Positions 1 through 64,000 of a stretch of 64,000 nucleotides of DNA are shown here, one piece after another; the stretch's first letter is position 1, and the number at the start of each line of letters is the position of its first letter. Below the pieces are notes generated by a model that was not told the DNA's origin, searched no databases, and saw only the letters and a list, made by a program, of their open reading frames with translations. A program made the position numbers and the translations under genes. This DNA is from Bacteroides sp. 214. GTDB lineage: Bacteria > Bacteroidota > Bacteroidia > Bacteroidales > Bacteroidaceae. The DNA is taken from contig NZ_QVML01000007.1 in the NCBI RefSeq assembly GCF_010501015.1, positions 69,772-133,771 of the forward strand, written 5' to 3'.

Positions 1-28
1 AGAACTTTTTGCTTGTTGTAGTCACTGT

Positions 29-72
29 CCTGGGGTTTTACCCCAGGCAAAATATGTCAGGCTTTCAGCCTT
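29..72. repeat. Two small stem-loops at the window edge
   Basis: CCTGGGG at 29-35 and CCCCAGG at 41-47 form a perfect 7-bp stem with a TTTTA loop, followed by a weaker AGGC/GCCT stem at 59-71. Paired short hairpins of this kind resemble extragenic palindromes, but only one copy lies in the window and the sequence is cut at position 1. The small open frame crossing it on the plus strand has no other support. Confidence 0.35.
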
Positions 73-102
73 CTGCTTGCAGATATAATTATAAAAAAAG
101 AA

Positions 103-145
103 AGAGGGTGTGTCAAAACGAAGAGATTGACACACTCTCTTTTTT
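103..145 (-). terminator. Bidirectional hairpin terminator after the membrane protein gene
   Basis: The arms AGAGGGTGTGTCAA (about 103-116) and TTGACACACTCTCT (127-140) pair over 14 positions with one imperfect pair. A T-run follows on the plus strand, and an A-run precedes on the plus strand, giving a U-run on the minus-strand transcript. It lies just past the stop of the minus-strand operon that ends at 154. Confidence 0.75.
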
Positions 146-153
146 ATGGTTTA

Positions 154-1116
154 TCACAGAAGTTTTATCAATTCTTCCACTCCAAAGGATAGTGGGATTG
201 GAATGACCATTATAATTCCGCCATAAATGCGATCAGCTATTGGACCGTCGTGTTCTGTTGTAGGCTCTCTTTTATATATTTTCAAATAGATTTTTCTCAA
301 AGGGAATTGAAGTAGCAACATTAACAGAGGGTAGAAAAAAAGAAAATGAAGAGATTTAAACTCATTGCTGCTGTCTAAACAAAAGCCAATCATAAGATAG
401 CCAACACTAATGAGTAGCGATAAGGAATACAATAAATTTATCCTTAATATCTTGTAATCAAGTGCAAGCCAGAGTCCGAGTAAATATCCTGTCCAAGCGA
501 TTGGCTCTATCAATGACTCTTTCATATATGACAGCGTTGGGTGTAAGAGAGCCAAAAGAGCTAAAGCCACAATCACAATGATGCCTACCCCAATCGTGAA
601 TCTTTTTATTGCTTTTATATTACTAATATCCTCCTTTTTATGAAAGATATCGGAAACTTTGATGATTTCAGATTTTTGAAGATTAAGTCCGGTAGGGTAG
701 ACATAATCTTTTTTGTTTTCCACCTTCACTATTTTTCCATCAAGCTCCACCCTGTATTGTGCATTGTTATTGGTTACTACTGATACGCTATATTCAAAAT
801 CATCAGGAGAAACAAAAACAAGCATTGTTTTATTCTTTAAGATATTATTTTCGTCACCAGTAGTGTAACCTGTGATGGTGGTCTTTGAAATATTGATATG
901 CGATGTATTGTTCAAATGGCTGACAAGATGAAAAAACAATCGACTTGTTAATTTTTTGCATATAATAGCGTGTTCTTCTTGCTTTATCTTGTATAGCTCA
1001 AAAGTCACGCCAATGTTCTGTTCGTATTCAAAATATCTCTCAAGATATTCCATTACTGCTTTTTTTACAGCAGTATACGTACAGCCGTTAATTAGAATGA
1101 GGTTGTCTGTTATCAT
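154..1116 (-). CDS. Hypothetical polytopic membrane protein
   Basis: This 320-residue protein has a soluble N-terminal half (about residues 1-170) and a C-terminal half with about five hydrophobic segments, starting near IGVGIIVIVALALLALL and ending in a hydrophobic stretch near GGIIMVIPIPLSFG. No signal peptide, catalytic motif or family signature was recognised. It is the last gene of a minus-strand operon, starting 4 bp after the DUF4919-like gene and followed by a hairpin terminator. The shared transcript with a radical SAM enzyme suggests a role in the same process, for example export or anchoring, but that is context only. Confidence 0.6.
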   Translation of the reverse strand: MITDNLILINGCTYTAVKKAVMEYLERYFEYEQNIGVTFELYKIKQEEHAIICKKLTSRLFFHLVSHLNNTSHINISKTTITGYTTGDENNILKNKTMLVFVSPDDFEYSVSVVTNNNAQYRVELDGKIVKVENKKDYVYPTGLNLQKSEIIKVSDIFHKKEDISNIKAIKRFTIGVGIIVIVALALLALLHPTLSYMKESLIEPIAWTGYLLGLWLALDYKILRINLLYSLSLLISVGYLMIGFCLDSSNEFKSLHFLFFYPLLMLLLQFPLRKIYLKIYKREPTTEHDGPIADRIYGGIIMVIPIPLSFGVEELIKLL

Positions 1117-1120
1117 GTTT

Positions 1121-1804
1121 CTATAAGGGAGGGAGGCTATCCATTAACTCTTGTTGTCTTATTAGCTTTCTCGAAATATCAAAATAGACTTCTTTCACTT
1201 GATAATAATTACTTGGTTTGATTTCAAATTTGTCACAGAAATCTTCTGTCAAAGCTTGACTGTAAATCTCTGATATCTCGAAATAATCATATAGAACACT
1301 ATACTCATCTGAAACATATATTACTTTAAAGCTGGTTTCACAGCTTAATCCATTTCCACTATAAACTATCGCTTTTCTTAAACCTCTAAACCTATTTTGA
1401 TATTTTTTCCATTCAGATTCAGGTTTGTTTAATTTAAAGAGAGCATATCCCATACAATCATTGGCTTTCAAACTGACAGGATTTCTTTTCAATATGTTCT
1501 CGCATTCCACAATCAGCTTATTATAATCTTCATCTTTCATAATCTCCGATAGTATCCTTTCATCAGGTTGATTTTTTATATAATCGTCTTGAAAACTAAA
1601 TCCATAATATATTAAAGCATATTCTTCCAAAGTCAATGATTCATCGAAGTTATTAAACCTTTGCAATAACTTAGGGTAAAAATACTCTGATTCTTTATTC
1701 TCTACTGTTTTTTTAATTTCGCCATAATCAACAGATAACTCGTTTTGAGCTGTTGCAAACTGAATACTTGATAATAAGATCAATCCGATTAAATAGTTTT
1801 TCAT
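1121..1804 (-). CDS. Secreted DUF4919-like protein
   Basis: The 227-residue product starts with a clear signal peptide (MKNYLIGLILLSSIQFATAQ), so the mature protein is probably periplasmic. The pattern of LTLEEYALIYYGF followed by a helical, TPR-like middle (residues about 90-140, with NPVSLKANDCMGYALF) matches my memory of the DUF4919 family of Bacteroidales, whose function is unknown. It lies 24 bp downstream of the radical SAM gene and 4 bp upstream of the membrane protein gene, so it is almost certainly cotranscribed. Family assignment is by recall of sequence style; presence of a secreted helical protein is seen directly. Confidence 0.65.
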   Translation of the reverse strand: MKNYLIGLILLSSIQFATAQNELSVDYGEIKKTVENKESEYFYPKLLQRFNNFDESLTLEEYALIYYGFSFQDDYIKNQPDERILSEIMKDEDYNKLIVECENILKRNPVSLKANDCMGYALFKLNKPESEWKKYQNRFRGLRKAIVYSGNGLSCETSFKVIYVSDEYSVLYDYFEISEIYSQALTEDFCDKFEIKPSNYYQVKEVYFDISRKLIRQQELMDSLPPL

Positions 1805-1828
1805 ACGCTTTATCTCCTTTTTTTGTTT

Positions 1829-2950
1829 TTAATTATTCAGATCTTCAATCATTGACAAAATGGGGTAAACTGCGTTGTAGTGTTTTTGTATGAACATTGG
1901 CGACGCTTTCTTAAACAACCTTTCGCCTAATTTATCTACTATTGGTATTAAAATTCTCTCTGTCTCACAAATCACAGGTGAAACCTGATTTATTTTTCCG
2001 GTTAACTGCCAACTTAAACAACTGCATTTGTTGTTACAACGTGGGTTGTAATCGCATTTCAGGCAGCTCTCCATTTTAGTTTTTGATTCCTGATAAAGTT
2101 GATTTTGCATTTCGCGGTCAATTCCTTTGGTAACCGACCCAATGGCATATTTTTTATTTGAAACTCCATCTTTTACAAATTGCACACAAGGATAAACTAG
2201 TCCGTCGAAAGCGACAGAAATTTGTGTCTTTGCTAAATGGCACTGATAACATTCAAAGTTGTTTTTGCGAATATGGCTGGCCAACTTCATTTCAAAGGGC
2301 GAGAAATAGAACTTCTTTTCGTTTAAAATATATGTTTCGTAGATTTTAGAGATACGTTTGTATTGTCGTTTTAATTCTTTGAGTGACAAATCGTTCCAAT
2401 TCTTTGAGGAAAAATCAAGCGAAACAATGATGTATTTGAAGCCTTTTTTTAGTAGATATTCAACAGAGTCTGCATAATGTATAAGTGTTTCGGGTGAAAC
2501 TGTCATTAAAACTTTGGCGTAAGGTTGATAATGTAACAGTAAATCAATTTTATCGCTCAGAACTCCGAATGTAGCGTCTCCATTAGGGAATTTACGAAAG
2601 GTGTTGTGTGCCTGTTCATTGCCGTCAATACTAATGGAGACTTGCAAATTTACTTTGTTTGCATATTCTAGAAAATCGCTGTCAAGCAAAATTCCATTTG
2701 TGGTTACTTTATAATGGAAATAGCCAGATTTCGTGCGGCTATATTCAATAGTTTCACGTATTAAATCCTTTTTCAGAAGCGGTTCACCTCCGAAAAATAT
2801 AATACCCGTATTAATCGGATAGTTTTCGGAGATAAAATCAATACACTCAAAAGCCGTTTGTTGCGACATGTCATTTCGACCTGTTGGTGGCGAGTAGCAG
2901 TATTGACAATTCAAGTTGCAACCTGTTGTGATGTGTAGAGTAACGTGCAT
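1829..2950 (-). CDS. Radical SAM/SPASM-type peptide-modifying enzyme
   Basis: This 373-residue protein opens with the 4Fe-4S motif CNLNCQYC (Cys11, Cys15, Cys18) and continues with the SAM-binding FFGGEPLL motif near residue 53. The C-terminal part is cysteine-rich: CYQCHLAKT, then YPCVQF, then CLKCDYNPRCNNKCSC near residues 290-310, the arrangement of a SPASM or twitch auxiliary cluster domain. Such enzymes modify ribosomally made peptides or activate sulfatases; sulfatase maturases are less likely because no sulfatase is nearby. The start codon overlaps by one base the stop of the upstream split gene, implying translational coupling. The upstream gene carries a Gly/Cys motif and is the obvious candidate substrate or partner. 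Confidence 0.85.
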   Translation of the reverse strand: MHVTLHITTGCNLNCQYCYSPPTGRNDMSQQTAFECIDFISENYPINTGIIFFGGEPLLKKDLIRETIEYSRTKSGYFHYKVTTNGILLDSDFLEYANKVNLQVSISIDGNEQAHNTFRKFPNGDATFGVLSDKIDLLLHYQPYAKVLMTVSPETLIHYADSVEYLLKKGFKYIIVSLDFSSKNWNDLSLKELKRQYKRISKIYETYILNEKKFYFSPFEMKLASHIRKNNFECYQCHLAKTQISVAFDGLVYPCVQFVKDGVSNKKYAIGSVTKGIDREMQNQLYQESKTKMESCLKCDYNPRCNNKCSCLSWQLTGKINQVSPVICETERILIPIVDKLGERLFKKASPMFIQKHYNAVYPILSMIEDLNN

Positions 2951-3390
2951 TATTTTATTGCTATATTATTTGTTTTGAGCCACTTGATAAAATCATCAAC
3001 TTGTGCTAGCAATAAGTTCTTTGCTTCTTTTTTGGCCTCTTCCCAATTGTTTTCTTTTTCATAGTTAATTGTTACAACTGGGTCGTAAAAAACTACAGCA
3101 TTTGTTCTTTTCTGCTTTTTTAGCTCTTGATTGATGATTTCAGCAGCTTGTTTGAGGTTGTAGGCCGAAACGCTGGACCAACAATCATCATTCTTAAATT
3201 TATCGTGATCGCTGGTTGAAATGAATTGGATTGCCCACTTTGACTTTAAACTGTAAGCGTCCATTTTCAATTCAATGTTTGTTTTTCCTTTTTGCTTATC
3301 GCACTCATTGGCAATAGGTAAAACATTAAATGAAAATGAGGGAGTGTTTTCTCTACTGAAGTTATATCCTTCGGCTTTTAGCTTGTCCAA
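2950..3390 (-). CDS. C-terminal half of a split radical-SAM partner protein
   Basis: This 146-residue frame reads from LDKLKAEGYNF to DFIKWLKTNN. Without its ATG the same frame continues upstream as PPVFISEDEAIKIILDKLKAEGY, which is the natural extension of the preceding gene past GATGCIVMS. The proper frame is restored if one base is added near 3429-3431 (TCTCGCCA read as TCTCCGCCA). The stretch ending in VVFYDPVV, then a lysine-rich helix and a QVDDFIKWLK tail is reminiscent of a widespread unnamed family seen beside radical SAM genes. The intact gene would encode about 270 residues. Whether this half is translated from its internal ATG is unknown. Confidence 0.55.
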   Translation of the reverse strand: MDKLKAEGYNFSRENTPSFSFNVLPIANECDKQKGKTNIELKMDAYSLKSKWAIQFISTSDHDKFKNDDCWSSVSAYNLKQAAEIINQELKKQKRTNAVVFYDPVVTINYEKENNWEEAKKEAKNLLLAQVDDFIKWLKTNNIAIK

Positions 3391-3761
3391 AATGATTTTA
3401 ATAGCTTCATCTTCCGATATAAAAACTGGCGAGACATAACAATACAGCCTGTTGCTCCACGACCCTCCCCATGTGCAAATACTGGGGCAACATTAGTAAC
3501 AATGTTGTTATCTCTTTCTTTTTCTTGTGGTTTGTTTGTTGTCTCTTGTGCAACTACGGTGGTTTTTATGGTGTTTTCACTTTCCTTTGCTGTAGCTACA
3601 TCATTACCCGAAAGTAAAAATGCCGCAAGTGATGTCGTTACGAATCGGTTCTTAAGCCAACTGTTAGGAATGTTTCGCGACAACAATTCTGGGTGCTTTA
3701 CGAACAGCTCAATAGTGGGGTAGTTGGGCTGCCGACTGTTGTTTACTGATTTAATTTCCAT
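3378..3761 (-). CDS. N-terminal half of a split radical-SAM partner protein
   Basis: The 127-residue frame begins MEIKSVNNSRQPNYPT, has a helical leader-like region (IELFVKHPELLSRNIPNSW), a short hydrophobic patch (TSLAAFLLSG), a Thr/Lys-rich linker and then HGEGRGATGCIVMS. The residues after that motif (RQFLYRKMKLL) look out of frame: the neighbouring frame instead gives PPVFISEDEA, which fits the family. The Gly-rich Cys-containing core is a plausible site for modification or cluster binding by the adjacent radical SAM enzyme. A Bacteroidota promoter box lies at 3860-3867, about 100 bp upstream. The disruption may be a real mutation or a sequencing indel. Confidence 0.6.
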   Translation of the reverse strand: MEIKSVNNSRQPNYPTIELFVKHPELLSRNIPNSWLKNRFVTTSLAAFLLSGNDVATAKESENTIKTTVVAQETTNKPQEKERDNNIVTNVAPVFAHGEGRGATGCIVMSRQFLYRKMKLLKSFWTS

Positions 3762-3859
3762 AATTGTTCAATTTTTGTTTTTTCAATATAAAGCTGTCAT
3801 TGAATGGCTTTTTGTGATAAAGAATAATATCAAATTGTCATTCCTTTTGGCGTTTTATA

Positions 3860-3867
3860 CAAAGATA
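3860..3867 (-). promoter_or_regulatory. -7 promoter box of the radical SAM operon
   Basis: The minus strand reads TATCTTTG here, matching the Bacteroidota -7 consensus TAnnTTTG, about 100 bp upstream of the first start codon at 3761. No convincing TTTG at -33 was found. Confidence 0.6.
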
Positions 3868-3967
3868 GCACTTCCCATGAAAAATAGAAGGAATAGTACC
3901 TGTATTTCTAAAAACATACAAACTAATTATCAGGGGAAACCGAATTCATCAATAAGCAATGAAAAAG

Positions 3968-4037
3968 GTCAACCCTATTTATAACTAAGTATAAACCGAG
4001 TCAACCAACTCTATTAATAAGACTGAAAGTAGTCAAC
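3968..4037. repeat. Three GTCAAC words spaced 32 bp
   Basis: GTCAAC begins at 3968, 4000 and 4032. The first two units also share a TAAG at the same internal offset, so the 32-bp register is more than a chance hexamer match, though the third unit is degenerate. Confidence 0.4.
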
Positions 4038-4090
4038 TAAAAACGTTAACATACACTTCACCGATATTTTTCACGTATTGTTATAAATTT

Positions 4091-4178
4091 CTCACCATGT
4101 TGAGAACAAATACTCGACTTGGCGAGAAACTATTCTCAACATGGTGAGTATTTATTCTCATCACGTAGATTTGCTTTG
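4091..4178. repeat. 22-bp periodic dyad array (locus A)
   Basis: CTC triplets begin exactly at 4091, 4113, 4135 and 4157. The first three units each contain a 14-bp dyad of the form CTC-N8-GAG (CTCACCATGTTGAG, CTCGACTTGGCGAG, CTCAACATGGTGAG) followed by an 8-bp A/T-rich spacer. Units one and three are also inverted copies of each other over 15 bp (4091-4105 with 4134-4148). The fourth unit is degenerate. Confidence 0.8.
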
Positions 4179-4232
4179 AGAAATTTGTTTGTCCTTTTCA
4201 ATGATTTTTAGTGTTTTTCTCTGCTATATTTA

Positions 4233-4240
4233 TATCTTTG
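4233..4240 (+). promoter_or_regulatory. -7 promoter box of the hexosaminidase gene
   Basis: TATCTTTG matches TAnnTTTG and lies 33 bp upstream of the ATG at 4274. Only T-rich sequence is found around -33. Confidence 0.65.
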
Positions 4241-4273
4241 TTTTGCAATACATAACCATTTAAATTAAAATCC

Positions 4274-6634
4274 ATGAAAACAGCACCCATCATTTTCTTA
4301 ATCGCATTGATGCTCGGGGCATTGATATCTTGCAGCCCGACTAATGTAACTCCTAAAGTCTATAACGAAGGAATAAACGTAACTCCTATGCCTATGGAGT
4401 TGACACTTCTCGAAGGTCGTTTTGCTTTGTCGGCAAAGACGGTTTTTGTTACTGCTGATGCCGATGCAGGAAAGGTAGCAGCTTACTTTGCCGATAAAAT
4501 GAAGAAATCTACAGGCTTGAAAATCGGTATTGTTACCGAAAAGCCTGCATCCAATTACATTGACCTGCAATTAACCGACGATGTTGATGTAAACAATGAA
4601 GGCTACTTGCTTGATGTAACTTCACAAACGATTGACTTAAAAGCCCGAACTCCACAAGGACTTTTTTATGCTATGCAAACAGTGATGCAGTTGTTACCGG
4701 CAGAGATAGAAAGTACGGTAATAGTAAAGAATATGGCGTGGACAATTCCGGCGGTAAGTATCAAAGATGAACCGCGTTTTGGATATCGTGGCATGCACCT
4801 CGATGTATGTCGCCACTTTGCCGATATAGACTTCCTCAAGAAAAAGCTCGATTTGTTGGCAATGTTTAAAGTAAATAAATTCCATTGGCATCTCACCGAA
4901 GATCAAGCATGGCGTATTGAAATAAAGAAATATCCCAAGTTGACCGAGGTAGGAGCCAAGCGTGTAGAGGGCGAAGGAAATACTTACGGACCATTTTTCT
5001 ATACACAAGAACAGGTTAAAGAAGTAGTTGCATATGCCAAAGAACGTTTTATTGAAGTTATACCCGAAATAGAATTGCCCGGACATGCTGTGGCTGCGAT
5101 TGCCGGCTATCCCGAACTCTCTTGTACAGGCAAAGATATTGAAGTGCGCAACTATTGGGGTATATCCAACGACGTGTACTGTGCCGGGAATGAAGCGACA
5201 TTCTCTTTCCTCGAAGATGTGTTGACTGAGGTTATTCCACTTTTTGAGAGTGATTATTTCCATATTGGAGGCGATGAATCTCCTAAAAGACGCTGGAAGG
5301 AGTGTCCTAAATGCCAGGCACGCATACGTTCACTCGGACTGAAAAAAGACAAAGAACACTCGGCGGAAGAGAAATTGCAAAGCTACTTTGTACAACGCAT
5401 TGAGAAGTTTCTGCTAACGAAGAATAAGAAAATGATAGGCTGGGACGAGATTTTGGAAGGAGGCTTGGCACCAACGGCTACTGTTATGAGTTGGCGAGGT
5501 GAAAGAGGTGGTATTGCTGCCGCCAATATGGGGCACGATGTTATTATGACACCCGGAGGAACGATGTACTTGGATAAATATCAGGGAGATCTTAAATTAT
5601 CCTTAGTGACTATCGGTGGCTACTTACCACTCGAGAAAGTGTACAGCTATGAACCAATTCCCGATGCTATAGAAAAGGATAAGAGGCATCACATACTGGG
5701 TGCACAGTGCAATATGTGGAATGAATATAACTACACTACAGATGATATGGAGTACGACCTTTATCCGCGTCTCATTGCTGTGGGAGAGCTAAATTGGACA
5801 CCGAAAGAAAAAAAGGACTATAACGATTTCGAGCGGCGCATAGAGAATCAACGGGTACGGCTGGATATGCACAATGTGAACTACTACATTCCTCTGCCCG
5901 AACAAGAGGGAGCGCCTTCTTGTAACTTTATTGCTTTTACCGAAAAAACTACGTTGTCATTCAAAACCACTGAACCGGTAACGATGGTGTACACTACCGA
6001 TGGTAGCGAACCTACTGCTTCTTCTTCTGTTTATGCCGAACCGCTTACTTTTGCTGAAAACACTACGCTGAAGATTCGCTCTGTGTTACTATCGGGTAAA
6101 ATGAGTCGTGTACGTACCATTACTCTTGAGAAGCAAACCTATGCTCCGTCTGTAGAAAAACCAGCTACTGCTGCTGCCGGACTGAAAGCGGAATATTTTC
6201 GTGGAAATGTGTTGAGTGTAGCTGCCCTTGAAGGTAAACAGCCCGACGAAATGGAATATGTAGCTTCTCCGCAACAATCAAAATACCGGGTATTCAGCTA
6301 TGGCGAGGTGTATGATAAAGATTTTGTGTCGACTGTGCTTACAGGATACGTCAATATTCCCGAAGATGGTGTTTATTACTTCAATACCGACTATGAATTT
6401 TGGCTTAATGGACAGCTCTTTATTTCCAATGAGCAAAAAGACCTTGGCACTGCTCGCCGATTTTCGCGCAATGACAAATCTATAGCTCTGGCAAAAGGGT
6501 ATCACTCAATTAAACTACTTCGTCTAGGAGCAACTTTTGGCGGGTGGCCTACGCAATGGAATGCTATAATGCTGTCTGTTCGCAAAGAAGGTGAAACAGC
6601 ATTTAGGATATTGGAAGCGGAAGATTTCAACTAA
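4274..6634 (+). CDS. GH20 beta-N-acetylhexosaminidase lipoprotein
   Basis: This 786-residue enzyme removes terminal beta-linked GlcNAc or GalNAc from glycans. Residues 1-20 are a lipoprotein signal ending in ALISC (Cys20), so it is probably anchored in the outer membrane. An N-terminal GH20b-like domain (about 35-165) precedes the catalytic barrel, with FGYRGMHLDVCRHF, KFHWHLTEDQAWR and the hallmark HIGGDE (Asp334-Glu335, the substrate-assisted catalytic pair). After the barrel come a chitobiase-type C-terminal domain (YTTDGSEPTASSSVY) and a PA14-like carbohydrate-binding domain (AEYFRGN through LWLNGQ-like FWLNGQLF) up to the C terminus. No SusC/D genes are adjacent, so the substrate is not clear from context. 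Confidence 0.93.
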   Translation: MKTAPIIFLIALMLGALISCSPTNVTPKVYNEGINVTPMPMELTLLEGRFALSAKTVFVTADADAGKVAAYFADKMKKSTGLKIGIVTEKPASNYIDLQLTDDVDVNNEGYLLDVTSQTIDLKARTPQGLFYAMQTVMQLLPAEIESTVIVKNMAWTIPAVSIKDEPRFGYRGMHLDVCRHFADIDFLKKKLDLLAMFKVNKFHWHLTEDQAWRIEIKKYPKLTEVGAKRVEGEGNTYGPFFYTQEQVKEVVAYAKERFIEVIPEIELPGHAVAAIAGYPELSCTGKDIEVRNYWGISNDVYCAGNEATFSFLEDVLTEVIPLFESDYFHIGGDESPKRRWKECPKCQARIRSLGLKKDKEHSAEEKLQSYFVQRIEKFLLTKNKKMIGWDEILEGGLAPTATVMSWRGERGGIAAANMGHDVIMTPGGTMYLDKYQGDLKLSLVTIGGYLPLEKVYSYEPIPDAIEKDKRHHILGAQCNMWNEYNYTTDDMEYDLYPRLIAVGELNWTPKEKKDYNDFERRIENQRVRLDMHNVNYYIPLPEQEGAPSCNFIAFTEKTTLSFKTTEPVTMVYTTDGSEPTASSSVYAEPLTFAENTTLKIRSVLLSGKMSRVRTITLEKQTYAPSVEKPATAAAGLKAEYFRGNVLSVAALEGKQPDEMEYVASPQQSKYRVFSYGEVYDKDFVSTVLTGYVNIPEDGVYYFNTDYEFWLNGQLFISNEQKDLGTARRFSRNDKSIALAKGYHSIKLLRLGATFGGWPTQWNAIMLSVRKEGETAFRILEAEDFN

Positions 6635-6656
6635 TTTGAGGCTTTACTTTCATACG

Positions 6657-6723
6657 AAATGAGGTTCATTTTTCCGAAAAATGAACCTCATTTTTTGGAT
6701 AAGTGAACCTTGCTTTTGCTGAA
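6657..6723 (+). repeat. 22-bp periodic repeat with terminator hairpin (locus B)
   Basis: The arms 6657-6673 and 6677-6693 form a perfect 17-bp stem with a 3-nt CCG loop followed by TTTTTT, a strong terminator for the hexosaminidase gene. The two arms are also successive units of an array: TGAGGTT at 6660, TGAACCT at 6682 and TGAACCT at 6704, exactly 22 bp apart. Later copies (ATGAACTAATTCA near 6741) are out of register. Confidence 0.8.
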
Positions 6724-6788
6724 TGGTCTGCATACAGAAAATGAACTAATTCACTTTGCTGTTGTTCTATAGTAAAAGCAAATAAAAC

Positions 6789-7832
6789 ATGAACCTATCC
6801 AAACGATATTATTACTATATCTTACTGTTGTTGACCTTGTTTTCCCTTGTGGATTGCTCGTCTGATGACAAGAGTGCAAGTGAAGAACTTACTATGCCTA
6901 TCGATACACTCACGTTAGATATTATTCCTACTACTCCTGAAACTCGCAAGCAACTCACAGCCGATGATATAATTATCGATAAGCAATTGTTGTATGACCA
7001 ATACACTTTGTCGGATGAGTATCCTTACAAAGATACCGTTCGTCTGTTTCAGTGGGACAAAATTCGCGAAACTCTTGCGAAATTAGAGAATCACCAACCG
7101 CAACCGCAGTTTTGGGGTATTGTTCAAAACCGTAAAAACAAAAACGGTGAAGCCCCGTTGATACGTGATATCAAGCGAAATAAATATAAAAACATAATCG
7201 ATGCTTATGGTGTGGAACGCTATCAGGGTATTCCACTTTTTGCAAGCAAAGATTCTTTAGCTCCCGAACGATACGCGCGAGACGGTGAGTTAGTTCGCAT
7301 CATTAATACTCACGAAACCGATAGTAACCGGCTTATTCAATTGGAATCTGTTTATCGTGGTGGAGAGTGGTTCGTTCCTCACAAGTATGTGAAACTGATT
7401 GATATCCTGCAATATGCTAAAGTGGTGTTTGTAGATAGGGCTAACCAGAATATAGCTGCCCTCGAAAAGGTAGGAGAGGTATGGTTAGTGCGTAGCATGA
7501 ACCCTGCCACAACAGGACAACAGCGTCCGCCGTATCAACAAGAAACTCCACTCGGCATCTTTGTGATGGCAGAAAAGAAGGAGAAAATGTATTACTATAA
7601 AGACGGAACGACGGAAATTGGTGGGTTCTCTCCTTATGCCAGCCGTTTTTGCAACGGAGCATATATACATGGTGTGCCGGTAAATAAACCGGGTACGAAT
7701 ATTATTGAGTATAGCGCATCACTAGGTACTACACCCCGTTCGCATATGTGCGTAAGGAATGCTTCTTCGCACGCAAAGTTTATTTATGATTGGGGGTTGA
7801 TAAATGAAACGCTGGTAGTAGTAATAGAGTAA
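6789..7832 (+). CDS. L,D-transpeptidase (YkuD family) lipoprotein
   Basis: The 347-residue protein has a lipoprotein-like signal (LTLFSLVDC, Cys23) and a C-terminal YkuD catalytic domain. The motif IHGVPVN is followed by SHMCVRNASSHAKF, where Cys321 is the expected nucleophile that forms the acyl-enzyme with the peptidoglycan donor stem. L,D-transpeptidases make 3-3 cross-links or attach proteins to peptidoglycan in the periplasm. The N-terminal half (residues 30-190) has no recognised domain. It stands alone on the plus strand, and its stop abuts the stop of the convergent lptG-like gene with no space between them. Confidence 0.85.
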   Translation: MNLSKRYYYYILLLLTLFSLVDCSSDDKSASEELTMPIDTLTLDIIPTTPETRKQLTADDIIIDKQLLYDQYTLSDEYPYKDTVRLFQWDKIRETLAKLENHQPQPQFWGIVQNRKNKNGEAPLIRDIKRNKYKNIIDAYGVERYQGIPLFASKDSLAPERYARDGELVRIINTHETDSNRLIQLESVYRGGEWFVPHKYVKLIDILQYAKVVFVDRANQNIAALEKVGEVWLVRSMNPATTGQQRPPYQQETPLGIFVMAEKKEKMYYYKDGTTEIGGFSPYASRFCNGAYIHGVPVNKPGTNIIEYSASLGTTPRSHMCVRNASSHAKFIYDWGLINETLVVVIE

Positions 7833-8924
7833 CTACTTAGGCGTTTTAACATAGAGGAATACCGCAATCAGCGCATAAAGCAGGTTAGGAATCCACACAG
7901 CAATAATAGGTGGTACATTACCATTGACAGCAAAGGTGGCGGAAACGGTTTGGAACATAATGAACGAGAAACTCAAAGCTAGTCCGATACCTAGATTAAG
8001 TCCCATGCCTCCTTTTGCCTTCCTCGAAGATACACATAACCCAATGGTAGTAAGAATAAACGAGGCAAATGACGAAGCAATACGTCGGTGGTATTCAATT
8101 TCGAACTCTTTGATGTTGCCAAACCCTCTTCGCTTTTGCTTGTCTATGTACTCGCTTAGCTGCGGGCTGGTAAGCATTTCCTGTTGATTGCGTGAAATAA
8201 GAAAGTCGGACGGCTCCATGCGAATAATAGAGTCGATTTGTTCGCCCTTTATAATGTTTTCTTTTAGGCCGCTAAGCTCGCGAATCATGTAATCCTTAAT
8301 AGTCCATTTGTAGGTAGAGGTGGTGTCGTACGTGATACTGCGGGCAGTAAGATGTGAAACCAATTTCTTGTCTTCAAACTTATCTAATGAGAAGTTTCTT
8401 CCCGTTTTATTTCCGTCATAGTAACTACCCATATAGGCTATCACCCCGGTGTCTACTTCCAATTGCACATTTCTTACCGAAATGACGGTCTTTTTCTTAA
8501 TATATTTATCCTCAAATTCTAACCGTGTAACACTTCCCGGCGGAATAACATATGAACCTAATATGAAAGTTGCCAACGATATAACTGCCGCCGATATCAT
8601 ATATGGACGTATTAACCGATGAAAACTCATTCCAGTAGAGAACATGGCTATAATTTCCGAGTTCTCTGCTAGTTTGGAAGTAAAGAATATAACGGCAATG
8701 AATACAAACAACGGACTGAAAAGGTTGGCAAAGTAGGGGATGAAATTTAGATAGTAATCAAAAACAACTTCGTCCCACGGAGCGTTCTTGGTAAGGAACT
8801 TGTCCATTTTCTCATTAAAGTCAAATACTACCGCAATAGATATAATAAGAATAATGGCAAAGATGTACGTTCCCAGGAACTTAGCAATGATATAGGTGTC
8901 GAGTCTTTTCAGTACTTTCTTCAT
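7833..8924 (-). CDS. lptG: LptF/LptG-family lipopolysaccharide export permease
   Basis: At 363 residues this has the usual length and topology of YjgP/YjgQ permeases: an N-terminal KRLDTYIIAKFLGTYIFAI segment, further membrane helices around residues 60-80 and 95-115, a large periplasmic beta-jellyroll region (about 130-270) and three C-terminal helices. With LptB and LptC it would extract lipopolysaccharide from the inner membrane. The start is 6 bp downstream of the tgt stop, so it is the third gene of a lon-tgt-lptG operon. LptF and LptG cannot be told apart with certainty here; the symbol is a best guess. Confidence 0.85.
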   Translation of the reverse strand: MKKVLKRLDTYIIAKFLGTYIFAIILIISIAVVFDFNEKMDKFLTKNAPWDEVVFDYYLNFIPYFANLFSPLFVFIAVIFFTSKLAENSEIIAMFSTGMSFHRLIRPYMISAAVISLATFILGSYVIPPGSVTRLEFEDKYIKKKTVISVRNVQLEVDTGVIAYMGSYYDGNKTGRNFSLDKFEDKKLVSHLTARSITYDTTSTYKWTIKDYMIRELSGLKENIIKGEQIDSIIRMEPSDFLISRNQQEMLTSPQLSEYIDKQKRRGFGNIKEFEIEYHRRIASSFASFILTTIGLCVSSRKAKGGMGLNLGIGLALSFSFIMFQTVSATFAVNGNVPPIIAVWIPNLLYALIAVFLYVKTPK

Positions 8925-8930
8925 ATTCCG

Positions 8931-10061
8931 TTAGAGTCTGGTGGTTACTTTCTTTATCATCATAGGTTTCCATGTAGAGAAATCACCTGCGATGATATGT
9001 TTACGTGCTTCGCCTGCCAGCCAAAGGTAGAAAGCCAAGTTATGAATGGAAGCTATCTGCATAGCCAGTAATTCTTTGGAGTGAAACAAGTGCCGCAGGT
9101 AGGCTTTGGTGTAGAGTGTATCTACATACGATGCTCCATCTGGTTCAATGGGCGAGAAGTCCATTTCCCACTTTTTGTTGCGCATATTCATAATGCCTTC
9201 TTTGGTGAAGAGCATTCCGTTTCTTCCGTTTCGAGTAGGCATTACGCAATCAAACATGTCCACACCACGTTCGATACCTTCCAGTATATTGGCAGGTGTT
9301 CCTACCCCCATCAGATAGCGAGGTTTGTCTTTAGGTAGAATTCCATTTACCACTTCAATCATTTCGTACATTTTTTCTACCGGTTCGCCTACGGCAAGTC
9401 CGCCAATAGCGTTGCCGTCTGCTTCTTTAGAAGCAACAAACTCAGCAGATTGTATACGAAGATCCGGATAAACACATCCTTGTACAATAGGAAATAGAGA
9501 TTGATGATATCCGTATTTCGGTTCTGTTTCGTTGAAACGTTTGATGCAACGGTCGAGCCAACGATGCGTGAGCCCCAATGATTTCTTTGCGTAAGCGTAA
9601 TCAGAGTCTCCCGGAGGGCATTCGTCAAATGCCATCATGATGTCCGCTCCAATGGAACGTTCTATATCCATTACGCTTTCGGGAGTAAATATGTGTTTGC
9701 TACCGTCTATATGCGAACGAAATTCGGCACCTTCTTCACGTAATTTTCGGATACCAGCGAGCGAAAATACTTGAAAACCACCACTATCGGTTAGCATTGG
9801 CCGGTCAAAACCGTTGAATTTATGCAATCCACCTGCCTTTTCCAGAACTTCGATACCCGGTCGCAGATACAAGTGGTAGGTGTTTCCCAATATTATTTGT
9901 GCTTTAATATCCTCTTTCAGTTCTGTTTGATGCACAGCTTTAACAGACCCTAGTGTTCCTACGGGCATAAAAATAGGAGTCTCAATCTGTCCGTGGTCAG
10001 TAGTGATTAACCCCGCCCGTGCATTGCTCCGACTGTCTGTATGTTGTAGTTCAAACTTCAC
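8931..10061 (-). CDS. tgt: tRNA-guanine (queuine) transglycosylase
   Basis: This 376-residue enzyme exchanges guanine-34 of GUN tRNAs for the queuosine precursor preQ1. The signatures are LTDSGGFQVFS (Asp92), the VQGC segment and GVDMFDCVMPTRNGR with the nucleophile Asp271. The usual zinc site CxCxxC is absent: the aligned positions in GASYVDTLYTKAYL are Gly309, Ser311 and Asp314, and only His340 of SIHN remains. The rest of the fold is conserved, so the protein is probably active without the metal site, as I believe is common in relatives. Its ATG overlaps the lon stop by 4 bp, indicating coupling. Confidence 0.95.
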   Translation of the reverse strand: MKFELQHTDSRSNARAGLITTDHGQIETPIFMPVGTLGSVKAVHQTELKEDIKAQIILGNTYHLYLRPGIEVLEKAGGLHKFNGFDRPMLTDSGGFQVFSLAGIRKLREEGAEFRSHIDGSKHIFTPESVMDIERSIGADIMMAFDECPPGDSDYAYAKKSLGLTHRWLDRCIKRFNETEPKYGYHQSLFPIVQGCVYPDLRIQSAEFVASKEADGNAIGGLAVGEPVEKMYEMIEVVNGILPKDKPRYLMGVGTPANILEGIERGVDMFDCVMPTRNGRNGMLFTKEGIMNMRNKKWEMDFSPIEPDGASYVDTLYTKAYLRHLFHSKELLAMQIASIHNLAFYLWLAGEARKHIIAGDFSTWKPMMIKKVTTRL

Positions 10062-12547
10062 TTTTCTTCTTTCTTTTCTGTTTTTACGGATAGGTCAATA
10101 GGATTCTTTACCAACTCATTGGTTAGTGCAATGGCGAATACATCCTGTATATCCTTTACGAAGTGAAAAGTAAGCCCTTTCAAGTACATGCTTTCTATCT
10201 CATCGATATTTTTACGGTTTTCCTCGCATAGAATAATTTCTTTGATACCGGCACGCTTAGCTGCCAGTATTTTCTCTTTGATACCGCCCACAGGAAGTAC
10301 TTTTCCACGCAAGGTTATTTCACCTGTCATTGCTAAATCCGCTTTTACTTTACGTTGGGTAAGCGCCGAAGCCAGCGAAGTAGCCATGGTTATCCCTGCC
10401 GACGGACCATCTTTGGGAATAGCCCCTTCGGGTACGTGAATGTGGATGTTCCAGTTGTCGAATACCTCTTTATCTATATTAAGGAGCGAAGCGTGTGCTT
10501 TGATATACTCCAATGCCAGCATTGCCGACTCTTTCATCACATCGCCCAAATTACCGGTAAGGGTTAGTTTGCCTCCTTTTCCGGAACTTAAACTAGTTTC
10601 TACAAAGAGTATTTCTCCACCTACCGCTGTCCAAGCCAATCCTGTTACTACACCGGCATATTCATTACCTTGATATCTGTCGCGTGTGTACTCAGGTGCA
10701 CCAAGGAAGTCATATAAGTCTGCCGGTTTAAGGTTGGCACATAGCAAGTAACCATCTTTGGCATATTGCAGTGCCATTTTGCGGAGTATCTTATTGATTT
10801 TCTTCTCTAATTCGCGCACACCGCTCTCACGTGTATAGTTCTCGATGATGGTTTCTAATACTTGTTTAGAGAACTTGATCTGGTGACGGATAATTCCGAA
10901 GGTAAGCCCGTTTGCCTCCAAAGCCTTAGGTACTAAGTGCTTACGAGCTATCTCTATTTTTTCTTCGGTGATGTATCCGCTTATTTCAATCAGCTCCATT
11001 CTGTCCAACAACGGACCGGGAATAGCGTTGATGTTGTTTGCTGTGGCAATGAACATTACGTTAGAAAGGTCGTAGTCCACATCTAAGTAATTATCATGGA
11101 ATGTGTTGTTCTGTTCGGGGTCGAGCACCTCGAGTAAAGCAGACGAAGGGTCTCCTTGTCGGTCGGAACTGATTTTATCCACTTCATCCAGTATAAATAC
11201 AGGATTAGAAGCTCCTACCTTTATTAAACTCTTTATGATTCTTCCGGGCATAGCACCAATATAGGTCTTACGGTGTCCACGTATTTCGGCCTCATCGTGT
11301 ACTCCACCGAGCGACATGCGCACATACTTACGTTTCAGAGCGGAGGCAATAGACTTTCCTAGTGATGTTTTTCCTACCCCCGGAGGTCCATATAAGCAGA
11401 TGATGGGCGACTTCATATCGTTCTTTAGCTTTAATACAGCTAAATGTTCCAATATGCGCTCTTTTACTTTTTCTAATCCGTAGTGATCTTTATTTAACGT
11501 CTTCTCGGCTTGTACCAAGTTCAGATTATCGTTAGTATAGATACCCCATGGAAGACCTAATAGTGTTTGCAGATAATTGAGTTGTACACTGAAATCGGGC
11601 GATTGTGGGTGTGTTCTTTCTAACTTTGCCAGTTCTTTTTCGAAGACAGTTGCTACTTCGTTACCCCACTTCATGTGTTGACCTTTTTTGCGAATCTCTT
11701 CGATTTCCTGTTCCTGACCGCTTCCGCCCAATTCGTCTTGAATGGTTTTGATTTGTTGTTGTAGGAAGTATTCGCGTTGTTGCTGGTCAATGTCTTCGCG
11801 GGCACGCATTTGTATAGATGCTTTTAGCTCGGAGAGCTGCACCTCACGGGTAAGTATCTCCAACAACCGATAAGCTCGTTCACGAAGTGAGTTTATGCGA
11901 AGTAACTCTATTTTTTCATCCTTCTTTATGGGTAGGTTGGTGCAAATAAAGTCTATCAGAAACAAGTGATTGTCTATGTTCTTGATAGCGAACGCAGAGT
12001 CTTGATGTGCGTCGGTCGACTTCACATAACGTATTGTCAGATCCTTGCAAGTATCTACCAATGCGATAAACTCTTTATCTTTTTTGCTCGGAACTTCTTC
12101 GGGCAACATGCGCACTTTTCCTTTCAGGTAAGGCGTTGTCGAAGTAATGCTTTGTAAGCCCACACGCTTCAATCCTTGGAGTATCACGGTGGTAGTTTGG
12201 TCGGGCATCTCAAGTATGCGAATTACTTTGCCTACAATACCAATGCTGTGTAAGTCAGCAAGTTTGGGCTCGTCGGTTTTAGCCGATTTCTGGCAAACAA
12301 TAGCAATGTAGCTATGGCGCTTTTCCGCATCCCGTATTAATTTTAATGATGATTTGCGTCCAACCGAAACAGGCATGAATACGTTGGGAAACAGTACCAT
12401 ATTACGTAGCGGAAGAACGGAGATCTCTTCGTCTTCGTTGATGACTACATCTTCCTGTGTGTTTCCTTCTTCAATGTTGGCTATTAATGAGAAACTGTTA
12501 TCGTCTTGTTCCTCTATATCAGATTCGAAATAAGAAATTCCTTTCAT
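10058..12547 (-). CDS. lon: ATP-dependent Lon protease
   Basis: The 829-residue protein has the full Lon layout: an N-terminal substrate-binding domain ([16 protein letters not shown] from residue 45), a coiled-coil helical region (about 240-310), an AAA+ module with Walker A GPPGVGKT (387-394) and Walker B FILDEVD (451-457), and a C-terminal protease domain with the Ser716-Lys759 dyad in PKDGPSAG and GGIKEK. It degrades misfolded and regulatory proteins in the cytoplasm. It is the first gene of the operon with tgt and the LptG-like gene. A TAACTTTG promoter box and a small TGTCCT/AGGACA dyad (12569-12586) lie just upstream; no recognised heat-shock operator was seen. Confidence 0.97.
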
Positions 12548-12596
12548 TGTGCTTATTGGTTTAGTTTGTGTCCTAACAGGAGGACATAAAACGCCG

Positions 12597-12604
12597 CAAA
12601 GTTA
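12597..12604 (-). promoter_or_regulatory. -7 promoter box of the lon operon
   Basis: The minus strand reads TAACTTTG (TAnnTTTG consensus), 50 bp upstream of the lon ATG at 12547. A TGTCCT/AGGACA inverted repeat lies in the leader at 12569-12586. Confidence 0.6.
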
Positions 12605-12709
12605 ATCCTTTCTTACTTAATAATAAAGTAAGGTTCAATAAAAAAATGAAATTATACTTTTGCTTATCTTCAGATAAGATAGGGTGCGCCTAGCATAGCT
12701 CAAACAAGC

Positions 12710-12740
12710 TTGGCTCTGTGTTCAGCTTTTTATATCTTTG
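12710..12740 (+). promoter_or_regulatory. Promoter of trmN6
   Basis: TTGG at 12710-12713 and TATCTTTG at 12733-12740 are 19 bp apart, fitting a Bacteroidota -33/-7 pair. The position implies transcription starts after about 12745, which rules out the upstream in-frame ATG at 12710. Confidence 0.65.
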
Positions 12741-12763
12741 CGCTTAAAATAGGAAGACAATCT

Positions 12764-13489
12764 ATGGCAAATTCTTACTTTCGCTTTCAGCAGTTTACTA
12801 TATGGCAAGACAAATGTGCTATGAAAGTAGGCACTGATGGGGTGTTGCTGGGTGCGTGGGCTCCGGTAACATCTGCTTGTCGTGTGCTTGATATTGGCAC
12901 CGGCACCGGATTAGTTGCTTTGATGCTTGCGCAACGCTCTGAAGCTCGTATTACTGCCATTGAAATAGATGGGGAAGCTGCCGAACAAGCCAGAGAAAAT
13001 GTAGCTCAGTCACCGTGGCAAGCGCGTATTGAGGTACTTCATGGTGATTTCCTTTGTTACGAGCCAGCCGAAAAGTTTGATTTGATAGTATCTAATCCAC
13101 CTTACTTTGTGGACTCTTTGCACTCTCCTGATGCACAGCGCACCAATGCGCGGCACAACAATACATTAACTTACGACACACTGTTACAACATGCAGCCGC
13201 CCTGTTACATCCTTTGGGTAGTATTGCCTTAATATTACCTACCGATGTGTTGTCAGTTGTAAAGGATGTTGCAGAGAAGTACCATCTTTTTGTCAATAGA
13301 CAATTGAATATAATTACTGCTCCGGGTAAGCTATCCAAGCGTGTGTTGGTAAGTTTTACAGCCGAATCACAACCGTTAAAGGAAGATGAATTACTGATAG
13401 AAAAGTCGCGACATGTATATAGCGAGGAATTTGCAAAACTGGTAGAGGAGTTTTATCTTCCTACCTTGTTAAATCGAACAAATACGTGA
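12764..13489 (+). CDS. trmN6: tRNA1(Val) (adenine(37)-N6)-methyltransferase
   Basis: The 241-residue protein is a class I SAM methyltransferase. VLDIGTGTGLVALMLA is the SAM-binding motif I, AIEIDGEAAEQA is motif II, and SNPPYF is the NPPY motif of N6-adenine methylases. The N-terminal FRFQQFTIWQDKCAMKVGTDGVLLGAW is typical of the YfiC/TrmN6 family that methylates A37 of valine tRNA. I chose the ATG at 12764 because the promoter box at 12733-12740 lies inside the longer frame. Its 3' end overlaps the convergent PorT-like gene by 29 bp. Confidence 0.9.
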   Translation: MANSYFRFQQFTIWQDKCAMKVGTDGVLLGAWAPVTSACRVLDIGTGTGLVALMLAQRSEARITAIEIDGEAAEQARENVAQSPWQARIEVLHGDFLCYEPAEKFDLIVSNPPYFVDSLHSPDAQRTNARHNNTLTYDTLLQHAAALLHPLGSIALILPTDVLSVVKDVAEKYHLFVNRQLNIITAPGKLSKRVLVSFTAESQPLKEDELLIEKSRHVYSEEFAKLVEEFYLPTLLNRTNT

Positions 13490-14159
13490 TTCGTCCCATA
13501 ATAGTGCTATGCGCCGATCTTGAGAAATAATCCTTTTTGGTGCTATTAAAAATATCTGCCAGTGCAAAATAGTAGCGTCCTTCCAATAGGAAATTCCCTG
13601 CGCCGGTACGTAACTCAATTCCAGCTCCTCCTACAATACCGTAGTCAAACTTCTTCTCTGCTTTTTTGCCGTATTGTTCGTTGGGGTATAGTCCTTCTTT
13701 GTTGAAGGGGTTGCTTTTTTTCTCCTTTTCGCTTAAGAGGAAAGATATCTGAGGACCAAGATTCAGGAAGAACTGTGCACCACGTTCTTTGCCAAAGGCA
13801 AGATGCGCCAAGAATGGAATTTCGAGATAGTTCATCGTGCGGCTATAGGTGTTTCCCGAATCTTCCAATGTTTCTTTCCAACCGCGTTGCACAAGATTTA
13901 ATTCGAGTTGTGCACCACATATCATGGCAAAATATTTCTCTGAGATGTATCTGAAGGTGATTCCACCTGCGTAACCCAGTAATCCGTCTTGTTTGATAGA
14001 AGGAACTCCATAGGGGGTGTCAAACCCTACTGTGTTAGAATTTATTCCGGCGTTAATTCCTATGGCAATGTTGTTGCGCAGTTCACCAACTTGCGCAAAG
14101 AGTGGTGTGGCAAGTAGTGCGAGAACCAACAGAAGTATGTGTTTTTTTATCTGATTCAT
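13461..14159 (-). CDS. PorT-like outer membrane beta-barrel protein
   Basis: This 232-residue protein has a signal peptide ending LLATPLFAQ and then alternating strands typical of the outer-membrane-barrel family that includes PorT: GELRNNIAIGINAGINSNT, GYAGGITFRYISEKYFAMICGAQLELN, YLEIPFLAHLAFG, and a final GRITYLFDLTR. It is predicted to sit in the outer membrane. The gene starts 20 bp after the stop of the LysM gene and is likely cotranscribed with it. PorT itself serves the type 9 secretion system; this protein may only share the fold. Confidence 0.8.
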   Translation of the reverse strand: MNQIKKHILLLVLALLATPLFAQVGELRNNIAIGINAGINSNTVGFDTPYGVPSIKQDGLLGYAGGITFRYISEKYFAMICGAQLELNLVQRGWKETLEDSGNTYSRTMNYLEIPFLAHLAFGKERGAQFFLNLGPQISFLLSEKEKKSNPFNKEGLYPNEQYGKKAEKKFDYGIVGGAGIELRTGAGNFLLEGRYYFALADIFNSTKKDYFSRSAHSTIMGRITYLFDLTR

Positions 14160-14179
14160 TGTTCCTGTTTTGATAAACT

Positions 14180-15931
14180 CTAATCGAACTCCAATTTTAT
14201 GAGGTCGTATTGATTAGTGAAGTGTACAAAGAAAACTTTCTTGTTAATAAATCCTCCCCAGTTATTCACACGTTCAAACCCAAAACCGGTTTGTATTGGT
14301 TTTACACGCACGGATTTGAGATTGTTTTCCAAGTCTGTTCCATATTTGGACAGTCCGTAGAGGAAATAATAACCCGTGTCAAAGCCCAGCATGCCATATT
14401 TGATAGGACTATTTATCATCTCTTTGCCATACATTTTGTTGTATGTGTTGATGAAGTTTGTAGATGCCGGGAGCAAATTGTTAGCATAGAACGACGAGTA
14501 GAAATAGGTATTCTGCTCAAAGAATGTTTCTAGGTAATCTGTCGTGTATTTTTGCCATTCGGGATAACCAAACAAAGTGGTGTTTAGTTCCGGTTCTTCC
14601 AGTTTCAATAGCTTTAGCAATGGTAGTATCTTGATAAGCGCCAAGTCACTGCCCGATGTAGGAATAAATATATTTTCTTTTTCCTTATCAAGCAATTCTT
14701 TCAATGCGGGAAGCTCCATGTTGCTTGCATCTATGGTCTGCGTAGAGATGGATTTCAATGCTAACTCTTGCTTTAACCCTTTGATGAACTCTTCCTTGTC
14801 TTTGTCGGATTCCTTCATATCAAGAATGATTACATTGGCATCTCTGAATTGACGGAAGAAGTGATCGTACACCCTCGAATAGAGGTAGGATTGTGGCGTG
14901 TTAATAAGATAAATATTTGGATTATCGAACACTTCGCTATCCTTGGAAATTGTAGGGATAACTAAACGAATATCGTGTTCCTTGGCAAAAGTAGCCAGTG
15001 GTTTGATGTGTTCCTGATACAAAGGCCCGAAGATGATGTGCATCTGTTTTAGTTCCTCTTTTGCAAGAATCGGATTGATGGACGTTGTGCGGTCGCCCGA
15101 GTTGTAAACATGAATATCCATGGATACGCCCATACGCTTCAAACTGTCTACGGCAAGCAGGAAACCTTCGTAGTATTCGAGCATACGCGCTTCTTTGGTG
15201 ATGGGAAGAATGATAGCGGCTTTGATTACACTTAACTTCTCGCCATACTCCTTATTCTTACGAAATAGTTCGAAGTTGGATGGTGCTGTAGCAAACAAAT
15301 CTTCGGTTTTTTTGGGTGTGGAAGTTTTAGATACAGGGTAGGGGATGCAGAGTAGCTGTCCTTTTTTGAGCCCTTCCTTGAGTTCCGGATTGGCAGCTTT
15401 GAGTGCTTCTTCCGTAATCCGGTACTTGCGACTGATACTATATATCGTTTCTTTCCTTTTTACCTTGTGCATTTCTTTGCAACGTGGTTTTACCTCGGCT
15501 TGTATCTCTGTAACCTGCTCTACTACTTCTTGTTTGGGGGCGGGTATACGGATAACCTGACCTATCTTAAAGTTTTCGGCACTGAGTCCGGGGTTAGCTT
15601 CGCAAAGTTCCTTTACACTGATGCCATACGTTTGCGTTAGTCTCCATAAAGTTTCGCCTTGCTTGATGGTATGGAAAATTTCTTCCTTATTAGTAGTGAT
15701 TACTTGCGGTATTTTGAGAGTTTGTCCTGCATATACTGCGTTTTCGGCACCCGGATTAAGTTTAACGATGTCGGCTTGGCTTACTCCATACATGTTTGAA
15801 ATAGAATAGAGATTTTGCCCTCGTTCAATGGTGTGAAGAAAATAAGTATTGCTTTCTTGCGCGCCTAATGGTGTAAGCACCCAAAAACAGCTTGCTAATA
15901 TTATAAAAAGGATTTTTTTACGAACTATCAT
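14180..15931 (-). CDS. LysM-repeat protein with periplasmic-binding-like domain
   Basis: The 583-residue protein has a signal peptide (ILASCFWVLTPLGAQ) and three LysM domains at about residues 28-76, 85-132 and 152-198 (motifs such as RGQNLYSISNMYGVS and QGETLWRLTQTYGIS), which bind peptidoglycan. From about residue 235 it continues as a type 1 periplasmic-binding fold (KAAIILPITKEARMLEYYEGFLLAVDSLKRMG), like the substrate-binding proteins of amino-acid ABC transporters or LpoA-type lipoproteins. No ABC transporter is nearby, which suggests a structural or regulatory role at the cell wall instead of uptake. A TATCTTTG box lies 37 bp upstream. It heads an operon with the PorT-like barrel. Confidence 0.82.
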   Translation of the reverse strand: MIVRKKILFIILASCFWVLTPLGAQESNTYFLHTIERGQNLYSISNMYGVSQADIVKLNPGAENAVYAGQTLKIPQVITTNKEEIFHTIKQGETLWRLTQTYGISVKELCEANPGLSAENFKIGQVIRIPAPKQEVVEQVTEIQAEVKPRCKEMHKVKRKETIYSISRKYRITEEALKAANPELKEGLKKGQLLCIPYPVSKTSTPKKTEDLFATAPSNFELFRKNKEYGEKLSVIKAAIILPITKEARMLEYYEGFLLAVDSLKRMGVSMDIHVYNSGDRTTSINPILAKEELKQMHIIFGPLYQEHIKPLATFAKEHDIRLVIPTISKDSEVFDNPNIYLINTPQSYLYSRVYDHFFRQFRDANVIILDMKESDKDKEEFIKGLKQELALKSISTQTIDASNMELPALKELLDKEKENIFIPTSGSDLALIKILPLLKLLKLEEPELNTTLFGYPEWQKYTTDYLETFFEQNTYFYSSFYANNLLPASTNFINTYNKMYGKEMINSPIKYGMLGFDTGYYFLYGLSKYGTDLENNLKSVRVKPIQTGFGFERVNNWGGFINKKVFFVHFTNQYDLIKLEFD

Positions 15932-15967
15932 CGTCTTTTTGCTTGTAATGTTTGGCTTCTAATGGCA

Positions 15968-15975
15968 CAAAGATA
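15968..15975 (-). promoter_or_regulatory. -7 promoter box of the LysM/PorT-like operon
   Basis: The minus strand reads TATCTTTG, 37 bp upstream of the ATG at 15931. Confidence 0.65.
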
Positions 15976-16045
15976 TGAATTATGCTCAACTAAACCTTAT
16001 AATTATGCGTTAAGAAATCTATATCGGTGTTGACGTTCAAGACCC

Positions 16046-16164
16046 ATAAGCATCCGAAGCGAATACTATAAGCATTTGAAGTGAATACTATAAGCATCCG
16101 AAGTGAATGCTATAAGCATCCGAAGCAAATACTATAAGCATTTGAAATGAGAACTATAAGCATT
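16046..16164. repeat. 22-bp tandem repeat, five units plus a partial (locus C)
   Basis: Units begin with ATAAGCAT at 16046, 16068, 16090, 16112, 16134 and 16156, exactly 22 bp apart. Units vary at a few positions: the middle is CCGAAG or TTGAAG and the end is AATACT, AATGCT or GAACT. The third unit is a dyad, AGCAT-N9-ATGCT. Confidence 0.9.
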
Positions 16165-16170
16165 ATTTTT

Positions 16171-16251
16171 CTGACTGAGTTTTGAACCGCTTCTGACTGA
16201 GTTTTAGACCATTTCTGACTGAGTTTTTGTATGAAACTCAGTCAGTTTTTT
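16171..16251 (+). repeat. CTGACTGAGTTT array ending in a hairpin (locus D)
   Basis: CTGACTGAGTTT starts at 16171, 16193 and 16215, exactly 22 bp apart. The last copy pairs with AAACTCAGTCAG (16234-16245) as a perfect 12-bp stem with a 7-nt loop followed by six T, so it looks like a terminator. The whole element recurs in inverted orientation at 32424-32498. Confidence 0.88.
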
Positions 16252-16293
16252 GTGTGAAGACCTTGTGAAGGATAAAAGAGGGGGTCTTCACAC
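16252..16293. repeat. 42-bp inverted repeat
   Basis: GTGTGAAGACC (16252-16262) and GGTCTTCACAC (16283-16293) are perfect inverted repeats with a 20-nt loop, immediately next to locus D. The total span equals that of the 42-bp palindrome at 32571-32612. Confidence 0.6.
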
Positions 16294-16440
16294 GTAACTT
16301 GTTTGTTATCATTTGGTTACAGCGATATGTGAATGTGAAGGCTTATTTTGCAAAACTTCATTTGGAGTGTGTGTGGCAACTAAAAAACTTTGATATGTAA
16401 AAATGAGTTGTTGGAGAACGACTGTTTGGCAGAAAGATTG

Positions 16441-16448
16441 TAAATTTG
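16441..16448 (+). promoter_or_regulatory. -7 promoter box of the sorting-domain gene and uvrA
   Basis: TAAATTTG lies only 5 bp before the ATG at 16454, so the leader is very short and the upstream in-frame ATG at 16403 cannot be the start. Confidence 0.5.
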
Positions 16449-16453
16449 CAGGC

Positions 16454-17140
16454 ATGAAATATTTTCGATACTTGAGCACTGTTTTATTCTTATTATTACT
16501 GACTACTACAGTTGAGGTAAATGCGCAAACTCCCAACTGTGTCCCTACCGCTACACTCATCATGGAGAATGGTATGTTGCCCGAAGAGGAAACAATACTA
16601 CCCGATGGTGATAGCTATACTGGTGCCGCACCACTGGAATTTCGTTTTGCGGCTAACCCCATAGAGGGTACGTCGACTTGGCGGTACGAATGGACTTTTG
16701 CCGAAGATGAAGATTTTTCTGCGGTTCTTTTCACACGCTTCGATGAAGAAACAAGCTATACCTTCACTACTTCGGGTACCTACTACGTATTGTTGCAGGT
16801 AACGGATACGGAAAGTGAACAGACTTTTATGTCTAATCCTTTTATGTTTCAAATAACGGAGTCGGAACTGACTGTTCCCAATGCTTTTTCGCCCAATGGA
16901 GATGGCACTAATGATATTTTCAAAGTGAAACACAAATCACTCGTAAAGTTTAATGCTTACATCTTCGACCGCTACGGAAAAGAAATTTACCGGTGGAACC
17001 TTAGCAATATTGACGATGGCTGGGATGGTACTACCGGTGGCAAACAAGTAAAAGCAGGTGTTTACTTTATCCTGATCGAAGCGCAAGGTGCTGATGGTGT
17101 AGTATATACCCACAAAGGGGATATAAATATATTGAAATAA
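16454..17140 (+). CDS. PKD-like protein with type B (gliding-associated) sorting domain
   Basis: The 228-residue product has a signal peptide (STVLFLLLLTTTVEVNAQ), a PKD-like immunoglobulin domain (about residues 45-130, ending SGTYYVLLQVTDTES) and a C-terminal domain with VPNAFSPNGDGTNDIFKV, NAYIFDRYGKEIYRW and the DDGWDGTTGGKQVKAGVYF hallmark of the type B sorting domain of the type 9 secretion system. It should be exported and surface-attached if that system is present. Its stop overlaps the uvrA start by one base (TAATG), so a surface protein and a DNA repair gene are translationally coupled. Start chosen from the signal peptide and promoter box. Confidence 0.87.
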   Translation: MKYFRYLSTVLFLLLLTTTVEVNAQTPNCVPTATLIMENGMLPEEETILPDGDSYTGAAPLEFRFAANPIEGTSTWRYEWTFAEDEDFSAVLFTRFDEETSYTFTTSGTYYVLLQVTDTESEQTFMSNPFMFQITESELTVPNAFSPNGDGTNDIFKVKHKSLVKFNAYIFDRYGKEIYRWNLSNIDDGWDGTTGGKQVKAGVYFILIEAQGADGVVYTHKGDINILK

Positions 17141-19959
17141 TGCAAGAAACAGAATATATCAACGTGTATGGTGCACGCGTACACAACCTAAAAAATATTG
17201 ATGCCGAGCTGCCGCGAAATTCACTTACCGTTATTACCGGTTTGAGTGGAAGTGGTAAGTCCTCGCTCGCTTTTGATACCATCTATGCCGAAGGGCAACG
17301 GCGTTATATTGAAACCTTCTCGGCTTATGCGCGCAATTTTCTGGGAAATCTGGAGCGTCCGGATGTAGATAAGATAACCGGATTAAGTCCTGTTATCTCT
17401 ATCGAACAAAAAACAACAAATAAGAATCCACGCTCTACCGTAGGTACTACTACCGAGATATACGACTACCTGCGCTTGCTTTATGCTCGTGCCGGCGAAG
17501 CCTATTCGTATCTTACCGGCGAGAAAATGGTGCGTTACACCGAAGAGCAAATTCTCGATTTGATACTGGAAGAGTACGATAATAAAAAAACATTCATCTT
17601 ATCTCCGGTTATACGTACCCGAAAGGGACACTACAAAGAGCTTTTTGTGCAAATTCGTAAGAAAGGTTATCTTCATGTGCGGGTAGATGGCGAAGTACGT
17701 GAGATTACGCACGGCATGAAGCTCGACCGTTACAAAAACCACGATATAGAGATTGTTGTGGATAAACTAAAGGTAAGTGCTAAAGACAGCGCCCGTCTGA
17801 AGAAAAGTGTAGAGACGGCCATGAAGCTTGGCGAGGGATTGATTATGATTCTCGATGCCGATACAGGCGAAGTACGTCATTACAGCAAACGATTGATGTC
17901 GCCTATTAGCGGATTGTCGTACAGAGAACCTGCACCGCATAATTTTTCGTTCAACTCACCGCAAGGTGCCTGCCCTAAATGCAAAGGACTGGGTGTGGTT
18001 AATCAGGTAGATGTAGATAAAGTGATTCCCAATCGTGATTTGTCGGTCCACGATGGAGGTATAGCACCGTTGGGAAAATATAAAAACTCCATGATATTCT
18101 GGCAGATAGCCTCGTTACTAGAGAAAAACGAAGACACACTGAAAACCCCTATAAAGGATTTAGATGAAGAAACCATTGATGCTATTCTTTATGGTTCGGA
18201 CGAACGTTTGAAGATAAAAAGCTCACTGGTAGGTACTTCGTCAGATTATTTTGTGACTTTCGAGGGTATTGTGAAATACATTCGCATGCAACAAGAACGA
18301 GATGCTTCGGCTACTGCACAGAAATGGGCGGAGCAGTTTGCGCATACCACAGTCTGTCCCGAATGCAAAGGAGCTCGTCTGAACAAAGAAGCACTCTCAT
18401 ATCGTATATACGATAAAAATATCTCGGAATTAGTAACCATGGATATTAGCGAGCTCTATGAGTGGATAGATAAAATAGAGAATTTCCTCGAAGAGAAACA
18501 ACGGATGATTGCAGCTGAGATACTCAAGGAAATACGTAGCCGCTTGAAGTTCTTGCTTGATGTAGGGTTGGATTATTTATCGCTCGATCGTGCTTCGGCT
18601 TCGCTCTCGGGAGGTGAGAGTCAACGCATCAGGTTGGCTACACAGATAGGTTCGCAATTGGTTAATGTGCTTTACATCCTCGATGAACCCAGTATTGGTT
18701 TGCATCAGCGCGACAATCTGCGACTGATTAATTCGCTTAAAGAGTTGCGCGATATTGGCAACTCGGTTGTTGTAGTGGAGCATGACAAAGATATGATGCT
18801 TGCCGCCGATTATGTTATTGATATGGGGCCTAAAGCCGGAAGGCTGGGAGGGGAGGTGGTATTTGCTGGTACACCGCAAGAGATGCTACATACCCATACG
18901 CTGACTTCGCAATACCTCAACGGTGAGAAGAAAATAGAAATACCTGCTACCAGACGCAAAGGTAATGGCAAAATGCTAAGTTTGCGTGGTGCTCGTGGCA
19001 ACAACCTGAAGAACGTTGATGTGGATTTTCCTTTGGGGAAACTAATCTGTGTTACAGGTGTATCGGGTAGTGGTAAGTCTACCTTGATAAATGAAACGTT
19101 GCAACCTATCCTTTCGCAGAAGTTCTATCGTTCTTTGCAAGATCCATTACCTTATACTTCGTTTGAAGGAATAGAGCATATAGATAAGGTGGTAAATGTA
19201 GACCAGTCGCCCATCGGGCGTACGCCACGTTCCAATCCAGCTACATACACGGGTGTCTTCTCGGACATTCGGAGTCTGTTTGTAGAACTTCCCGAAGCCA
19301 AAATACGTGGTTACAAACCGGGACGATTTTCATTTAATGTATCGGGTGGTCGCTGTGAAGCATGTTCGGGAAATGGTTATAAAACAATTGAGATGAACTT
19401 CCTCCCCGATGTGTATGTACCTTGCGAGGTGTGTCATGGTAAACGCTATAATCGCGAAACACTGGAAGTACGCTTCAAAGGAAAGTCAATAGCCGATGTG
19501 CTGGATATGACAATAAACCGTGCAGTTGAATTCTTTGAAAACGTACCGCAGATACTCCATAAAATAAAAGTATTGCAGGATGTGGGTTTAGGTTACATTC
19601 GTTTAGGACAATCTTCTACAACACTTTCGGGTGGAGAAAGTCAGCGTGTGAAACTGGCTACCGAATTATCCAAGCGTGATACAGGTAAAACTCTCTATAT
19701 TCTCGATGAACCTACTACTGGTTTGCATTTTGAGGATATCCGTGTGTTAATGGGTGTGTTAAACAAACTAGTGGATAAAGGTAATACGGTGTTGGTTATT
19801 GAACACAACCTCGATGTGATAAAACTCGCCGATTATATCATAGATATGGGGCCTGAAGGTGGCAAAGGAGGAGGTGAGCTACTAAGCTGTGGTACTCCCG
19901 AAGAAGTTGCGAAGAGCAAGAAAGGATATACATCACGATTCCTGCGTGAAGAATTGTAG
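17140..19959 (+). CDS. uvrA: UvrABC nucleotide-excision repair protein UvrA
   Basis: This 939-residue ABC-type ATPase recognises DNA damage with UvrB. Two ATP-binding modules are visible: Walker A GLSGSGKSS near residue 33 and GVSGSGKST near residue 640, with signatures LSGGESQRIRLA and LSGGESQRVKLA. Zinc-finger cysteines appear in CPKCKGLG, CPECKGARL and in GGRCEACSGNGYK with CEVCHGKRYN. The length is normal for UvrA. It follows the sorting-domain gene with a one-base overlap and precedes the YbaK gene by 14 bp, forming a three-gene plus-strand operon. No LexA-type operator was recognised. Confidence 0.97.
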   Translation: MQETEYINVYGARVHNLKNIDAELPRNSLTVITGLSGSGKSSLAFDTIYAEGQRRYIETFSAYARNFLGNLERPDVDKITGLSPVISIEQKTTNKNPRSTVGTTTEIYDYLRLLYARAGEAYSYLTGEKMVRYTEEQILDLILEEYDNKKTFILSPVIRTRKGHYKELFVQIRKKGYLHVRVDGEVREITHGMKLDRYKNHDIEIVVDKLKVSAKDSARLKKSVETAMKLGEGLIMILDADTGEVRHYSKRLMSPISGLSYREPAPHNFSFNSPQGACPKCKGLGVVNQVDVDKVIPNRDLSVHDGGIAPLGKYKNSMIFWQIASLLEKNEDTLKTPIKDLDEETIDAILYGSDERLKIKSSLVGTSSDYFVTFEGIVKYIRMQQERDASATAQKWAEQFAHTTVCPECKGARLNKEALSYRIYDKNISELVTMDISELYEWIDKIENFLEEKQRMIAAEILKEIRSRLKFLLDVGLDYLSLDRASASLSGGESQRIRLATQIGSQLVNVLYILDEPSIGLHQRDNLRLINSLKELRDIGNSVVVVEHDKDMMLAADYVIDMGPKAGRLGGEVVFAGTPQEMLHTHTLTSQYLNGEKKIEIPATRRKGNGKMLSLRGARGNNLKNVDVDFPLGKLICVTGVSGSGKSTLINETLQPILSQKFYRSLQDPLPYTSFEGIEHIDKVVNVDQSPIGRTPRSNPATYTGVFSDIRSLFVELPEAKIRGYKPGRFSFNVSGGRCEACSGNGYKTIEMNFLPDVYVPCEVCHGKRYNRETLEVRFKGKSIADVLDMTINRAVEFFENVPQILHKIKVLQDVGLGYIRLGQSSTTLSGGESQRVKLATELSKRDTGKTLYILDEPTTGLHFEDIRVLMGVLNKLVDKGNTVLVIEHNLDVIKLADYIIDMGPEGGKGGGELLSCGTPEEVAKSKKGYTSRFLREEL

Positions 19960-19973
19960 TAAACTGAATTCCC

Positions 19974-20450
19974 ATGAAAATAAATAAAACAAACGCTGCT
20001 CGTCTACTGGATCAAGCTAAGATTCCTTATGAACTCATCCCTTATGTAGTAGATGAGAATGACTTGAGCGCTACCCACGTAGCCGAAGGATTGGGAGAGA
20101 ATGTGGAGCAGGTGTTCAAAACGTTGGTGTTGCATGGCGATAAAACGGGTTACTTTGTTTGTGTTATTCCCGGAAACGAAGAGCTAAATCTTAAACTTGC
20201 CGCTAAGGTGTCGGGTAATAAAAGTTGTGCGATGATTCCCATGAAAGATCTGCTCTCTATAACCGGATATATTCGTGGAGCCTGCTCGCCCATCGGTATG
20301 AAGAAGCATTTCCCTACCTATATACATACTACTTGTACTCACTTTGATTATATTTACATCAGCGCCGGACAGCGTGGGTTACAACTAAAACTCAATCCGC
20401 TAGATTTAATAAAGATAGCTCGTGCGGAATGCATTGAGTTATTTCTATAA
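19974..20450 (+). CDS. ybaK: Cys-tRNA(Pro)/aminoacyl-tRNA deacylase, YbaK family
   Basis: The 158-residue protein fits the YbaK/EbsC family that hydrolyses mischarged Cys-tRNA(Pro): MKINKTNAARLLDQAKIPYELIPY at the start, then VAEGLGENVEQVFKTLVL, a central AAKVSGNKSCAMIPMK, and GYIRGACSPIGMKK with the conserved Gly-rich loop. It is the last gene of the sorting-domain-uvrA operon. The stop codon and the final codons (IELFL) lie inside a 22-bp palindrome that is repeated downstream, so the repeat array overlaps the gene end. Confidence 0.9.
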   Translation: MKINKTNAARLLDQAKIPYELIPYVVDENDLSATHVAEGLGENVEQVFKTLVLHGDKTGYFVCVIPGNEELNLKLAAKVSGNKSCAMIPMKDLLSITGYIRGACSPIGMKKHFPTYIHTTCTHFDYIYISAGQRGLQLKLNPLDLIKIARAECIELFL

Positions 20451-20520
20451 CTCAACCACTTCTGTATGCTAATGCATTGAGTTATCTTCATAACTCAATA
20501 AGTTCTACACATTAACATAT
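20434..20520. repeat. Palindrome array overlapping the ybaK stop (locus E)
   Basis: TTGAGTTAT-N4-ATAACTCAA is a 22-bp palindrome at 20434-20455 and again at 20477-20498. Between and after them lie related 21-22 bp units sharing TTCT-N7-TAA. The spacing of 43 bp equals one 22-bp and one 21-bp unit. The UAA stop of the deacylase gene is inside the first palindrome. Confidence 0.75.
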
Positions 20521-20606
20521 TGCATTCTGACTATTATTCCCTTAACCAATACTTTCAGTAGTCTGATTGCGGATAATTATGTACTTTTTTTGCGATAAAA
20601 ACGGTG

Positions 20607-20642
20607 TTTGTTATGGTAAATACCATCTAATAAGTATATTTG
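20607..20642 (+). promoter_or_regulatory. Promoter of the peptide transporter gene
   Basis: TATATTTG at 20635-20642 matches the -7 consensus and lies 39 bp before the ATG. TTTG at 20607-20610 is a possible -33 element, with a longer spacer (24 bp) than usual. Confidence 0.6.
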
Positions 20643-20681
20643 TAACCATAAATAATAGTATTCACTTTAAATTTCAATTCT

Positions 20682-22193
20682 ATGTTTAAGAATCAACCAA
20701 AAGGGTTAATACCGGCGGCACTTGCCAATATGGGCGAACGTTTCGGATTTTACACTATGATGGCTATCTTAGTGTTGTTTTTAATGTCTAAGTTCGGTTT
20801 GTCGGGCGAGGAAGCCGGTAAGTTTTATTCAGGTTTTTATGGAGCAATTTATATTTTAGCATTAGTTGGTGGTCTTATTGCCGATAAAACTAAAAACTAC
20901 AAAGGAACAATTATGGCAGGTCTTCTTGTGATGAGTGCCGGTTATTTGTTCTTAGCAATGCCAAGCCTTATTACCACCAAATGGATTGCGTTAGCCGCTC
21001 TTTTGGTAATCGCGTTCGGTAACGGATTGTTCAAAGGAAATCTTCAGGCGTTGGTAGGACAGTTGTACGATAATGAAAAGTACGGCAAGCTACGTGACTC
21101 GGGCTTCCAGATTTTCTACATGTTTATTAATATCGGTGGTATGTTTGCTCCGGTTATGGCTATTTGGGTACGTAACTGGTTTGTGAAATCACAAGGCTTT
21201 GCTTATAATTCCGACCTTCCCGGACTTTGCTGGCAGTTGAAAGATGGAACAATGAATGCTGAGGTTATGAATGGACGTTACGCAGAATTAGCAGCCGAGG
21301 TTTCGGGTGGAACAGTTCCTACTGATTTGGTTGCATTTGCTGATAGCTATCTGGAAGCTTTTAATACAGGATTCCACTATGCTTTTTCGGTAGCTATCCT
21401 TGCGATGATTATTTCTTTAGTTGTATTTATAGCTTATAAAAAAGTATTGCCAGACAAGAATGCACCTGCTAAAGCTGCCGGTTCGGAAAAAATCACAAAA
21501 GAAGAAATCAAACAATCTGCTGCCGAAATTAAACAACGCATTATGGCTTTGTTCGCTGTGTTTGGCGTAGTAATCTTCTTCTGGTTTTCTTTCCACCAAA
21601 ACGGTTTAACATTAACCATGTTTGCAAAAGACTATACGCTGCTTAAAGTATTTGGTTTTGATATTTCAGCGGAGATATTCCAATCTACTAATCCGTTTAT
21701 CGTAGTGTTCTTAACACCGGTAGTGATGTGGTACTTTGGTCGTTTGGCGAAAAAAGGAAAAGAACCTTCAACTCCAAAGAAGATTGGTATTGGTATGGGT
21801 ATTGCCGCTTTAGCATTCGTAATAATGGCTGTTGGTTCTATCGGCTTGCCACTATTCAATGACGTTCAGGCTATGGGCGGACTTGATGTTTCTCAACGTG
21901 TAACACCATGGTTGTTGTTCGGTACTTACTTTGTGCTTACTGTTGCCGAATTGTTTATTTCTCCACTGGGATTGTCGTTTGTGTCTAAAGTAGCTCCTGC
22001 GCACCTTCAAGGGTTAATGCAAGGATGTTGGCTGGGTGCAACAGCTGTTGGTAACTTCTCATTATTCTTGGGAGCAATGATGTACGAAAATATTTCAATC
22101 AGCCTTACATGGTGGGTATTTGTACTTGTTTGTGCTATATCAATGATTGCCATGTTCTCTATGGTAAAATGGTTGGAGCGTGTAGCTAAATAA
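20682..22193 (+). CDS. POT/PTR2 family proton-coupled peptide transporter
   Basis: This 503-residue major-facilitator protein has about 12-14 membrane helices. Family signatures are the N-terminal KGLIPAALANMGERFGFYTMM with the ERFGFY motif of proton-oligopeptide symporters and GGLIADKTKNYKGT after helix 2. It should import di- and tripeptides across the inner membrane. A charged cytoplasmic loop (AKAAGSEKITKEEIKQSAAEI) near residue 270 separates the two six-helix bundles. It is monocistronic, with its own promoter box and a hairpin terminator 25 bp after the stop. Confidence 0.92.
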   Translation: MFKNQPKGLIPAALANMGERFGFYTMMAILVLFLMSKFGLSGEEAGKFYSGFYGAIYILALVGGLIADKTKNYKGTIMAGLLVMSAGYLFLAMPSLITTKWIALAALLVIAFGNGLFKGNLQALVGQLYDNEKYGKLRDSGFQIFYMFINIGGMFAPVMAIWVRNWFVKSQGFAYNSDLPGLCWQLKDGTMNAEVMNGRYAELAAEVSGGTVPTDLVAFADSYLEAFNTGFHYAFSVAILAMIISLVVFIAYKKVLPDKNAPAKAAGSEKITKEEIKQSAAEIKQRIMALFAVFGVVIFFWFSFHQNGLTLTMFAKDYTLLKVFGFDISAEIFQSTNPFIVVFLTPVVMWYFGRLAKKGKEPSTPKKIGIGMGIAALAFVIMAVGSIGLPLFNDVQAMGGLDVSQRVTPWLLFGTYFVLTVAELFISPLGLSFVSKVAPAHLQGLMQGCWLGATAVGNFSLFLGAMMYENISISLTWWVFVLVCAISMIAMFSMVKWLERVAK

Positions 22194-22217
22194 AAAATAT
22201 ACATCTATATATAGTAT

Positions 22218-22245
22218 AAGGTCTCCCTTTGGGGAGGCCTTTTTT
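22218..22245 (+). terminator. Terminator of the peptide transporter gene
   Basis: AAGGTCTCCC (22218-22227) pairs with GGGAGGCCTT (22232-22241) through a 4-nt loop with one G-U pair, followed by a T-run. Confidence 0.85.
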
Positions 22246-22390
22246 ATTCGCTTTTTTCACTGAAGAACCTTTCTTTTTTTCCTTTTATTAAAAAAACACA
22301 CATATTTTCTTTTATTTCTTAAAACAATTGCCTCTCTATTCTGTTATATATATGTTTTCACTGTATTAATTAATAAATTGGATAGGTTTG

Positions 22391-22476
22391 CGTTAGCTTG
22401 TGATAAGCTGACCTTACAAAACAGAAGCGTCTGTTAATAAATTACAAAGCACCGGTCGTGTTGATCGGTGCTTTTT
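22391..22476 (+). ncRNA. Candidate small RNA with three stem-loops
   Basis: A TAGGTTTG promoter-like box at 22383-22390 is followed by three consecutive hairpins: 22392-22399 with 22405-22412 (8 bp, 5-nt loop), 22420-22425 with 22430-22435 (6 bp, AGCG loop) and 22446-22457 with 22463-22474 (12 bp, one G-U pair), the last running into TTTTT. The transporter upstream already has its own terminator, so this second terminator needs a separate transcript. The predicted RNA is about 80 nt. I do not recognise it as a known family; an attenuator leader for the next gene is the alternative. Confidence 0.5.
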
Positions 22477-22486
22477 CATTTATTCA

Positions 22487-22518
22487 TTGGCAGGTTACAA
22501 ATAATTTTTGTACGTTTG
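22487..22518 (+). promoter_or_regulatory. Promoter of the DUF2461-yhcH-glgB unit
   Basis: TTGG (22487-22490) and TACGTTTG (22511-22518) are 20 bp apart, 25 bp before the ATG at 22543. This excludes the upstream in-frame ATG at 22468, which lies in the preceding terminator. Confidence 0.6.
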
Positions 22519-22542
22519 TATGACCAAAAGAATGGAGTCAAT

Positions 22543-23220
22543 ATGAATGTACCTGTTATCTTTCAGTTTTTGAAAGAGCTTGCTGCCAATAATAACCGCG
22601 AATGGTTCAAGGCTAATTACGAAAAGTATGAGATAGCCTCTCGTGAGTATGAAAAACTATTGGGCACTATTATCAATCGCATTACTCTTTTTGACGAAGA
22701 AATCAAAGGAATAGAGGTGAAGGACTGTACTTATCGCATCTATCGTGATGTGCGATTCAGTCATGATAAGTCTCCTTACAAAACACATCTTGGCGGGTAT
22801 ATAAATGCAAAAGGAAAGAAATCGGAATATTGTGGCTACTATATACACCTTGAACCAGGTAACTGCTTGTTGGCAGGTGGAAGCTATTGTCCGTCCCCCA
22901 AGCTGTTGAAGTCCTTACGAGAGGCAATCTATGACAATATTGAGGAGTATCTTTCCATTATCGAAGATCCGGCATTCAAGAAATATTTTCCTGTTGTTGG
23001 CGAAACTTTCTTGAAGACTGCACCGAAAGGATTTCCGAAGGATTTTAAGTATATTGATTACTTGAAACCAAAAGATTTCTCGTGCTATTGCAGAATATCT
23101 GATGATTTCTTTACCTCCCCCACCTATTTGGATGAGGTAGAAGCCACTTTTCGACAGTTGAAACGCTTTAGCGATTTTATGAATTACTCAATCAACGAAT
23201 TTGAAGAAGAATATAAATAA
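22543..23220 (+). CDS. DUF2461 family protein
   Basis: The 225-residue protein matches the DUF2461 family by its pattern: VPVIFQFLKELAANNNREWF at the start, then YRIYRDVRFSHDKSPYKTH, GGYINAKGKKSEYCGYYIHLEPGN and ending with an acidic helix. The family is widespread in Bacteroidota and Actinobacteria, and its function is unknown. No signal or membrane segment is present, so it is cytoplasmic. The start at 22543 is set by the promoter box and by the conserved N terminus. The yhcH-like gene follows 20 bp downstream. Confidence 0.88.
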   Translation: MNVPVIFQFLKELAANNNREWFKANYEKYEIASREYEKLLGTIINRITLFDEEIKGIEVKDCTYRIYRDVRFSHDKSPYKTHLGGYINAKGKKSEYCGYYIHLEPGNCLLAGGSYCPSPKLLKSLREAIYDNIEEYLSIIEDPAFKKYFPVVGETFLKTAPKGFPKDFKYIDYLKPKDFSCYCRISDDFFTSPTYLDEVEATFRQLKRFSDFMNYSINEFEEEYK

Positions 23221-23240
23221 TCACTTTAAAACAAACACGT

Positions 23241-23687
23241 ATGGTAGTAGATACATTAGAAAATCTGAAGAAGTACAGCGCACTTAACCCGCTATTTCCT
23301 TGTGCTATAGAGTATTTAACCTCTACGGACTTATCAGCTCTTGAAGTTGGGAAAGTTGTATTGAGAGAGAATGATGTAATTGTTAATATCCAACAAACAG
23401 CTTCTAAAACCAAAGAAGCTGCAAAGTTGGAAACGCACAATGACTTTATTGATATTCAAATTCCACTGGTAGGAGTTGAAGTAATGGGATATACTCCTGG
23501 TGAAGAATGTAAACCTGCCGATGCTTTATATAACGCAGAGAAAGACATAACTTTCTTTGAGGGGTTGGCTAAAGACTACATCACCGTAAGACCGGGTATG
23601 TTTGCCATTTTCTTCCCACAAGATGGACACGCTCCGGGTATTACTCCCGAAGGAGTTAAGAAAATAGTTGTAAAAATCCGCGTATAA
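23241..23687 (+). CDS. YhcH/YjgK/YiaL family protein
   Basis: This 148-residue protein is a DUF386-type cupin-like beta protein. It shows the pattern KLETHNDFIDIQIPLVGVEVMGY, then MFAIFFPQDGHAPGI, with metal-binding-type residues His in ETHND and DGHAP. Members are linked to sialic acid or other sugar catabolism, possibly as anomerases, but none of those genes is adjacent here. It sits between DUF2461 and glgB in a tight plus-strand cluster (20 bp and 15 bp spacers). Confidence 0.85.
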   Translation: MVVDTLENLKKYSALNPLFPCAIEYLTSTDLSALEVGKVVLRENDVIVNIQQTASKTKEAAKLETHNDFIDIQIPLVGVEVMGYTPGEECKPADALYNAEKDITFFEGLAKDYITVRPGMFAIFFPQDGHAPGITPEGVKKIVVKIRV

Positions 23688-23702
23688 TTGAATAACCCTT
23701 TT

Positions 23703-25715
23703 ATGGCAAATACATTACGTTTAGTAAAAAACGACCCTTGGCTGGAGCCTTTTAATTCCGCAATTGAAGGACGACACCAACATGCGCTTGATAAAATTGC
23801 TGAGCTGACCAATGGCGGTAAAGAAACTTTGGCACAGTTCGCATCAGGGCATTTGTACTTTGGACTACACTGCACGAAAGAAGGTTGGGTATTCAGGGAA
23901 TGGGCGCCAAACGCAACGAAAATATATCTTATCGGTACTTTCAATGATTGGAAAGAAGAGGATAATTATGCACTGAAAGCCATAGGCAATGGCAATTGGG
24001 AAATTACTTTACCCGAAGAGGCTTTGAAGCATGGTGACCTCTATAAACTGAAAATACATTGGGATGGTGGCTATGGCGAACGTATTCCGGCATGGGCTAC
24101 TCGTGTATTGCAAGATGAGCAAACCAAAATTTTCAGTGCGCAGGTATGGGCGCCGGCAAAGACGTTCGTGTTCAGCCAAAAAACTTTCAAACCAAAAACT
24201 GATCCGTTGCTGATTTATGAATGTCATATCGGCATGGCACAGAAAGAAGAGAAAGTGGGTTCATACAAGGAGTTTCGCGAAAATATTCTGCCACGCATTG
24301 CTAAGGCAGGTTACAACTGCATACAAATAATGGCCATTCAGGAGCATCCGTATTACGGAAGCTTTGGCTACCATGTGTCTAGTTTCTTTGCGGCAAGTTC
24401 ACGCTTTGGTACACCCGAAGAATTGAAAGAACTAATTGATACTGCTCACGGATTGGGGATAGCAGTTATCATGGATATTGTTCACTCACATGCAGTAAAG
24501 AACGAAGTAGAAGGGCTCGGCAACTTTGCAGGAAATCCTAATCAATACTTTTACCCGGGCGATCGTCACGAACATCCGGCGTGGGATTCGTTGCTGTTTG
24601 ACTATGGAAAGAACGAAGTCTTGCACTTCTTGCTTTCTAATTGTAAGTACTGGCTCGAAGAGTATCATTTCGATGGTTTCCGTTTTGACGGAGTAACCTC
24701 CATGCTTTATTACAGTCATGGATTGGGTGAAGCATTTATGAATTATGGTGATTATTATAATGGTCATCAAGATGATAACGCCATTTGTTATCTCACACTT
24801 GCCAATCAAGTGATTCATGAGGTGAACCCGTATGCCATAAGTGTTGCCGAAGAAGTATCGGGCATGCCAGGATTAGCAGCCAAGTTTGAAGATGGTGGCT
24901 ATGGATTTGATTATCGTATGGCAATGAACATACCCGACTACTGGATTAAGACTATCAAAGAGAAAATTGATGAAGACTGGAAGCCTTCAAGCATTTTCTG
25001 GGAAGTAACCAATCGTCGTCCGGATGAGAAAACTATCTCATATACAGAAAGCCATGATCAAGCATTAGTGGGTGATAAAACTATTATTTTCCGCCTTATT
25101 GATGCCGATATGTACTGGCATATGCAGAAAGGTGACGAAAACTATGTAGTAAACCGCGGTATTGCTCTGCATAAAATGATTCGTTTAGTAACCGCTTCGA
25201 CTATTAATGGTGGTTATCTAAATTTTATGGGTAATGAGTTTGGTCATCCAGAGTGGATTGATTTTCCGAGAGATGGTAATGGTTGGTCGTACAAATATGC
25301 GCGTCGTCAATGGGATTTGATGGATAACAACAAGCTAACCTATCATTACTTATCGGATTTTGATGCGCAGATGCTCAAAACAATCAAGAGCGTTTCGGCT
25401 ATTGAAAGTACACCTGTACAGGAATTATGGCATAACGATGGTGACCAGGTACTTGCTTATATGCGCGGTGATCTTGTCTTTGTCTTCAACTTCAACCCGG
25501 TGAAGTCCTTTGCCGACTATGGTTTCCTTGCTCCGGCAGGCTCTTATGAAGTAGTGCTGAATACGGATGATGTGAACTTCGGTGGACAAGGATTGGCTGA
25601 TGATAGTGTAAAACATCTCACCAATCACGATCCAATCTACGAAAGTGAGAACAAAGGTTGGCTTAAGCTCTATATTCCTGCTCGTACGGCAGTGGTGTTG
25701 CGGAAAACAAAGTAG
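23703..25715 (+). CDS. glgB: 1,4-alpha-glucan branching enzyme
   Basis: The 670-residue enzyme introduces alpha-1,6 branches into glycogen. An N-terminal CBM48 module (GWVFREWAPNATKIYLIGTFNDW, near residues 60-85) precedes the GH13 barrel, with DIVHSH, DGFRFDGVTSM (nucleophile Asp329), VAEEVSGMP (acid/base Glu383) and ESHDQ, and a C-terminal all-beta domain. The VSGMP motif and overall form resemble the eukaryote-like GBE type common in Bacteroidota. I prefer the ATG at 23703; a TTG 15 bp upstream would add MNNPF. It faces a GH13 amylase across a shared bidirectional terminator, so glycogen building and breakdown genes are neighbours. Confidence 0.95.
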   Translation: MANTLRLVKNDPWLEPFNSAIEGRHQHALDKIAELTNGGKETLAQFASGHLYFGLHCTKEGWVFREWAPNATKIYLIGTFNDWKEEDNYALKAIGNGNWEITLPEEALKHGDLYKLKIHWDGGYGERIPAWATRVLQDEQTKIFSAQVWAPAKTFVFSQKTFKPKTDPLLIYECHIGMAQKEEKVGSYKEFRENILPRIAKAGYNCIQIMAIQEHPYYGSFGYHVSSFFAASSRFGTPEELKELIDTAHGLGIAVIMDIVHSHAVKNEVEGLGNFAGNPNQYFYPGDRHEHPAWDSLLFDYGKNEVLHFLLSNCKYWLEEYHFDGFRFDGVTSMLYYSHGLGEAFMNYGDYYNGHQDDNAICYLTLANQVIHEVNPYAISVAEEVSGMPGLAAKFEDGGYGFDYRMAMNIPDYWIKTIKEKIDEDWKPSSIFWEVTNRRPDEKTISYTESHDQALVGDKTIIFRLIDADMYWHMQKGDENYVVNRGIALHKMIRLVTASTINGGYLNFMGNEFGHPEWIDFPRDGNGWSYKYARRQWDLMDNNKLTYHYLSDFDAQMLKTIKSVSAIESTPVQELWHNDGDQVLAYMRGDLVFVFNFNPVKSFADYGFLAPAGSYEVVLNTDDVNFGGQGLADDSVKHLTNHDPIYESENKGWLKLYIPARTAVVLRKTK

Positions 25716-25729
25716 TTCTCTTATAATAA

Positions 25730-25768
25730 AAGATAAGCGCGGAGGCAATCAGTTTCCGCGCTTATCTT
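25730..25768. terminator. Bidirectional terminator between glgB and the amylase gene
   Basis: Perfect 14-bp arms (25730-25743 and 25755-25768, core AGATAAGCGCGGA) with an 11-nt loop serve both convergent genes. Confidence 0.9.
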
Positions 25769-25770
25769 AT

Positions 25771-27465
25771 CTACAATATTACTTTCAGTACTTTCCCTCC
25801 AAATTCTTTGACCTGTACCCGTGTTGGCTTATACGGTAACAGTCTGATTTCTTCCTTTTTGCCGGTAAGCAAATCTACAGCGCTGCAATTTTCCATCGGT
25901 TGCATTCGCAAATAGTCAAAGGCATGTGGTGGAATATTTATACTAATATCTACTGGTTGTTCGTCAAAATTAACTACAAAGAGTAGTACCTCATTTTCGT
26001 GTTTTCGCAAGAAGGTATACTGTTTATGTATATTGAAGTTCCAGTTATCTTCATTTACATACATCAGATCGAAGAAAAGGCCTTGCGAAATAGCTTTTTC
26101 TTCGTTACACATTGTTAGTATGCGCATGTAAGTGGATTGTAGTTCTTTCCCTTTTACGGAAAGCATTTTTCCATCGAAACTGCCACCATTACGCCAACGG
26201 CGTATAGTGTCTATACTCCAGTAATCGAAGATAGTTGTTCTACCGTCTTTTCCGCTGAACCCTTCCTGATCCATACCACGTTCGCCAAACTCTTGCCCAA
26301 AATAAATCATCATTGGGTTGGTGTTCATACACGCAGAAACCAACAGACCGGGAACTCCTTTGCGAGCATCGCAGGCGAAATAGTCAGAGGCGATGCGTTG
26401 CTCGTCATGGTTCTCAAGGAAATTGAGCATTCGTTTTTCAATGCCACCCAAACTTTGCCAACTGCGACTAATAGATTTTGCAGAGTCATAGCCACAGATA
26501 ACGTTACGTAACGTATCATACAAACCTACCTTGTCGTATAGATAATCAAATTTCCCACGGAATAGGTAGTTATTGTATTCATTGGGATTATATACTTCGG
26601 CAATGAATAGGATAGTAGGGTAAGCGTGTTTTACTTGTGGAATGGCCCACTCCCAAAATTCTACCGGAACCATTTCTGCCATGTCGCAACGAAAACCGTC
26701 TATGTTCTTTGCTGCCCAAAAGAGTAGGATATCCAACATCTTCTCCCAGGTATTTGGAATAGGCATGAAGTGGTTTTCACCACCACCGGCATAATCTACA
26801 CCATAGTTCAACTTGATGGTTTCGTACCAATCATTGATGTTGGGGTAAGCATCAAAACGGTTGTTTCCTGTAGCCTTTGCCGGAAATTCTTTGTAAGATT
26901 CATCAGCGTTTCCTTTCATGTCGAATTGTCCACGCAATTCGCTACCCGGTATATAATAGAAATTGTTCTTGGCACTGAAGGCTAATGAAGTATCGTCCTC
27001 TTCGCCCAATTGTTTAGTCCCTTTGGGTTGTGCATCCGAATTATATTGTCTGGCAACGTGGTTTGGCACAAAATCAATAATAACTTTCAGTCCACTGCGG
27101 TGGGTGCGGGTAACCAAGTTCTCAAACTCCCTCATTCGCAATTCCACATCTTTTGCCAGGTCGGGTGCTACATCGTAGTAATCTTTAATGGCGTAGGGTG
27201 AACCAGCTTTTCCTTTTACGATGGCTGGGTGGTCGGGGCAGATGTTGAAGTTTCGATAATCTGTTTGTGTAGCATGTTCAATAATGCCGGTGTACCATAT
27301 ATGCGTGGCACCTATTTTCTTTATCTCTTTTAGTGCTTTTTGGTTGAAGTCGGCAAGCTTTCCGCACCCATTCTCTTTGATGTCTCCATTGTGAATACAA
27401 AAACTGTTGTCGTTACCAAACAAGCGCGGAAGCACCTGATAGATGATTATTTTACTGTCATTCAT
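25771..27465 (-). CDS. GH13 alpha-amylase family enzyme
   Basis: The 564-residue protein lacks a signal peptide, so it is likely cytoplasmic and acts on glycogen or maltodextrin. Conserved GH13 regions are DFVPNH (131-136), GFRCDMAEM with the nucleophile Asp261, LFIAEVY with Glu290, and NHDEQR with Asp354. A beta-sheet C-terminal domain follows (about 480-564). The gene lies 13 bp after the patatin gene on the same strand, so both are probably one operon. The exact specificity (amylase, pullulanase or maltogenic) cannot be read from these motifs. Confidence 0.9.
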   Translation of the reverse strand: MNDSKIIIYQVLPRLFGNDNSFCIHNGDIKENGCGKLADFNQKALKEIKKIGATHIWYTGIIEHATQTDYRNFNICPDHPAIVKGKAGSPYAIKDYYDVAPDLAKDVELRMREFENLVTRTHRSGLKVIIDFVPNHVARQYNSDAQPKGTKQLGEEDDTSLAFSAKNNFYYIPGSELRGQFDMKGNADESYKEFPAKATGNNRFDAYPNINDWYETIKLNYGVDYAGGGENHFMPIPNTWEKMLDILLFWAAKNIDGFRCDMAEMVPVEFWEWAIPQVKHAYPTILFIAEVYNPNEYNNYLFRGKFDYLYDKVGLYDTLRNVICGYDSAKSISRSWQSLGGIEKRMLNFLENHDEQRIASDYFACDARKGVPGLLVSACMNTNPMMIYFGQEFGERGMDQEGFSGKDGRTTIFDYWSIDTIRRWRNGGSFDGKMLSVKGKELQSTYMRILTMCNEEKAISQGLFFDLMYVNEDNWNFNIHKQYTFLRKHENEVLLFVVNFDEQPVDISINIPPHAFDYLRMQPMENCSAVDLLTGKKEEIRLLPYKPTRVQVKEFGGKVLKVIL

Positions 27466-27478
27466 GCTATATTTGTTT

Positions 27479-28282
27479 TTACCTCCAGACGGTTCCTTTG
27501 TCTGTCAGCAATTGATCTAATGTTTTATTGGCTGTTTCATAGCCTTGTTCAAAAATCTCTTCTGCTTTCTCTAACTCAGTGTTGCTATAACCAAAGAGGT
27601 TATAAGGCTCTATCAACAGGTCGCTTCGCTCCCGTTGAGGAAATGAGTTGGCGGAGAATACAAAATGGTACGAACGCATGGCAATGCTAACTATATTCTT
27701 TTTGTATTCTTTTGCCATGAGAGGGCTTACGTTTACAGCAACTACTTTTTCGCAAATGTTGCGAATAGTAGATACGGGTAGATTCATGAAGAGTCCACCG
27801 TCTACGTAATGAACATCGTCAATGATTACCGGTGCAAACATAATCGGCATACAACACGATGCTGCTACACGTTCGGCTATGTTCCCCTCGCGAAAGTGAA
27901 TGCTTCGCCCGTGATCAAGATCAGTAGCAGTAATAATAAAAGGTATTTGTAAATCCTCAATTCGCTGTGCCTTCAGGTTCTTTTTTAAGAAATCGGTAAA
28001 ACCACTCAGGTCGAAGAGCCCCTGCTTGGGAATAACCAACTTAGTTAGATCCATAAACTTTTGTCCGGCAAAGAACTTGAGAACCTCGCGTGGCTCGTTT
28101 CCATCAGCAACAAATACACCTGCCAATGCACCTGCACTTACCCCCGAAATGATTTCAGGGTGAATGTCGTGCTCCATTAATGCTTGCATAGCACCCAAAT
28201 GTGCAAACCCTTTAATGAATCCGCCACTTAGTGCGAAGCCAATGTTGTAGGGTTTCTTCTTTTGTATCATCTCATCGCTCAT
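27479..28282 (-). CDS. Patatin-like phospholipase
   Basis: This 267-residue protein has the patatin lipase layout: an oxyanion glycine-rich loop GFALSGGFIKGFAHLG (residues 15-30), the nucleophile elbow GVSAG (Ser49) and the catalytic Asp161 in VDGGLF. It has no signal peptide, so it would act on lipids from the cytoplasm like RssA-type proteins. It is cotranscribed with the downstream GH13 amylase gene. No consensus -7 box was found (only TAAATTCG upstream). Confidence 0.9.
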   Translation of the reverse strand: MSDEMIQKKKPYNIGFALSGGFIKGFAHLGAMQALMEHDIHPEIISGVSAGALAGVFVADGNEPREVLKFFAGQKFMDLTKLVIPKQGLFDLSGFTDFLKKNLKAQRIEDLQIPFIITATDLDHGRSIHFREGNIAERVAASCCMPIMFAPVIIDDVHYVDGGLFMNLPVSTIRNICEKVVAVNVSPLMAKEYKKNIVSIAMRSYHFVFSANSFPQRERSDLLIEPYNLFGYSNTELEKAEEIFEQGYETANKTLDQLLTDKGTVWR

Positions 28283-28362
28283 AGAATGAACTGTTTATTT
28301 GTATTTGCGTACGAATTTACTAAAATAAGTTCTTAATAAGACAATGTGTTGGATATATTAAT

Positions 28363-28393
28363 AAAAAAAGGGAAGCCTAAGCCTCCCCTTTAA
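28363..28393 (-). terminator. Terminator of fabD
   Basis: AAAGGGA pairs with TCCC(C)TTT around a 10-nt loop. The A-run 5' of it on the plus strand gives a U-run on the minus-strand transcript, 25 bp after the fabD stop. Confidence 0.7.
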
Positions 28394-28417
28394 GTGTGTT
28401 TGTAAATAGGATATGTT

Positions 28418-29302
28418 CTATTTTTCAATACCGTGAGCTGTAATTCCCGACTCAATCTTCTTCACTAATCCTTGTAAAACTGCCCCCGGACCACATTCGG
28501 TAAAGTCAGTTGCACCGTCTGCTACCATGTTGTGAACAATCTGTGTCCAACGAACAGACGCAGTAAGTTGTGCTACAAGGTTTGTTTTTATTTCTTCGGG
28601 ATTAGTATGTGGAAGTGCATCCACATTTTGATATACAGGGCATTTAGGCGTTTGGATATTTGTAGCTTTTATAGCTGCTTCCAATTCTACTTTTGCAGGA
28701 TTCATCAATGGTGAGTGGAATGCTCCACCTACTTTTAGCGGAAGCGCGCGTTTTGCTCCAGCGGCTTTCATTAATTCACATGCTTTCTCTACACCGCTTA
28801 TAGTTCCGGAGATTACAATCTGTCCCGGACTGTTATAATTGGCAGGCACACAAATATCGTCAGTTATTGATGCGCAAATTTCTTCTACCTTTTCATCGGG
28901 TAAGCCAAGTATGGCTGCCATAGTAGAAGGTTGTACTTCGCATGCTTTCTGCATAGCTAATGCGCGAGCATAGACAAGCTTCAAACCATCTTCAAAAGAT
29001 AATGCTCCAGCGGCAACCAAGGCTGAGAACTCTCCAAGAGAGTGTCCAGCAGTCATTTCTGGCTTAAAGTCATCACCCATGCAAAGGGCTGAAATCACAG
29101 AGTGTAAGAATACAGCAGGCTGAGTAACTTTAGTCTGGCGCAAATCTTCATCTGTTCCTTCAAACATAATATCGGTAATTCGGTATCCAAGGATATCGTT
29201 TGCTTTTTCAAATAATTCTTTAGCAAGGGCAGATGATTCATACAAATCCTTACCCATTCCTGAAAACTGGGCGCCTTGTCCCGGAAATACAAATGCTTTC
29301 AT
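28418..29302 (-). CDS. fabD: Malonyl-CoA:ACP transacylase
   Basis: The 294-residue enzyme loads malonyl groups onto acyl carrier protein for fatty-acid synthesis. FVFPGQGAQFSGMG opens the protein, TAGHSLGEF carries the nucleophile Ser88, and GAFHSPLM carries His196, the same order and spacing as in E. coli FabD (Ser92, His201). The length is normal. No other fab gene is adjacent. It has its own promoter box (29328-29335) and terminator, so it appears monocistronic. Confidence 0.97.
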   Translation of the reverse strand: MKAFVFPGQGAQFSGMGKDLYESSALAKELFEKANDILGYRITDIMFEGTDEDLRQTKVTQPAVFLHSVISALCMGDDFKPEMTAGHSLGEFSALVAAGALSFEDGLKLVYARALAMQKACEVQPSTMAAILGLPDEKVEEICASITDDICVPANYNSPGQIVISGTISGVEKACELMKAAGAKRALPLKVGGAFHSPLMNPAKVELEAAIKATNIQTPKCPVYQNVDALPHTNPEEIKTNLVAQLTASVRWTQIVHNMVADGATDFTECGPGAVLQGLVKKIESGITAHGIEK

Positions 29303-29327
29303 ATTACTTTATGTTAAAAATAAGCGG

Positions 29328-29335
29328 CAAATATA
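29328..29335 (-). promoter_or_regulatory. -7 promoter box of fabD
   Basis: The minus strand reads TATATTTG in the 38-bp gap between fabD and the S41 protease gene. Confidence 0.65.
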
Positions 29336-29340
29336 GACAT

Positions 29341-30741
29341 TTATTGAAAGTTATTCAAGATAACTCCCGGTAAATTGTTCTTTGACACAGAACTATATAC
29401 TTGGGTAACTCCGGAAATAACACGTGTGTCTTCCTCTTCCTCTGCAGGAGGATATGTGCCCGCCAAGTATTGTAATGCATGATTTAACAAGTACTCGTTT
29501 GTGTCGCCAAAAGGTAAGAAGTAATCATAATCCTGTGTTTCGTCTAATGTATAGTCGGGCGAAAACCCGGCTGAGTAATCAGACTCGTTATTGGCATTAT
29601 ATATTTTGCATACGATGGGGCTGATAGCCCATGGGTACTTGTTTTCTGAATCGGTAAAGCGAACCGACCCAACGTTTTTTCCTTCTGTTTTGCTGCCTAT
29701 AAGTGTCACTGGCATATAAGGCTTAAGTGCGTTAATGACTAGCTCGGAAGCAGATGCTGTGTACGAACTTGTTAGAACAATAACATTGTTGAGATTCAGG
29801 TTACTTCCACCTTGTAGGCTTTCGCGTGTGAGGTATTCGGTGTAACTCAATTCGGTGTTTTGGTCATTGTATTCTACATAGCACATTTCTTTGGCAATAA
29901 TCTCTTCAGGAATAAGCATGGTGCAAATTAACTGTGCCGGCGGAATGTTTCCACCCGGGTTATAGCGTAAGTCAAGAATAAACTCCGATACATTGTTTGC
30001 CTTAAATTCATTGGAAAGAGCAGCGAGTTGCTTGTCATAAATAGTGGCATCGCTATCTGTTCCGGAAGTAAAGTGTGTATAGACGAGATAAGCAACGTTC
30101 TTACCGTTTACAGTATAAATATTACTATATAATACCGGATTGTCAACAACAGCTCTTGCTTCTTGAATGGTTATTATACCTGCTTCGACAAAAACATTGG
30201 AAGTAGAACCTTCTTCATCGGTTATTTTTTGTATTTCGCCGATAGCAAATTGAGCAGATGCTCCACCATTAAGTGCTGTGTAGTTTTGACTATTGATGGG
30301 AATGTTATTTACACGCAAAATCCAATCACCGCGTTTAAGTCCTGCTTCTTGTGCAGGTGTGTTGGGTAACACATACAAGATGCGCGCATAATATACCGAA
30401 CTATTGGTTGGCGAGGTATAGAGCGCATACTCAAAACCATAGCTGTACTGCTCGTTAATAGATCGGGTAGTAGCTGCATTGTCTATCTTCTCAATTGTGG
30501 AATATTTGTAATTGCTTTTTCCATCTTTGCTCGAAAGCAGGGTAGGGAAGAAGTTGTCTGGCGTAGCATAGTAGTTCAACGAAGAGCTTTCACGAATTTC
30601 ATCGTACCAATAATAATATTTACGCATCACACTTTCTATCCACAAGTTGGGTTCTGTACGCTCTTTGTAACCTTCGCGCCTATCCTCACAAGCAACGAAG
30701 AGTAAGCAACAAAGCAGTAGAATATAGTTTCTTTTATTCAT
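29341..30741 (-). CDS. S41 family C-terminal-processing protease, lipoprotein
   Basis: This 466-residue lipoprotein has the signal NYILLLCCLLFVAC (Cys18 of the chosen start), a PDZ domain (VLPNTPAQEAGLKRGDWILRV, about residues 115-195) and an S41 serine protease domain with the nucleophile in TSSYTASASELV and the general base lysine in GSKTEGKNVGS. It should act in the periplasm on envelope proteins. I start at 30741 because the -7 box TATCTTTG spans 30763-30770, so the in-frame ATG at 30765 would be untranscribed. The C-terminal tail carries an EEEED run. Confidence 0.9.
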   Translation of the reverse strand: MNKRNYILLLCCLLFVACEDRREGYKERTEPNLWIESVMRKYYYWYDEIRESSSLNYYATPDNFFPTLLSSKDGKSNYKYSTIEKIDNAATTRSINEQYSYGFEYALYTSPTNSSVYYARILYVLPNTPAQEAGLKRGDWILRVNNIPINSQNYTALNGGASAQFAIGEIQKITDEEGSTSNVFVEAGIITIQEARAVVDNPVLYSNIYTVNGKNVAYLVYTHFTSGTDSDATIYDKQLAALSNEFKANNVSEFILDLRYNPGGNIPPAQLICTMLIPEEIIAKEMCYVEYNDQNTELSYTEYLTRESLQGGSNLNLNNVIVLTSSYTASASELVINALKPYMPVTLIGSKTEGKNVGSVRFTDSENKYPWAISPIVCKIYNANNESDYSAGFSPDYTLDETQDYDYFLPFGDTNEYLLNHALQYLAGTYPPAEEEEDTRVISGVTQVYSSVSKNNLPGVILNNFQ

Positions 30742-30762
30742 TTTTGTAATGTTATCGAAAAG

Positions 30763-30770
30763 CAAAGATA
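30763..30770 (-). promoter_or_regulatory. -7 promoter box of the S41 protease gene
   Basis: The minus strand reads TATCTTTG, 22 bp upstream of the ATG at 30741; this decides the start codon. Confidence 0.65.
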
Positions 30771-30780
30771 CATGATTACC

Positions 30781-32226
30781 TTATTCCTTATCTATTAAAT
30801 TCTCCCTTTTTACAATTTTATAACCGATAGCCGCTATAAATATACTCATCAACGGGCTAATAAGGTTGAAAAAACAATATGGCAAGTATGTAAGGGTAGA
30901 TACATTGAGTACTGTTGCTTGTGTCATACCACAGGTGTTCCATGGAATAAGTACAGAAGTAACTGTTACCGAATCTTCGGCTGTGCGACTTAATAAACGG
31001 CTTTCATATCCTTTCTCCTTATAGATATCGCGAAAGATATCTCCGGTAAGAATAATGGAAATGTATTGATCGGCAGTGGTGAGGTTCAATAGAAGTCCCG
31101 AACAAACAGTAGATGCTACTGTGCTAACCGCGTTTTTCATAAATCGTGCAAAGATTGCCGTGAGGCTGAAGAGCATGCCACTTGCCATCATGGATCCTCC
31201 AAAACACATGGCGCAAATAATCAGCCAAATGGTATTCAACATACCCGACATGCCACGTGTAGAAACAAGTTCATTAAGCTCTATATTGCCGGTTTCTACT
31301 GCTGTTGATCCATAAAAGCTCGTTATTAAACCTTGAGCGGTAGACATAAAGCTCTCACCGTCGCCACCCGAAATTTCGTGTAGTAAGTGTGGCTGAAAGA
31401 AAATGGCGAATATACCTGCCAGCAAGGCTGATAGAAATAGCGTAATAACTGAAGGTATACGACGAGCTATGAGAATTCCTGTAACTATCGGTACAATCAA
31501 TAGCCATAAGCTGATATTGAACTTTAGATCAAGCACACTTCTAAAAGTCATAATCTGTTCTGTTTCAACAACTTCTTTGGAAAGTCCGGCAATAGTAAAG
31601 ATAATAAGTGCAATAATTAATGAAGGCACAGTTGTTATCATTAAATAGCGGATATGGTCAAAGAGCGGAACCTTAATGATGGACGATGCAAGTATTGTGG
31701 TGTCCGATAAAGGCGAAATTTTATCGCCGAAGTAAGCACCGGATATAATGGCGCCTGCAATCCAACCCGCTTCAAATCCTTGTGCTTTACCAATTCCCAT
31801 AAGAGCAATGCCGATTGTAGCAACTGTTGTCCACGAACTGCCTGTTATAACCGAAACTAATGCACAAATGATGCATGTTGACACTAAGAAGAATTTGGGA
31901 TGAATAATATCTATCCCATAATATATTAAGGTGGGAACCACACCGCTTATTACCCAACTGCCGCTTAGTGCCCCGATAACAAGTAAGATAAGAATAGCGG
32001 TAGAAATGCCTGCTATATTGTTTGTTATGGCTTGTTCGAAAGCATCCCATTTCACTTTGTAGAAAATCATGCCAATAAAGATGCAGACCGCCGCCGCAGT
32101 AAGTAATGATATCTGACTAGCACCACCCAATGCATCACTTCCAAAGATGCGGATAGATATAAAAAGCATAATAACCAATAAAACTGCAGGAATGAGGGAT
32201 ACGAGTGGGGGTGGCTTCTTTTCCAT
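30781..32226 (-). CDS. nhaC: NhaC-type Na+/H+ antiporter
   Basis: The 481-residue protein has about 11-12 membrane helices and the NhaC signatures GSSWTTVATIGIALMGIG and GAIISGAYFGDKISPLSDTT with the acidic and polar residues used for ion exchange. The C-terminal half has PWNTCGMTQATVLNV. It should exchange sodium or a dicarboxylate counter-ion for protons at the inner membrane; malate-sodium antiport is an alternative in this family. It stands alone on the minus strand with a TATTTTCG near-consensus box upstream, and the arrays at 32424-32655 lie between it and rpsP. Confidence 0.9.
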   Translation of the reverse strand: MEKKPPPLVSLIPAVLLVIMLFISIRIFGSDALGGASQISLLTAAAVCIFIGMIFYKVKWDAFEQAITNNIAGISTAILILLVIGALSGSWVISGVVPTLIYYGIDIIHPKFFLVSTCIICALVSVITGSSWTTVATIGIALMGIGKAQGFEAGWIAGAIISGAYFGDKISPLSDTTILASSIIKVPLFDHIRYLMITTVPSLIIALIIFTIAGLSKEVVETEQIMTFRSVLDLKFNISLWLLIVPIVTGILIARRIPSVITLFLSALLAGIFAIFFQPHLLHEISGGDGESFMSTAQGLITSFYGSTAVETGNIELNELVSTRGMSGMLNTIWLIICAMCFGGSMMASGMLFSLTAIFARFMKNAVSTVASTVCSGLLLNLTTADQYISIILTGDIFRDIYKEKGYESRLLSRTAEDSVTVTSVLIPWNTCGMTQATVLNVSTLTYLPYCFFNLISPLMSIFIAAIGYKIVKRENLIDKE

Positions 32227-32423
32227 TGTTGTGGATTTTATTGTTGAAGCACGAAAATAACAATTAAATCTAAGAAACTGTTTAATTTTTCCACAGAATG
32301 ATTCATATAGGATGCTTTCGTTTTTTATTTAGCACTCTTTTTGTCTGTTTTTTCTCTTTATTATCTACCTAGTGGGTTAATATACACTTCAAATACAGTT
32401 TTACGAAACAGATCCTTAAAAAA

Positions 32424-32498
32424 CTGACTGAGTTTCATACAAAAACTCAGTCAGAAATGGTTTAAAACTCAGTGAGAAATGAAGCGAAACTCAGTCAG
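32424..32498 (-). repeat. AAACTCAGTCAG array, inverted copy of locus D (locus F)
   Basis: A 31-bp hairpin core at 32424-32454 is the exact reverse complement of 16215-16245. Two further AAACTCAGT(C/G)AG units end at 32476 and 32498, each 22 bp after the previous one. In the minus orientation the element has the same order as locus D. Confidence 0.9.
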
Positions 32499-32570
32499 AA
32501 AAACAACTGCTTAAAGCTCTTATTTCAAATGTTATAAGTATTTTATAGATTCAAGTTAAATAGTATAGCC

Positions 32571-32655
32571 GTGTACTCCAAATACTTGACGCGTCAAGTA
32601 TAAAGAGTACACGCTTCAAGTATAAAGAGTTGACGCGTCAAGTATTTGAGGGTGA
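32571..32655. repeat. 22-bp array with 42-bp palindrome (locus G)
   Basis: TCAAGTAT starts at 32594, 32616 and 32638, exactly 22 bp apart, with CGCTTCAAG or CGCGTCAAG before it. The segment 32571-32612 is a palindrome of 42 bp in which 18 of 21 base pairs match; its centre is TTGACGCGTCAA. The unit GACGCGTC is itself self-complementary. Confidence 0.88.
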
Positions 32656-32785
32656 AATACCCCTCTCAGAAGCGTCCTAGCGCAGCGTTATTTTTTTGGG
32701 GGAAATAAGCAGAAGTGTAAAGGGAAGACAAAGACCAACAAAGAATTCTACTTGATCCGTTTAAAGTGAGGTAATAATACAAGAA

Positions 32786-32815
32786 AAGCCTCTCAGCAAT
32801 TCCTGAGAGGCTTTA
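32786..32815 (-). terminator. Terminator of rpsP
   Basis: AAAGCCTCTCAG (32786-32797) and CTGAGAGGCTTT (32804-32815) form a perfect 12-bp stem with a 6-nt loop, 22 bp after the rpsP stop. Confidence 0.85.
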
Positions 32816-32837
32816 TCTTAGAATAAACCATTTCTGA

Positions 32838-33416
32838 TTATTCAGCTGCAGTTTCTTCTGCAGCTGGTGCTGCTGCTTCTACTTCAGGAGCTGTTTCTAC
32901 TTCTTCTGCAGTTTCTTCAGCGGCAGGTGCTTCAGCTTCAGCTTTTGCTGCTTCTTCGGCTGCCTTCTTTTCAGCTAATTCTTTAGCTTTAGCTTCATTC
33001 TTTTTCTTTTCAGCATCAAGGCGAGCTTTAGCGTCAGCTTTAGCAGCTTCAACTTGTTTTGCTTTGAGTGCTTCAAGACCTTTTTGCTTGTTGTTTTTCC
33101 AAGCTTCGAATTTAGCTTCAGCTTCTGCTTCTCCAAATGCGCCTTTAGCTACGCCACCAAGAAGATGTTTCTTCATGTAAACGCCTTCGCGAGAAAGAAT
33201 GTTACGCACAGTGTCAGTAGGTTGAGCTCCTGTCAAAACCCATTTCAATGCACGTTCAAAATTCAAATCTACTGTTGCAGGATTGGTGTTAGGATTGTAA
33301 GTTCCAATCTTTTCAGTAAATTTACCATCACGTGGTGCTCTACTGTCAGCGATGACGATAGAGTAGAACGCATAATTTTTGCGTCCATGTCTTTGCAATC
33401 TGATTTTAGTTGCCAT
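32838..33416 (-). CDS. rpsP: 30S ribosomal protein S16 with long C-terminal tail
   Basis: Residues 1-90 are a standard S16 core ([20 protein letters not shown], then [18 protein letters not shown]). The protein continues to 192 residues, about twice the length of the E. coli protein, with a lysine/alanine helix (residues about 110-160) and a terminal Ala/Glu-rich segment ([20 protein letters not shown]). Such tails are usual in Bacteroidota. The core contacts 16S rRNA in the 30S body; the tail role is unknown. The gene is separate from trmD, rimM and rplS, which are absent here, and has its own promoter box. Confidence 0.95.
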
Positions 33417-33471
33417 TTAATTATTCTTTTAATTGATTTGAATTATGTGCTATTATCTCGTAATAGCGGCG

Positions 33472-33479
33472 CAAAGGTA
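33472..33479 (-). promoter_or_regulatory. -7 promoter box of rpsP
   Basis: The minus strand reads TACCTTTG, 56 bp before the rpsP ATG. Confidence 0.65.
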
Positions 33480-33491
33480 AAACTATTTTCG

Positions 33492-33521
33492 AGAAAGGCA
33501 AGCGAATTCGCCTGCCTTTCT
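33492..33521 (-). terminator. Terminator of the regulator-uxaA operon
   Basis: AGAAAGGCA (33492-33500) pairs with TGCCTTTCT (33513-33521), and the inner GCGAATTCGC continues the stem after one mismatch. It lies 18 bp after the uxaA stop. Confidence 0.75.
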
Positions 33522-33539
33522 TATTTATAGTGTTGTTTT

Positions 33540-35033
33540 TTACAGTGTTACCCCTGTTTTGAAAATAGCAATCTCGCGATATCCTTTCTTTTCGTTGTTT
33601 ACAAATTCGCCACTTGCTACCTTGATAATATAGTCGATAAAGCGACGGCAAGTAGATTCCATGCTTTCACCTTCTACAATCACTCCTGCGTTGAAGTCAA
33701 TCCAAGTAGGCTTGTTGTTGGCAAGTGCTGTGTTGGTCGAGATTTTCATCGTAGGAACATAAGTGCCAAACGGAGTTCCACGGCCAGTAGTAAACAATAC
33801 GATATGCGAACCTGACGAAGCCAATGCTGTTGCAGCAACCAAGTCATTGCCCGGAGCTGAAAGTAGGTTCAGTCCTTTTACCTGCAAACGTTCGCCATAG
33901 CTAAGTACTCCATTCACAATACTCTTTCCACATTTTTGTGTGCAGCCAAGTGCTTTTTCTTCAAGAGTAGAGATACCTCCGGCTTTATTACCCGGTGATG
34001 GGTTTTCGCCTACCGGCTCTCCATGTGAGAGGAAATATTCTTTAAAATCATTGATGAGGTGCACCGTTTGGTCAAATAATTGTGTATTGGCACAACGGTT
34101 CATTAAAATCGTTTCCGCACCAAACATTTCGGGTACTTCAGTAAGGATACTGGTTCCACCCTGTGCAATAAGAAAATCAGAGAATACACCGAGTAGTGGG
34201 TTGGCTGTAATACCCGAGAAACCATCTGAACCACCACACTTCAAACCTACCTTCAGCTCACTAAGGGGCACGTCAGTGCGTTTGTCCTGACTGGCTATAG
34301 CATACAAATCGCGTAAAATAGTCATTCCTTCTTCGAACTCATCGTGCACTTTTTGGGTAACGATGAACTTTACACGTTCTTTATCATATTCGCCAAGGAA
34401 TTGCTCAAATACTTCGGGCTGATTGTTTTCGCATCCTAGCCCTACTACCAGTACAGCACCTGCATTTGGATGGAGTACCATGTCGCGAAGTATTTTCTTT
34501 GTATTCTCGTGGTCGTCGCCAAGCTGCGAACAGCCGTAGTTGTGAGGATAGGCTACAATAGCATCTACTCCTTTGCCACCTGTTTCTTTACGTAGGGCTT
34601 CGGCAAGCTCATTTACGGTGCCGTTTACACAGCCCACGGTTGGGATAATCCATACTTCATTACGAATACCCACTTCACCATTCTTGCGGCGATAGCCTTT
34701 GAATGTCAGGTTCTCTTGTGGGATGTCCAATGTTACATCAATCGGATTGTATGTATACTCAAGCAAGCCGGCAAGATTTGTCTTGATGCAGTTTTCATTC
34801 ATCCAATCGCCAACTTTCTTAGCTTTTGTTGTGTGTCCGATAGGATAGCCATATTTAATAACATCTTCGCCTTCGGTAAAATCTTTCAATGCAAATTTAT
34901 GTCCTGCCGGTACATCTTCTGTAAGTGTAATGGTTGTGCCGTTTATGGTAAACTGCTCGCCTTTGGAAAGGTTGATAATCGCAACAGCCACATTGTCGGC
35001 CGGATTGATTTGTAAAATCTTTGTAGTCGTCAT
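33540..35033 (-). CDS. uxaA: Altronate dehydratase (UxaA family)
   Basis: The 497-residue enzyme dehydrates D-altronate to 2-keto-3-deoxygluconate. The N-terminal SAF-like domain (residues 1-95, ILQINPADNVAVAIINLSKG) is joined to the UxaA core with RRKNGEVGIRNEVWIIPTVGC, YPHNYGCSQLGDD, GLGCENNQPE and LKCGGSDGFSGITANPLLG, whose cysteines bind metal. It follows the LacI-type regulator by 10 bp on the same strand and lies opposite kdgK-eda, which use its product. UxaB and UxaC, needed to make altronate from galacturonate, are not in the window. Confidence 0.93.
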   Translation of the reverse strand: MTTTKILQINPADNVAVAIINLSKGEQFTINGTTITLTEDVPAGHKFALKDFTEGEDVIKYGYPIGHTTKAKKVGDWMNENCIKTNLAGLLEYTYNPIDVTLDIPQENLTFKGYRRKNGEVGIRNEVWIIPTVGCVNGTVNELAEALRKETGGKGVDAIVAYPHNYGCSQLGDDHENTKKILRDMVLHPNAGAVLVVGLGCENNQPEVFEQFLGEYDKERVKFIVTQKVHDEFEEGMTILRDLYAIASQDKRTDVPLSELKVGLKCGGSDGFSGITANPLLGVFSDFLIAQGGTSILTEVPEMFGAETILMNRCANTQLFDQTVHLINDFKEYFLSHGEPVGENPSPGNKAGGISTLEEKALGCTQKCGKSIVNGVLSYGERLQVKGLNLLSAPGNDLVAATALASSGSHIVLFTTGRGTPFGTYVPTMKISTNTALANNKPTWIDFNAGVIVEGESMESTCRRFIDYIIKVASGEFVNNEKKGYREIAIFKTGVTL

Positions 35034-35043
35034 ACGCGTTCTT

Positions 35044-36120
35044 CTAAATGGAGTAATTTAATTTTGAATAATAGTCAATATTCTCGGCGCTTAGCAAGTC
35101 GATAGGCATGTAATTAATAGGTGCCACTTCTTTTTTGAAGATAAGATGATCGCACAATAATTTAATGCCTGTAAAACCTTGTACTTCGGGCTGTTGCGCA
35201 ATAAGCAGTGCAACACTTCCTTGTTTTAAACACGCCACGTTGCGTTCTAATAGGTCGTAACCAATTAAGTTAAATTTCTTGGGATATTCTTTTTGGAGAT
35301 ATTCTCCTATGTTATATACCTTAGAATTGAAGGTAATTCCATTTGCTACATGGGGGTAGTCGCGAAAGAATTTTTCCAATATAGGATTGTCTTCCTCTTC
35401 ATGCTTGGCTTGTAGGTTTAGTTCCAGAATATCACAATCGGGGTGATGTTCTTTCATGTATAGTCTAAAACCTTTTTCACGATTCTCTTGTTGATTCGAT
35501 CCTACAATTCCTGCATTTATTCTTCGAAAGATAACAACTTGTTTTTCTCCTGCGGCAAGCATCATTAGCATTTTGGCTGCAAAAACTCCGCTTTGTCCTG
35601 AGTTTTGTCCAAGGAATGAAAGTGATGGAATGTCACGAATGATGGAGTCTATATATATATAAGGTATATGCTGCTCGTTTAACCCATCTGTGAAAGATTT
35701 GGTGTACTGCGGTGCCGTAGGGGCAAACAATACTCCATCAGGATGTTGTGCCAGTATCTCTTGGCCTTTATCTACAAACGAGTGATAATCATACGGGTCG
35801 TAGTAAAATATATTTGCCGAGATGTTGAAGTCGGAGTAATTATCTACTGCTTTATGGATACCTTCTTCTACTGCCGTCCAATATTCGCCAGGCAAGTGTT
35901 GTGGGAGTAGGCAAGCATACATATATTTTTTATTGGAAGCAAGTGCGCTGGCATACATGTTGGGGTGATAATCCAATTCTTTAAGAATCTTTTCCACTCG
36001 TTTTTTGCTTACTTCCGAGACACCGCTTCTGCCATGTATAACCCTGTCTACCGTACCGACAGAAACGTTGGCAAGGCGAGCAATATCTTTTATTCTAATC
36101 CTTTCGGGTAACTTATTCAT
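35044..36120 (-). CDS. LacI-family transcriptional regulator of the hexuronate unit
   Basis: The protein has an N-terminal LacI helix-turn-helix (IRIKDIARLANVSVGTVDRVIHGRSGVS) with the hinge helix region ending HPNMYASALASN, and a periplasmic-binding-like sensor domain from residue 60 on. I start at 36120, where AAAGAGAG precedes the ATG; an upstream in-frame ATG at 36141 would add seven residues (365 in total). It is the first gene of an operon with uxaA and is divergent from kdgK-eda. Two dyads in the shared upstream region are candidate operators, so it may sense KDG or altronate and control both operons. Confidence 0.9.
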   Translation of the reverse strand: MNKLPERIRIKDIARLANVSVGTVDRVIHGRSGVSEVSKKRVEKILKELDYHPNMYASALASNKKYMYACLLPQHLPGEYWTAVEEGIHKAVDNYSDFNISANIFYYDPYDYHSFVDKGQEILAQHPDGVLFAPTAPQYTKSFTDGLNEQHIPYIYIDSIIRDIPSLSFLGQNSGQSGVFAAKMLMMLAAGEKQVVIFRRINAGIVGSNQQENREKGFRLYMKEHHPDCDILELNLQAKHEEEDNPILEKFFRDYPHVANGITFNSKVYNIGEYLQKEYPKKFNLIGYDLLERNVACLKQGSVALLIAQQPEVQGFTGIKLLCDHLIFKKEVAPINYMPIDLLSAENIDYYSKLNYSI

Positions 36121-36187
36121 CTCTCTTTTGTACTGATGCATTGCTGCAAAGAGTTTCTTCTCTGCATTTTACCTCGTAAAAGTAGAT

Positions 36188-36274
36188 ATTATTGCGTTGG
36201 TGTACAATAATAACTGTTTTTTCTTGCACAAATATATGACAATTTTTGTAATTATGGAAATTGTTGTATCTTTG
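36188..36274. promoter_or_regulatory. Divergent promoters and candidate operators of the hexuronate unit
   Basis: The plus strand has TTTG (36245-36248), an 18-bp spacer and TATCTTTG (36267-36274), a full consensus promoter for kdgK. The minus strand has TATATTTG at 36229-36236 for the regulator. Two dyads are visible: ATTATTG/CAATAAT (36188-36194 with 36205-36211) in the regulator leader, and ACAATTT/AAATTGT (36239-36245 with 36258-36264) between the kdgK -33 and -7 boxes. They fit LacI-type operators by position, not by proof. Confidence 0.6.
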
Positions 36275-36352
36275 TGTCCGCACACGAACCCGATTTTGAT
36301 GGCAATTTGAAACAATAGATATTAATAATTTCATAGAATTAAAAAACTCATT

Positions 36353-37396
36353 ATGGGAAAGAAAGTCGTTACTTTTGGAGAAATCATGCTTCGTTTGGCT
36401 GCTCCAGGTTATTTGAGATTCTCTCAATCAAAGGAATTTACTGCAACTTTTGGTGGTGGTGAAGCCAACGTTGCTGTGTCATTGGCTAATTATGGACTGG
36501 AAACAGAATTTGTTACCCGTCTTCCTCAAAATGACATTGCTCAATCGTGTATTATGGATCTTCGCGCACACAATGTAGGCACTAAAGAAATTATCTTCGG
36601 TGGCGAACGTGTAGGTATTTACTTCCTTGAAACGGGTGCGGTAGCACGTGCTTCAAAAGTAGTTTACGACCGTGCTCATTCTTCTATCTCTACTATTGCT
36701 CCGGGTATGGTTAACTGGAGAGAAGTGCTGAAAGATGCACAATGGTTCCATTGGACAGGTATCACTCCTGCTTTGTCGCAAGGTGCTGCTGATGCTTGTT
36801 TGGAAGCTATCAAGATTGCTAACGAAATGGGTGTAACCGTTTCTTGCGACTTGAACTACAGAAAGAACTTGTGGAAATATGGTAAAAGCGTAACCGAAGT
36901 AATGCCTGCCTTAGTAGAAGGTTGTGATGTGATTTTGGGTAACGAAGAAGATTGCGAAAAAGTTTTCGGCATCAAACCCGAAGGTTTTGACGTAACAGCT
37001 ACCGGTGGAGAAGTAGATGCTGCTGAGTTTGAATCAGTATGTACACAAATGATGAAGAGATTCCCACGTTGCAAGAAAATGATTGTAACACTTCGTGGTG
37101 CTATTAACGCTAATCACAATACTTGGGGTGGTGTTCTTTACTCAGAAGGCACATTGAAAATGTCTAAGAGATATGATATTACACACATCGTAGACCGCGT
37201 AGGGGGTGGCGACTCATTCATGGGTGGTCTTATCTATGGTTTAATCTCTTATCCAACCGACGATCAAAAAGCACTTGAGTTTGCTGTAGCTGCTTCTTGT
37301 TTGAAACACACAGTTTACGGCGACTTCAATTTAGTAACAGTAGCTGAGGTAGAGAACTTGATGAAGGGCGATGGCTCTGGTCGTGTATCTCGCTAA
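36353..37396 (+). CDS. kdgK: 2-dehydro-3-deoxygluconokinase
   Basis: The 347-residue PfkB-family kinase phosphorylates KDG to KDPG. It opens with KKVVTFGEIMLRLAAPGYLR, shows GGEANVAVSLANYGL, and ends with the anion hole and base in DRVGGGDSFMGGL (catalytic Asp287). It is slightly longer than the E. coli enzyme, with extra residues around 195-225 (DVTATGGEVDAAEFESV). It is the first gene of a plus-strand operon with eda, 12 bp downstream, from a consensus promoter next to candidate operators. Confidence 0.95.
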   Translation: MGKKVVTFGEIMLRLAAPGYLRFSQSKEFTATFGGGEANVAVSLANYGLETEFVTRLPQNDIAQSCIMDLRAHNVGTKEIIFGGERVGIYFLETGAVARASKVVYDRAHSSISTIAPGMVNWREVLKDAQWFHWTGITPALSQGAADACLEAIKIANEMGVTVSCDLNYRKNLWKYGKSVTEVMPALVEGCDVILGNEEDCEKVFGIKPEGFDVTATGGEVDAAEFESVCTQMMKRFPRCKKMIVTLRGAINANHNTWGGVLYSEGTLKMSKRYDITHIVDRVGGGDSFMGGLIYGLISYPTDDQKALEFAVAASCLKHTVYGDFNLVTVAEVENLMKGDGSGRVSR

Positions 37397-37408
37397 AAAC
37401 AGAATAGA

Positions 37409-38080
37409 ATGGCAAGATTTAGTAAAATACAAGTGCTCAATGCAATGGAGAGCACTGGGATGGTTCCCGTTTTCTACAACAAAGATGTAGAAGTAGCAAA
37501 AGGTGTAGTAAAAGCTTGTTATGATGGTGGTGTTCGTGCATTCGAATTTACCAATCGTGGCGACTTTGCACACGAAGTGTTTGCTGATTTAGTAAAGTGG
37601 GCTGCAAAAGAATGTCCTGAACTAATTTTAGGTATTGGCTCTATCGTAGATCCTGCTACAGCAGCATTATATATTCAATTAGGTGCTAACTTCATTGTTG
37701 GTCCATTGTTCAATCCAGAGATTGCTAAGATTTGCAATCGTCGCTTGATACCTTATACACCGGGTTGTGGCTCGGTTTCTGAAATAGGTTTTGCTCAAGA
37801 AGTAGGTTGCGATCTTTGCAAAGTGTTCCCGGCAGGAAATGTAGGTGGACCTTCGTTCGTTAAGAATGTAAAAGCTCCAATGCCTTGGTCAATGCTTATG
37901 GTAACAGGTGGGGTAGAACCAACTAAAGAAAATCTAACAGCTTGGATTAAAGCGGGCGTAACTTGTGTAGGTATGGGTTCAAACTTATTCCCAGCTGAAG
38001 TTGTTGCTGCCAAAGATTGGAATTGGATTATTGCAAAATGTAAAGAAGCATTCGGTTACATTGCCGATGCACGAAAATAA
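37409..38080 (+). CDS. eda: KDPG/KHG aldolase
   Basis: This 223-residue class I aldolase splits KDPG to pyruvate and glyceraldehyde 3-phosphate. The Schiff-base lysine is Lys138 in [17 protein letters not shown], preceded by the [23 protein letters not shown] segment and followed by the phosphate-binding GVEPTKEN and GMGSNLFP. It ends the pathway started by UxaA and KdgK. A small hairpin follows directly and a stronger one lies further on. Confidence 0.95.
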
Positions 38081-38082
38081 AC

Positions 38083-38100
38083 AAGAGAAGCCTCTCTTTT
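38083..38100 (+). terminator. Short hairpin after eda
   Basis: AAGAGA (38083-38088) pairs with TCTCTT (38093-38098) over a 4-nt loop with a T-run, directly after the eda stop. Confidence 0.55.
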
Positions 38101-38160
38101 AAGGGGTTAGTTAGTTTATAGAAGGTTTTTCTTGTTTTTGTCTAATGTGTTTTAATGATT

Positions 38161-38196
38161 ACCACCGGAATTTCTTAAAAATTCCGGTGGTTTTTC
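38161..38196. terminator. Bidirectional terminator between eda and the membrane protein gene
   Basis: ACCACCGGAATTT (38161-38173) and AAATTCCGGTGGT (38179-38191) are perfect 13-bp arms with a 5-nt loop and a following T-run; it also closes the convergent minus-strand gene that ends at 38206. Confidence 0.9.
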
Positions 38197-38205
38197 TTTT
38201 AGGCT

Positions 38206-39015
38206 TTACTGCTTTACGCGTATGAAACCCCAATATTCGCCATTTACGGTTTCCACTTTATCTAGTGTAACAGGAATATCAGCAGGGATGATTCCTATTG
38301 ATTTTCCTTCGCCTTCTTTCGAAGGTTTGGACTCACGCATGGTTATGTTTTTGTTGGTTTTGAAACTCTCTCCGGTTACCGTCATCTTTCCATTAGAAAT
38401 AGTAACTCTACCTGCTGGAATATCCAATGTGGCATCTTTCCATCCATTAGCTTCAGTGTAATATCCTAGCCAAATAGACCCTTCTTTATTTTTCAAGAAT
38501 GTCTCTTTCTTGCTGTTTATATAGCTCAATTGAGCTTCGCTCTCTGAGCCGATTTCAGTAGCTGCTCTATCTGGATTTTGCTGGACAATGATAGGGGGCT
38601 CAGGTGTCGTTTTATTGCCTAACGCATTTGTTTGTTGTTGATCAATCACGACAGTTCCGAATCCATTAGATTGAATTGGAGTCTTTTTGCCGGTTGTGCC
38701 ACTTTGACTTGCGGTAGCGCTAGACGTCAGATTAGCTAGCTCTTGTTTTATACTCTTTATTTCGGCAGATAATTGTTGGGTAAGCTGCGCTGTAGCCGCC
38801 GATTGCTTATCACGAAATACAATGCCTTCTTTGGTTATCTGAGAAATCTGAGAGATGTCAAAACCTATAAGCACTTTTAATAAAAAGAGCCCTAAAATGA
38901 TACAGACGGTAATAACGGGATAACGCATTAAGTAAGGCCAATCAATTTTTTGTTTCTCAGTAGTGGTTTTACTTTGTTCTGTTTCCACTGTTGTTTTGGG
39001 TTGTTGCTGTTCCAT
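38206..39015 (-). CDS. Hypothetical single-pass membrane protein with coiled coil
   Basis: The 269-residue protein has a Gln/Thr-rich cytoplasmic N terminus, one membrane helix (about residues 33-52, VITVCIILGLFLLKVLIGF) and then a coiled coil (KQSAATAQLTQQLSAEIKSIKQELANL, about 67-97), a low-complexity linker and a C-terminal beta-rich region ending in VNGEYWGFIRVKQ. That ending looks SH3-like, but no family was recognised. I start at MEQQQP (39015); five more residues are possible at 39030. It has its own TAACTTTG box and shares a terminator with eda. Confidence 0.65.
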   Translation of the reverse strand: MEQQQPKTTVETEQSKTTTEKQKIDWPYLMRYPVITVCIILGLFLLKVLIGFDISQISQITKEGIVFRDKQSAATAQLTQQLSAEIKSIKQELANLTSSATASQSGTTGKKTPIQSNGFGTVVIDQQQTNALGNKTTPEPPIIVQQNPDRAATEIGSESEAQLSYINSKKETFLKNKEGSIWLGYYTEANGWKDATLDIPAGRVTISNGKMTVTGESFKTNKNITMRESKPSKEGEGKSIGIIPADIPVTLDKVETVNGEYWGFIRVKQ

Positions 39016-39067
39016 AAAATTAATACACAATAAAATGAATAAATAAAAAAGTTACACTCGTTGGGTA

Positions 39068-39075
39068 CAAAGTTA
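39068..39075 (-). promoter_or_regulatory. -7 promoter box of the coiled-coil membrane protein gene
   Basis: The minus strand reads TAACTTTG, 53 bp upstream of the ATG at 39015. Confidence 0.55.
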
Positions 39076-39179
39076 ATATTACAAAATAAATATGTACTAT
39101 AATAAGGTTAAAAAATGAAGTTCGCTTCTTTTCCTCACAATATATTCCGTCAAAACTTTATATCCTATTCTTTTGTTAT

Positions 39180-39187
39180 TAAATTTG
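39180..39187 (+). promoter_or_regulatory. -7 promoter box of zupT
   Basis: TAAATTTG lies 19 bp upstream of the ATG at 39207. Confidence 0.55.
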
Positions 39188-39206
39188 TAAGAATAACAGT
39201 TAAGTA

Positions 39207-40013
39207 ATGATGGAATCAAATATACTTTTAGCCTTTCTACTTACTCTTTTTGCCGGACTTGCTACCGGAATTGGCAGTTGCATCGCCTTTTTTGCTAAGA
39301 GAACTAATAAGAAATTTCTCTCTTTTTCGCTTGGGCTTTCGGCAGGTGTGATGATATATGTTTCTTTCGTGGAGATTTTTCCGCAAGCGCAAGACTTACT
39401 AACGATAGAGTTTGGTACAAAATTCGGTATGCTTATCACAGTGCTTTCTTTCTTTGCAGGAATGCTCTTGATTGGTGCTATCGACCGCTTGGTGCCTTCA
39501 ATGGAAAATCCACACGAGGCTCGTTCAGTAGAAAGTATGAAAAGACCTCCCAAAGAAAACGCAAAGCTAATGAAGATGGGAGTGATGACTGCTCTTGCCA
39601 TTGGTATTCATAATTTCCCCGAAGGCATTGCCACTTTTACTTCGGCAATAGAGAACCCTACATTGGGGGTTGCTATTGCTACAGCTATTGCCATACACAA
39701 TATTCCGGAAGGCATTGCGGTTTCTGTTCCCATTTATCATGCCACAGGCAGTAAAAAGCGGGCATTTACATTATCTTTCCTGTCGGGTATAGCCGAGCCG
39801 GTAGGGGCGTTGCTAGCATATGCTATCTTGATGCCGTTCATGTCGCCTCTGCTGATGGGATGTATTTTTGCAGGGGTGGCAGGTATTATGGTATTTATTT
39901 CAATGGACGAATTACTGCCTGCTGCCCGTGAGTATGGCGAACATCATGTATCCATTTACGGACTGATAGTAGGCATGGCAATTATGGCGTTTAGTCTGAT
40001 TCTCTTGGCGTAG
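39207..40013 (+). CDS. zupT: ZIP-family zinc transporter
   Basis: The 268-residue protein has eight membrane helices and the ZIP metal-site motifs in helices 4 and 5, [12 protein letters not shown] and [11 protein letters not shown], whose His, Asn and Glu residues form the binuclear metal centre. The N-terminal [13 protein letters not shown] and the third helix FVEIFPQA are also typical of ZupT. It imports zinc and possibly other divalent metals. It is monocistronic and followed 89 bp later by the DUF4301 gene, which has its own promoter. Confidence 0.93.
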
Positions 40014-40045
40014 AAGACGAATGTGTAAGATTTTGCGTTAATACA

Positions 40046-40076
40046 TTGGAATAATAAACAAGAATTTGTATTTTTG
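40046..40076 (+). promoter_or_regulatory. Promoter of the DUF4301 gene
   Basis: TTGG (40046-40049) and TATTTTTG (40069-40076) are 19 bp apart, 26 bp before the ATG at 40103. Confidence 0.5.
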
Positions 40077-40102
40077 AACATTAACAACTAAAAACACATC
40101 CG

Positions 40103-41620
40103 ATGCTAACAGCTCAAGACAAAATTTTGCTCTCCGAAAAGGGTATATCGGAAGCACAAATAGCAGAACAGTTGAAATCTTTTGAAACAGGTTTCCCTTA
40201 TTTGAAGCTCTCCGCTGCTGCTTCAGTGGCAAAAGGTATCATGGTTCCCACCAAACAAGAACAAGAAGAATACTTGGCAGCTTGGGATGCTTATACTAAG
40301 TCATACAAGACAATAGTGAAATTTGTGCCGGCGTCAGGAGCGGCAAGTCGTATGTTCAAAGACCTGTTTGAATTCTTGGATACCGACTACATCATTCCTA
40401 CCAAGAGCTTTGAAAAAGCTTTCTTCAGAGATATCAAGAAATTTGCTTTCTATGATGATTTAGACAAGGCTTGCCATAAATTGTACGGAAAATCTATTGA
40501 CGAGCTTATTGATCTTCATGAATATAAAGCAGTAGTAAGGGCATTGCTCGATGAATCGGGGCTTGACTATGGCTCATTGCCTAAAGGTTTACTTAAATTC
40601 CATAAATATGGTGACAGCTCTCGTACGCCTGTAGAAGAACATCTAGCTGAAGGTGCTTTATATGCTTCGGGTAAAAGTGGTAAGGCGAATGTACACTTCA
40701 CTGTTTCTAAAGAACATCGTGTGCTCTTTCAATTATTACTTTCGCAAAAGCTCGAAACTTTGTCAAAACAATATGGAGTAGATTACAATGTTTCTTTTTC
40801 AGAGCAAAAGCCAAATACCGATACCCTTGCGGCAGATGTAAACAACCAACCTTTCCGTGAAAATGGAAAACTACTGTTTCGTCCCGGTGGTCATGGAGCT
40901 TTGATAGAGAATCTTAATGACCTCGATGCCGATGTTGTGTTTGTGAAGAACATAGATAATGTAGTTCCTGATAAGCTAAAGGCCGATACGGTTCATTACA
41001 AGAAACTCTTGGCGGGCATCTTGGTAAAGCTTCAGCAACAAGCATTTAAGTATTTGGCTATGTTGGATAGTGGTAAATATACCCAAGAAGAAGTTCTTGA
41101 AATCCTGCAGTTCGTACAAAAGAAACTCTTCTGCAAAAATCCTGAAACCAAAAACCTCGAAGACGCAGAACTTGTACTTTATCTTAAGAAAAAGCTTAAT
41201 CGTCCTATTCGTGTATGCGGTATGGTAAAAAATGTAGGCGAACCCGGCGGTGGTCCGTTCCTTGCGTACAATGCTGATGGTACTATCTCTTTGCAAATAC
41301 TCGAAAGTTCGCAAATAGACATGAACGACCCAGCAAAGAAAGAGATGTTCGAAAAGGGCACACACTTCAATCCGGTAGATTTGGTGTGTGCGGTGAAAGG
41401 TTATAAAGGGCAAAAATATGACCTTACAAAGTACGTAGATAAAGCGACCGGCTTCATCTCCCTGAAATCTAAGGGTGGGAGAGAACTGAAGGCGCTCGAA
41501 CTACCAGGTTTGTGGAATGGAGCTATGAGCGATTGGAATACAGTTTTTGTGGAAGTTCCGTTGACTACATTTAACCCGGTGAAGACGGTGAATGACTTGT
41601 TGAGAGAGGAACATCAATAA
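40103..41620 (+). CDS. DUF4301 family protein
   Basis: The 505-residue cytoplasmic protein matches DUF4301, a Bacteroidota-specific family of unknown function: EKGISEAQIAEQLKSFETGFPYLKL at the start, FVPASGAASRMFKDLFEFL, FRPGGHGALIENLNDLDADVVFVKNIDNV and RVCGMVKNVGEPGGGPF. The PGGHGALIENL and NVGEPGGGPF motifs resemble nucleotide- or sugar-binding loops of NDP-sugar pyrophosphorylases, suggesting a nucleotidyltransferase-like fold; this is inference. It is followed by a hairpin terminator. Confidence 0.88.
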   Translation: MLTAQDKILLSEKGISEAQIAEQLKSFETGFPYLKLSAAASVAKGIMVPTKQEQEEYLAAWDAYTKSYKTIVKFVPASGAASRMFKDLFEFLDTDYIIPTKSFEKAFFRDIKKFAFYDDLDKACHKLYGKSIDELIDLHEYKAVVRALLDESGLDYGSLPKGLLKFHKYGDSSRTPVEEHLAEGALYASGKSGKANVHFTVSKEHRVLFQLLLSQKLETLSKQYGVDYNVSFSEQKPNTDTLAADVNNQPFRENGKLLFRPGGHGALIENLNDLDADVVFVKNIDNVVPDKLKADTVHYKKLLAGILVKLQQQAFKYLAMLDSGKYTQEEVLEILQFVQKKLFCKNPETKNLEDAELVLYLKKKLNRPIRVCGMVKNVGEPGGGPFLAYNADGTISLQILESSQIDMNDPAKKEMFEKGTHFNPVDLVCAVKGYKGQKYDLTKYVDKATGFISLKSKGGRELKALELPGLWNGAMSDWNTVFVEVPLTTFNPVKTVNDLLREEHQ

Positions 41621-41648
41621 AGAAAAGTAAATAAAGAAAGAAGAAAAA

Positions 41649-41681
41649 CGAAGGCTTGTGTAGAAACAAGTCTTCGCTTTT
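41649..41681 (+). terminator. Terminator of the DUF4301 gene
   Basis: CGAAGGCTTGT (41649-41659) pairs with ACAAGTCTTCG (41666-41676) with one G-U pair, followed by CTTTTT. Confidence 0.8.
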
Positions 41682-41714
41682 TGTTGTATAACGAAATAAG
41701 AAGAACAATAGAAA

Positions 41715-42503
41715 ATGAAAAAAATAGCGATTGTTGGCTGTGGGCGTCTGGCTGAAATTGTAGTAGATGCTCTCATTGCAGGATTGTTACCAGAGTATGA
41801 ACTAGTTGGTGTTTACTCGCGTACAGCATCAAAGACCAATTATCTGGTTGCGAAAATGAAACAACAGGGCAAAACATGTGTTGCTTGTGCCTCTTTAGAA
41901 GAGTTATTGTCGTTAACGCCTCATTATCTGGTGGAGACAGCATCTCCCGCTGCTATGAAAGAAATTGCGTTGAAGACTTTGAAGAACGGAACTTCCATTG
42001 TTACCTTGTCCATAGGGGCATTTGCCGACACCGCGTTTTATCAAGAGGTAAAGGAGGTAGCTAAAGCAAACAATACTCGTGTATATATTGCTTCGGGAGC
42101 TACCGGTGGTTTTGATGTATTGAGAACAGCAACGCTGATGGGCAATGCATCTGCACGATTCTTTAATGAAAAAGGAGTGAATGCTCTGAGAAGGTCGGCA
42201 GTCTATAGCCCTATTATGGAGACAGAGAAACGTGTCGTTTTTTCTGGAACCGCACGAGAAGCCATAGCCGTTTTTCCAACCGGGTTAAATGTTTCGGTTG
42301 CTGCTTCTTTGGCTTCTGTTGGTCCCGAAGAGATGCACGTTACCATGCAATCAACACCCGGATTTAGAGGAGATACTCAACGAGTGGAGATAAAGAATGA
42401 TCAGGTACATGCTGTAGTAGATGTCTACAGTGCCACCCCCGAAATCGCAGGGTGGTCGGTAGTCAGTACACTGATTAATATTGCGTCACCCATTGTATTC
42501 TGA
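41715..42503 (+). CDS. nadX: L-aspartate dehydrogenase-like oxidoreductase
   Basis: The 262-residue protein opens with a Rossmann NAD motif, KIAIVGCGRLAEIVVDAL, and continues with the aspartate dehydrogenase/DUF108 layout: LVETASPAAMKE, IVTLSIGAFAD and ASGATGGFDVLRTA. The C-terminal catalytic domain has FPTGLNVSVAASLA and STPGFRGDTQRVEI. AspDH supplies iminoaspartate for NAD synthesis, but nadA and nadC are not adjacent, so the substrate is inferred. It ends with an 18-bp overlap with the convergent hydroxyacid dehydrogenase gene. Confidence 0.82.
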   Translation: MKKIAIVGCGRLAEIVVDALIAGLLPEYELVGVYSRTASKTNYLVAKMKQQGKTCVACASLEELLSLTPHYLVETASPAAMKEIALKTLKNGTSIVTLSIGAFADTAFYQEVKEVAKANNTRVYIASGATGGFDVLRTATLMGNASARFFNEKGVNALRRSAVYSPIMETEKRVVFSGTAREAIAVFPTGLNVSVAASLASVGPEEMHVTMQSTPGFRGDTQRVEIKNDQVHAVVDVYSATPEIAGWSVVSTLINIASPIVF

Positions 42504-43373
42504 TAGATTCTTCAGTACCTTTTCGCTTAAACGATCAAAAGCTTGGCGTGTACGTCCTGTAGATACTTGCATACAACGCACGTGTGGGTGGTCGAGTAGA
42601 TGAGAGCCACCCAACGCGCCTATTGTATCGCAAAAACAGAGATTGTTATTTTCCAACCATTTGGTAAAGGCTGGTTCGTCCCAAGCGGGCGACAGCCCTG
42701 TGTTGAATAAAATTTTCTTGTTCCCCAATTGTTCAAATTCTGCTTCATGGAGTAGTACTGTGTTTTTGTTGAGGCAACAGCAAACAACTTCACTTTGAGC
42801 CAATAATTCGTTAAGCGAAAGAAAACGATACCCTTTGTCTTCAGCCTCTTTCTTTTCACTACGAGCAAAGTACGCAATATCTGCTCCGAAGAATTTCAGC
42901 GCATCAGCTATCATACCACCCGATTTCCCAAGTCCTATAATGCCTGCTTTCAGTCCGGTAATTTCTCGTGCCATCTCTCCATTCCAAGGCTCTTGGTCAA
43001 ACCCATGCAAGCAACGCACCAGTTCACTAACCACATACTCCACAACGCCTTCGTCGCCATAATCTCTAATGCCTGTAACCGTGATACCCCGTTCGTTGGC
43101 ATAATGAATATCTACATTAGCACTTTCGGGTGAGTATAACGAACAGCACATACCAATGTAGCGCACGTTTGGACACTTTTCCAGTGCCATCCGATTAATT
43201 CGAGATGTATAGCTTAACAGTACGGCATCGGCATCTCCTATTCGGAAAGCCACTTCATTATCATCTACCGGTATGTCTTGAAACATAACTACTTCCTTAG
43301 CAAAAGTATACAATGCCTTTTCTGCTGATGGAATCAGACTTACGGGTTCTATGGCGACTAGTTTTTGAAACAT
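42486..43373 (-). CDS. D-isomer-specific 2-hydroxyacid dehydrogenase family protein
   Basis: The 295-residue protein has the NAD-binding motif GLKAGIIGLGKSGGMIADALKFFGADI with a substrate-binding N-terminal domain and a catalytic region with CCCLNKNTVLLHEAEFEQLG and a final DHPHVRCM. The length and order fit the D-2-hydroxyacid dehydrogenase superfamily, but the usual Arg-Glu-His catalytic set is hard to assign, and His appears as DHPH. The start at 43373 follows a TACCTTTG box at 43397-43404; the longer frame to 43637 would run through the promoter and into the divergent CotH gene. Confidence 0.82.
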   Translation of the reverse strand: MFQKLVAIEPVSLIPSAEKALYTFAKEVVMFQDIPVDDNEVAFRIGDADAVLLSYTSRINRMALEKCPNVRYIGMCCSLYSPESANVDIHYANERGITVTGIRDYGDEGVVEYVVSELVRCLHGFDQEPWNGEMAREITGLKAGIIGLGKSGGMIADALKFFGADIAYFARSEKKEAEDKGYRFLSLNELLAQSEVVCCCLNKNTVLLHEAEFEQLGNKKILFNTGLSPAWDEPAFTKWLENNNLCFCDTIGALGGSHLLDHPHVRCMQVSTGRTRQAFDRLSEKVLKNLSEYNG

Positions 43374-43396
43374 ATTGGATTGGATTTTATAAATAG

Positions 43397-43404
43397 CAAA
43401 GGTA
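43397..43404 (-). promoter_or_regulatory. -7 promoter box of the hydroxyacid dehydrogenase gene
   Basis: The minus strand reads TACCTTTG, 24 bp upstream of the ATG at 43373. Confidence 0.6.
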
Positions 43405-43447
43405 GTGATATTTCGATATAATAAGCTTTGATAATTAATTATTCTTA

Positions 43448-43455
43448 TACCTTTG
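43448..43455 (+). promoter_or_regulatory. -7 promoter box of the CotH lipoprotein gene
   Basis: TACCTTTG lies 42 bp before the ATG at 43498. The divergent promoter boxes are 43 bp apart. Confidence 0.6.
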
Positions 43456-43497
43456 CAACGAAAACCCTTTATATTAAAAAATAACATTTGAACAACT

Positions 43498-45060
43498 ATG
43501 AATAAAATCATTATGATGAACTTTAAGTTCTTGTTTTTTCTTTTATCTACTTTATTCGTTTTTGCTGCTTGTGAAAAAAAAGAAGATACTCCAGATATTC
43601 CTGAAGAGCCTGTTGAGCAAGTAGAAGGTGCACTCAAAATCTTTAAATTTGAGAAAAAGTATAATCCTCAATTATCAACTGATGTTGAACTAACGATTTA
43701 TAACAATAAAAATATAGCTGGGCATCTTAATGTTACTGTTGATATGAAAGCCCTTATTCCAACTTTTGATGTTGAAGATGGTCAACTATATTGTAACGAC
43801 GTATTACTGAAAAGTGGACAAAGTACATGTGATTTTTCTTCTATTGTATCTATAGTCTTATTAGAAGATGATGGTGATAAAGTAGATTATAAAGTAATGT
43901 TGTTACCCTACACAGGATTACCTGTAGTAACTATTTGTACAGAAAATGAACGTTTCCCACAAGATAAAGTGTCGTGGGTACCAACTCGTATAAAAATAGA
44001 TGGAATGGGTGTATTCCCTGATTACACCGATTCGGTTGGCATACGTGGTAGAGGTAATGTAACTTGGGGATTACCCAAGCAAGCCTTCAATATGAAATTA
44101 ACAAACAAGGATGCTTTATTAAATATGCCAAATCAAAAAAGATGGTGTTTTTTGGCAAACTGGAGAGATCGAACGCTACTTAGAAATGATGTAGCGTTCC
44201 ACATTGGACAGCAAACGGCCCTTGCATGGACACCTAGAAGCCAGTTTGTCGAGGTGATTTTTAATGGGGTACACATGGGAAACTATCAACTTACCGAACA
44301 AGTACGTATTGATAAAAATCGGGTCAACATAAAAGAAATGAAAAGTGAACATACAGATGCTATTAAAATAACTGGAGGGTATTTATTGGAAATTGATAGC
44401 TATTGGGATGAAGAAAATAAATTTAAGTCTGCAACCTACAATTTACCCTTCAATATCAAAAATCCTGATGCAGATGTGTTGGTTCCTGTACAAAAAGAGT
44501 ATATTGAAAATTACATTAATAACATAGAGGATAAATTATCGAAAAATGAATTTGCAGCAGCCTACAATTATTTGGATATGAATTCTTGTGTCGATTATTG
44601 GATTGTTCAGGCATTGACTGGAAATACGGAAATAGTTAATCCATTAAGTGTTTACTGTTACAAAGAAAGAAGTGGAAAGTTATTTATGGGACCTCTTTGG
44701 GATTTTGATAAATCTTTTTCTTCGGTTGAAGCTGCTTATAATGGAAAGACAACTCTGCACTATACTTCATGGTGGTATAATGACCTGTTTAAGGATACAA
44801 CATTTAAAACAAAAGTGAAGAATCGTTTCAATGAACTTTTGCCAAAATTAAAAGATGTGCCACAATACATTCAAGTAAAAGCTAATTATCTTTCGAATTC
44901 GGAAAGATTGAATTGGCAAAAGTGGCAGATTGATACGACTATTCTTGATAGCACCAATGGGGATGAAACTATTGACAACTATCAAGAAGCAATAAATAGA
45001 ATGATTTCTATTTACAATGGTAGACTTGAATTACTGAAGGGCGAGATAGAGAAATTCTAA
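43498..45060 (+). CDS. CotH kinase-family lipoprotein
   Basis: The 520-residue protein has a lipoprotein signal ending FVFAAC and a short acidic linker, then a beta domain (residues 45-150) and a CotH kinase-like domain (about 160-500). The domain shows RIRGRGNVTWGLPKQAFNMKL-type entry sequence, DRTLLRNDVAFHIG, GNYQLTEQVRIDKNRV and the metal-binding WDFDKSF. CotH proteins are atypical protein kinases known from Bacillus spore coats; in Bacteroidota they are surface or periplasmic proteins. A second, larger CotH gene lies 280 bp downstream on the other strand, so the two may act on the same target. Confidence 0.88.
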   Translation: MNKIIMMNFKFLFFLLSTLFVFAACEKKEDTPDIPEEPVEQVEGALKIFKFEKKYNPQLSTDVELTIYNNKNIAGHLNVTVDMKALIPTFDVEDGQLYCNDVLLKSGQSTCDFSSIVSIVLLEDDGDKVDYKVMLLPYTGLPVVTICTENERFPQDKVSWVPTRIKIDGMGVFPDYTDSVGIRGRGNVTWGLPKQAFNMKLTNKDALLNMPNQKRWCFLANWRDRTLLRNDVAFHIGQQTALAWTPRSQFVEVIFNGVHMGNYQLTEQVRIDKNRVNIKEMKSEHTDAIKITGGYLLEIDSYWDEENKFKSATYNLPFNIKNPDADVLVPVQKEYIENYINNIEDKLSKNEFAAAYNYLDMNSCVDYWIVQALTGNTEIVNPLSVYCYKERSGKLFMGPLWDFDKSFSSVEAAYNGKTTLHYTSWWYNDLFKDTTFKTKVKNRFNELLPKLKDVPQYIQVKANYLSNSERLNWQKWQIDTTILDSTNGDETIDNYQEAINRMISIYNGRLELLKGEIEKF

Positions 45061-45092
45061 TTTACAATCCTTACACTATTGAAAGAATATTA

Positions 45093-45127
45093 GAGGCTGT
45101 CTTACAATGATAAGATGGCCTCATTTT
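45093..45127 (+). terminator. Terminator of the CotH lipoprotein gene
   Basis: GAGGCTGTCTTA (45093-45104) pairs with TAAGATGGCCTC (45111-45122) with wobble pairs, followed by ATTTTT. Confidence 0.8.
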
Positions 45128-45197
45128 TGCGTACAGATAACCACGTATAAGCTCTTCAGAAACACATGGATGCCCAGCAGATAGACACGCGTAGGTT

Positions 45198-45259
45198 GTG
45201 CCAACGCGGTGGCACTGTCGTGCCACCGTTGATGCACAGTAGTGCCAATGCACTGGCAA
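45198..45259. repeat. 22-bp dyad array GTGCCA-N6-TGGCAC (locus H)
   Basis: Units start at 45198, 45220 and 45242, exactly 22 bp apart. Each is an 18-bp dyad, GTGCCA-N6-TGGCAC in the first, with one or two changes in the others (ATGCAC, TGGCAA), separated by 4-bp spacers. The inner six bases differ between units. It lies between the terminators of two convergent CotH genes. Confidence 0.88.
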
Positions 45260-45278
45260 AAAACAGGCGAAAGACATG

Positions 45279-45319
45279 AAAAAAAGAGGCCATCTCACCA
45301 ATTTTGAGACGGCCTCTTT
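45279..45319 (-). terminator. Terminator of the large CotH gene operon
   Basis: AAAGAGGCCATCTCA (45283-45297) and TGAGACGGCCTCTTT (45305-45319) pair over 15 positions on the minus transcript, with one G-U pair and a U-run from the A-run at 45279-45285. Confidence 0.8.
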
Positions 45320-45339
45320 GTTCTTATAAATGGAAATTA

Positions 45340-48300
45340 CTATTTTATAAATTTATATATATCCCGCTTAGCATTTCCTTCCAGTAACAACACATAGAGC
45401 CCAGTAGCATATTTTGATATATTTATACTGTTATGTCCTGTCGATAATTTTACCTGTTCAATAATGTGTCCATTGAGCGAATATACTGTAGCAACTCTCT
45501 CTTCTGTAGAGTTTATATTGAGTAGTGTGCGGTTATCACTTGTATATACAGTCGGTTTGTTCCCTTTTGTAGAAATTTCGCTAATGTCAGTTACTAACGA
45601 ATAGTCTTCCACATAATCAACGATGTTATACGAAGAATGTTGGTTTGCTTTCTTGAAAGTAGGATAATCAAAGTACACCAATGTCTCTGAACCATCAGGA
45701 TAACGACCATGAGAGGTGTATTCTGTATGTACAGGGTAGGTTACTTCATCTATAATCTCAATTCCGCCATCTTCTTTATCCTTAGATAGATACAATGTAC
45801 CTCCTGTTTTTGGCAATTTGAAGTTAGTGTGCATAACTCCACGCTCTGGTGCTTTACTACACCACAGTATAGCATATCCATGAGCTGGAACAATGGTAGA
45901 TCCATTATCATCACTTGGTATTTGCCATAGTTTAAGGTTCGACTCAACATTAGAGAAGTAGTAACCTGCCAAATCAATGGATTCGTCAGAACCATTATAG
46001 ATCTCAACCCAATCTTCGTATTTGAATGCGTTATCAACAAATATAGCATTAGATGCGCTGATTTCATTGATGAACAGGCCGCTTCTTCTCACTAAGTCTG
46101 CCGGTTCATAAACAGCAACTATTCTTGTTGCTTCGGTTAATGATATTTTTAGCTCCGTGGCTGCTTCTGTTTTAGAGAGTTGGTCTCCATTGTAGATTTC
46201 CCAACGTGCGAATTTTTTCCAACTATCATAAAGTGGGGCAGTAAGGGTTAATTCTCTGCCTTCGAAGTATTTACCTTCATAAGGAAGGATAGGAATACGT
46301 TCGTTGTTGAATGAAATAGATAGATATTCGTGATTGGAAGTAATAGTTAGTTCTGTTGGTGCTCCTAGATTGAAATGAGTTTGGAGATTATCAAATGCAA
46401 CTTCGTTTAATCCAGTTGCGTTGTTAATCATACTAGCAATTTCACCTTCTGGATTTGATTTGAGACCAGACCATCTGTCATAAGAGTATGGATACTCAGC
46501 TTTAATAACAGACCAAGCGTTATACATTTTTGTTGAGATTCTATTAGGGGTATATATAGAAGCTGCGGAAATACATAGAACATCTATATAGCGATTTTTG
46601 AAGGTTTCATTTTTTAGCAAATTTACAATAAGCTTAGTGGATAACCGTGAAGAGGAGCTGTTTAGTAGCTCTTTCAGTTTATCTCCTGTCATTGATTTTA
46701 TTGAATTATCTAAATCATTTAATATCCACCTCCACTTCTCGTCGCTTCTTTTACACAAGAACATTTTTTGATTATTATTTCCCCAATCTTCATTATTTAA
46801 TAGTATTTCAGTAGCCATGTAGTATAAAAAATTATCAACATCAATCATTTGACTAATAGTATTATATGCTTCCTGATTAGATAAATCATTAGTCTCATAA
46901 AAAGATTGAAGCTTGTTATATTCAACGGTATTGCCGCTTTTAGTATATGGAACCCAATTGTGGTCAATTAAGTCTATTTCATTTTTATTACAACCGTAAT
47001 TTGAATAAATATTGTCATCATTACTACGCTCCCTAATGTTGTATAACCCCCAGTATTTCCCATTTATATATACAACTGTCGGCAAATAGGCTTGATATGC
47101 CAATGGAGTTACATTTGCTAAACTCTGGAGAACTGCATCTTTTAAATAACATAGTCCTATATATTGCTGGCCACCTTGTCTTAGCAATATACTCTTAAAT
47201 CTTCTTCCCGTTTTGTCTTTAAAGAAATCAAAGTCCATCCTTTTTGAACCGTATTTACTTGTTGCTTTAACCTTAAAAGCTTTTTGTTCATGATTTTTAG
47301 AGGCATTTCCACTTATTTCATATCCAACAGGACGACTAATATTTATAGTCCCATCTTCATTAATTAATTCAAAATATCCGTATCGCGTCCAATCTCTATT
47401 ATAATTGGCTATAATCCCCCCAACACCTGATATCCCTTTTTTCCCGATACAATATATCCCAATAGTGTCATTATAAAGATATGCTGTGTCAATCGCCATA
47501 AATACAACAGGAAGATCTGGTTTTCTTTCGTTAATCATATACGTAGCTGAAATAGTTAATCCCTCTAGATAATCTTCATGAAAAGCTTTGGCTCTTAATG
47601 TTGTTGTTTTCTCAATTACTATTGGTTGAGTATATAAATGTCTACTTTCGTCAGGATTTGTACTATCAAGTGTATAGTATATTTTAGCACCTAAAGTAGC
47701 ACAAGAGAGTGTTATTTCTACTTTGTCTGAATAGAATCCACTCTTGGTAGAAATGATAGGTGTTTCAACAGGAAAGCTTGCACTTCCAGCTAAATTATTG
47801 CTTGAGTTAAGCGTTGTTTTCTTGAGGTATGCCCATTCTCCACTACCATCAATAATTCTACCATAACTTACATCGGTATACTGCTTAGGATAAAAAACTT
47901 CATCTAAACGCACTCCAAGGTTATTAGCTATTGAAATGTATCCTCCATCAGAGTCTAAATCCATAGGTTCTGCTTTTGAATCTTCCATTTCTATGTCAAA
48001 CCAATAACTTACATAACTTTTTGGTGGAATGGGTCTACTGTTATATATACGATATTTTAAGGGCGTGTTTGCATCGTCTGAAAAATATATTTGCTCTCCT
48101 TTAAATTCAGAATCAGTGGGATTGTAAAGTTCAATCCATCCTGCGTAATCAAAATATTGTAATTGGGCGGTGTCGGGATAGAAAACACCATCTTTTGCTT
48201 TTCTTGGAAAAATGGTTAGATCCTTACTTACATTGCATAAAGAGATCTCGTTAATAAAAAGGTCTCCTGGCTTTTGTGCAAAAATATCTTGCGATTGCAA

Positions 48301-48348
48301 CAAGAAAGTTAAGCAACAACTTCCGATTAATAGTATTTTTTTTCTCAT
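45340..48348 (-). CDS. Large multidomain CotH kinase protein with lamin-tail domains
   Basis: The 1002-residue secreted protein has a signal peptide (LLIGSCCLTFLLQSQDIFAQ). Domains in order are a lamin-tail domain (FINEISLC through WIELYNPTDS, about 30-170), a chitobiase-type beta domain (KIYYTLDSTNPDESRHLY, about 195-275), a CotH kinase region (about 300-640, with NIRERSNDDNIYSNYGCN and WILNDLDNS), a second lamin-tail domain from residue about 756 (WVEIYNGSDESIDLAGYYFSN) and a C-terminal strand-rich tail (ATVYSLNGHII, ATGLYVLLLEG) that resembles a type A sorting signal. It closes a four-gene operon with the VTC, DUF4956 and DUF2490 genes. Confidence 0.88.
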   Translation of the reverse strand: MRKKILLIGSCCLTFLLQSQDIFAQKPGDLFINEISLCNVSKDLTIFPRKAKDGVFYPDTAQLQYFDYAGWIELYNPTDSEFKGEQIYFSDDANTPLKYRIYNSRPIPPKSYVSYWFDIEMEDSKAEPMDLDSDGGYISIANNLGVRLDEVFYPKQYTDVSYGRIIDGSGEWAYLKKTTLNSSNNLAGSASFPVETPIISTKSGFYSDKVEITLSCATLGAKIYYTLDSTNPDESRHLYTQPIVIEKTTTLRAKAFHEDYLEGLTISATYMINERKPDLPVVFMAIDTAYLYNDTIGIYCIGKKGISGVGGIIANYNRDWTRYGYFELINEDGTINISRPVGYEISGNASKNHEQKAFKVKATSKYGSKRMDFDFFKDKTGRRFKSILLRQGGQQYIGLCYLKDAVLQSLANVTPLAYQAYLPTVVYINGKYWGLYNIRERSNDDNIYSNYGCNKNEIDLIDHNWVPYTKSGNTVEYNKLQSFYETNDLSNQEAYNTISQMIDVDNFLYYMATEILLNNEDWGNNNQKMFLCKRSDEKWRWILNDLDNSIKSMTGDKLKELLNSSSSRLSTKLIVNLLKNETFKNRYIDVLCISAASIYTPNRISTKMYNAWSVIKAEYPYSYDRWSGLKSNPEGEIASMINNATGLNEVAFDNLQTHFNLGAPTELTITSNHEYLSISFNNERIPILPYEGKYFEGRELTLTAPLYDSWKKFARWEIYNGDQLSKTEAATELKISLTEATRIVAVYEPADLVRRSGLFINEISASNAIFVDNAFKYEDWVEIYNGSDESIDLAGYYFSNVESNLKLWQIPSDDNGSTIVPAHGYAILWCSKAPERGVMHTNFKLPKTGGTLYLSKDKEDGGIEIIDEVTYPVHTEYTSHGRYPDGSETLVYFDYPTFKKANQHSSYNIVDYVEDYSLVTDISEISTKGNKPTVYTSDNRTLLNINSTEERVATVYSLNGHIIEQVKLSTGHNSINISKYATGLYVLLLEGNAKRDIYKFIK

Positions 48349-48359
48349 ACTGATATGTG

Positions 48360-49028
48360 TTAAAAGTCAAACGTATATCCTACTCCCAAAATATGTCTGT
48401 TTTGTTCACTATCATCTTTGTTGTTTGCCTGATAGCGATAATATACTTCAAAAGCATTCTTTTTGTTAATTTTATATTCAGTTCCTACTGTATATCTTGT
48501 TTTATCCAATCCATTGCTTTGCGGGTCATTAAGTGTGTGAAATAATTCGACAGAAGCAAAAGGTTTGAATTTTGTATCTGCTATTTTGTAGCTTACTTGT
48601 AAGCGAGAACGCAGAATTTTCTTTGGATTGGCTCTTTTCGCAGTTCTGGAAACTCCTTCTCTATAGGTTTGCTGAAACCTTTCGCGAAGTGATATCGTGA
48701 AGTTATCCCATTTATATGAACCTGTGGCATAGAGATTAAAACGGTGTCCGGTTTCCCAGTCACGTTTTTCATGATTAAAACGAATGAGGTTGTAATCTCC
48801 ACTTATTTTTAAGAAAGAGAAAATCTTATACGATAGCCCTATACCACCTGACCAACGGTCTATCGTTTGTGCATCATCTCTTAGGCGGAAGTCACCTTCG
48901 GCATATGCATTCAATCCAGGGAGTATTTTCTTCTCGACTCCGATGCTGGTCCAAATGCCAAAATCATCTTGTGCGTTAGCACATATCGTGCACAACAGCA
49001 TTACTAATAAAATAATTTTCTTATTCAT
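48360..49028 (-). CDS. DUF2490 family outer membrane protein
   Basis: The 222-residue protein has a signal peptide (LLVMLLCTICANAQ) and a barrel-like pattern typical of DUF2490: DDFGIWTSIGVEKKI, GLNAYAEGDFRLRDDAQ, SGGIGLSYKIFSFLKISGDYN, and a final HILGVGYTFDF. It is probably an outer-membrane beta-barrel. Its ATG overlaps the DUF4956 gene by 8 bp and the large CotH gene follows 11 bp downstream, so translation is coupled. Function unknown; the context suggests export or anchoring of the CotH protein. Confidence 0.85.
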   Translation of the reverse strand: MNKKIILLVMLLCTICANAQDDFGIWTSIGVEKKILPGLNAYAEGDFRLRDDAQTIDRWSGGIGLSYKIFSFLKISGDYNLIRFNHEKRDWETGHRFNLYATGSYKWDNFTISLRERFQQTYREGVSRTAKRANPKKILRSRLQVSYKIADTKFKPFASVELFHTLNDPQSNGLDKTRYTVGTEYKINKKNAFEVYYRYQANNKDDSEQNRHILGVGYTFDF

Positions 49029-49692
49029 TTTCGCGAGGGAATTTAATGAGTGTATCTACGGTATTTGTCTCTTCTGATTGTGGTTCGTAATAAATCTTCA
49101 GCATGGCACTATCGCGCAGAAAATCTATATATCCCACTTCTATTTTAATTATGGGTAGTCCGGTGCGAGCTGTTAAGTCTGCGTGCAACTCTTTACTTTT
49201 CTCTGGTTTTATTAATTCTATTTTATCATATAGAATTAGTTTGCACGCGCGGTGCTTCATCCAACGATTGCTTTCGCATACCCATATACAGATAATGATT
49301 ATAAGATTGGTGCAAAGTAACTCTATATAGCTTATCTGTACAGCTAGTGCATTGATTACTGAGATAGCAATGATAACAAACAGATAGGTCATTTCGCGAA
49401 TAGGCACGGACTCGGTTCTATACCTGATAATGCCAAAAATAGCAAACAGACCAAGCGCGAATCCGATTTTCAATTTTACACTACCCAACAAGAATATTAA
49501 AAAGAAAACACTGATGCTGATGAGTGTAAATGTAAAATAATAATCTCTCCGTTTGCTTTTGGTATAGTAGAAGAAGTGGATAATTGCTCCTACAACAATC
49601 AGGTTAAAAACAAAACGAATAACTAAATGGAGCAATCCCAAGTTATCTATGAGTGGTGCTTCCAGGAAAAAGATGTCTTCAATATCTTCCAT
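49021..49692 (-). CDS. DUF4956 membrane protein
   Basis: The 223-residue protein has four or so membrane helices (LVIRFVFNLIVVGAIIHFFYY, then FTFTLISISVFFLIFLLG, FALGLFAIFGIIRY and YLFVIIAISVINALAV) followed by a cytoplasmic C-terminal domain with VGYIDFLRDSAMLKIYY, the pattern of DUF4956. The family often neighbours VTC-domain polyphosphate polymerases and CotH proteins in Bacteria. It lies 8 bp after the VTC gene. The helices plus a cytosolic ferredoxin-like tail suggest a channel or transporter partner of the VTC protein, but that is inference. Confidence 0.88.
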   Translation of the reverse strand: MEDIEDIFFLEAPLIDNLGLLHLVIRFVFNLIVVGAIIHFFYYTKSKRRDYYFTFTLISISVFFLIFLLGSVKLKIGFALGLFAIFGIIRYRTESVPIREMTYLFVIIAISVINALAVQISYIELLCTNLIIIICIWVCESNRWMKHRACKLILYDKIELIKPEKSKELHADLTARTGLPIIKIEVGYIDFLRDSAMLKIYYEPQSEETNTVDTLIKFPRENE

Positions 49693-49700
49693 TATATAAT

Positions 49701-50471
49701 TTATTTGTAATTTCTTTGAATTCTTTCTATTTCTCTTATTTTGATTTTGAATCGATTTTGCTTTAAACTGGTATCGGTAAGTGCGGAACCAATACAGTAT
49801 TTACTGATACTAACCGGTGCTATACGCAAGTCTCTCAATATACAAAACATAGGAGAGGGTACATTCCCATCTCGTTTCAGTTCGATGATTGCAATTTCTT
49901 CCAATTGATGCCTGTTTCCTGTCAGATGGTTCAAAAAACGAACATGGGTATCTATTGTTAATCTTTCCGTTCTATTTTTATTGACGAGCGTTATTCTATG
50001 AAACCGATTCTCAAGGTGATTTACTAGGTGGTGCAATTGGTAAGAAGAGTGGTTGTAAACAAATTGTGCTCCTCCTTCGCTGATAATGTTTTTCGGGTGA
50101 CTTATTTGTATTCGTTTTTTATTAGTACGCCCCCGGTTATTTTTATGTTTTACCTCAAAATAGCTTGTGTTCGAAGTGAGATAAGTGCGAAATCTAACTT
50201 TTTTACGATCCTTCTTCCCATTTTGATGAGAAATATACATTTCTCTGTCAGGAGTATCTAAGTATATAGTATGGTATTCGGGATTTCTATTTGTCTCAAT
50301 GTCTTGTACAAAATAATCGTTTTCGGCCAATTGCAGAATCAACGGAAGCATTTTGGAAGAAGTAATAAATTTTGTGTCAATTCGGTTCATTAGTCTAATA
50401 CTATGCATCTCCTCTAAGTGGATAGGGGGAAGTAAAGACAATTCATGACTTAAAAGATTCATTGACGACAT
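49701..50471 (-). CDS. VTC-domain polyphosphate polymerase-like protein
   Basis: The 256-residue protein is a tunnel-fold triphosphate family enzyme. Signatures are NRIDTKFITSSKMLPLIL near the N terminus, YHTIYLDTPDREMYISHQNGKKDRKKVRFRTY with basic and acidic residues lining the tunnel, FEVKHKNNRGRTNKKRI, and a final ELKRDGN-type strand with basic residues. In yeast Vtc4 this fold polymerises ATP phosphate into polyphosphate. It is the first gene of an operon with DUF4956, DUF2490 and CotH, and carries a TATTTTTG box at 50513-50520. Confidence 0.9.
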   Translation of the reverse strand: MSSMNLLSHELSLLPPIHLEEMHSIRLMNRIDTKFITSSKMLPLILQLAENDYFVQDIETNRNPEYHTIYLDTPDREMYISHQNGKKDRKKVRFRTYLTSNTSYFEVKHKNNRGRTNKKRIQISHPKNIISEGGAQFVYNHSSYQLHHLVNHLENRFHRITLVNKNRTERLTIDTHVRFLNHLTGNRHQLEEIAIIELKRDGNVPSPMFCILRDLRIAPVSISKYCIGSALTDTSLKQNRFKIKIREIERIQRNYK

Positions 50472-50512
50472 GTTGTTTAAATGTTAAAGGTTTTCAGTTG
50501 TGTTATATTTTG

Positions 50513-50520
50513 CAAAAATA
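50513..50520 (-). promoter_or_regulatory. -7 promoter box of the VTC-CotH operon
   Basis: The minus strand reads TATTTTTG, 42 bp upstream of the ATG at 50471. Confidence 0.55.
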
Positions 50521-50670
50521 GCTATATTATTTGAATTCAGTGTGTTTTGTAAAGAAAATCATGCTTTTAACTTATTTCTCTTCTGAGAATAGCTTTAAGT
50601 ATTTGGTGCAAGAGCTATAAGTAATTATAACGATATATAGGTGAATATAATCGGATTGTATTAAGAATGT

Positions 50671-50907
50671 CTATTTGTATATTTTTATTAGTTTCCTTTT
50701 TTTTACAGCTTCTACTACCTTACTAAACAAAGGGCTCTTTACCGATTGAAGAATCAAAATATATGTATATGTTTTTATTGCATCTGGATACTCGTGTTTC
50801 TTTATGGAGTCTGATAGAATATATCTGACTAATGCAGTGTATCTTTTTATTATATAAGCTTCGGGGTAAAGCCGGATACATTGTATACCGGCATTATAAT
50901 TAATACC
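50671..50907 (-). pseudogene. Start-less 78-codon remnant, function unknown
   Basis: On the minus strand, an open frame of 78 codons runs from GINYNAGIQCIRLYPEAY (50907) to KRKLIKIYK at the stop (50671). It has no ATG, GTG or TTG near its start, where a TAA precedes it. The composition (SDSIKKHEYPDAIKTYTYI) is protein-like with no bias of pure A/T noise, so it may be the C-terminal end of a deleted gene of the polysaccharide region. It could also be chance. Confidence 0.35.
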
Positions 50908-50936
50908 TTATAATTCACAAATTGTTATATTTAATG

Positions 50937-50966
50937 GCATTTACAGCAGAATACTGCTATAAATGC
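50937..50966 (-). terminator. Hairpin after the acyltransferase gene
   Basis: GCATTTACAGCAG (50937-50949) and CTGCTATAAATGC (50954-50966) pair over 13 positions with one wobble and a 4-nt loop, just past the stop at 50972. The U-run after it is weak, so termination may be partial. Confidence 0.5.
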
Positions 50967-50971
50967 TGATA

Positions 50972-52012
50972 CTATCCAGATATGTACTTGCCGTATGGAA
51001 CTTTATTAATGCCCCAAACAATAAAAGCGGAAATAACAAAGCATAATATACTGGTAATTGGTATTCCCACAATTGGGGCAACAAATGCATACGATATACC
51101 AATTTTAAAAAGATACCATCGAACTAAAATATGAACCAAGTATATTCCATAGCTATACTTACTAAAGAAAAAAATAGCAGATGTAATTTTTTTGTTTAGA
51201 GGTGGAGTGTAGTGTTTGAATAGCATGAAAACGCCAACAGCTGTAAGTATAACGTTGGGGGTTAGGTATTCATAAAATGAATGGATAAATTTATTATTTT
51301 GCTTTGTTACAAAAAATGTTCCAATCAGAGTCATTAATGTACCAATTGTTATTAGTGTTAAAGATGTATAGATTGCTTTCTTTCTATTGAAAGTAGTTGT
51401 TATTAAATAATAACCAATGATTGGGACACCAATGTATCCTGAAAAATACCTCAATTCAATGTTGGGAATCATTTGGTTTAAGGTGGATAAATTAGAAATG
51501 GTAATTATACTCCAGAGAACTATAAAATATAAAATTTCGTTCCTATTACTGTTTTTTATCCATTTATTTATAATAGGGAAAAAGAGATATAATCCTAGAA
51601 TTAAGTAAATATACCACAGATGGAACGAAGCTCCCTCTTTTATTTGCATGATAAAGAAATGTATAACCCCATTAGTATCTGTGATTTCACTATTTCTTAG
51701 CAAAGCAAGCAAAGATTGCATAATATAGATAAAGCTCCAAAAGGCAAAAGGGAGTACAACTCTAGAAAAACGCTTCTTAAAAAACATGGTCATGCTACTA
51801 TATGTTTGTGGTAATATTAAAGCACCAGTTATTAATAAGAAGAGAGGAACAGAAAAACGTGTGGACCCATCGTATATGTTTCCAACCCACCAATCAAAGT
51901 TAGAGATATCACCATATTGGTCTAATAGAGGTGCAGAAACATGTAAAACAATGACACAAAATGTTGCCAATACTCTTAAACAATCAATCCACTTTTTTTT
52001 TTCTTTCATCAT
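50972..52012 (-). CDS. Acyltransferase-3 family membrane protein
   Basis: The 346-residue protein has about ten membrane helices and the acyltransferase-3 signature RVLATFCVIVLHVSAPL (His near residue 24, the catalytic histidine), followed by FSVPLFLLITGALILP and FSRVVLPFAFWSFIYI. It would acetylate or succinylate sugars of a surface polysaccharide on the periplasmic side. It lies 33 bp after the EEP protein gene on the same strand and ends the polysaccharide operon. Confidence 0.88.
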   Translation of the reverse strand: MMKEKKKWIDCLRVLATFCVIVLHVSAPLLDQYGDISNFDWWVGNIYDGSTRFSVPLFLLITGALILPQTYSSMTMFFKKRFSRVVLPFAFWSFIYIMQSLLALLRNSEITDTNGVIHFFIMQIKEGASFHLWYIYLILGLYLFFPIINKWIKNSNRNEILYFIVLWSIITISNLSTLNQMIPNIELRYFSGYIGVPIIGYYLITTTFNRKKAIYTSLTLITIGTLMTLIGTFFVTKQNNKFIHSFYEYLTPNVILTAVGVFMLFKHYTPPLNKKITSAIFFFSKYSYGIYLVHILVRWYLFKIGISYAFVAPIVGIPITSILCFVISAFIVWGINKVPYGKYISG

Positions 52013-52045
52013 ATTGTTTGTTATGTTACTGCATCCTATGATTAA

Positions 52046-53110
52046 CTAGTATTCCACCCGCATTAACACCGGATTATGGTCACTTCCCAAGTCGATTTTT
52101 GTTGAATAGTAATCAATTCCGTTAAACGATGGTGAGTGGAAGATATAGTCAATGCGCATTAGTCCCTTGAAATAGCGATATGTACCTGCATAACCACGTC
52201 CGCTCGTCTGGAATCCATCCTTTAAATCTCCTCTCATTTTTCGGTAAATGTATGTAGAGGGGATGGAGTTAAAGTCACCACACACCAAAACCGGATACGG
52301 ACTTTCTTTAATTAATCTATCTATAGTTTCGGCTTGATAAGCCCGCATTATTTCATTTGTTTGTACAAGATTGCCTGCATTAGTAGCAAACTCCATATCT
52401 GTGTCAATGCTGTTCGAGCCCTTGTAGTATTTTTCATATTGACGCCTGCTTTGATTGAGATTGGTGGTTTGCAGGTGATTGTTAAACACACGTATTGTTT
52501 TGCCTTCCACAGAAATATCGCACCACATACTGGCGTTGGGAGTATTGGGGTATGTAATTAACTTGTGGTCAAGAATTGGATATCTACTGTATATAGCCAA
52601 TGGAAGTATGTTTTGCTTTTCTGATTTGGGGATTACACGATAAGGCCAAGAAGCAAGAATTGTTTTGTTGACACTATCAAAAGGAAAATCATTAAAAGTG
52701 GCAAACTCCTGGAAGCAGATAATGTCTACTTGATTCTCTGCCATAAAAAAGGATGTCATTCTTAAATTGGATGTACTCTTTCCAAATCGGCCGGTATTGA
52801 AAGTCGCAATATTTAAGGTGCGTTCGCTACTTGGTAACTCTCTTTCTCTGTAGGGATTTTGAACCATTGAACCAATAAATCCCCAGTTAAAAACAACAGC
52901 AACAAGAGGTACCCATACCCAACAGCGAAAACGGATAGCCCAGTAAACAACAAGTAATAGACACACTGCCACTAAAGCAGGAAGCCCTAAACTCAATAAA
53001 GACATAAAACTGGAGTCTGCGGGAGATACTTTTGAGGCAAACGCGCCAATAATAGCAAATAGGGCAATAAGAATTGTTGCTATTATAGAGAGCCTATAAA
53101 GAAGTTTCAT
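52046..53110 (-). CDS. Membrane-anchored endonuclease/exonuclease/phosphatase (EEP) family protein
   Basis: The 354-residue protein has three N-terminal membrane helices (up to residue about 90) and then an EEP domain with NIATFNTGRFG, IICFQEFATF, VCGDFNSIPST and a final GSDHNPVLMRVEY. The Asn, Glu, Asp and His residues of the metal-dependent active site are all present. Substrates in this superfamily range from DNA to phospholipids and inositol phosphates; location in a polysaccharide operon hints at envelope lipid or glycan phosphate chemistry. It follows the GT2 gene by 32 bp. Confidence 0.88.
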   Translation of the reverse strand: MKLLYRLSIIATILIALFAIIGAFASKVSPADSSFMSLLSLGLPALVAVCLLLVVYWAIRFRCWVWVPLVAVVFNWGFIGSMVQNPYRERELPSSERTLNIATFNTGRFGKSTSNLRMTSFFMAENQVDIICFQEFATFNDFPFDSVNKTILASWPYRVIPKSEKQNILPLAIYSRYPILDHKLITYPNTPNASMWCDISVEGKTIRVFNNHLQTTNLNQSRRQYEKYYKGSNSIDTDMEFATNAGNLVQTNEIMRAYQAETIDRLIKESPYPVLVCGDFNSIPSTYIYRKMRGDLKDGFQTSGRGYAGTYRYFKGLMRIDYIFHSPSFNGIDYYSTKIDLGSDHNPVLMRVEY

Positions 53111-53142
53111 TGAAAAAAACGTTAATGTTAAAATATAATGTG

Positions 53143-54345
53143 TTATTTAGCTGCTCGCTTGGCTTTCTCCCAAGCTCCACTGCTTTTATTATTTCTTCGC
53201 TTGTACAGATATCTAAATCCTTTAATAACGTTTATGTTCATAAACAGGAAGTAGTACGGAATAAAGAGCAATTTATTCTTAATTTGTTTGGTAGAAAGAT
53301 AATATCCCCATAGTCCCATAATATAGAACAAAACCTGCAAAACCAGCAATGTCCCATAGACAAAAGGAGCAGCACCCATGCACAACAAAACAATATTCAG
53401 CGGAAGTAACAGGAAGAGTAGGATAGGGGTAATAGACCATCGAAGCACGCGATGTGATACATATTGAAAACTCAACGTACCATAACGGAAGATATTTAAT
53501 AACGGGCGTAAACGCCAGATAGACTGTAAACCTCCGGCGGCAATACGTACTTTGCGCTTTTCTTCCTCCACCATATCAGCCGAACCACTTTCCACAGCAT
53601 AAGCATTCTTACAATAAGCTATGATATAACCATTCATGGTCATTCGCATGGAAAGGATAAAGTCGTCGAGTAGTGTATCGGTTTCCATTTCTTCGAACAG
53701 CTCTTTACGAACAGCAAACAATTCTCCGGCTGCTCCTACTGCCGAATAGAGACGTGAATCTAAACTCTTCAGCGTTGATTCGTATTTCCAATAAATACCC
53801 TCACCACCGGCGGCGGCTCCATCTTTACTCTGTACGGCTATTCGTTTCTCTCCGGCTACACAACCTACTTTTGGATTCATAAATGCAAGTACTATTTCTC
53901 GGATTGCTTCTTTGTTGAGCATGGTGTTGGCATCTGTAAAGGCAACGAGTGGTGTCTCAACAAAACTCATCCCACGGGTCATGGCAGCAGTCTTTCCTCT
54001 GCGCTCAGGACTGAAGTAGACGGTTGCTTGCGGCCAGTTATTTTTTAATCGATCATTTGTGCCGTCATTACTTCCGTCGGTAGTCCAAACTATATGTAGC
54101 TTATCGGCAGGATAATCAAGCTCAATACAGTTCTGCATCTTCTCATCAACAACATCTTCTTCGTTGAATGCGGTGATAAAGAGCGTAACGTCAGGAAGAT
54201 TATCGTCATCCGGCAATTTGTATACAGTAGCTTTACGAAAAGCTTCTTTGATTTTCACTAACAGGTAAAGAACTATTCCATATCCGATATATGTATAGAA
54301 TACAATGAATATGCTTACCCAAAAGAGAATGATAAGTGCTGTCAT
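53143..54345 (-). CDS. Membrane-bound glycosyltransferase family 2 protein
   Basis: This 400-residue inner-membrane GT2 starts with one membrane helix and has a GT-A domain with TLFITAFNEEDVV, WTTDGSNDGT, AFTDANTML (DxD-like) and TLLDDFILS, then KVRIAAGGLQSIWR, the Q/RxxRW-like acceptor motif, followed by three or more C-terminal helices. That layout is that of processive synthases such as cellulose, poly-GlcNAc or hyaluronan synthases, so it may polymerise or extend a chain. It overlaps the preceding GT2 gene by one base. Confidence 0.87.
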   Translation of the reverse strand: MTALIILFWVSIFIVFYTYIGYGIVLYLLVKIKEAFRKATVYKLPDDDNLPDVTLFITAFNEEDVVDEKMQNCIELDYPADKLHIVWTTDGSNDGTNDRLKNNWPQATVYFSPERRGKTAAMTRGMSFVETPLVAFTDANTMLNKEAIREIVLAFMNPKVGCVAGEKRIAVQSKDGAAAGGEGIYWKYESTLKSLDSRLYSAVGAAGELFAVRKELFEEMETDTLLDDFILSMRMTMNGYIIAYCKNAYAVESGSADMVEEEKRKVRIAAGGLQSIWRLRPLLNIFRYGTLSFQYVSHRVLRWSITPILLFLLLPLNIVLLCMGAAPFVYGTLLVLQVLFYIMGLWGYYLSTKQIKNKLLFIPYYFLFMNINVIKGFRYLYKRRNNKSSGAWEKAKRAAK

Positions 54346-55199
54346 TATTTATTCTTAATTAGGTTAGAATCCTCGTCTTCGTAGTTGCTTTTCTTAGAGA
54401 ATAACCCGGTGAAACCTTTGATTCCTTTTATAAAACGAACTTTGAAGCTGTTAAAAAGGGAACCGTCGGCATTTAGTGTTCCATTGCTGGTAAGAGCTCT
54501 TGCTTTACGTGTGGTGAGTAACTTTAGTTTGCCATGCGGTTTTAACCCTAAAGCCAATGACCCATCTTCTCCGCGTATAATATCCGTGCGAAACCCAATT
54601 TTTCGTCCCAATTCAGTGTTGAAACTGAATACCATTCCGCGGACACATAGTTCTGGCCGTTTTATGGCTTGAATTTGTAAATGAATATCTCGCAAAGCTT
54701 CGAATACCCACAGCCCAAATTTAGAATAATTCTCGGTTGGAATAAAACTCCATAAGCCAAATACGCATACAACACCAGGTTTCATCAAAGCTTTTATATG
54801 TGTTTCAATATAATATGGAGGGTACATCGTATCTGAGTCGATACAGATATGGTATTTTCCTCTTGCTTCATTTAATCCTCGTTGGCGGGCATGTCCCGGG
54901 CCTTTTTTTGATTCGTTAAAGTACGTAACTCCCAGAAGGTTTAATATTTCTTCTGTTTTGTCTGTAGAGTTGTTGTTTACAACTAATATCTCGATAGGGT
55001 ATTGACAAATATTCTCTGCAAGAGACCAGAGGCAACTTGTGATTCTGCTTTCTTCATTGTGTGCTATTAAAATGACAGATGCAATAGGATCTTCTGATTT
55101 TTTTTCATCGAGTTTTTTGTGTACATGATTGATTGTACTTTCAGGTATATTTGAAAATGGTTTTTCAAATATAGATAGATAATTTGTGTACCAATTCAT
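54345..55199 (-). CDS. Glycosyltransferase family 2 protein
   Basis: The 284-residue cytosolic protein has the GT-A nucleotide-sugar fold: ASVILIAHNEESRITS, EILVVNNNSTDKT and YHICIDSDTMY with the DSD metal-binding triad. The last 30 residues are basic, likely membrane-associated. It starts 2 bp after the downstream edge of the GT4 gene at 55202, so it is in the same polysaccharide operon. Donor and acceptor are unknown. Confidence 0.85.
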   Translation of the reverse strand: MNWYTNYLSIFEKPFSNIPESTINHVHKKLDEKKSEDPIASVILIAHNEESRITSCLWSLAENICQYPIEILVVNNNSTDKTEEILNLLGVTYFNESKKGPGHARQRGLNEARGKYHICIDSDTMYPPYYIETHIKALMKPGVVCVFGLWSFIPTENYSKFGLWVFEALRDIHLQIQAIKRPELCVRGMVFSFNTELGRKIGFRTDIIRGEDGSLALGLKPHGKLKLLTTRKARALTSNGTLNADGSLFNSFKVRFIKGIKGFTGLFSKKSNYEDEDSNLIKNK

Positions 55200-55201
55200 A
55201 G

Positions 55202-56362
55202 TTAATTTCTTTTTGAAAGTAATGAATTAAATAATTCTTCCCATTTTTTTGCTATATTCTCTATTTTGTATTTCTCAGCATCCAATCTAGCTTGTGCTCC
55301 CATGTTTCTACGAATGTCATCATGCTCAATCAGATAACAAATTTTTTTCGCAAGTTCTTCTATATTTCCGTCCTCAACAAGTATTCCATTGTTATTATTA
55401 TTGATAATGTAGCGTGGGCCTGTAGGGCAGGAAAAAGAAACAGGAGGAACACCACATGCCATTGCTTCAATTAGCACCAACCCAAATCCTTCAAATCTTG
55501 ATGAAAGTGCAAAAATAGAACTTTCAATGTATTTGTCAGAAATGTTACTTACGGCATCTTCGAGTAGGCAACTATCTGCAATACCCAAGCGGTCTACTTG
55601 TTTTTGATAGGCTGATTTATCCCCTCCACCGTAAATCTTTAATATCCAAGAAGGATGTTTATCATTAACCAATCTCCAAGCTTCAATAAGCCTGTCGAAT
55701 CCTTTCTCCCACAAAAAACGTCCTACGGCAATGACCTGTTTGTTTTCAGTTGTCGATTTTTTAGAGGGGAAAAAAGACAAGGGATTGTTTATGGCGCATA
55801 TATTAGAAATTCCTGTCCACTTAGGGATGTCATCTTCAGTAAGTACAACGAACATTGAAAGTTGCTGTAGCTTACTTGTTAGCTGCTTAATCCAGTATTT
55901 AGAAATGAGCTTCTTAATACTGTTACTGCCACTTTCTTGCGATACAGCCCTAAAATTTTCTCTATTGATATGAGCCTCTCCTACTTTTATGCTTCCATCT
56001 TTAATAGAATTAATAAAATTGATTTCTCTTCTCAGCATTGAGACAGTAATATCAGGCTTTATACTGAATAGTGTTTTTTTAAGTTCCCGTTTGAAAGTTC
56101 GTTGTTTCTTGAAATACAATAGATTTTTTTTGTGGAAAGGCTGATCCCATAGTTCATTATAATTGATTCCAAGATTAACTATGTTTATCTTTGGCGATAA
56201 TGGGTAATATGGCGCTTTCTCTTTCTCGTCAGTAAGGATTAGTGTTATTTCATAATGCAACACATCGGCAAAATAGTTTGCCTTGACTGTTAAAACACGC
56301 TCCATACCACCAGGTATGTAAAGTGAGGGTAAGCAATAGGCTATTTTAATTTTCTTTTTCAT
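55202..56362 (-). CDS. Glycosyltransferase family 4 protein
   Basis: The 386-residue GT-B enzyme has the N-terminal GGMERVLTVKANYFAD loop and C-terminal UDP/GDP-binding motifs VGRFLWEKGFDRLIEAW and SSRFEGFGLVLIEAMACGVPPVSF. It is a clear tandem paralogue of the gene at 57484: both share ERVLT or DRVITEKANY, the DVV/IVVTLSR-like centre and KVGEAHI or KVAEAHI motifs. It overlaps the next gene by 17 bp. Confidence 0.9.
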   Translation of the reverse strand: MKKKIKIAYCLPSLYIPGGMERVLTVKANYFADVLHYEITLILTDEKEKAPYYPLSPKINIVNLGINYNELWDQPFHKKNLLYFKKQRTFKRELKKTLFSIKPDITVSMLRREINFINSIKDGSIKVGEAHINRENFRAVSQESGSNSIKKLISKYWIKQLTSKLQQLSMFVVLTEDDIPKWTGISNICAINNPLSFFPSKKSTTENKQVIAVGRFLWEKGFDRLIEAWRLVNDKHPSWILKIYGGGDKSAYQKQVDRLGIADSCLLEDAVSNISDKYIESSIFALSSRFEGFGLVLIEAMACGVPPVSFSCPTGPRYIINNNNNGILVEDGNIEELAKKICYLIEHDDIRRNMGAQARLDAEKYKIENIAKKWEELFNSLLSKRN

Positions 56363-57479
56363 GCTTAAATAGTTTATCTAGCACTTTTTGCATTTGATTT
56401 TTCCATGACAAATCTATTATGGAATCGCGTATTTCTGCAGGATTCCAATTACTACTCTCATAAAAAGTGATGAGCTCTTCAATGTTTATCGCCTCTTCAT
56501 TAGCCGGTTCTTTTAAAACATATGAACGGTTATCAAAATCACTATCCATTTCGGAGTAGATAAATGGAATGCCACGCGCAGCATACTCTCTGTTTTTAAG
56601 TGTTTTAATGTCGGTGATTCCACTTCGGTGCCTTCCGAGGCTTCCAATTCCTAAATCAGCTTTTTCAAATTGTTCATTAAGGGCTTCGCCATGAAGAGCA
56701 CCGTGGAAAATTATATATTCTTCAATACTATAAGCTTGAATAATTTCTCTAAACTCCATACCATGTTTCTCACCTGTATTTCCAATTAAGTGGAAATATA
56801 CTTTGTATGGCCTTTCTGTTTTGTAATATTCTCCAAGCCCTTTGAGCACACGATCAAAACCATGCCAATAATGTATTTCAGCAACTCCAATTAAATTAAG
56901 AACCGATGTTGTATCATTGATTTGGCGTTTAATCGGAATTTGAGAAAAATCTATTCCATTAGATATACGTATCGTTTCTTTACCCCAAATATGTGTGTTG
57001 GATGAAAAAGTTATTATATAATCGGTATGACTAACGAGTTGTTTCCTAAATGTCTTGTCAATAAATAAATTGGCTCTTTCTGAAAAAGGAAAACCATTAT
57101 ATTCTTGGTCGTAAGGATAGGTTGGAATCTCCAAAACTAATTTGCAACCAGTTTCTTGGATATCCTTATATAAGGCAATAGTAAAAGGATTAGCGTTGTG
57201 GTCATGTCGAGCATATACCAATGAAATGTTATTTTTAACGATATAAGAAACAATACTAGCAAAGTCTGTTCGTTTCAGAATTTTTGATTTGAATCCTACA
57301 CCATAATCGCTAATTGGCTCTTTATCTATCCAGCGTACTTTATGGCCTTCTGTATCGGTAAAATAGCACAAGTGCATTTCAACGCCACATTCTTTGAATG
57401 CTTGTATTTGGTAATGTATTTTTTTACTGATACCATTGTGTTCTTCAAATCCATGATATATAAGGAAAAGTGCTTTCAT
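56346..57479 (-). CDS. Glycosyltransferase (GT-B type)
   Basis: The 377-residue protein opens with KALFLIYHGFEEHNGISKK and carries a GT-B C-terminal half with GVAEIHYWHGFDRVLKGL, HGALHGEALNEQFEKADLGIGSLG and KTLKNREYAARGIPFIYSE, typical of a nucleotide-sugar transferase. The family match is weaker than for its neighbours. It lies between two GT4 paralogues, overlapping 55202's gene by 17 bp and 4 bp from 57484's. Confidence 0.75.
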   Translation of the reverse strand: MKALFLIYHGFEEHNGISKKIHYQIQAFKECGVEMHLCYFTDTEGHKVRWIDKEPISDYGVGFKSKILKRTDFASIVSYIVKNNISLVYARHDHNANPFTIALYKDIQETGCKLVLEIPTYPYDQEYNGFPFSERANLFIDKTFRKQLVSHTDYIITFSSNTHIWGKETIRISNGIDFSQIPIKRQINDTTSVLNLIGVAEIHYWHGFDRVLKGLGEYYKTERPYKVYFHLIGNTGEKHGMEFREIIQAYSIEEYIIFHGALHGEALNEQFEKADLGIGSLGRHRSGITDIKTLKNREYAARGIPFIYSEMDSDFDNRSYVLKEPANEEAINIEELITFYESSNWNPAEIRDSIIDLSWKNQMQKVLDKLFKHEKEN

Positions 57480-57483
57480 CTTG

Positions 57484-58629
57484 TTACTTGCTGGTTAGTT
57501 CTTCAAACAAATTTGTCCAATTTTTCATAATTACATCCGGAGAATACCTCTTGATGTTTTCTTTGGCTCTTATTCCCATTCCTTTTCTTTCTTCGTTATG
57601 TGTTATCATATAGAGAATGTTGTCTGCTAATTGTTCTATGTTGCCATTTTTAACAATCAGTCCATCAACTTTATCTTTGATAATATCCGAAGGCCCATGT
57701 GGACAATCAAATGAAACACATGGCACACCACAAGCCATAGCTTCTGCAAGCACCATACCAAATCCTTCGAACCTTGAACTCATAACATAGATAGAACTTT
57801 CCAAGTACTTGTCTACAATGTTCTTTACAGGGTTTGCCAATATGAAAGAAGATTCGAGACCTTTAGCTTTTACTGAGCGAGAAAACTGGTCATGCAGCAC
57901 TCCACTTCCATATATAGTTAGTACCCACTCAGGTTCTTTTTTATGTACTATTTCCCAAGCGTCAATCAACATGTCATATCCTTTTTGTTCATCAAGCCTA
58001 CCTACGCTTATTATTTTTTTATTTTCGCATGCGCTACTTTCTTCCGGATAAAAAGGGAGTGAATTGGCTATTACATGTGGCGTTTTAACTCCAATCCAAC
58101 TTTTAGCATCTCTATTGGTCAGCACTACTAACGCATCAAAGCTTTTTATTGCTTTTTCGAGCTTGTATGTCCAAATTCTACCTATGATATAATATAGTCC
58201 CTTTGTTTGAAGCATTAGATGAATATTTCTAATATAAGGTTTTGCAATATGCGCTTCCGCAACTTTTTTACTTCCATCTTTTAGTTTGTATAGAAAATCA
58301 ATGTCGCGACTTATTGTTGTAATAACAATGTCTAATTTTAACTCAAAAAGCAGCTTTGTGAGCTTTTTTTTGTATTCGCGCAACAATTTCATATAAATGA
58401 AAGAACGTTTCAATAAAGAGTGCCCATATTGCTTGTTGAAATCTACGCCTAAATCTACATGAATAACTTTAGAAGACAAGGGGAAGTATAAAGGTTTATT
58501 GTTTTGATGAGCAGTAATTAGATATACATCATAGCCACATTTCTCAGCAAGATAATTCGCTTTTTCAGTAATGACACGATCAGCTCCACCAACAGTATCA
58601 AGAGCAGGGTATAGGTATGCTATTTTCAT
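57484..58629 (-). CDS. Glycosyltransferase family 4 protein
   Basis: The 381-residue GT-B enzyme opens with MKIAYLYPALDTVGGADRVITEKANYLAEKCGYDV and has SVGRLDEQKGYDMLIDAW and SSRFEGFGMVLAEAMACGVPCVSFDCPHGPSDI. It is the first gene of the minus-strand polysaccharide operon, with a TATATTTG box 20 bp upstream, divergent from the flippase gene. It is a paralogue of the 55202 gene. Confidence 0.9.
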   Translation of the reverse strand: MKIAYLYPALDTVGGADRVITEKANYLAEKCGYDVYLITAHQNNKPLYFPLSSKVIHVDLGVDFNKQYGHSLLKRSFIYMKLLREYKKKLTKLLFELKLDIVITTISRDIDFLYKLKDGSKKVAEAHIAKPYIRNIHLMLQTKGLYYIIGRIWTYKLEKAIKSFDALVVLTNRDAKSWIGVKTPHVIANSLPFYPEESSACENKKIISVGRLDEQKGYDMLIDAWEIVHKKEPEWVLTIYGSGVLHDQFSRSVKAKGLESSFILANPVKNIVDKYLESSIYVMSSRFEGFGMVLAEAMACGVPCVSFDCPHGPSDIIKDKVDGLIVKNGNIEQLADNILYMITHNEERKGMGIRAKENIKRYSPDVIMKNWTNLFEELTSK

Positions 58630-58648
58630 ATAATACGCATTTAATAAT

Positions 58649-58656
58649 ACAAATAT
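58649..58656 (-). promoter_or_regulatory. -7 promoter box of the minus-strand polysaccharide operon
   Basis: The minus strand reads TATATTTG, 20 bp upstream of the ATG at 58629. Confidence 0.6.
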
Positions 58657-58683
58657 ACATTGTTTTTTGATATAAAGTTGTTT

Positions 58684-58714
58684 ACCTACTTCTAAAAGTT
58701 AACAGTTAGTAGGT
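58684..58714. repeat. Inverted repeat between divergent polysaccharide promoters
   Basis: ACCTACT (58684-58690) and AGTAGGT (58708-58714) are perfect inverted repeats in the 169-bp gap between the GT4 and flippase genes; position fits an operator, function unknown. Confidence 0.4.
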
Positions 58715-58773
58715 TTTCGTTATGTGTTGACGGAAATTTTCAACAAAAGAATCGCAGAAAAGAGTAACTTGGT

Positions 58774-58781
58774 TATCTTTG
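58774..58781 (+). promoter_or_regulatory. -7 promoter box of the flippase gene
   Basis: TATCTTTG lies 17 bp upstream of the ATG at 58799. Confidence 0.6.
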
Positions 58782-58798
58782 CAAAAAAATAGAGCACA

Positions 58799-60346
58799 AT
58801 GAGTAAATCCAGATTGCAAAAGAGTTTGCTAAATGCAAAAGTGAATTTGTTTTTTTATATGCTGACTTTGTTTGTCTCTTTCTTTTCCAGGAAAATATTT
58901 CTGGACTGTTTAGGAGATGATTTTATAGGACTTACAGGAACACTAAATAACATCCTTAGTTTGTTAAATTTAGCGGAACTTGGTATTGCTTATTGTATTT
59001 GTTTCTTTCTTTATAAACCTTTACAAGAGAACAATCATGAAGAAATAAATGAAATTATTTCTCTTTTTGGTTATATATATAGGAAAATAGGATTTGCTCT
59101 TATAATTTGTGGAGGCGTTTTGAGTTTTTTCTTTCCGTTGATGTTTGGCAATTCTAATGTAGGTATTGGCATCGTCTATTTTGCTTTCTTTTCTTTTTTA
59201 GGCTCCTCATTAATAACTTATTTTATTAACTATCGTCAGGTTTTACTTACAGCTGATCAAAAAAACTACATTGTTTCTGCTTACTTTCAAACAGGCGCAC
59301 TTGTTAAAACTATTATACAGATATTATTGGCCTATTATTACAAAAATTTATATTTGTGGGTTGCGATAGAATTTGTATTTTCAATAGTCACTTGTATTAT
59401 TCTGAATAAAAAGATAAATCAAGAGTACCCATGGTTAACAACAAATTTAAATAACGGGAAGTCATTATTGAAAAAATACCCCGAAGTCTTCAAAAAAACA
59501 AAACAGTTTTTTATGCACAAGATGAAAGATTTTGTGCTGAACCGTAGCGATGAAATTTGGGTGTTTGCATTTGTTTCTCTGAAAATGGTTGCGTATTATG
59601 GTAATTATACAATGATTGTAAATAAAGTAATAACCTTGATAAATATTGCTTTTGATGGTGTTGGAGCTGGTGTTGGGAATTTGATAGCTGAAGATAACAA
59701 ACAAAACACGATGAAGGTTTTCTGGGAGCTGATAGCATTACGCTATTTTATAACCGGTACAGTAGCTGCGCTGCTTTATTTTTTTATGGAACCATTTATC
59801 TCAATTTGGTTAGGAGATAAATATATCATGAGTAACTTAATTCTATGTATTCTTATTTTTAATTTATTTATCTCTTTGACATCAAGAATGGTTGAGATAT
59901 TTGTACATGCACATGGGTTGTATGCTGACACTTGGGCTGCGTGGGCTGAAACAATCTTGAATATTGCAATAACGGTAATTGTTGCAAGTCAATATGGAAT
60001 AATTGGAATACTATTAGGTAAAGCCTGCAGTATGACATTGATAGCTGTTTTCTGGAAACCATATTATTTGTTTAAGTCAGGTTTTAGATTACCCGTTTGG
60101 TCTTATTGGAAAGGTGTTGCTCCTCATTATATTGCATTTGTTGTGTGCTTGGTGATTTTTATACCAATAAAAAACATGTTAATTGATATTCATGCAGAAT
60201 CATTGTGGAGTATGGCGGTAAAAGCAATAATTATTCTTATGCCATTTACCGGGCTCTATTTTTTTATACTTCTAAAAACAACTATTGGAATGAAATATGC
60301 AATCAACCGTATCCCGTTAGTTGCTAAGTTAAGAAGTAAAAAATAG
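58799..60346 (+). CDS. Polysaccharide flippase (Wzx-like, MATE/MVF superfamily)
   Basis: The 515-residue protein has about 12-14 membrane helices (LLNAKVNLFFYMLTLFVSFFSRKIFL, then LLNLAELGIAYCICFFLY, and the final ALVALLYFFMEPFISIWLGDKY-type segments) and the general layout of lipid-linked oligosaccharide flippases. It would move undecaprenyl-linked repeat units across the inner membrane. It is the only plus-strand gene of the polysaccharide region, between two minus-strand gene blocks, and ends 2 bp before the convergent GT4 stop with no terminator between. Confidence 0.85.
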   Translation: MSKSRLQKSLLNAKVNLFFYMLTLFVSFFSRKIFLDCLGDDFIGLTGTLNNILSLLNLAELGIAYCICFFLYKPLQENNHEEINEIISLFGYIYRKIGFALIICGGVLSFFFPLMFGNSNVGIGIVYFAFFSFLGSSLITYFINYRQVLLTADQKNYIVSAYFQTGALVKTIIQILLAYYYKNLYLWVAIEFVFSIVTCIILNKKINQEYPWLTTNLNNGKSLLKKYPEVFKKTKQFFMHKMKDFVLNRSDEIWVFAFVSLKMVAYYGNYTMIVNKVITLINIAFDGVGAGVGNLIAEDNKQNTMKVFWELIALRYFITGTVAALLYFFMEPFISIWLGDKYIMSNLILCILIFNLFISLTSRMVEIFVHAHGLYADTWAAWAETILNIAITVIVASQYGIIGILLGKACSMTLIAVFWKPYYLFKSGFRLPVWSYWKGVAPHYIAFVVCLVIFIPIKNMLIDIHAESLWSMAVKAIIILMPFTGLYFFILLKTTIGMKYAINRIPLVAKLRSKK

Positions 60347-60348
60347 TT

Positions 60349-61521
60349 TTATAGTTCTAGCTCCTTAAATATGTTTTTAGCGTAATTGTCTTTGTTGAAT
60401 AACAGAGCTCTTTGCTTTGCATGAATAGACATTTTTTCTTGTTTATCTTTATCTGAGTAAAGTAACAGAATACTTTGTGCTAGCTTTTCTATCATTGTCT
60501 CGTCTTTTTCTATAATGATAGCGCATTCTTCATCAACAGCTTCTGGAATCCCACCTGAGCGTGTAACTATTAAGGGAAGTCCAACAGCCATATCCTCAAT
60601 AGAGGAGAGTGTTAAAGCGTCTTCGCATATTGAAGGTATAACACCAATGTCACACAAACTTAAAATAGCAGGAATACTTTCGTAGGGTAGATGTCCTGTA
60701 AAGACAACTCTGTTGCCTAAATTACTCACTAAAGATTTTATTTCTTGCGTGTATTCATTCTCTGATGAATTTCCATAATTGGATCCGCCTACAATAAGTA
60801 ATTTTATTTTCTCTTGGTTTAGTAATAGGAAAGATTGCAAAAGTTCCTTTACTCCTTTTATGGGGTCTAATCTGCCTGTATATACCAGAACAAAATCATC
60901 ATTGTCAAAACCAAAATCTTTCCTGCTATAAACAGGATTTATGTTTTTAAAACGATCAATGTCAATACCATTATAAACCACATGTACTTTATCGTTTGTG
61001 GTATCAATTGTATCAACACGCTTTTTTATATATCCTGAAACAGTGAGGATTTTAGTTGATTTGGACAGAATATCATTTGCATTTATAGTCTGCGCATCTA
61101 GAGTATCGTTGTGTAAGTGCAATACAATAGGAATATTTGTTATAGTTGATGCCATCAAAACAAAGTTGGCCCTATTCTCAATCAAGAGGATGTCATTTTT
61201 TTTGCAACTAATTTTTTTAAGTGCCTGATAAGCATAATAGTCGAGATAGTGATTGTAATAGTTTTTAGAAGTTGTTTTAGAATAAATAAACCGTTTTATC
61301 TTTGAACGTAGTGAATTTTGGTTGAATAACTCAAAGTGACAATATTTGTATTTATTTAGGAGTGACTTCGTTATTTTAGCATCATAAATGCCATAAATAG
61401 TTATGTCATGTTGGAGGTGCTGTTCGTTGTAATCGAGCAAGCACTCTGTGAGCATTTCAACTGCTCCACCTCTAACAGTCGGTACTGGTAGAACTCCCGG
61501 GGTTAATATTGCAATATTCAT
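60349..61521 (-). CDS. Glycosyltransferase family 4 protein
   Basis: This 390-residue GT-B enzyme has the N-terminal GGAVEMLTECLLDYNEQH and C-terminal YTGRLDPIKGVKELLQSF and SSIEDMAVGLPLIVTRSGGIPE. The IGVIPSICEDAL segment is the donor-binding part. It is in the second minus-strand block of the polysaccharide region, starting 15 bp after the GT2 gene. No UDP-sugar-specific signature was recognised. Confidence 0.88.
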   Translation of the reverse strand: MNIAILTPGVLPVPTVRGGAVEMLTECLLDYNEQHLQHDITIYGIYDAKITKSLLNKYKYCHFELFNQNSLRSKIKRFIYSKTTSKNYYNHYLDYYAYQALKKISCKKNDILLIENRANFVLMASTITNIPIVLHLHNDTLDAQTINANDILSKSTKILTVSGYIKKRVDTIDTTNDKVHVVYNGIDIDRFKNINPVYSRKDFGFDNDDFVLVYTGRLDPIKGVKELLQSFLLLNQEKIKLLIVGGSNYGNSSENEYTQEIKSLVSNLGNRVVFTGHLPYESIPAILSLCDIGVIPSICEDALTLSSIEDMAVGLPLIVTRSGGIPEAVDEECAIIIEKDETMIEKLAQSILLLYSDKDKQEKMSIHAKQRALLFNKDNYAKNIFKELEL

Positions 61522-61536
61522 ATTGAAAACTGGGTG

Positions 61537-62502
61537 CTATTTTATTCTTTTGTCTATCTTTTTAGAGATCCAATGGTATGGAAGAATAAGTCTAAATAAA
61601 TTAATTACACTAATATCTTTTATGTAATTCTTTTTAATACAAAGTTTAAGCAAGGCACGCTTTTCGGGAAATGTAGTTAGGCAAATATTATAAATAAAAG
61701 CATTTAACGTTATTTTTATGTGCTTATAGATAATATTACTAATAGATTTTTCTTTGTTTACTGCAAACAACCTTAACTCATCAAATACAGTAAAGTAGCC
61801 AGTTACGTTTTTCCACGAAACATTTAATGTCATAGTTGACCCTAACCGTATTCTTCGTTTAAAAAAATCTTTGTCTATGTAACCCACTCGTGTGGCATTT
61901 GTATATAACAAAACTGTAAATAATTGGTCCTCATGAATAATACCGGGATAAAATAAAAGATTTATTTGCCGGAGATAAGAAGTACGTATTAAATTGAGGT
62001 AGGGTGGAATCTTGAATTGCCAGGTGTCAATTAGAAAATTCATAACTTCTAATCCACCATATACGCGATCTTTTAAACTATGGTGGTGATAGTCCATTTG
62101 AAAAGAAGACCCTTGATGTTCATTGATAACCTCTGCGTTAAAGAATACAAAGTCAAGATTATCTTTTTCACATTTGTTATAGCATTCTTCTAGCGTGTTT
62201 AAGTCCAAAAAGTCATCGCTGTCCATAAAATAGAGATACTTCCCGGTTGCTTGCGCTATACCTGTGTTTCGCGCTACCGATTGCCCTTGATTTAGTTGGT
62301 TGTAGATTTGTATCCTATTATCATCTTTCGCTAGCATCTGAATAATAGCCAAGCTGTCATCTGTAGAGCCATCGTTTATAATTATAATTTCAAGTTCTAG
62401 GAGAGATTGCTTCATTACACATTCAACAGCTTGCCTAACATATTCTTGCGTGTTATATACAGGAATAATGACACTTACTTTTGGTTGTATTGACTGCTGC
62501 AT
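61537..62502 (-). CDS. Glycosyltransferase family 2 protein
   Basis: The 321-residue enzyme has a clear GT-A domain: VSVIIPVYNTQEYVRQAVECVM, IIIINDGSTDDS, and FMDSDDFLD with the DSDD metal site at about residue 94. The region after residue 220 is helical and basic. It resembles WcaA/EpsE-type single-sugar transferases. It lies between two GT4 genes on the minus strand, 21 bp downstream of one. Confidence 0.9.
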   Translation of the reverse strand: MQQSIQPKVSVIIPVYNTQEYVRQAVECVMKQSLLELEIIIINDGSTDDSLAIIQMLAKDDNRIQIYNQLNQGQSVARNTGIAQATGKYLYFMDSDDFLDLNTLEECYNKCEKDNLDFVFFNAEVINEHQGSSFQMDYHHHSLKDRVYGGLEVMNFLIDTWQFKIPPYLNLIRTSYLRQINLLFYPGIIHEDQLFTVLLYTNATRVGYIDKDFFKRRIRLGSTMTLNVSWKNVTGYFTVFDELRLFAVNKEKSISNIIYKHIKITLNAFIYNICLTTFPEKRALLKLCIKKNYIKDISVINLFRLILPYHWISKKIDKRIK

Positions 62503-62523
62503 TTAACTATTTATATAATATGG

Positions 62524-63642
62524 TTAAACTTTTAGGTTAGAGTAGATGTTTAATAGAGATTCTGCACTTTTTCTCCAAGAAAACTCCTTAGCACGAGATA
62601 ATCCATAGGCAACATACTGCTCATATTTTTCATTGTTAGTTTCAAGCATTAATAGCTTTTCTGCAATTTCTTCCGGTTTATATGGATCAACAAGAAGAGC
62701 CCCTTCTCCTGCAACTTCAGGCATGGCTGATGTGTTGCCCGCTATGATTGGTGTACCACATGCCATCGCTTCAATCATTGGTATCCCAAAACTTTCTCGT
62801 AAAGAGGGGTACAAAAAAGCAAATGAGCCATTGTAAATGGCAACCAAATCGGTATTAGCAATATAACCTGGATAATGGAGGAAAGATTTAATCTCTTCAA
62901 TATTCTCTTCCTTTAAGATTGTATCTATAAAATCTTCTTTAAGGTCGGCTATCAATAACGGACGCTTCTTTTCAGATGATTTTAAGTATATGCTATAGGC
63001 TTTTAAAACACGAGGAGAGTTCTTTTTGGGGTCGGTATTGCCCAGAAAGAATAAAAAGTCATCATCAGGAATATATTTTTTAGTAATCTCAGGTTGTTTC
63101 TCTTGCTGTTTAAAATGTGTATTGTAACCATTGTAAACACTAACAACTTGCTCTTTTGAGAGATTCAATGATGAACAAATTCTATTTCTTTCAAAATTAG
63201 AAACAGTTATAATTGTTTTGCATTTTGGGAGAATTTTAGGTACAACCAACTTACGGTAATACCAGCCCATTTCCTGATAAAAAGATTTACTGCTTGATTG
63301 CCTTTTCTCTAGAAAAATAATATCGTGTAGTGTCAAAATTAGAGGGACAGGTGTATGAATAGGTGCTGTATTGCTAGTGCAATGCAACAAATCCAAATTA
63401 AGTTTTTTAATGGCATTTGGTAAACTTATTTGCTCCCATACCGGATAACTATAACTTTTCAATTCTACAATATGGAAATTTTTCGTCTCATTCAAACAAC
63501 GGTCTTCGCCTGGTGCAACAAAAATATAGTATTCGTTTGTTTTATCTATATTTTGTAATTCACGTATTGTCTCTAAAGCAACGAAATCCATTCCATGCTT
63601 ATTTCTTCGAAATATTCTTTGAGCCTCAATTCCTATTTTCAT
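62524..63642 (-). CDS. Glycosyltransferase family 4 protein
   Basis: The 372-residue GT-B enzyme has LLHCTSNTAPIHTPVPLILTLHDI, FLGNTDPKKNSPRVLKAYSI and a C-terminal SLRESFGIPMIEAMACGTPIIAGNTSAMPEV, close to mannosyltransferases such as WbdA or MtfA. It is 9 bp after the partial gene at 63652. Confidence 0.9.
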   Translation of the reverse strand: MKIGIEAQRIFRRNKHGMDFVALETIRELQNIDKTNEYYIFVAPGEDRCLNETKNFHIVELKSYSYPVWEQISLPNAIKKLNLDLLHCTSNTAPIHTPVPLILTLHDIIFLEKRQSSSKSFYQEMGWYYRKLVVPKILPKCKTIITVSNFERNRICSSLNLSKEQVVSVYNGYNTHFKQQEKQPEITKKYIPDDDFLFFLGNTDPKKNSPRVLKAYSIYLKSSEKKRPLLIADLKEDFIDTILKEENIEEIKSFLHYPGYIANTDLVAIYNGSFAFLYPSLRESFGIPMIEAMACGTPIIAGNTSAMPEVAGEGALLVDPYKPEEIAEKLLMLETNNEKYEQYVAYGLSRAKEFSWRKSAESLLNIYSNLKV

Positions 63643-63651
63643 AAAGCAATT

Positions 63652-63999
63652 CTATTGGTTCTTATTTGGTAGTACAATAAACGCATAGATGCCTTTGATT
63701 GTTGCACTAATTAGTTTAAACTTACCTTTAATTAAATTTATCAGGATACTCTTTATTGGTGGGATTGTAACTTGGTACAAAACTGCTAGCCATTTCTGAA
63801 CACCTTCAAGATTTCTCCACGCATATAATAATCGATTCCGAGTTAAATAAAATGTGCGCAAAGGACTTTCTTGTCCTGTACTTTGGCTCTCTTTGTGAAA
63901 GACAGTCCAATCAGGTATATACCGCAATTGATAACCTGCTTTTGTAAATTGTCTACTCCAATCTAATTCTTCGTAGTAAAGAAAAAATATTTCAGGCAT
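63652..63999 (-). CDS. Glycosyltransferase family 2 protein, 3' part (cut by window)
   Basis: The 115 residues visible start with EIFFLYYEELDWSRQFTKAGYQLRYIPDWTVFH, which is the C-terminal part of a rhamnosyltransferase-type GT2 (FFLYYEE-LDW motif plus the VFHKES signature). The ATG at 63999 is the only start seen, but the frame is likely open beyond the window, so the N-terminal catalytic half lies outside. It precedes the GT4 gene at 62524 by 9 bp. Confidence 0.8.
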   Translation of the reverse strand: MPEIFFLYYEELDWSRQFTKAGYQLRYIPDWTVFHKESQSTGQESPLRTFYLTRNRLLYAWRNLEGVQKWLAVLYQVTIPPIKSILINLIKGKFKLISATIKGIYAFIVLPNKNQ

Positions 64000-64000
64000 C

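Follow-up and report, generated by a model that had tools for sequence, protein, structure and literature searches.

A 22-bp-lattice array between convergent CotH genes of Bacteroides sp. 214 as a probable decayed copy of a REP/BIME-like palindromic element

We analyzed a window of 64,000 nucleotides (the whole stretch of DNA considered here) from Bacteroides sp. 214 and found that a three-unit palindromic array at 45198-45259 is probably, in a judgment held with moderate confidence, a decayed copy of a dispersed element resembling REP/BIME sequences. In its full form, this element comprises four 18-bp dyads over 84 bp and lies at gene 3' ends, and it would retain under pairing constraint the ability to fold into a long hairpin. 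The related arrays in this and other genomes are likewise best read as palindromic elements of the REP/BIME kind that are constrained by pairing.

The window array consists of three units placed on an exact 22-bp lattice, with starts at 45198, 45220, and 45242, and is preceded on the forward strand by TAGGTT (45192-45197), the left border of the dispersed element. By direct reading, unit 1 (45198-45215) is the perfect dyad GTGCCA-ACGCGG-TGGCAC. Unit 2 (45220-45237; GTGCCA-CCGTTG-ATGCAC) is irregular, with two mismatches in its right half ATGCAC, and unit 3 (45242-45259) ends in TGGCAA, which has one mismatch and is the right half of canonical unit 4. The original prediction described three GTGCCA-N6-TGGCAC dyads; the starts and the lattice were exact, but only unit 1 is a perfect dyad, and four of the six half-sites are exact. 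The array had also been called the cleanest of its kind, which does not hold for pairing. When the window was scanned for three-unit lattices with at least 16 of 18 pairs, the window array failed and only the array at 4089 passed, with one match in one of ten random controls. A search of the window for GTGCCA-N6-TGGCAC with up to two mismatches gave 4 matches against 1.13 expected, a weak excess that 3 of 100 shuffles reached. Genome-wide, with up to one mismatch, 43 matches per strand were obtained versus 2 for the reversed control, a strong excess. Between 44000 and 46000, Rfam gave six weak matches, every one under the gathering score. A DNA search of 119 genomes for an orthologous copy of the gap found a match in the own genome only.

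We next compared the array with others in the same genome. Eighteen own-genome arrays were read, and 14 of them, aligned in one orientation (the other four being L002, L012, L028, and L031), share 84 bp consisting of four 18-bp dyads on the 22-bp lattice. The borders are sharp: similarity stops within ~6 bp to the left and 3 bp to the right of the array, with TARGTT on the left in 12 of the 14 copies, as counted from the flanks, and AAA on the right in 10 (counts by hand). The irregular right half of unit 2, ATGCAC, was present in 13 of the 14 copies including that of the window (L003 is the exception), which indicates that whole elements were copied. Compared with the canonical copy L005 from which 22 bp had been removed, the window copy showed a single mismatch; without the deletion, there were 4 mismatches against the first 62 bp and 18 against the last 62 bp. 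These results fit a shortened derivative of the 84-bp four-dyad element, and the most plausible reading of unit 3 is that an exact 22-bp deletion joined canonical units 3 and 4. Exactly four units were counted in 53 of 73 arrays, and the spacers between dyads were mostly AACT, AACC, GACA, and AAGT. Across the 14 copies, heterozygosity was lowest in half-sites (0.056), compared with 0.186 for cores and 0.196 for spacers; these values are slightly inflated by inclusion of the window copy in its unshifted register. At the element borders, which are themselves uncertain, there was no excess of target-site duplications (mean best match, 4.14 versus 3.88 for shuffled partners; standard deviation, 0.26). 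In 2 of the 14 copies (L008 and L039), a AACCTACC right border matches GGTAGGTT, a possible MITE-type terminal inverted repeat. Four arrays of Bacteroides faecis (L087, L094, L098, and L113) have longer common flanks, as if placed inside a larger repeat, and by eye they differ from one another mostly in cores and spacers.

The neighbors of the window array are two convergent CotH genes, as had been predicted, both with PF08757. The left gene (43498-45060, + strand) encodes a CotH kinase protein of 520 amino acids, and the right gene (45340-48348, - strand) encodes a protein of 1002 amino acids with CHB_HEX_C_1, Fn3_assoc, and LTD domains and a sub-cutoff Por secretion tail. Each is followed by an intrinsic-terminator-like hairpin with a T run, at 45093-45122 (+ strand) and 45319-45283 (- strand), respectively, in agreement with the earlier placement of the array between two terminators. 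On the basis of these predicted terminators, the array would lie outside both transcripts. The two hairpins, of the GAGGCTGTCTCA/TGAGATGGCCTC type, are part of a sequence with further copies in the genome, among them those on C1, C4, C11, and C74.

Arrays of this kind are mostly located downstream of genes. Neighbors were called with a simple ORF caller, and 16 of the 73 arrays were omitted as unresolved (at a locus edge or with an ORF across the array). Among the 57 arrays with both neighbors resolved, 31 occupied convergent gaps, 21 tandem gaps, and 5 divergent gaps, so that 52 of 57 were in a convergent or tandem position. The 185 background gaps of the named 8-kb loci comprised 27 convergent, 129 tandem, and 29 divergent gaps. 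Convergent gaps were thus enriched (31/57 versus 27/185, p 6e-9), also when compared with gaps of at least 100 bp (13/65, p 1e-4). In the tandem gaps, the array was closer to the 3' end of the upstream gene in 20 of 21 cases.

Furthermore, we examined which parts of the units are conserved between orthologous gaps. At two other gaps, 5 of 96 half-site columns varied, compared with 15 of 48 core columns and 6 of 24 spacer columns; the Fisher p value (2.6e-5) is a guide only because the species rows share ancestry. These rows (G012, G009, and G021 for gap A; G009, G083, G012, and G115 for gap B) were hand-picked and hand-registered from alignments in which four units fit one register, and L122, L124, L125, L127, and L133 were excluded from gap A and L117, L156, L157, L158, and L159 from gap B. 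The result supports selection on the half-sites. Selection on half-sites and copying with a variable core had been offered as alternative origins of the window pattern; the half-sites indeed vary far less than the cores, and dispersed copying was found as well. Within 219 distinct GTGCCA units, each with six pairs, half-site changes gave 128 broken pairs, 28 wobble pairs, and 32 other Watson-Crick pairs (hand sums). Half-site changes are thus mostly uncompensated within the unit, indicating that sequence counts alongside pairing. This and the conserved half-sites with variable cores are what would be expected if the dyads served a sequence-specific dimeric DNA-binding protein (a nucleoid, roadblock, or regulatory protein) as an operator-like array, with successive dimers bound on one helix face at 22 bp. 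The rigid lattice also suits such a protein, since among periods from 16 to 30 only 22 reaches this score beside the insertion sequence (IS) ends described below. We nevertheless regard this explanation as rather unlikely. It does not predict the complementarity between the cores of distant units, the same geometry recurs with unrelated half-sites, at times in the same gap, and the strict pattern is patchy, being found in 8 of 37 genomes of the genus, own included.

The core complementarity was evaluated in four-unit GTGCCA arrays of other species. Near-duplicates (up to two core differences) were removed, and cores were scored as complementary when at least five of six positions matched. Reverse-complementary cores in units 1-3, 2-4, or 1-4 were found in 23 of 45 arrays, compared with 5.5 (maximum, 14) in a position-matched null, although some of these 45 are mutually orthologous and their independence is incomplete. 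By unit pair, complementarity was observed for units 2-4 in 12 arrays (null 2.1, maximum 8), for units 1-4 in 11 (null 2.4, maximum 9), and for units 1-3 in 5 (null 1.3, maximum 6), versus 0, 0, and 1 for the adjacent pairs; in the other 22 arrays, no core pair at distance two or three reached five of six. TTCTCA arrays from the own and other genomes also showed distant complementarity (10/17; null 3.1, maximum 9), with adjacent-unit and self complementarity raised too. Among the 11 GTTTCM arrays, complementary cores were not significantly in excess. Among the own-genome copies, which have a recent common ancestry, complementarity was slightly raised at distance two (p 0.022) and not at distance three. 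Covariation was seen between orthologs at gap A, where CCGTGT/ACACGG in G009 corresponds to CCTTGT/ACAAGG in G021; G012 has CCGTGT/ACAGGG, one mismatch. The earlier view that the inner bases are free and that a bound protein alone suffices therefore finds no support, the cores of unit i and unit i+2 or i+3 being reverse-complementary well above position-matched chance.

A purely mutational origin of the complementarity was also considered. Template switching during replication of a quasi-palindrome would copy one core from its partner, and the apparent conservation of the half-sites would follow from the capacity of any unit to serve as template for any other. In favor of this process, mismatches in near-complementary cores are mostly of the transition type (39 to 29, versus 1:2 expected), and the window copy has the core ACGCGG where 10 of 14 copies have ACGCGT, a difference that perfects a hairpin centered on the first spacer. 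The tightest hairpins would come from adjacent units, but these show no excess complementarity in GTGCCA arrays, though they do in TTCTCA arrays, and the fixed 22-bp geometry across types is left unexplained. As a full account, template switching seems unlikely to us, but it may be the source of part of the core matching. Both template switching and a bound protein can operate together with the pairing-constrained element that we prefer, and the confidences assigned to these readings overlap. The arm-core-arm layout, the matched cores of distant units, and the depletion of self-complementary cores in GTGCCA and GTTTCM arrays would also suit candidate recombinase sites, in which inverted arms flank a 6-bp crossover core that partner sites share in inverted orientation. 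Since core self-complementarity is instead raised in TTCTCA arrays, we consider recombinase sites highly improbable.

Next, the arrays were folded. With the better strand taken for each, 71 of 73 arrays exceeded the stability of every one of their 60 dinucleotide shuffles (median z, -6.6 in the own genome and -6.8 in others). Five strands were folded singly: the intact arrays L005, L117, and L209 each gave a single long hairpin in which unit i pairs with unit i+2 (z from -7.2 to -8.9), and the two strands of the window copy folded weakly (z of -2.2 and -3.2), as expected because part of an arm has been lost. In 21 arrays from tandem gaps, the sense strand folded better in 10 and the antisense strand in 11 (p 0.52, at low power); this equality gives no pointer to RNA rather than DNA. 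Judged from the sequences, the cores tend to match across units in a way that looks like one long hairpin and not like a row of independent protein sites.

These results suggest how the pairing-constrained element could work. Where unit i matches unit i+2 or i+3, core included, as in about half of the intact arrays, a single strand could form one long hairpin, with the unit or units in between as its head. The hairpin would be the entity that is maintained, and its half-sites would additionally be kept by something that recognizes their sequence. The intact form resides at gene 3' ends, with a preference for convergent gaps. It might act at transcript ends as a 3'-end barrier or bidirectional stop, and it would have spread passively, as a repeat that is not autonomous. 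Should the pairing constraint prove real, the bases that vary between conserved half-sites could not be taken as free of constraint, and the arrays would become candidates for bidirectional structures at transcript ends in major gut bacteria.

Among described elements, REP, BIME, and REPIN sequences come close to these arrays. REP/BIME sequences carry a GTAG or CGTC tag at one unit end and have an associated Y1 (RAYT) transposase. REPs are described as short dispersed extragenic palindromes located downstream of genes and in convergent or unidirectional gaps, with larger hairpins possible (Di Nocera et al. 2013, PMC3733652), and as targets of IS elements (PMC1525189). The present arrays are likewise short palindromic extragenic repeats in many dispersed copies, downstream of genes in convergent or tandem gaps. 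By contrast, they have a fixed 22-bp lattice, usually four units, and core pairing two or three units apart. By eye, they show no constant GTAG or CGTC tag: 5 of the 14 own copies (L001, L004, L014, L016, and L039) have GTAG in their left border, three bases from the dyad, and 9 lack it. They also differ in that no Y1 (RAYT) transposase is tied to them in the own genome. A RAYT origin was considered and rejected, since the two PF01797 (Y1) matches of the own genome each sit among different palindromes. At L046 and L047, Y1 (RAYT-like) transposase genes each lie near palindromic repeat families of their own, that of L047 having an 8-bp period. A second comparison is offered by Porphyromonas gingivalis, a member of the Bacteroidales. 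The BrickBuilt MITE of this species comprises intergenic tandem 23-nt units (1 to 22.8 of them, with leader, tail, and GAGACC-type ends) with predicted long stem loops; one strain has 19 copies, many of them close to terminators, and there are IS links. Its authors report default BLAST matches confined to P. gingivalis, and homologues in P. gulae (PMC4596501). The present arrays are similar in being intergenic repeats of Bacteroidales, with tandem short units (22 versus 23 nt), predicted long hairpins, nearby terminators, and IS links, and differ in the 22-bp lattice, the mostly four units, and other borders, with no GAGACCTTTGCA-type inverted ends in the flanks examined.

Of 61 genomes, comprising the own one and relatives, 8 contained the strict 28-base pattern, and the reversed control gave none. 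All 8 belong to the genus of the own genome; the others were G001, G004, G009, G012, G021, G022, and G030. G001 contains the Bacteroides faecis array stretch L117 at 100%, and G069, also of this genus, has IS-end matches whose contig numbers and positions are those of Bacteroides sp. 224, in line with a placement of the window genome in Bacteroides. Two exact dyads were found in 40 stretches of the species collection, whose titles were all Bacteroides, Parabacteroides, or Tannerellaceae, and one stretch among viral contigs contained the 28-base pattern. Among the matches listed in a search of open-licence papers by title and abstract opening, there was no account of these Bacteroides arrays.

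The same 22-bp lattice occurs with other half-sites, including TTCTCA and GTTTCM. TTCTCA lattice arrays were detected in 25 of 157 genomes of the genus, with no match to the reversed control among the rows listed. Gap A contains a TTCTCA array in G110 and G135 and a GTGCCA array in G009, G012, G021, G068, G077, G083, G106, and G115, and among the matches listed, a second gap has GTGCCA in L059 and TTCTCA in L263. GTTTCA and GTTCCT arrays 413-459 bp gaps away around locus B were excluded from these same-gap counts. A switch of half-sites with the cores kept, hinted at by CTGCGA common to L127 and L128, is not put forward here, as the cores of L059 and L263 mismatch by eye. The central 4-mers of GTGCCA and TTCTCA cores had a cosine of 0.65, compared with 0.38 (maximum, 0.52) in a column-shuffled null; shared genomes and mutational bias could contribute to this likeness. 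We tentatively propose, at rather less than even probability, a Bacteroides superfamily of hairpin elements defined by the geometry of the 22-bp lattice. Its half-site types (GTGCCA, TTCTCA, and GTTTCM) would be interchangeable, sharing part of their core vocabulary and swapping in the same gap between species, and one IS3-family lineage would choose them by architecture and not by sequence.

Several arrays adjoin a block of sequence identified as the right end of an IS3-family element ~1.7 kb long. In L233, orfB matches the IS3-type transposase NF033516 above the cut-off (E 1.6e-66) and contains Pfam rve domains, and orfA gives a weak match to NF033516 below it. By eye, a 3-bp repeat is present at both junctions of L233 (AAC) and L236 (CTT), and none is clear in L234. 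We scored 41 distinct right-end flanks, drawn from all genomes retrieved and including related copies; 31 of them outscored every one of 100 shuffles for the 22-bp lattice, and 23 scored at least 15/18. No other period from 16 to 30 reached 15/18 in these flanks, nor did any of 17 interior control stretches. The 10 flanks that failed against their own shuffles include, by eye, some with repeats of other geometry and others without. In three IS copies with both ends, the left flanks scored 8, 9, and 9 and the right flanks 14 each. In Bacteroides sp. 224, each of the 13 IS right ends abuts an array, GTGCCA in seven cases and TTCTCA in six; by eye, 2 to 34 bp separate the IS end from the first half-site in the GTGCCA cases. 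This regularity might suggest that the arrays are a by-product of the adjacent IS. An IS-end match was obtained in 15 of 158 genomes, and the seven other genomes with strict GTGCCA arrays are not among these 15 (in the rows listed, G001, G009, G022, and G030 gave no match), although distant IS relatives could be missed with the 171-base end used as query. Nor is there conservation in the stretch that separates the IS end from the array. An origin of the arrays as IS by-products is accordingly very improbable in our estimation, and from the comparison of genomes the arrays seem able to occur without the IS. Such targeting has parallels, in that the IS3-family elements IS1397, ISKpn1, and ISPsy8 target REPs, ISPsy8 inserting at one position inside a REP, according to Tobes and Pareja 2006 (PMC1525189). 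The present element is similar in that an IS3-family transposase is found at palindromic repeats; it differs from ISPsy8 in lying beside the array, with its right end facing it, next to several unrelated half-site types, and so resembles the type 2 association of that paper, near or adjacent with the REP unbroken. If the IS does follow a geometry common to unrelated sequences, this would be an unusual and directly testable rule of target choice.

The window holds further repeats of this kind. A TTCTCA array on the 22-bp lattice (4089-4172; L184) has a degenerate fourth unit, and the cores of its units 1 and 3, CCATGT/ACATGG, are fully complementary. A remnant of the right end of the IS3-family element (3914-4055, + strand) lies 33 bp from it, and the stretch 3914-4172 is a better example of this architecture than the array at 45198. 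At 16046-16163, 22-bp direct repeats (ATAAGCATCCGAAGCGAATACT) adjoin an 89-nt block (16163-16251), an inverted copy of which (90%) lies at 32418-32506. A further 22-bp array, with the palindrome TTGACGCGTCAA, is located at 32557-32648, and the same motif is found beside a GTGCCA array in L036.
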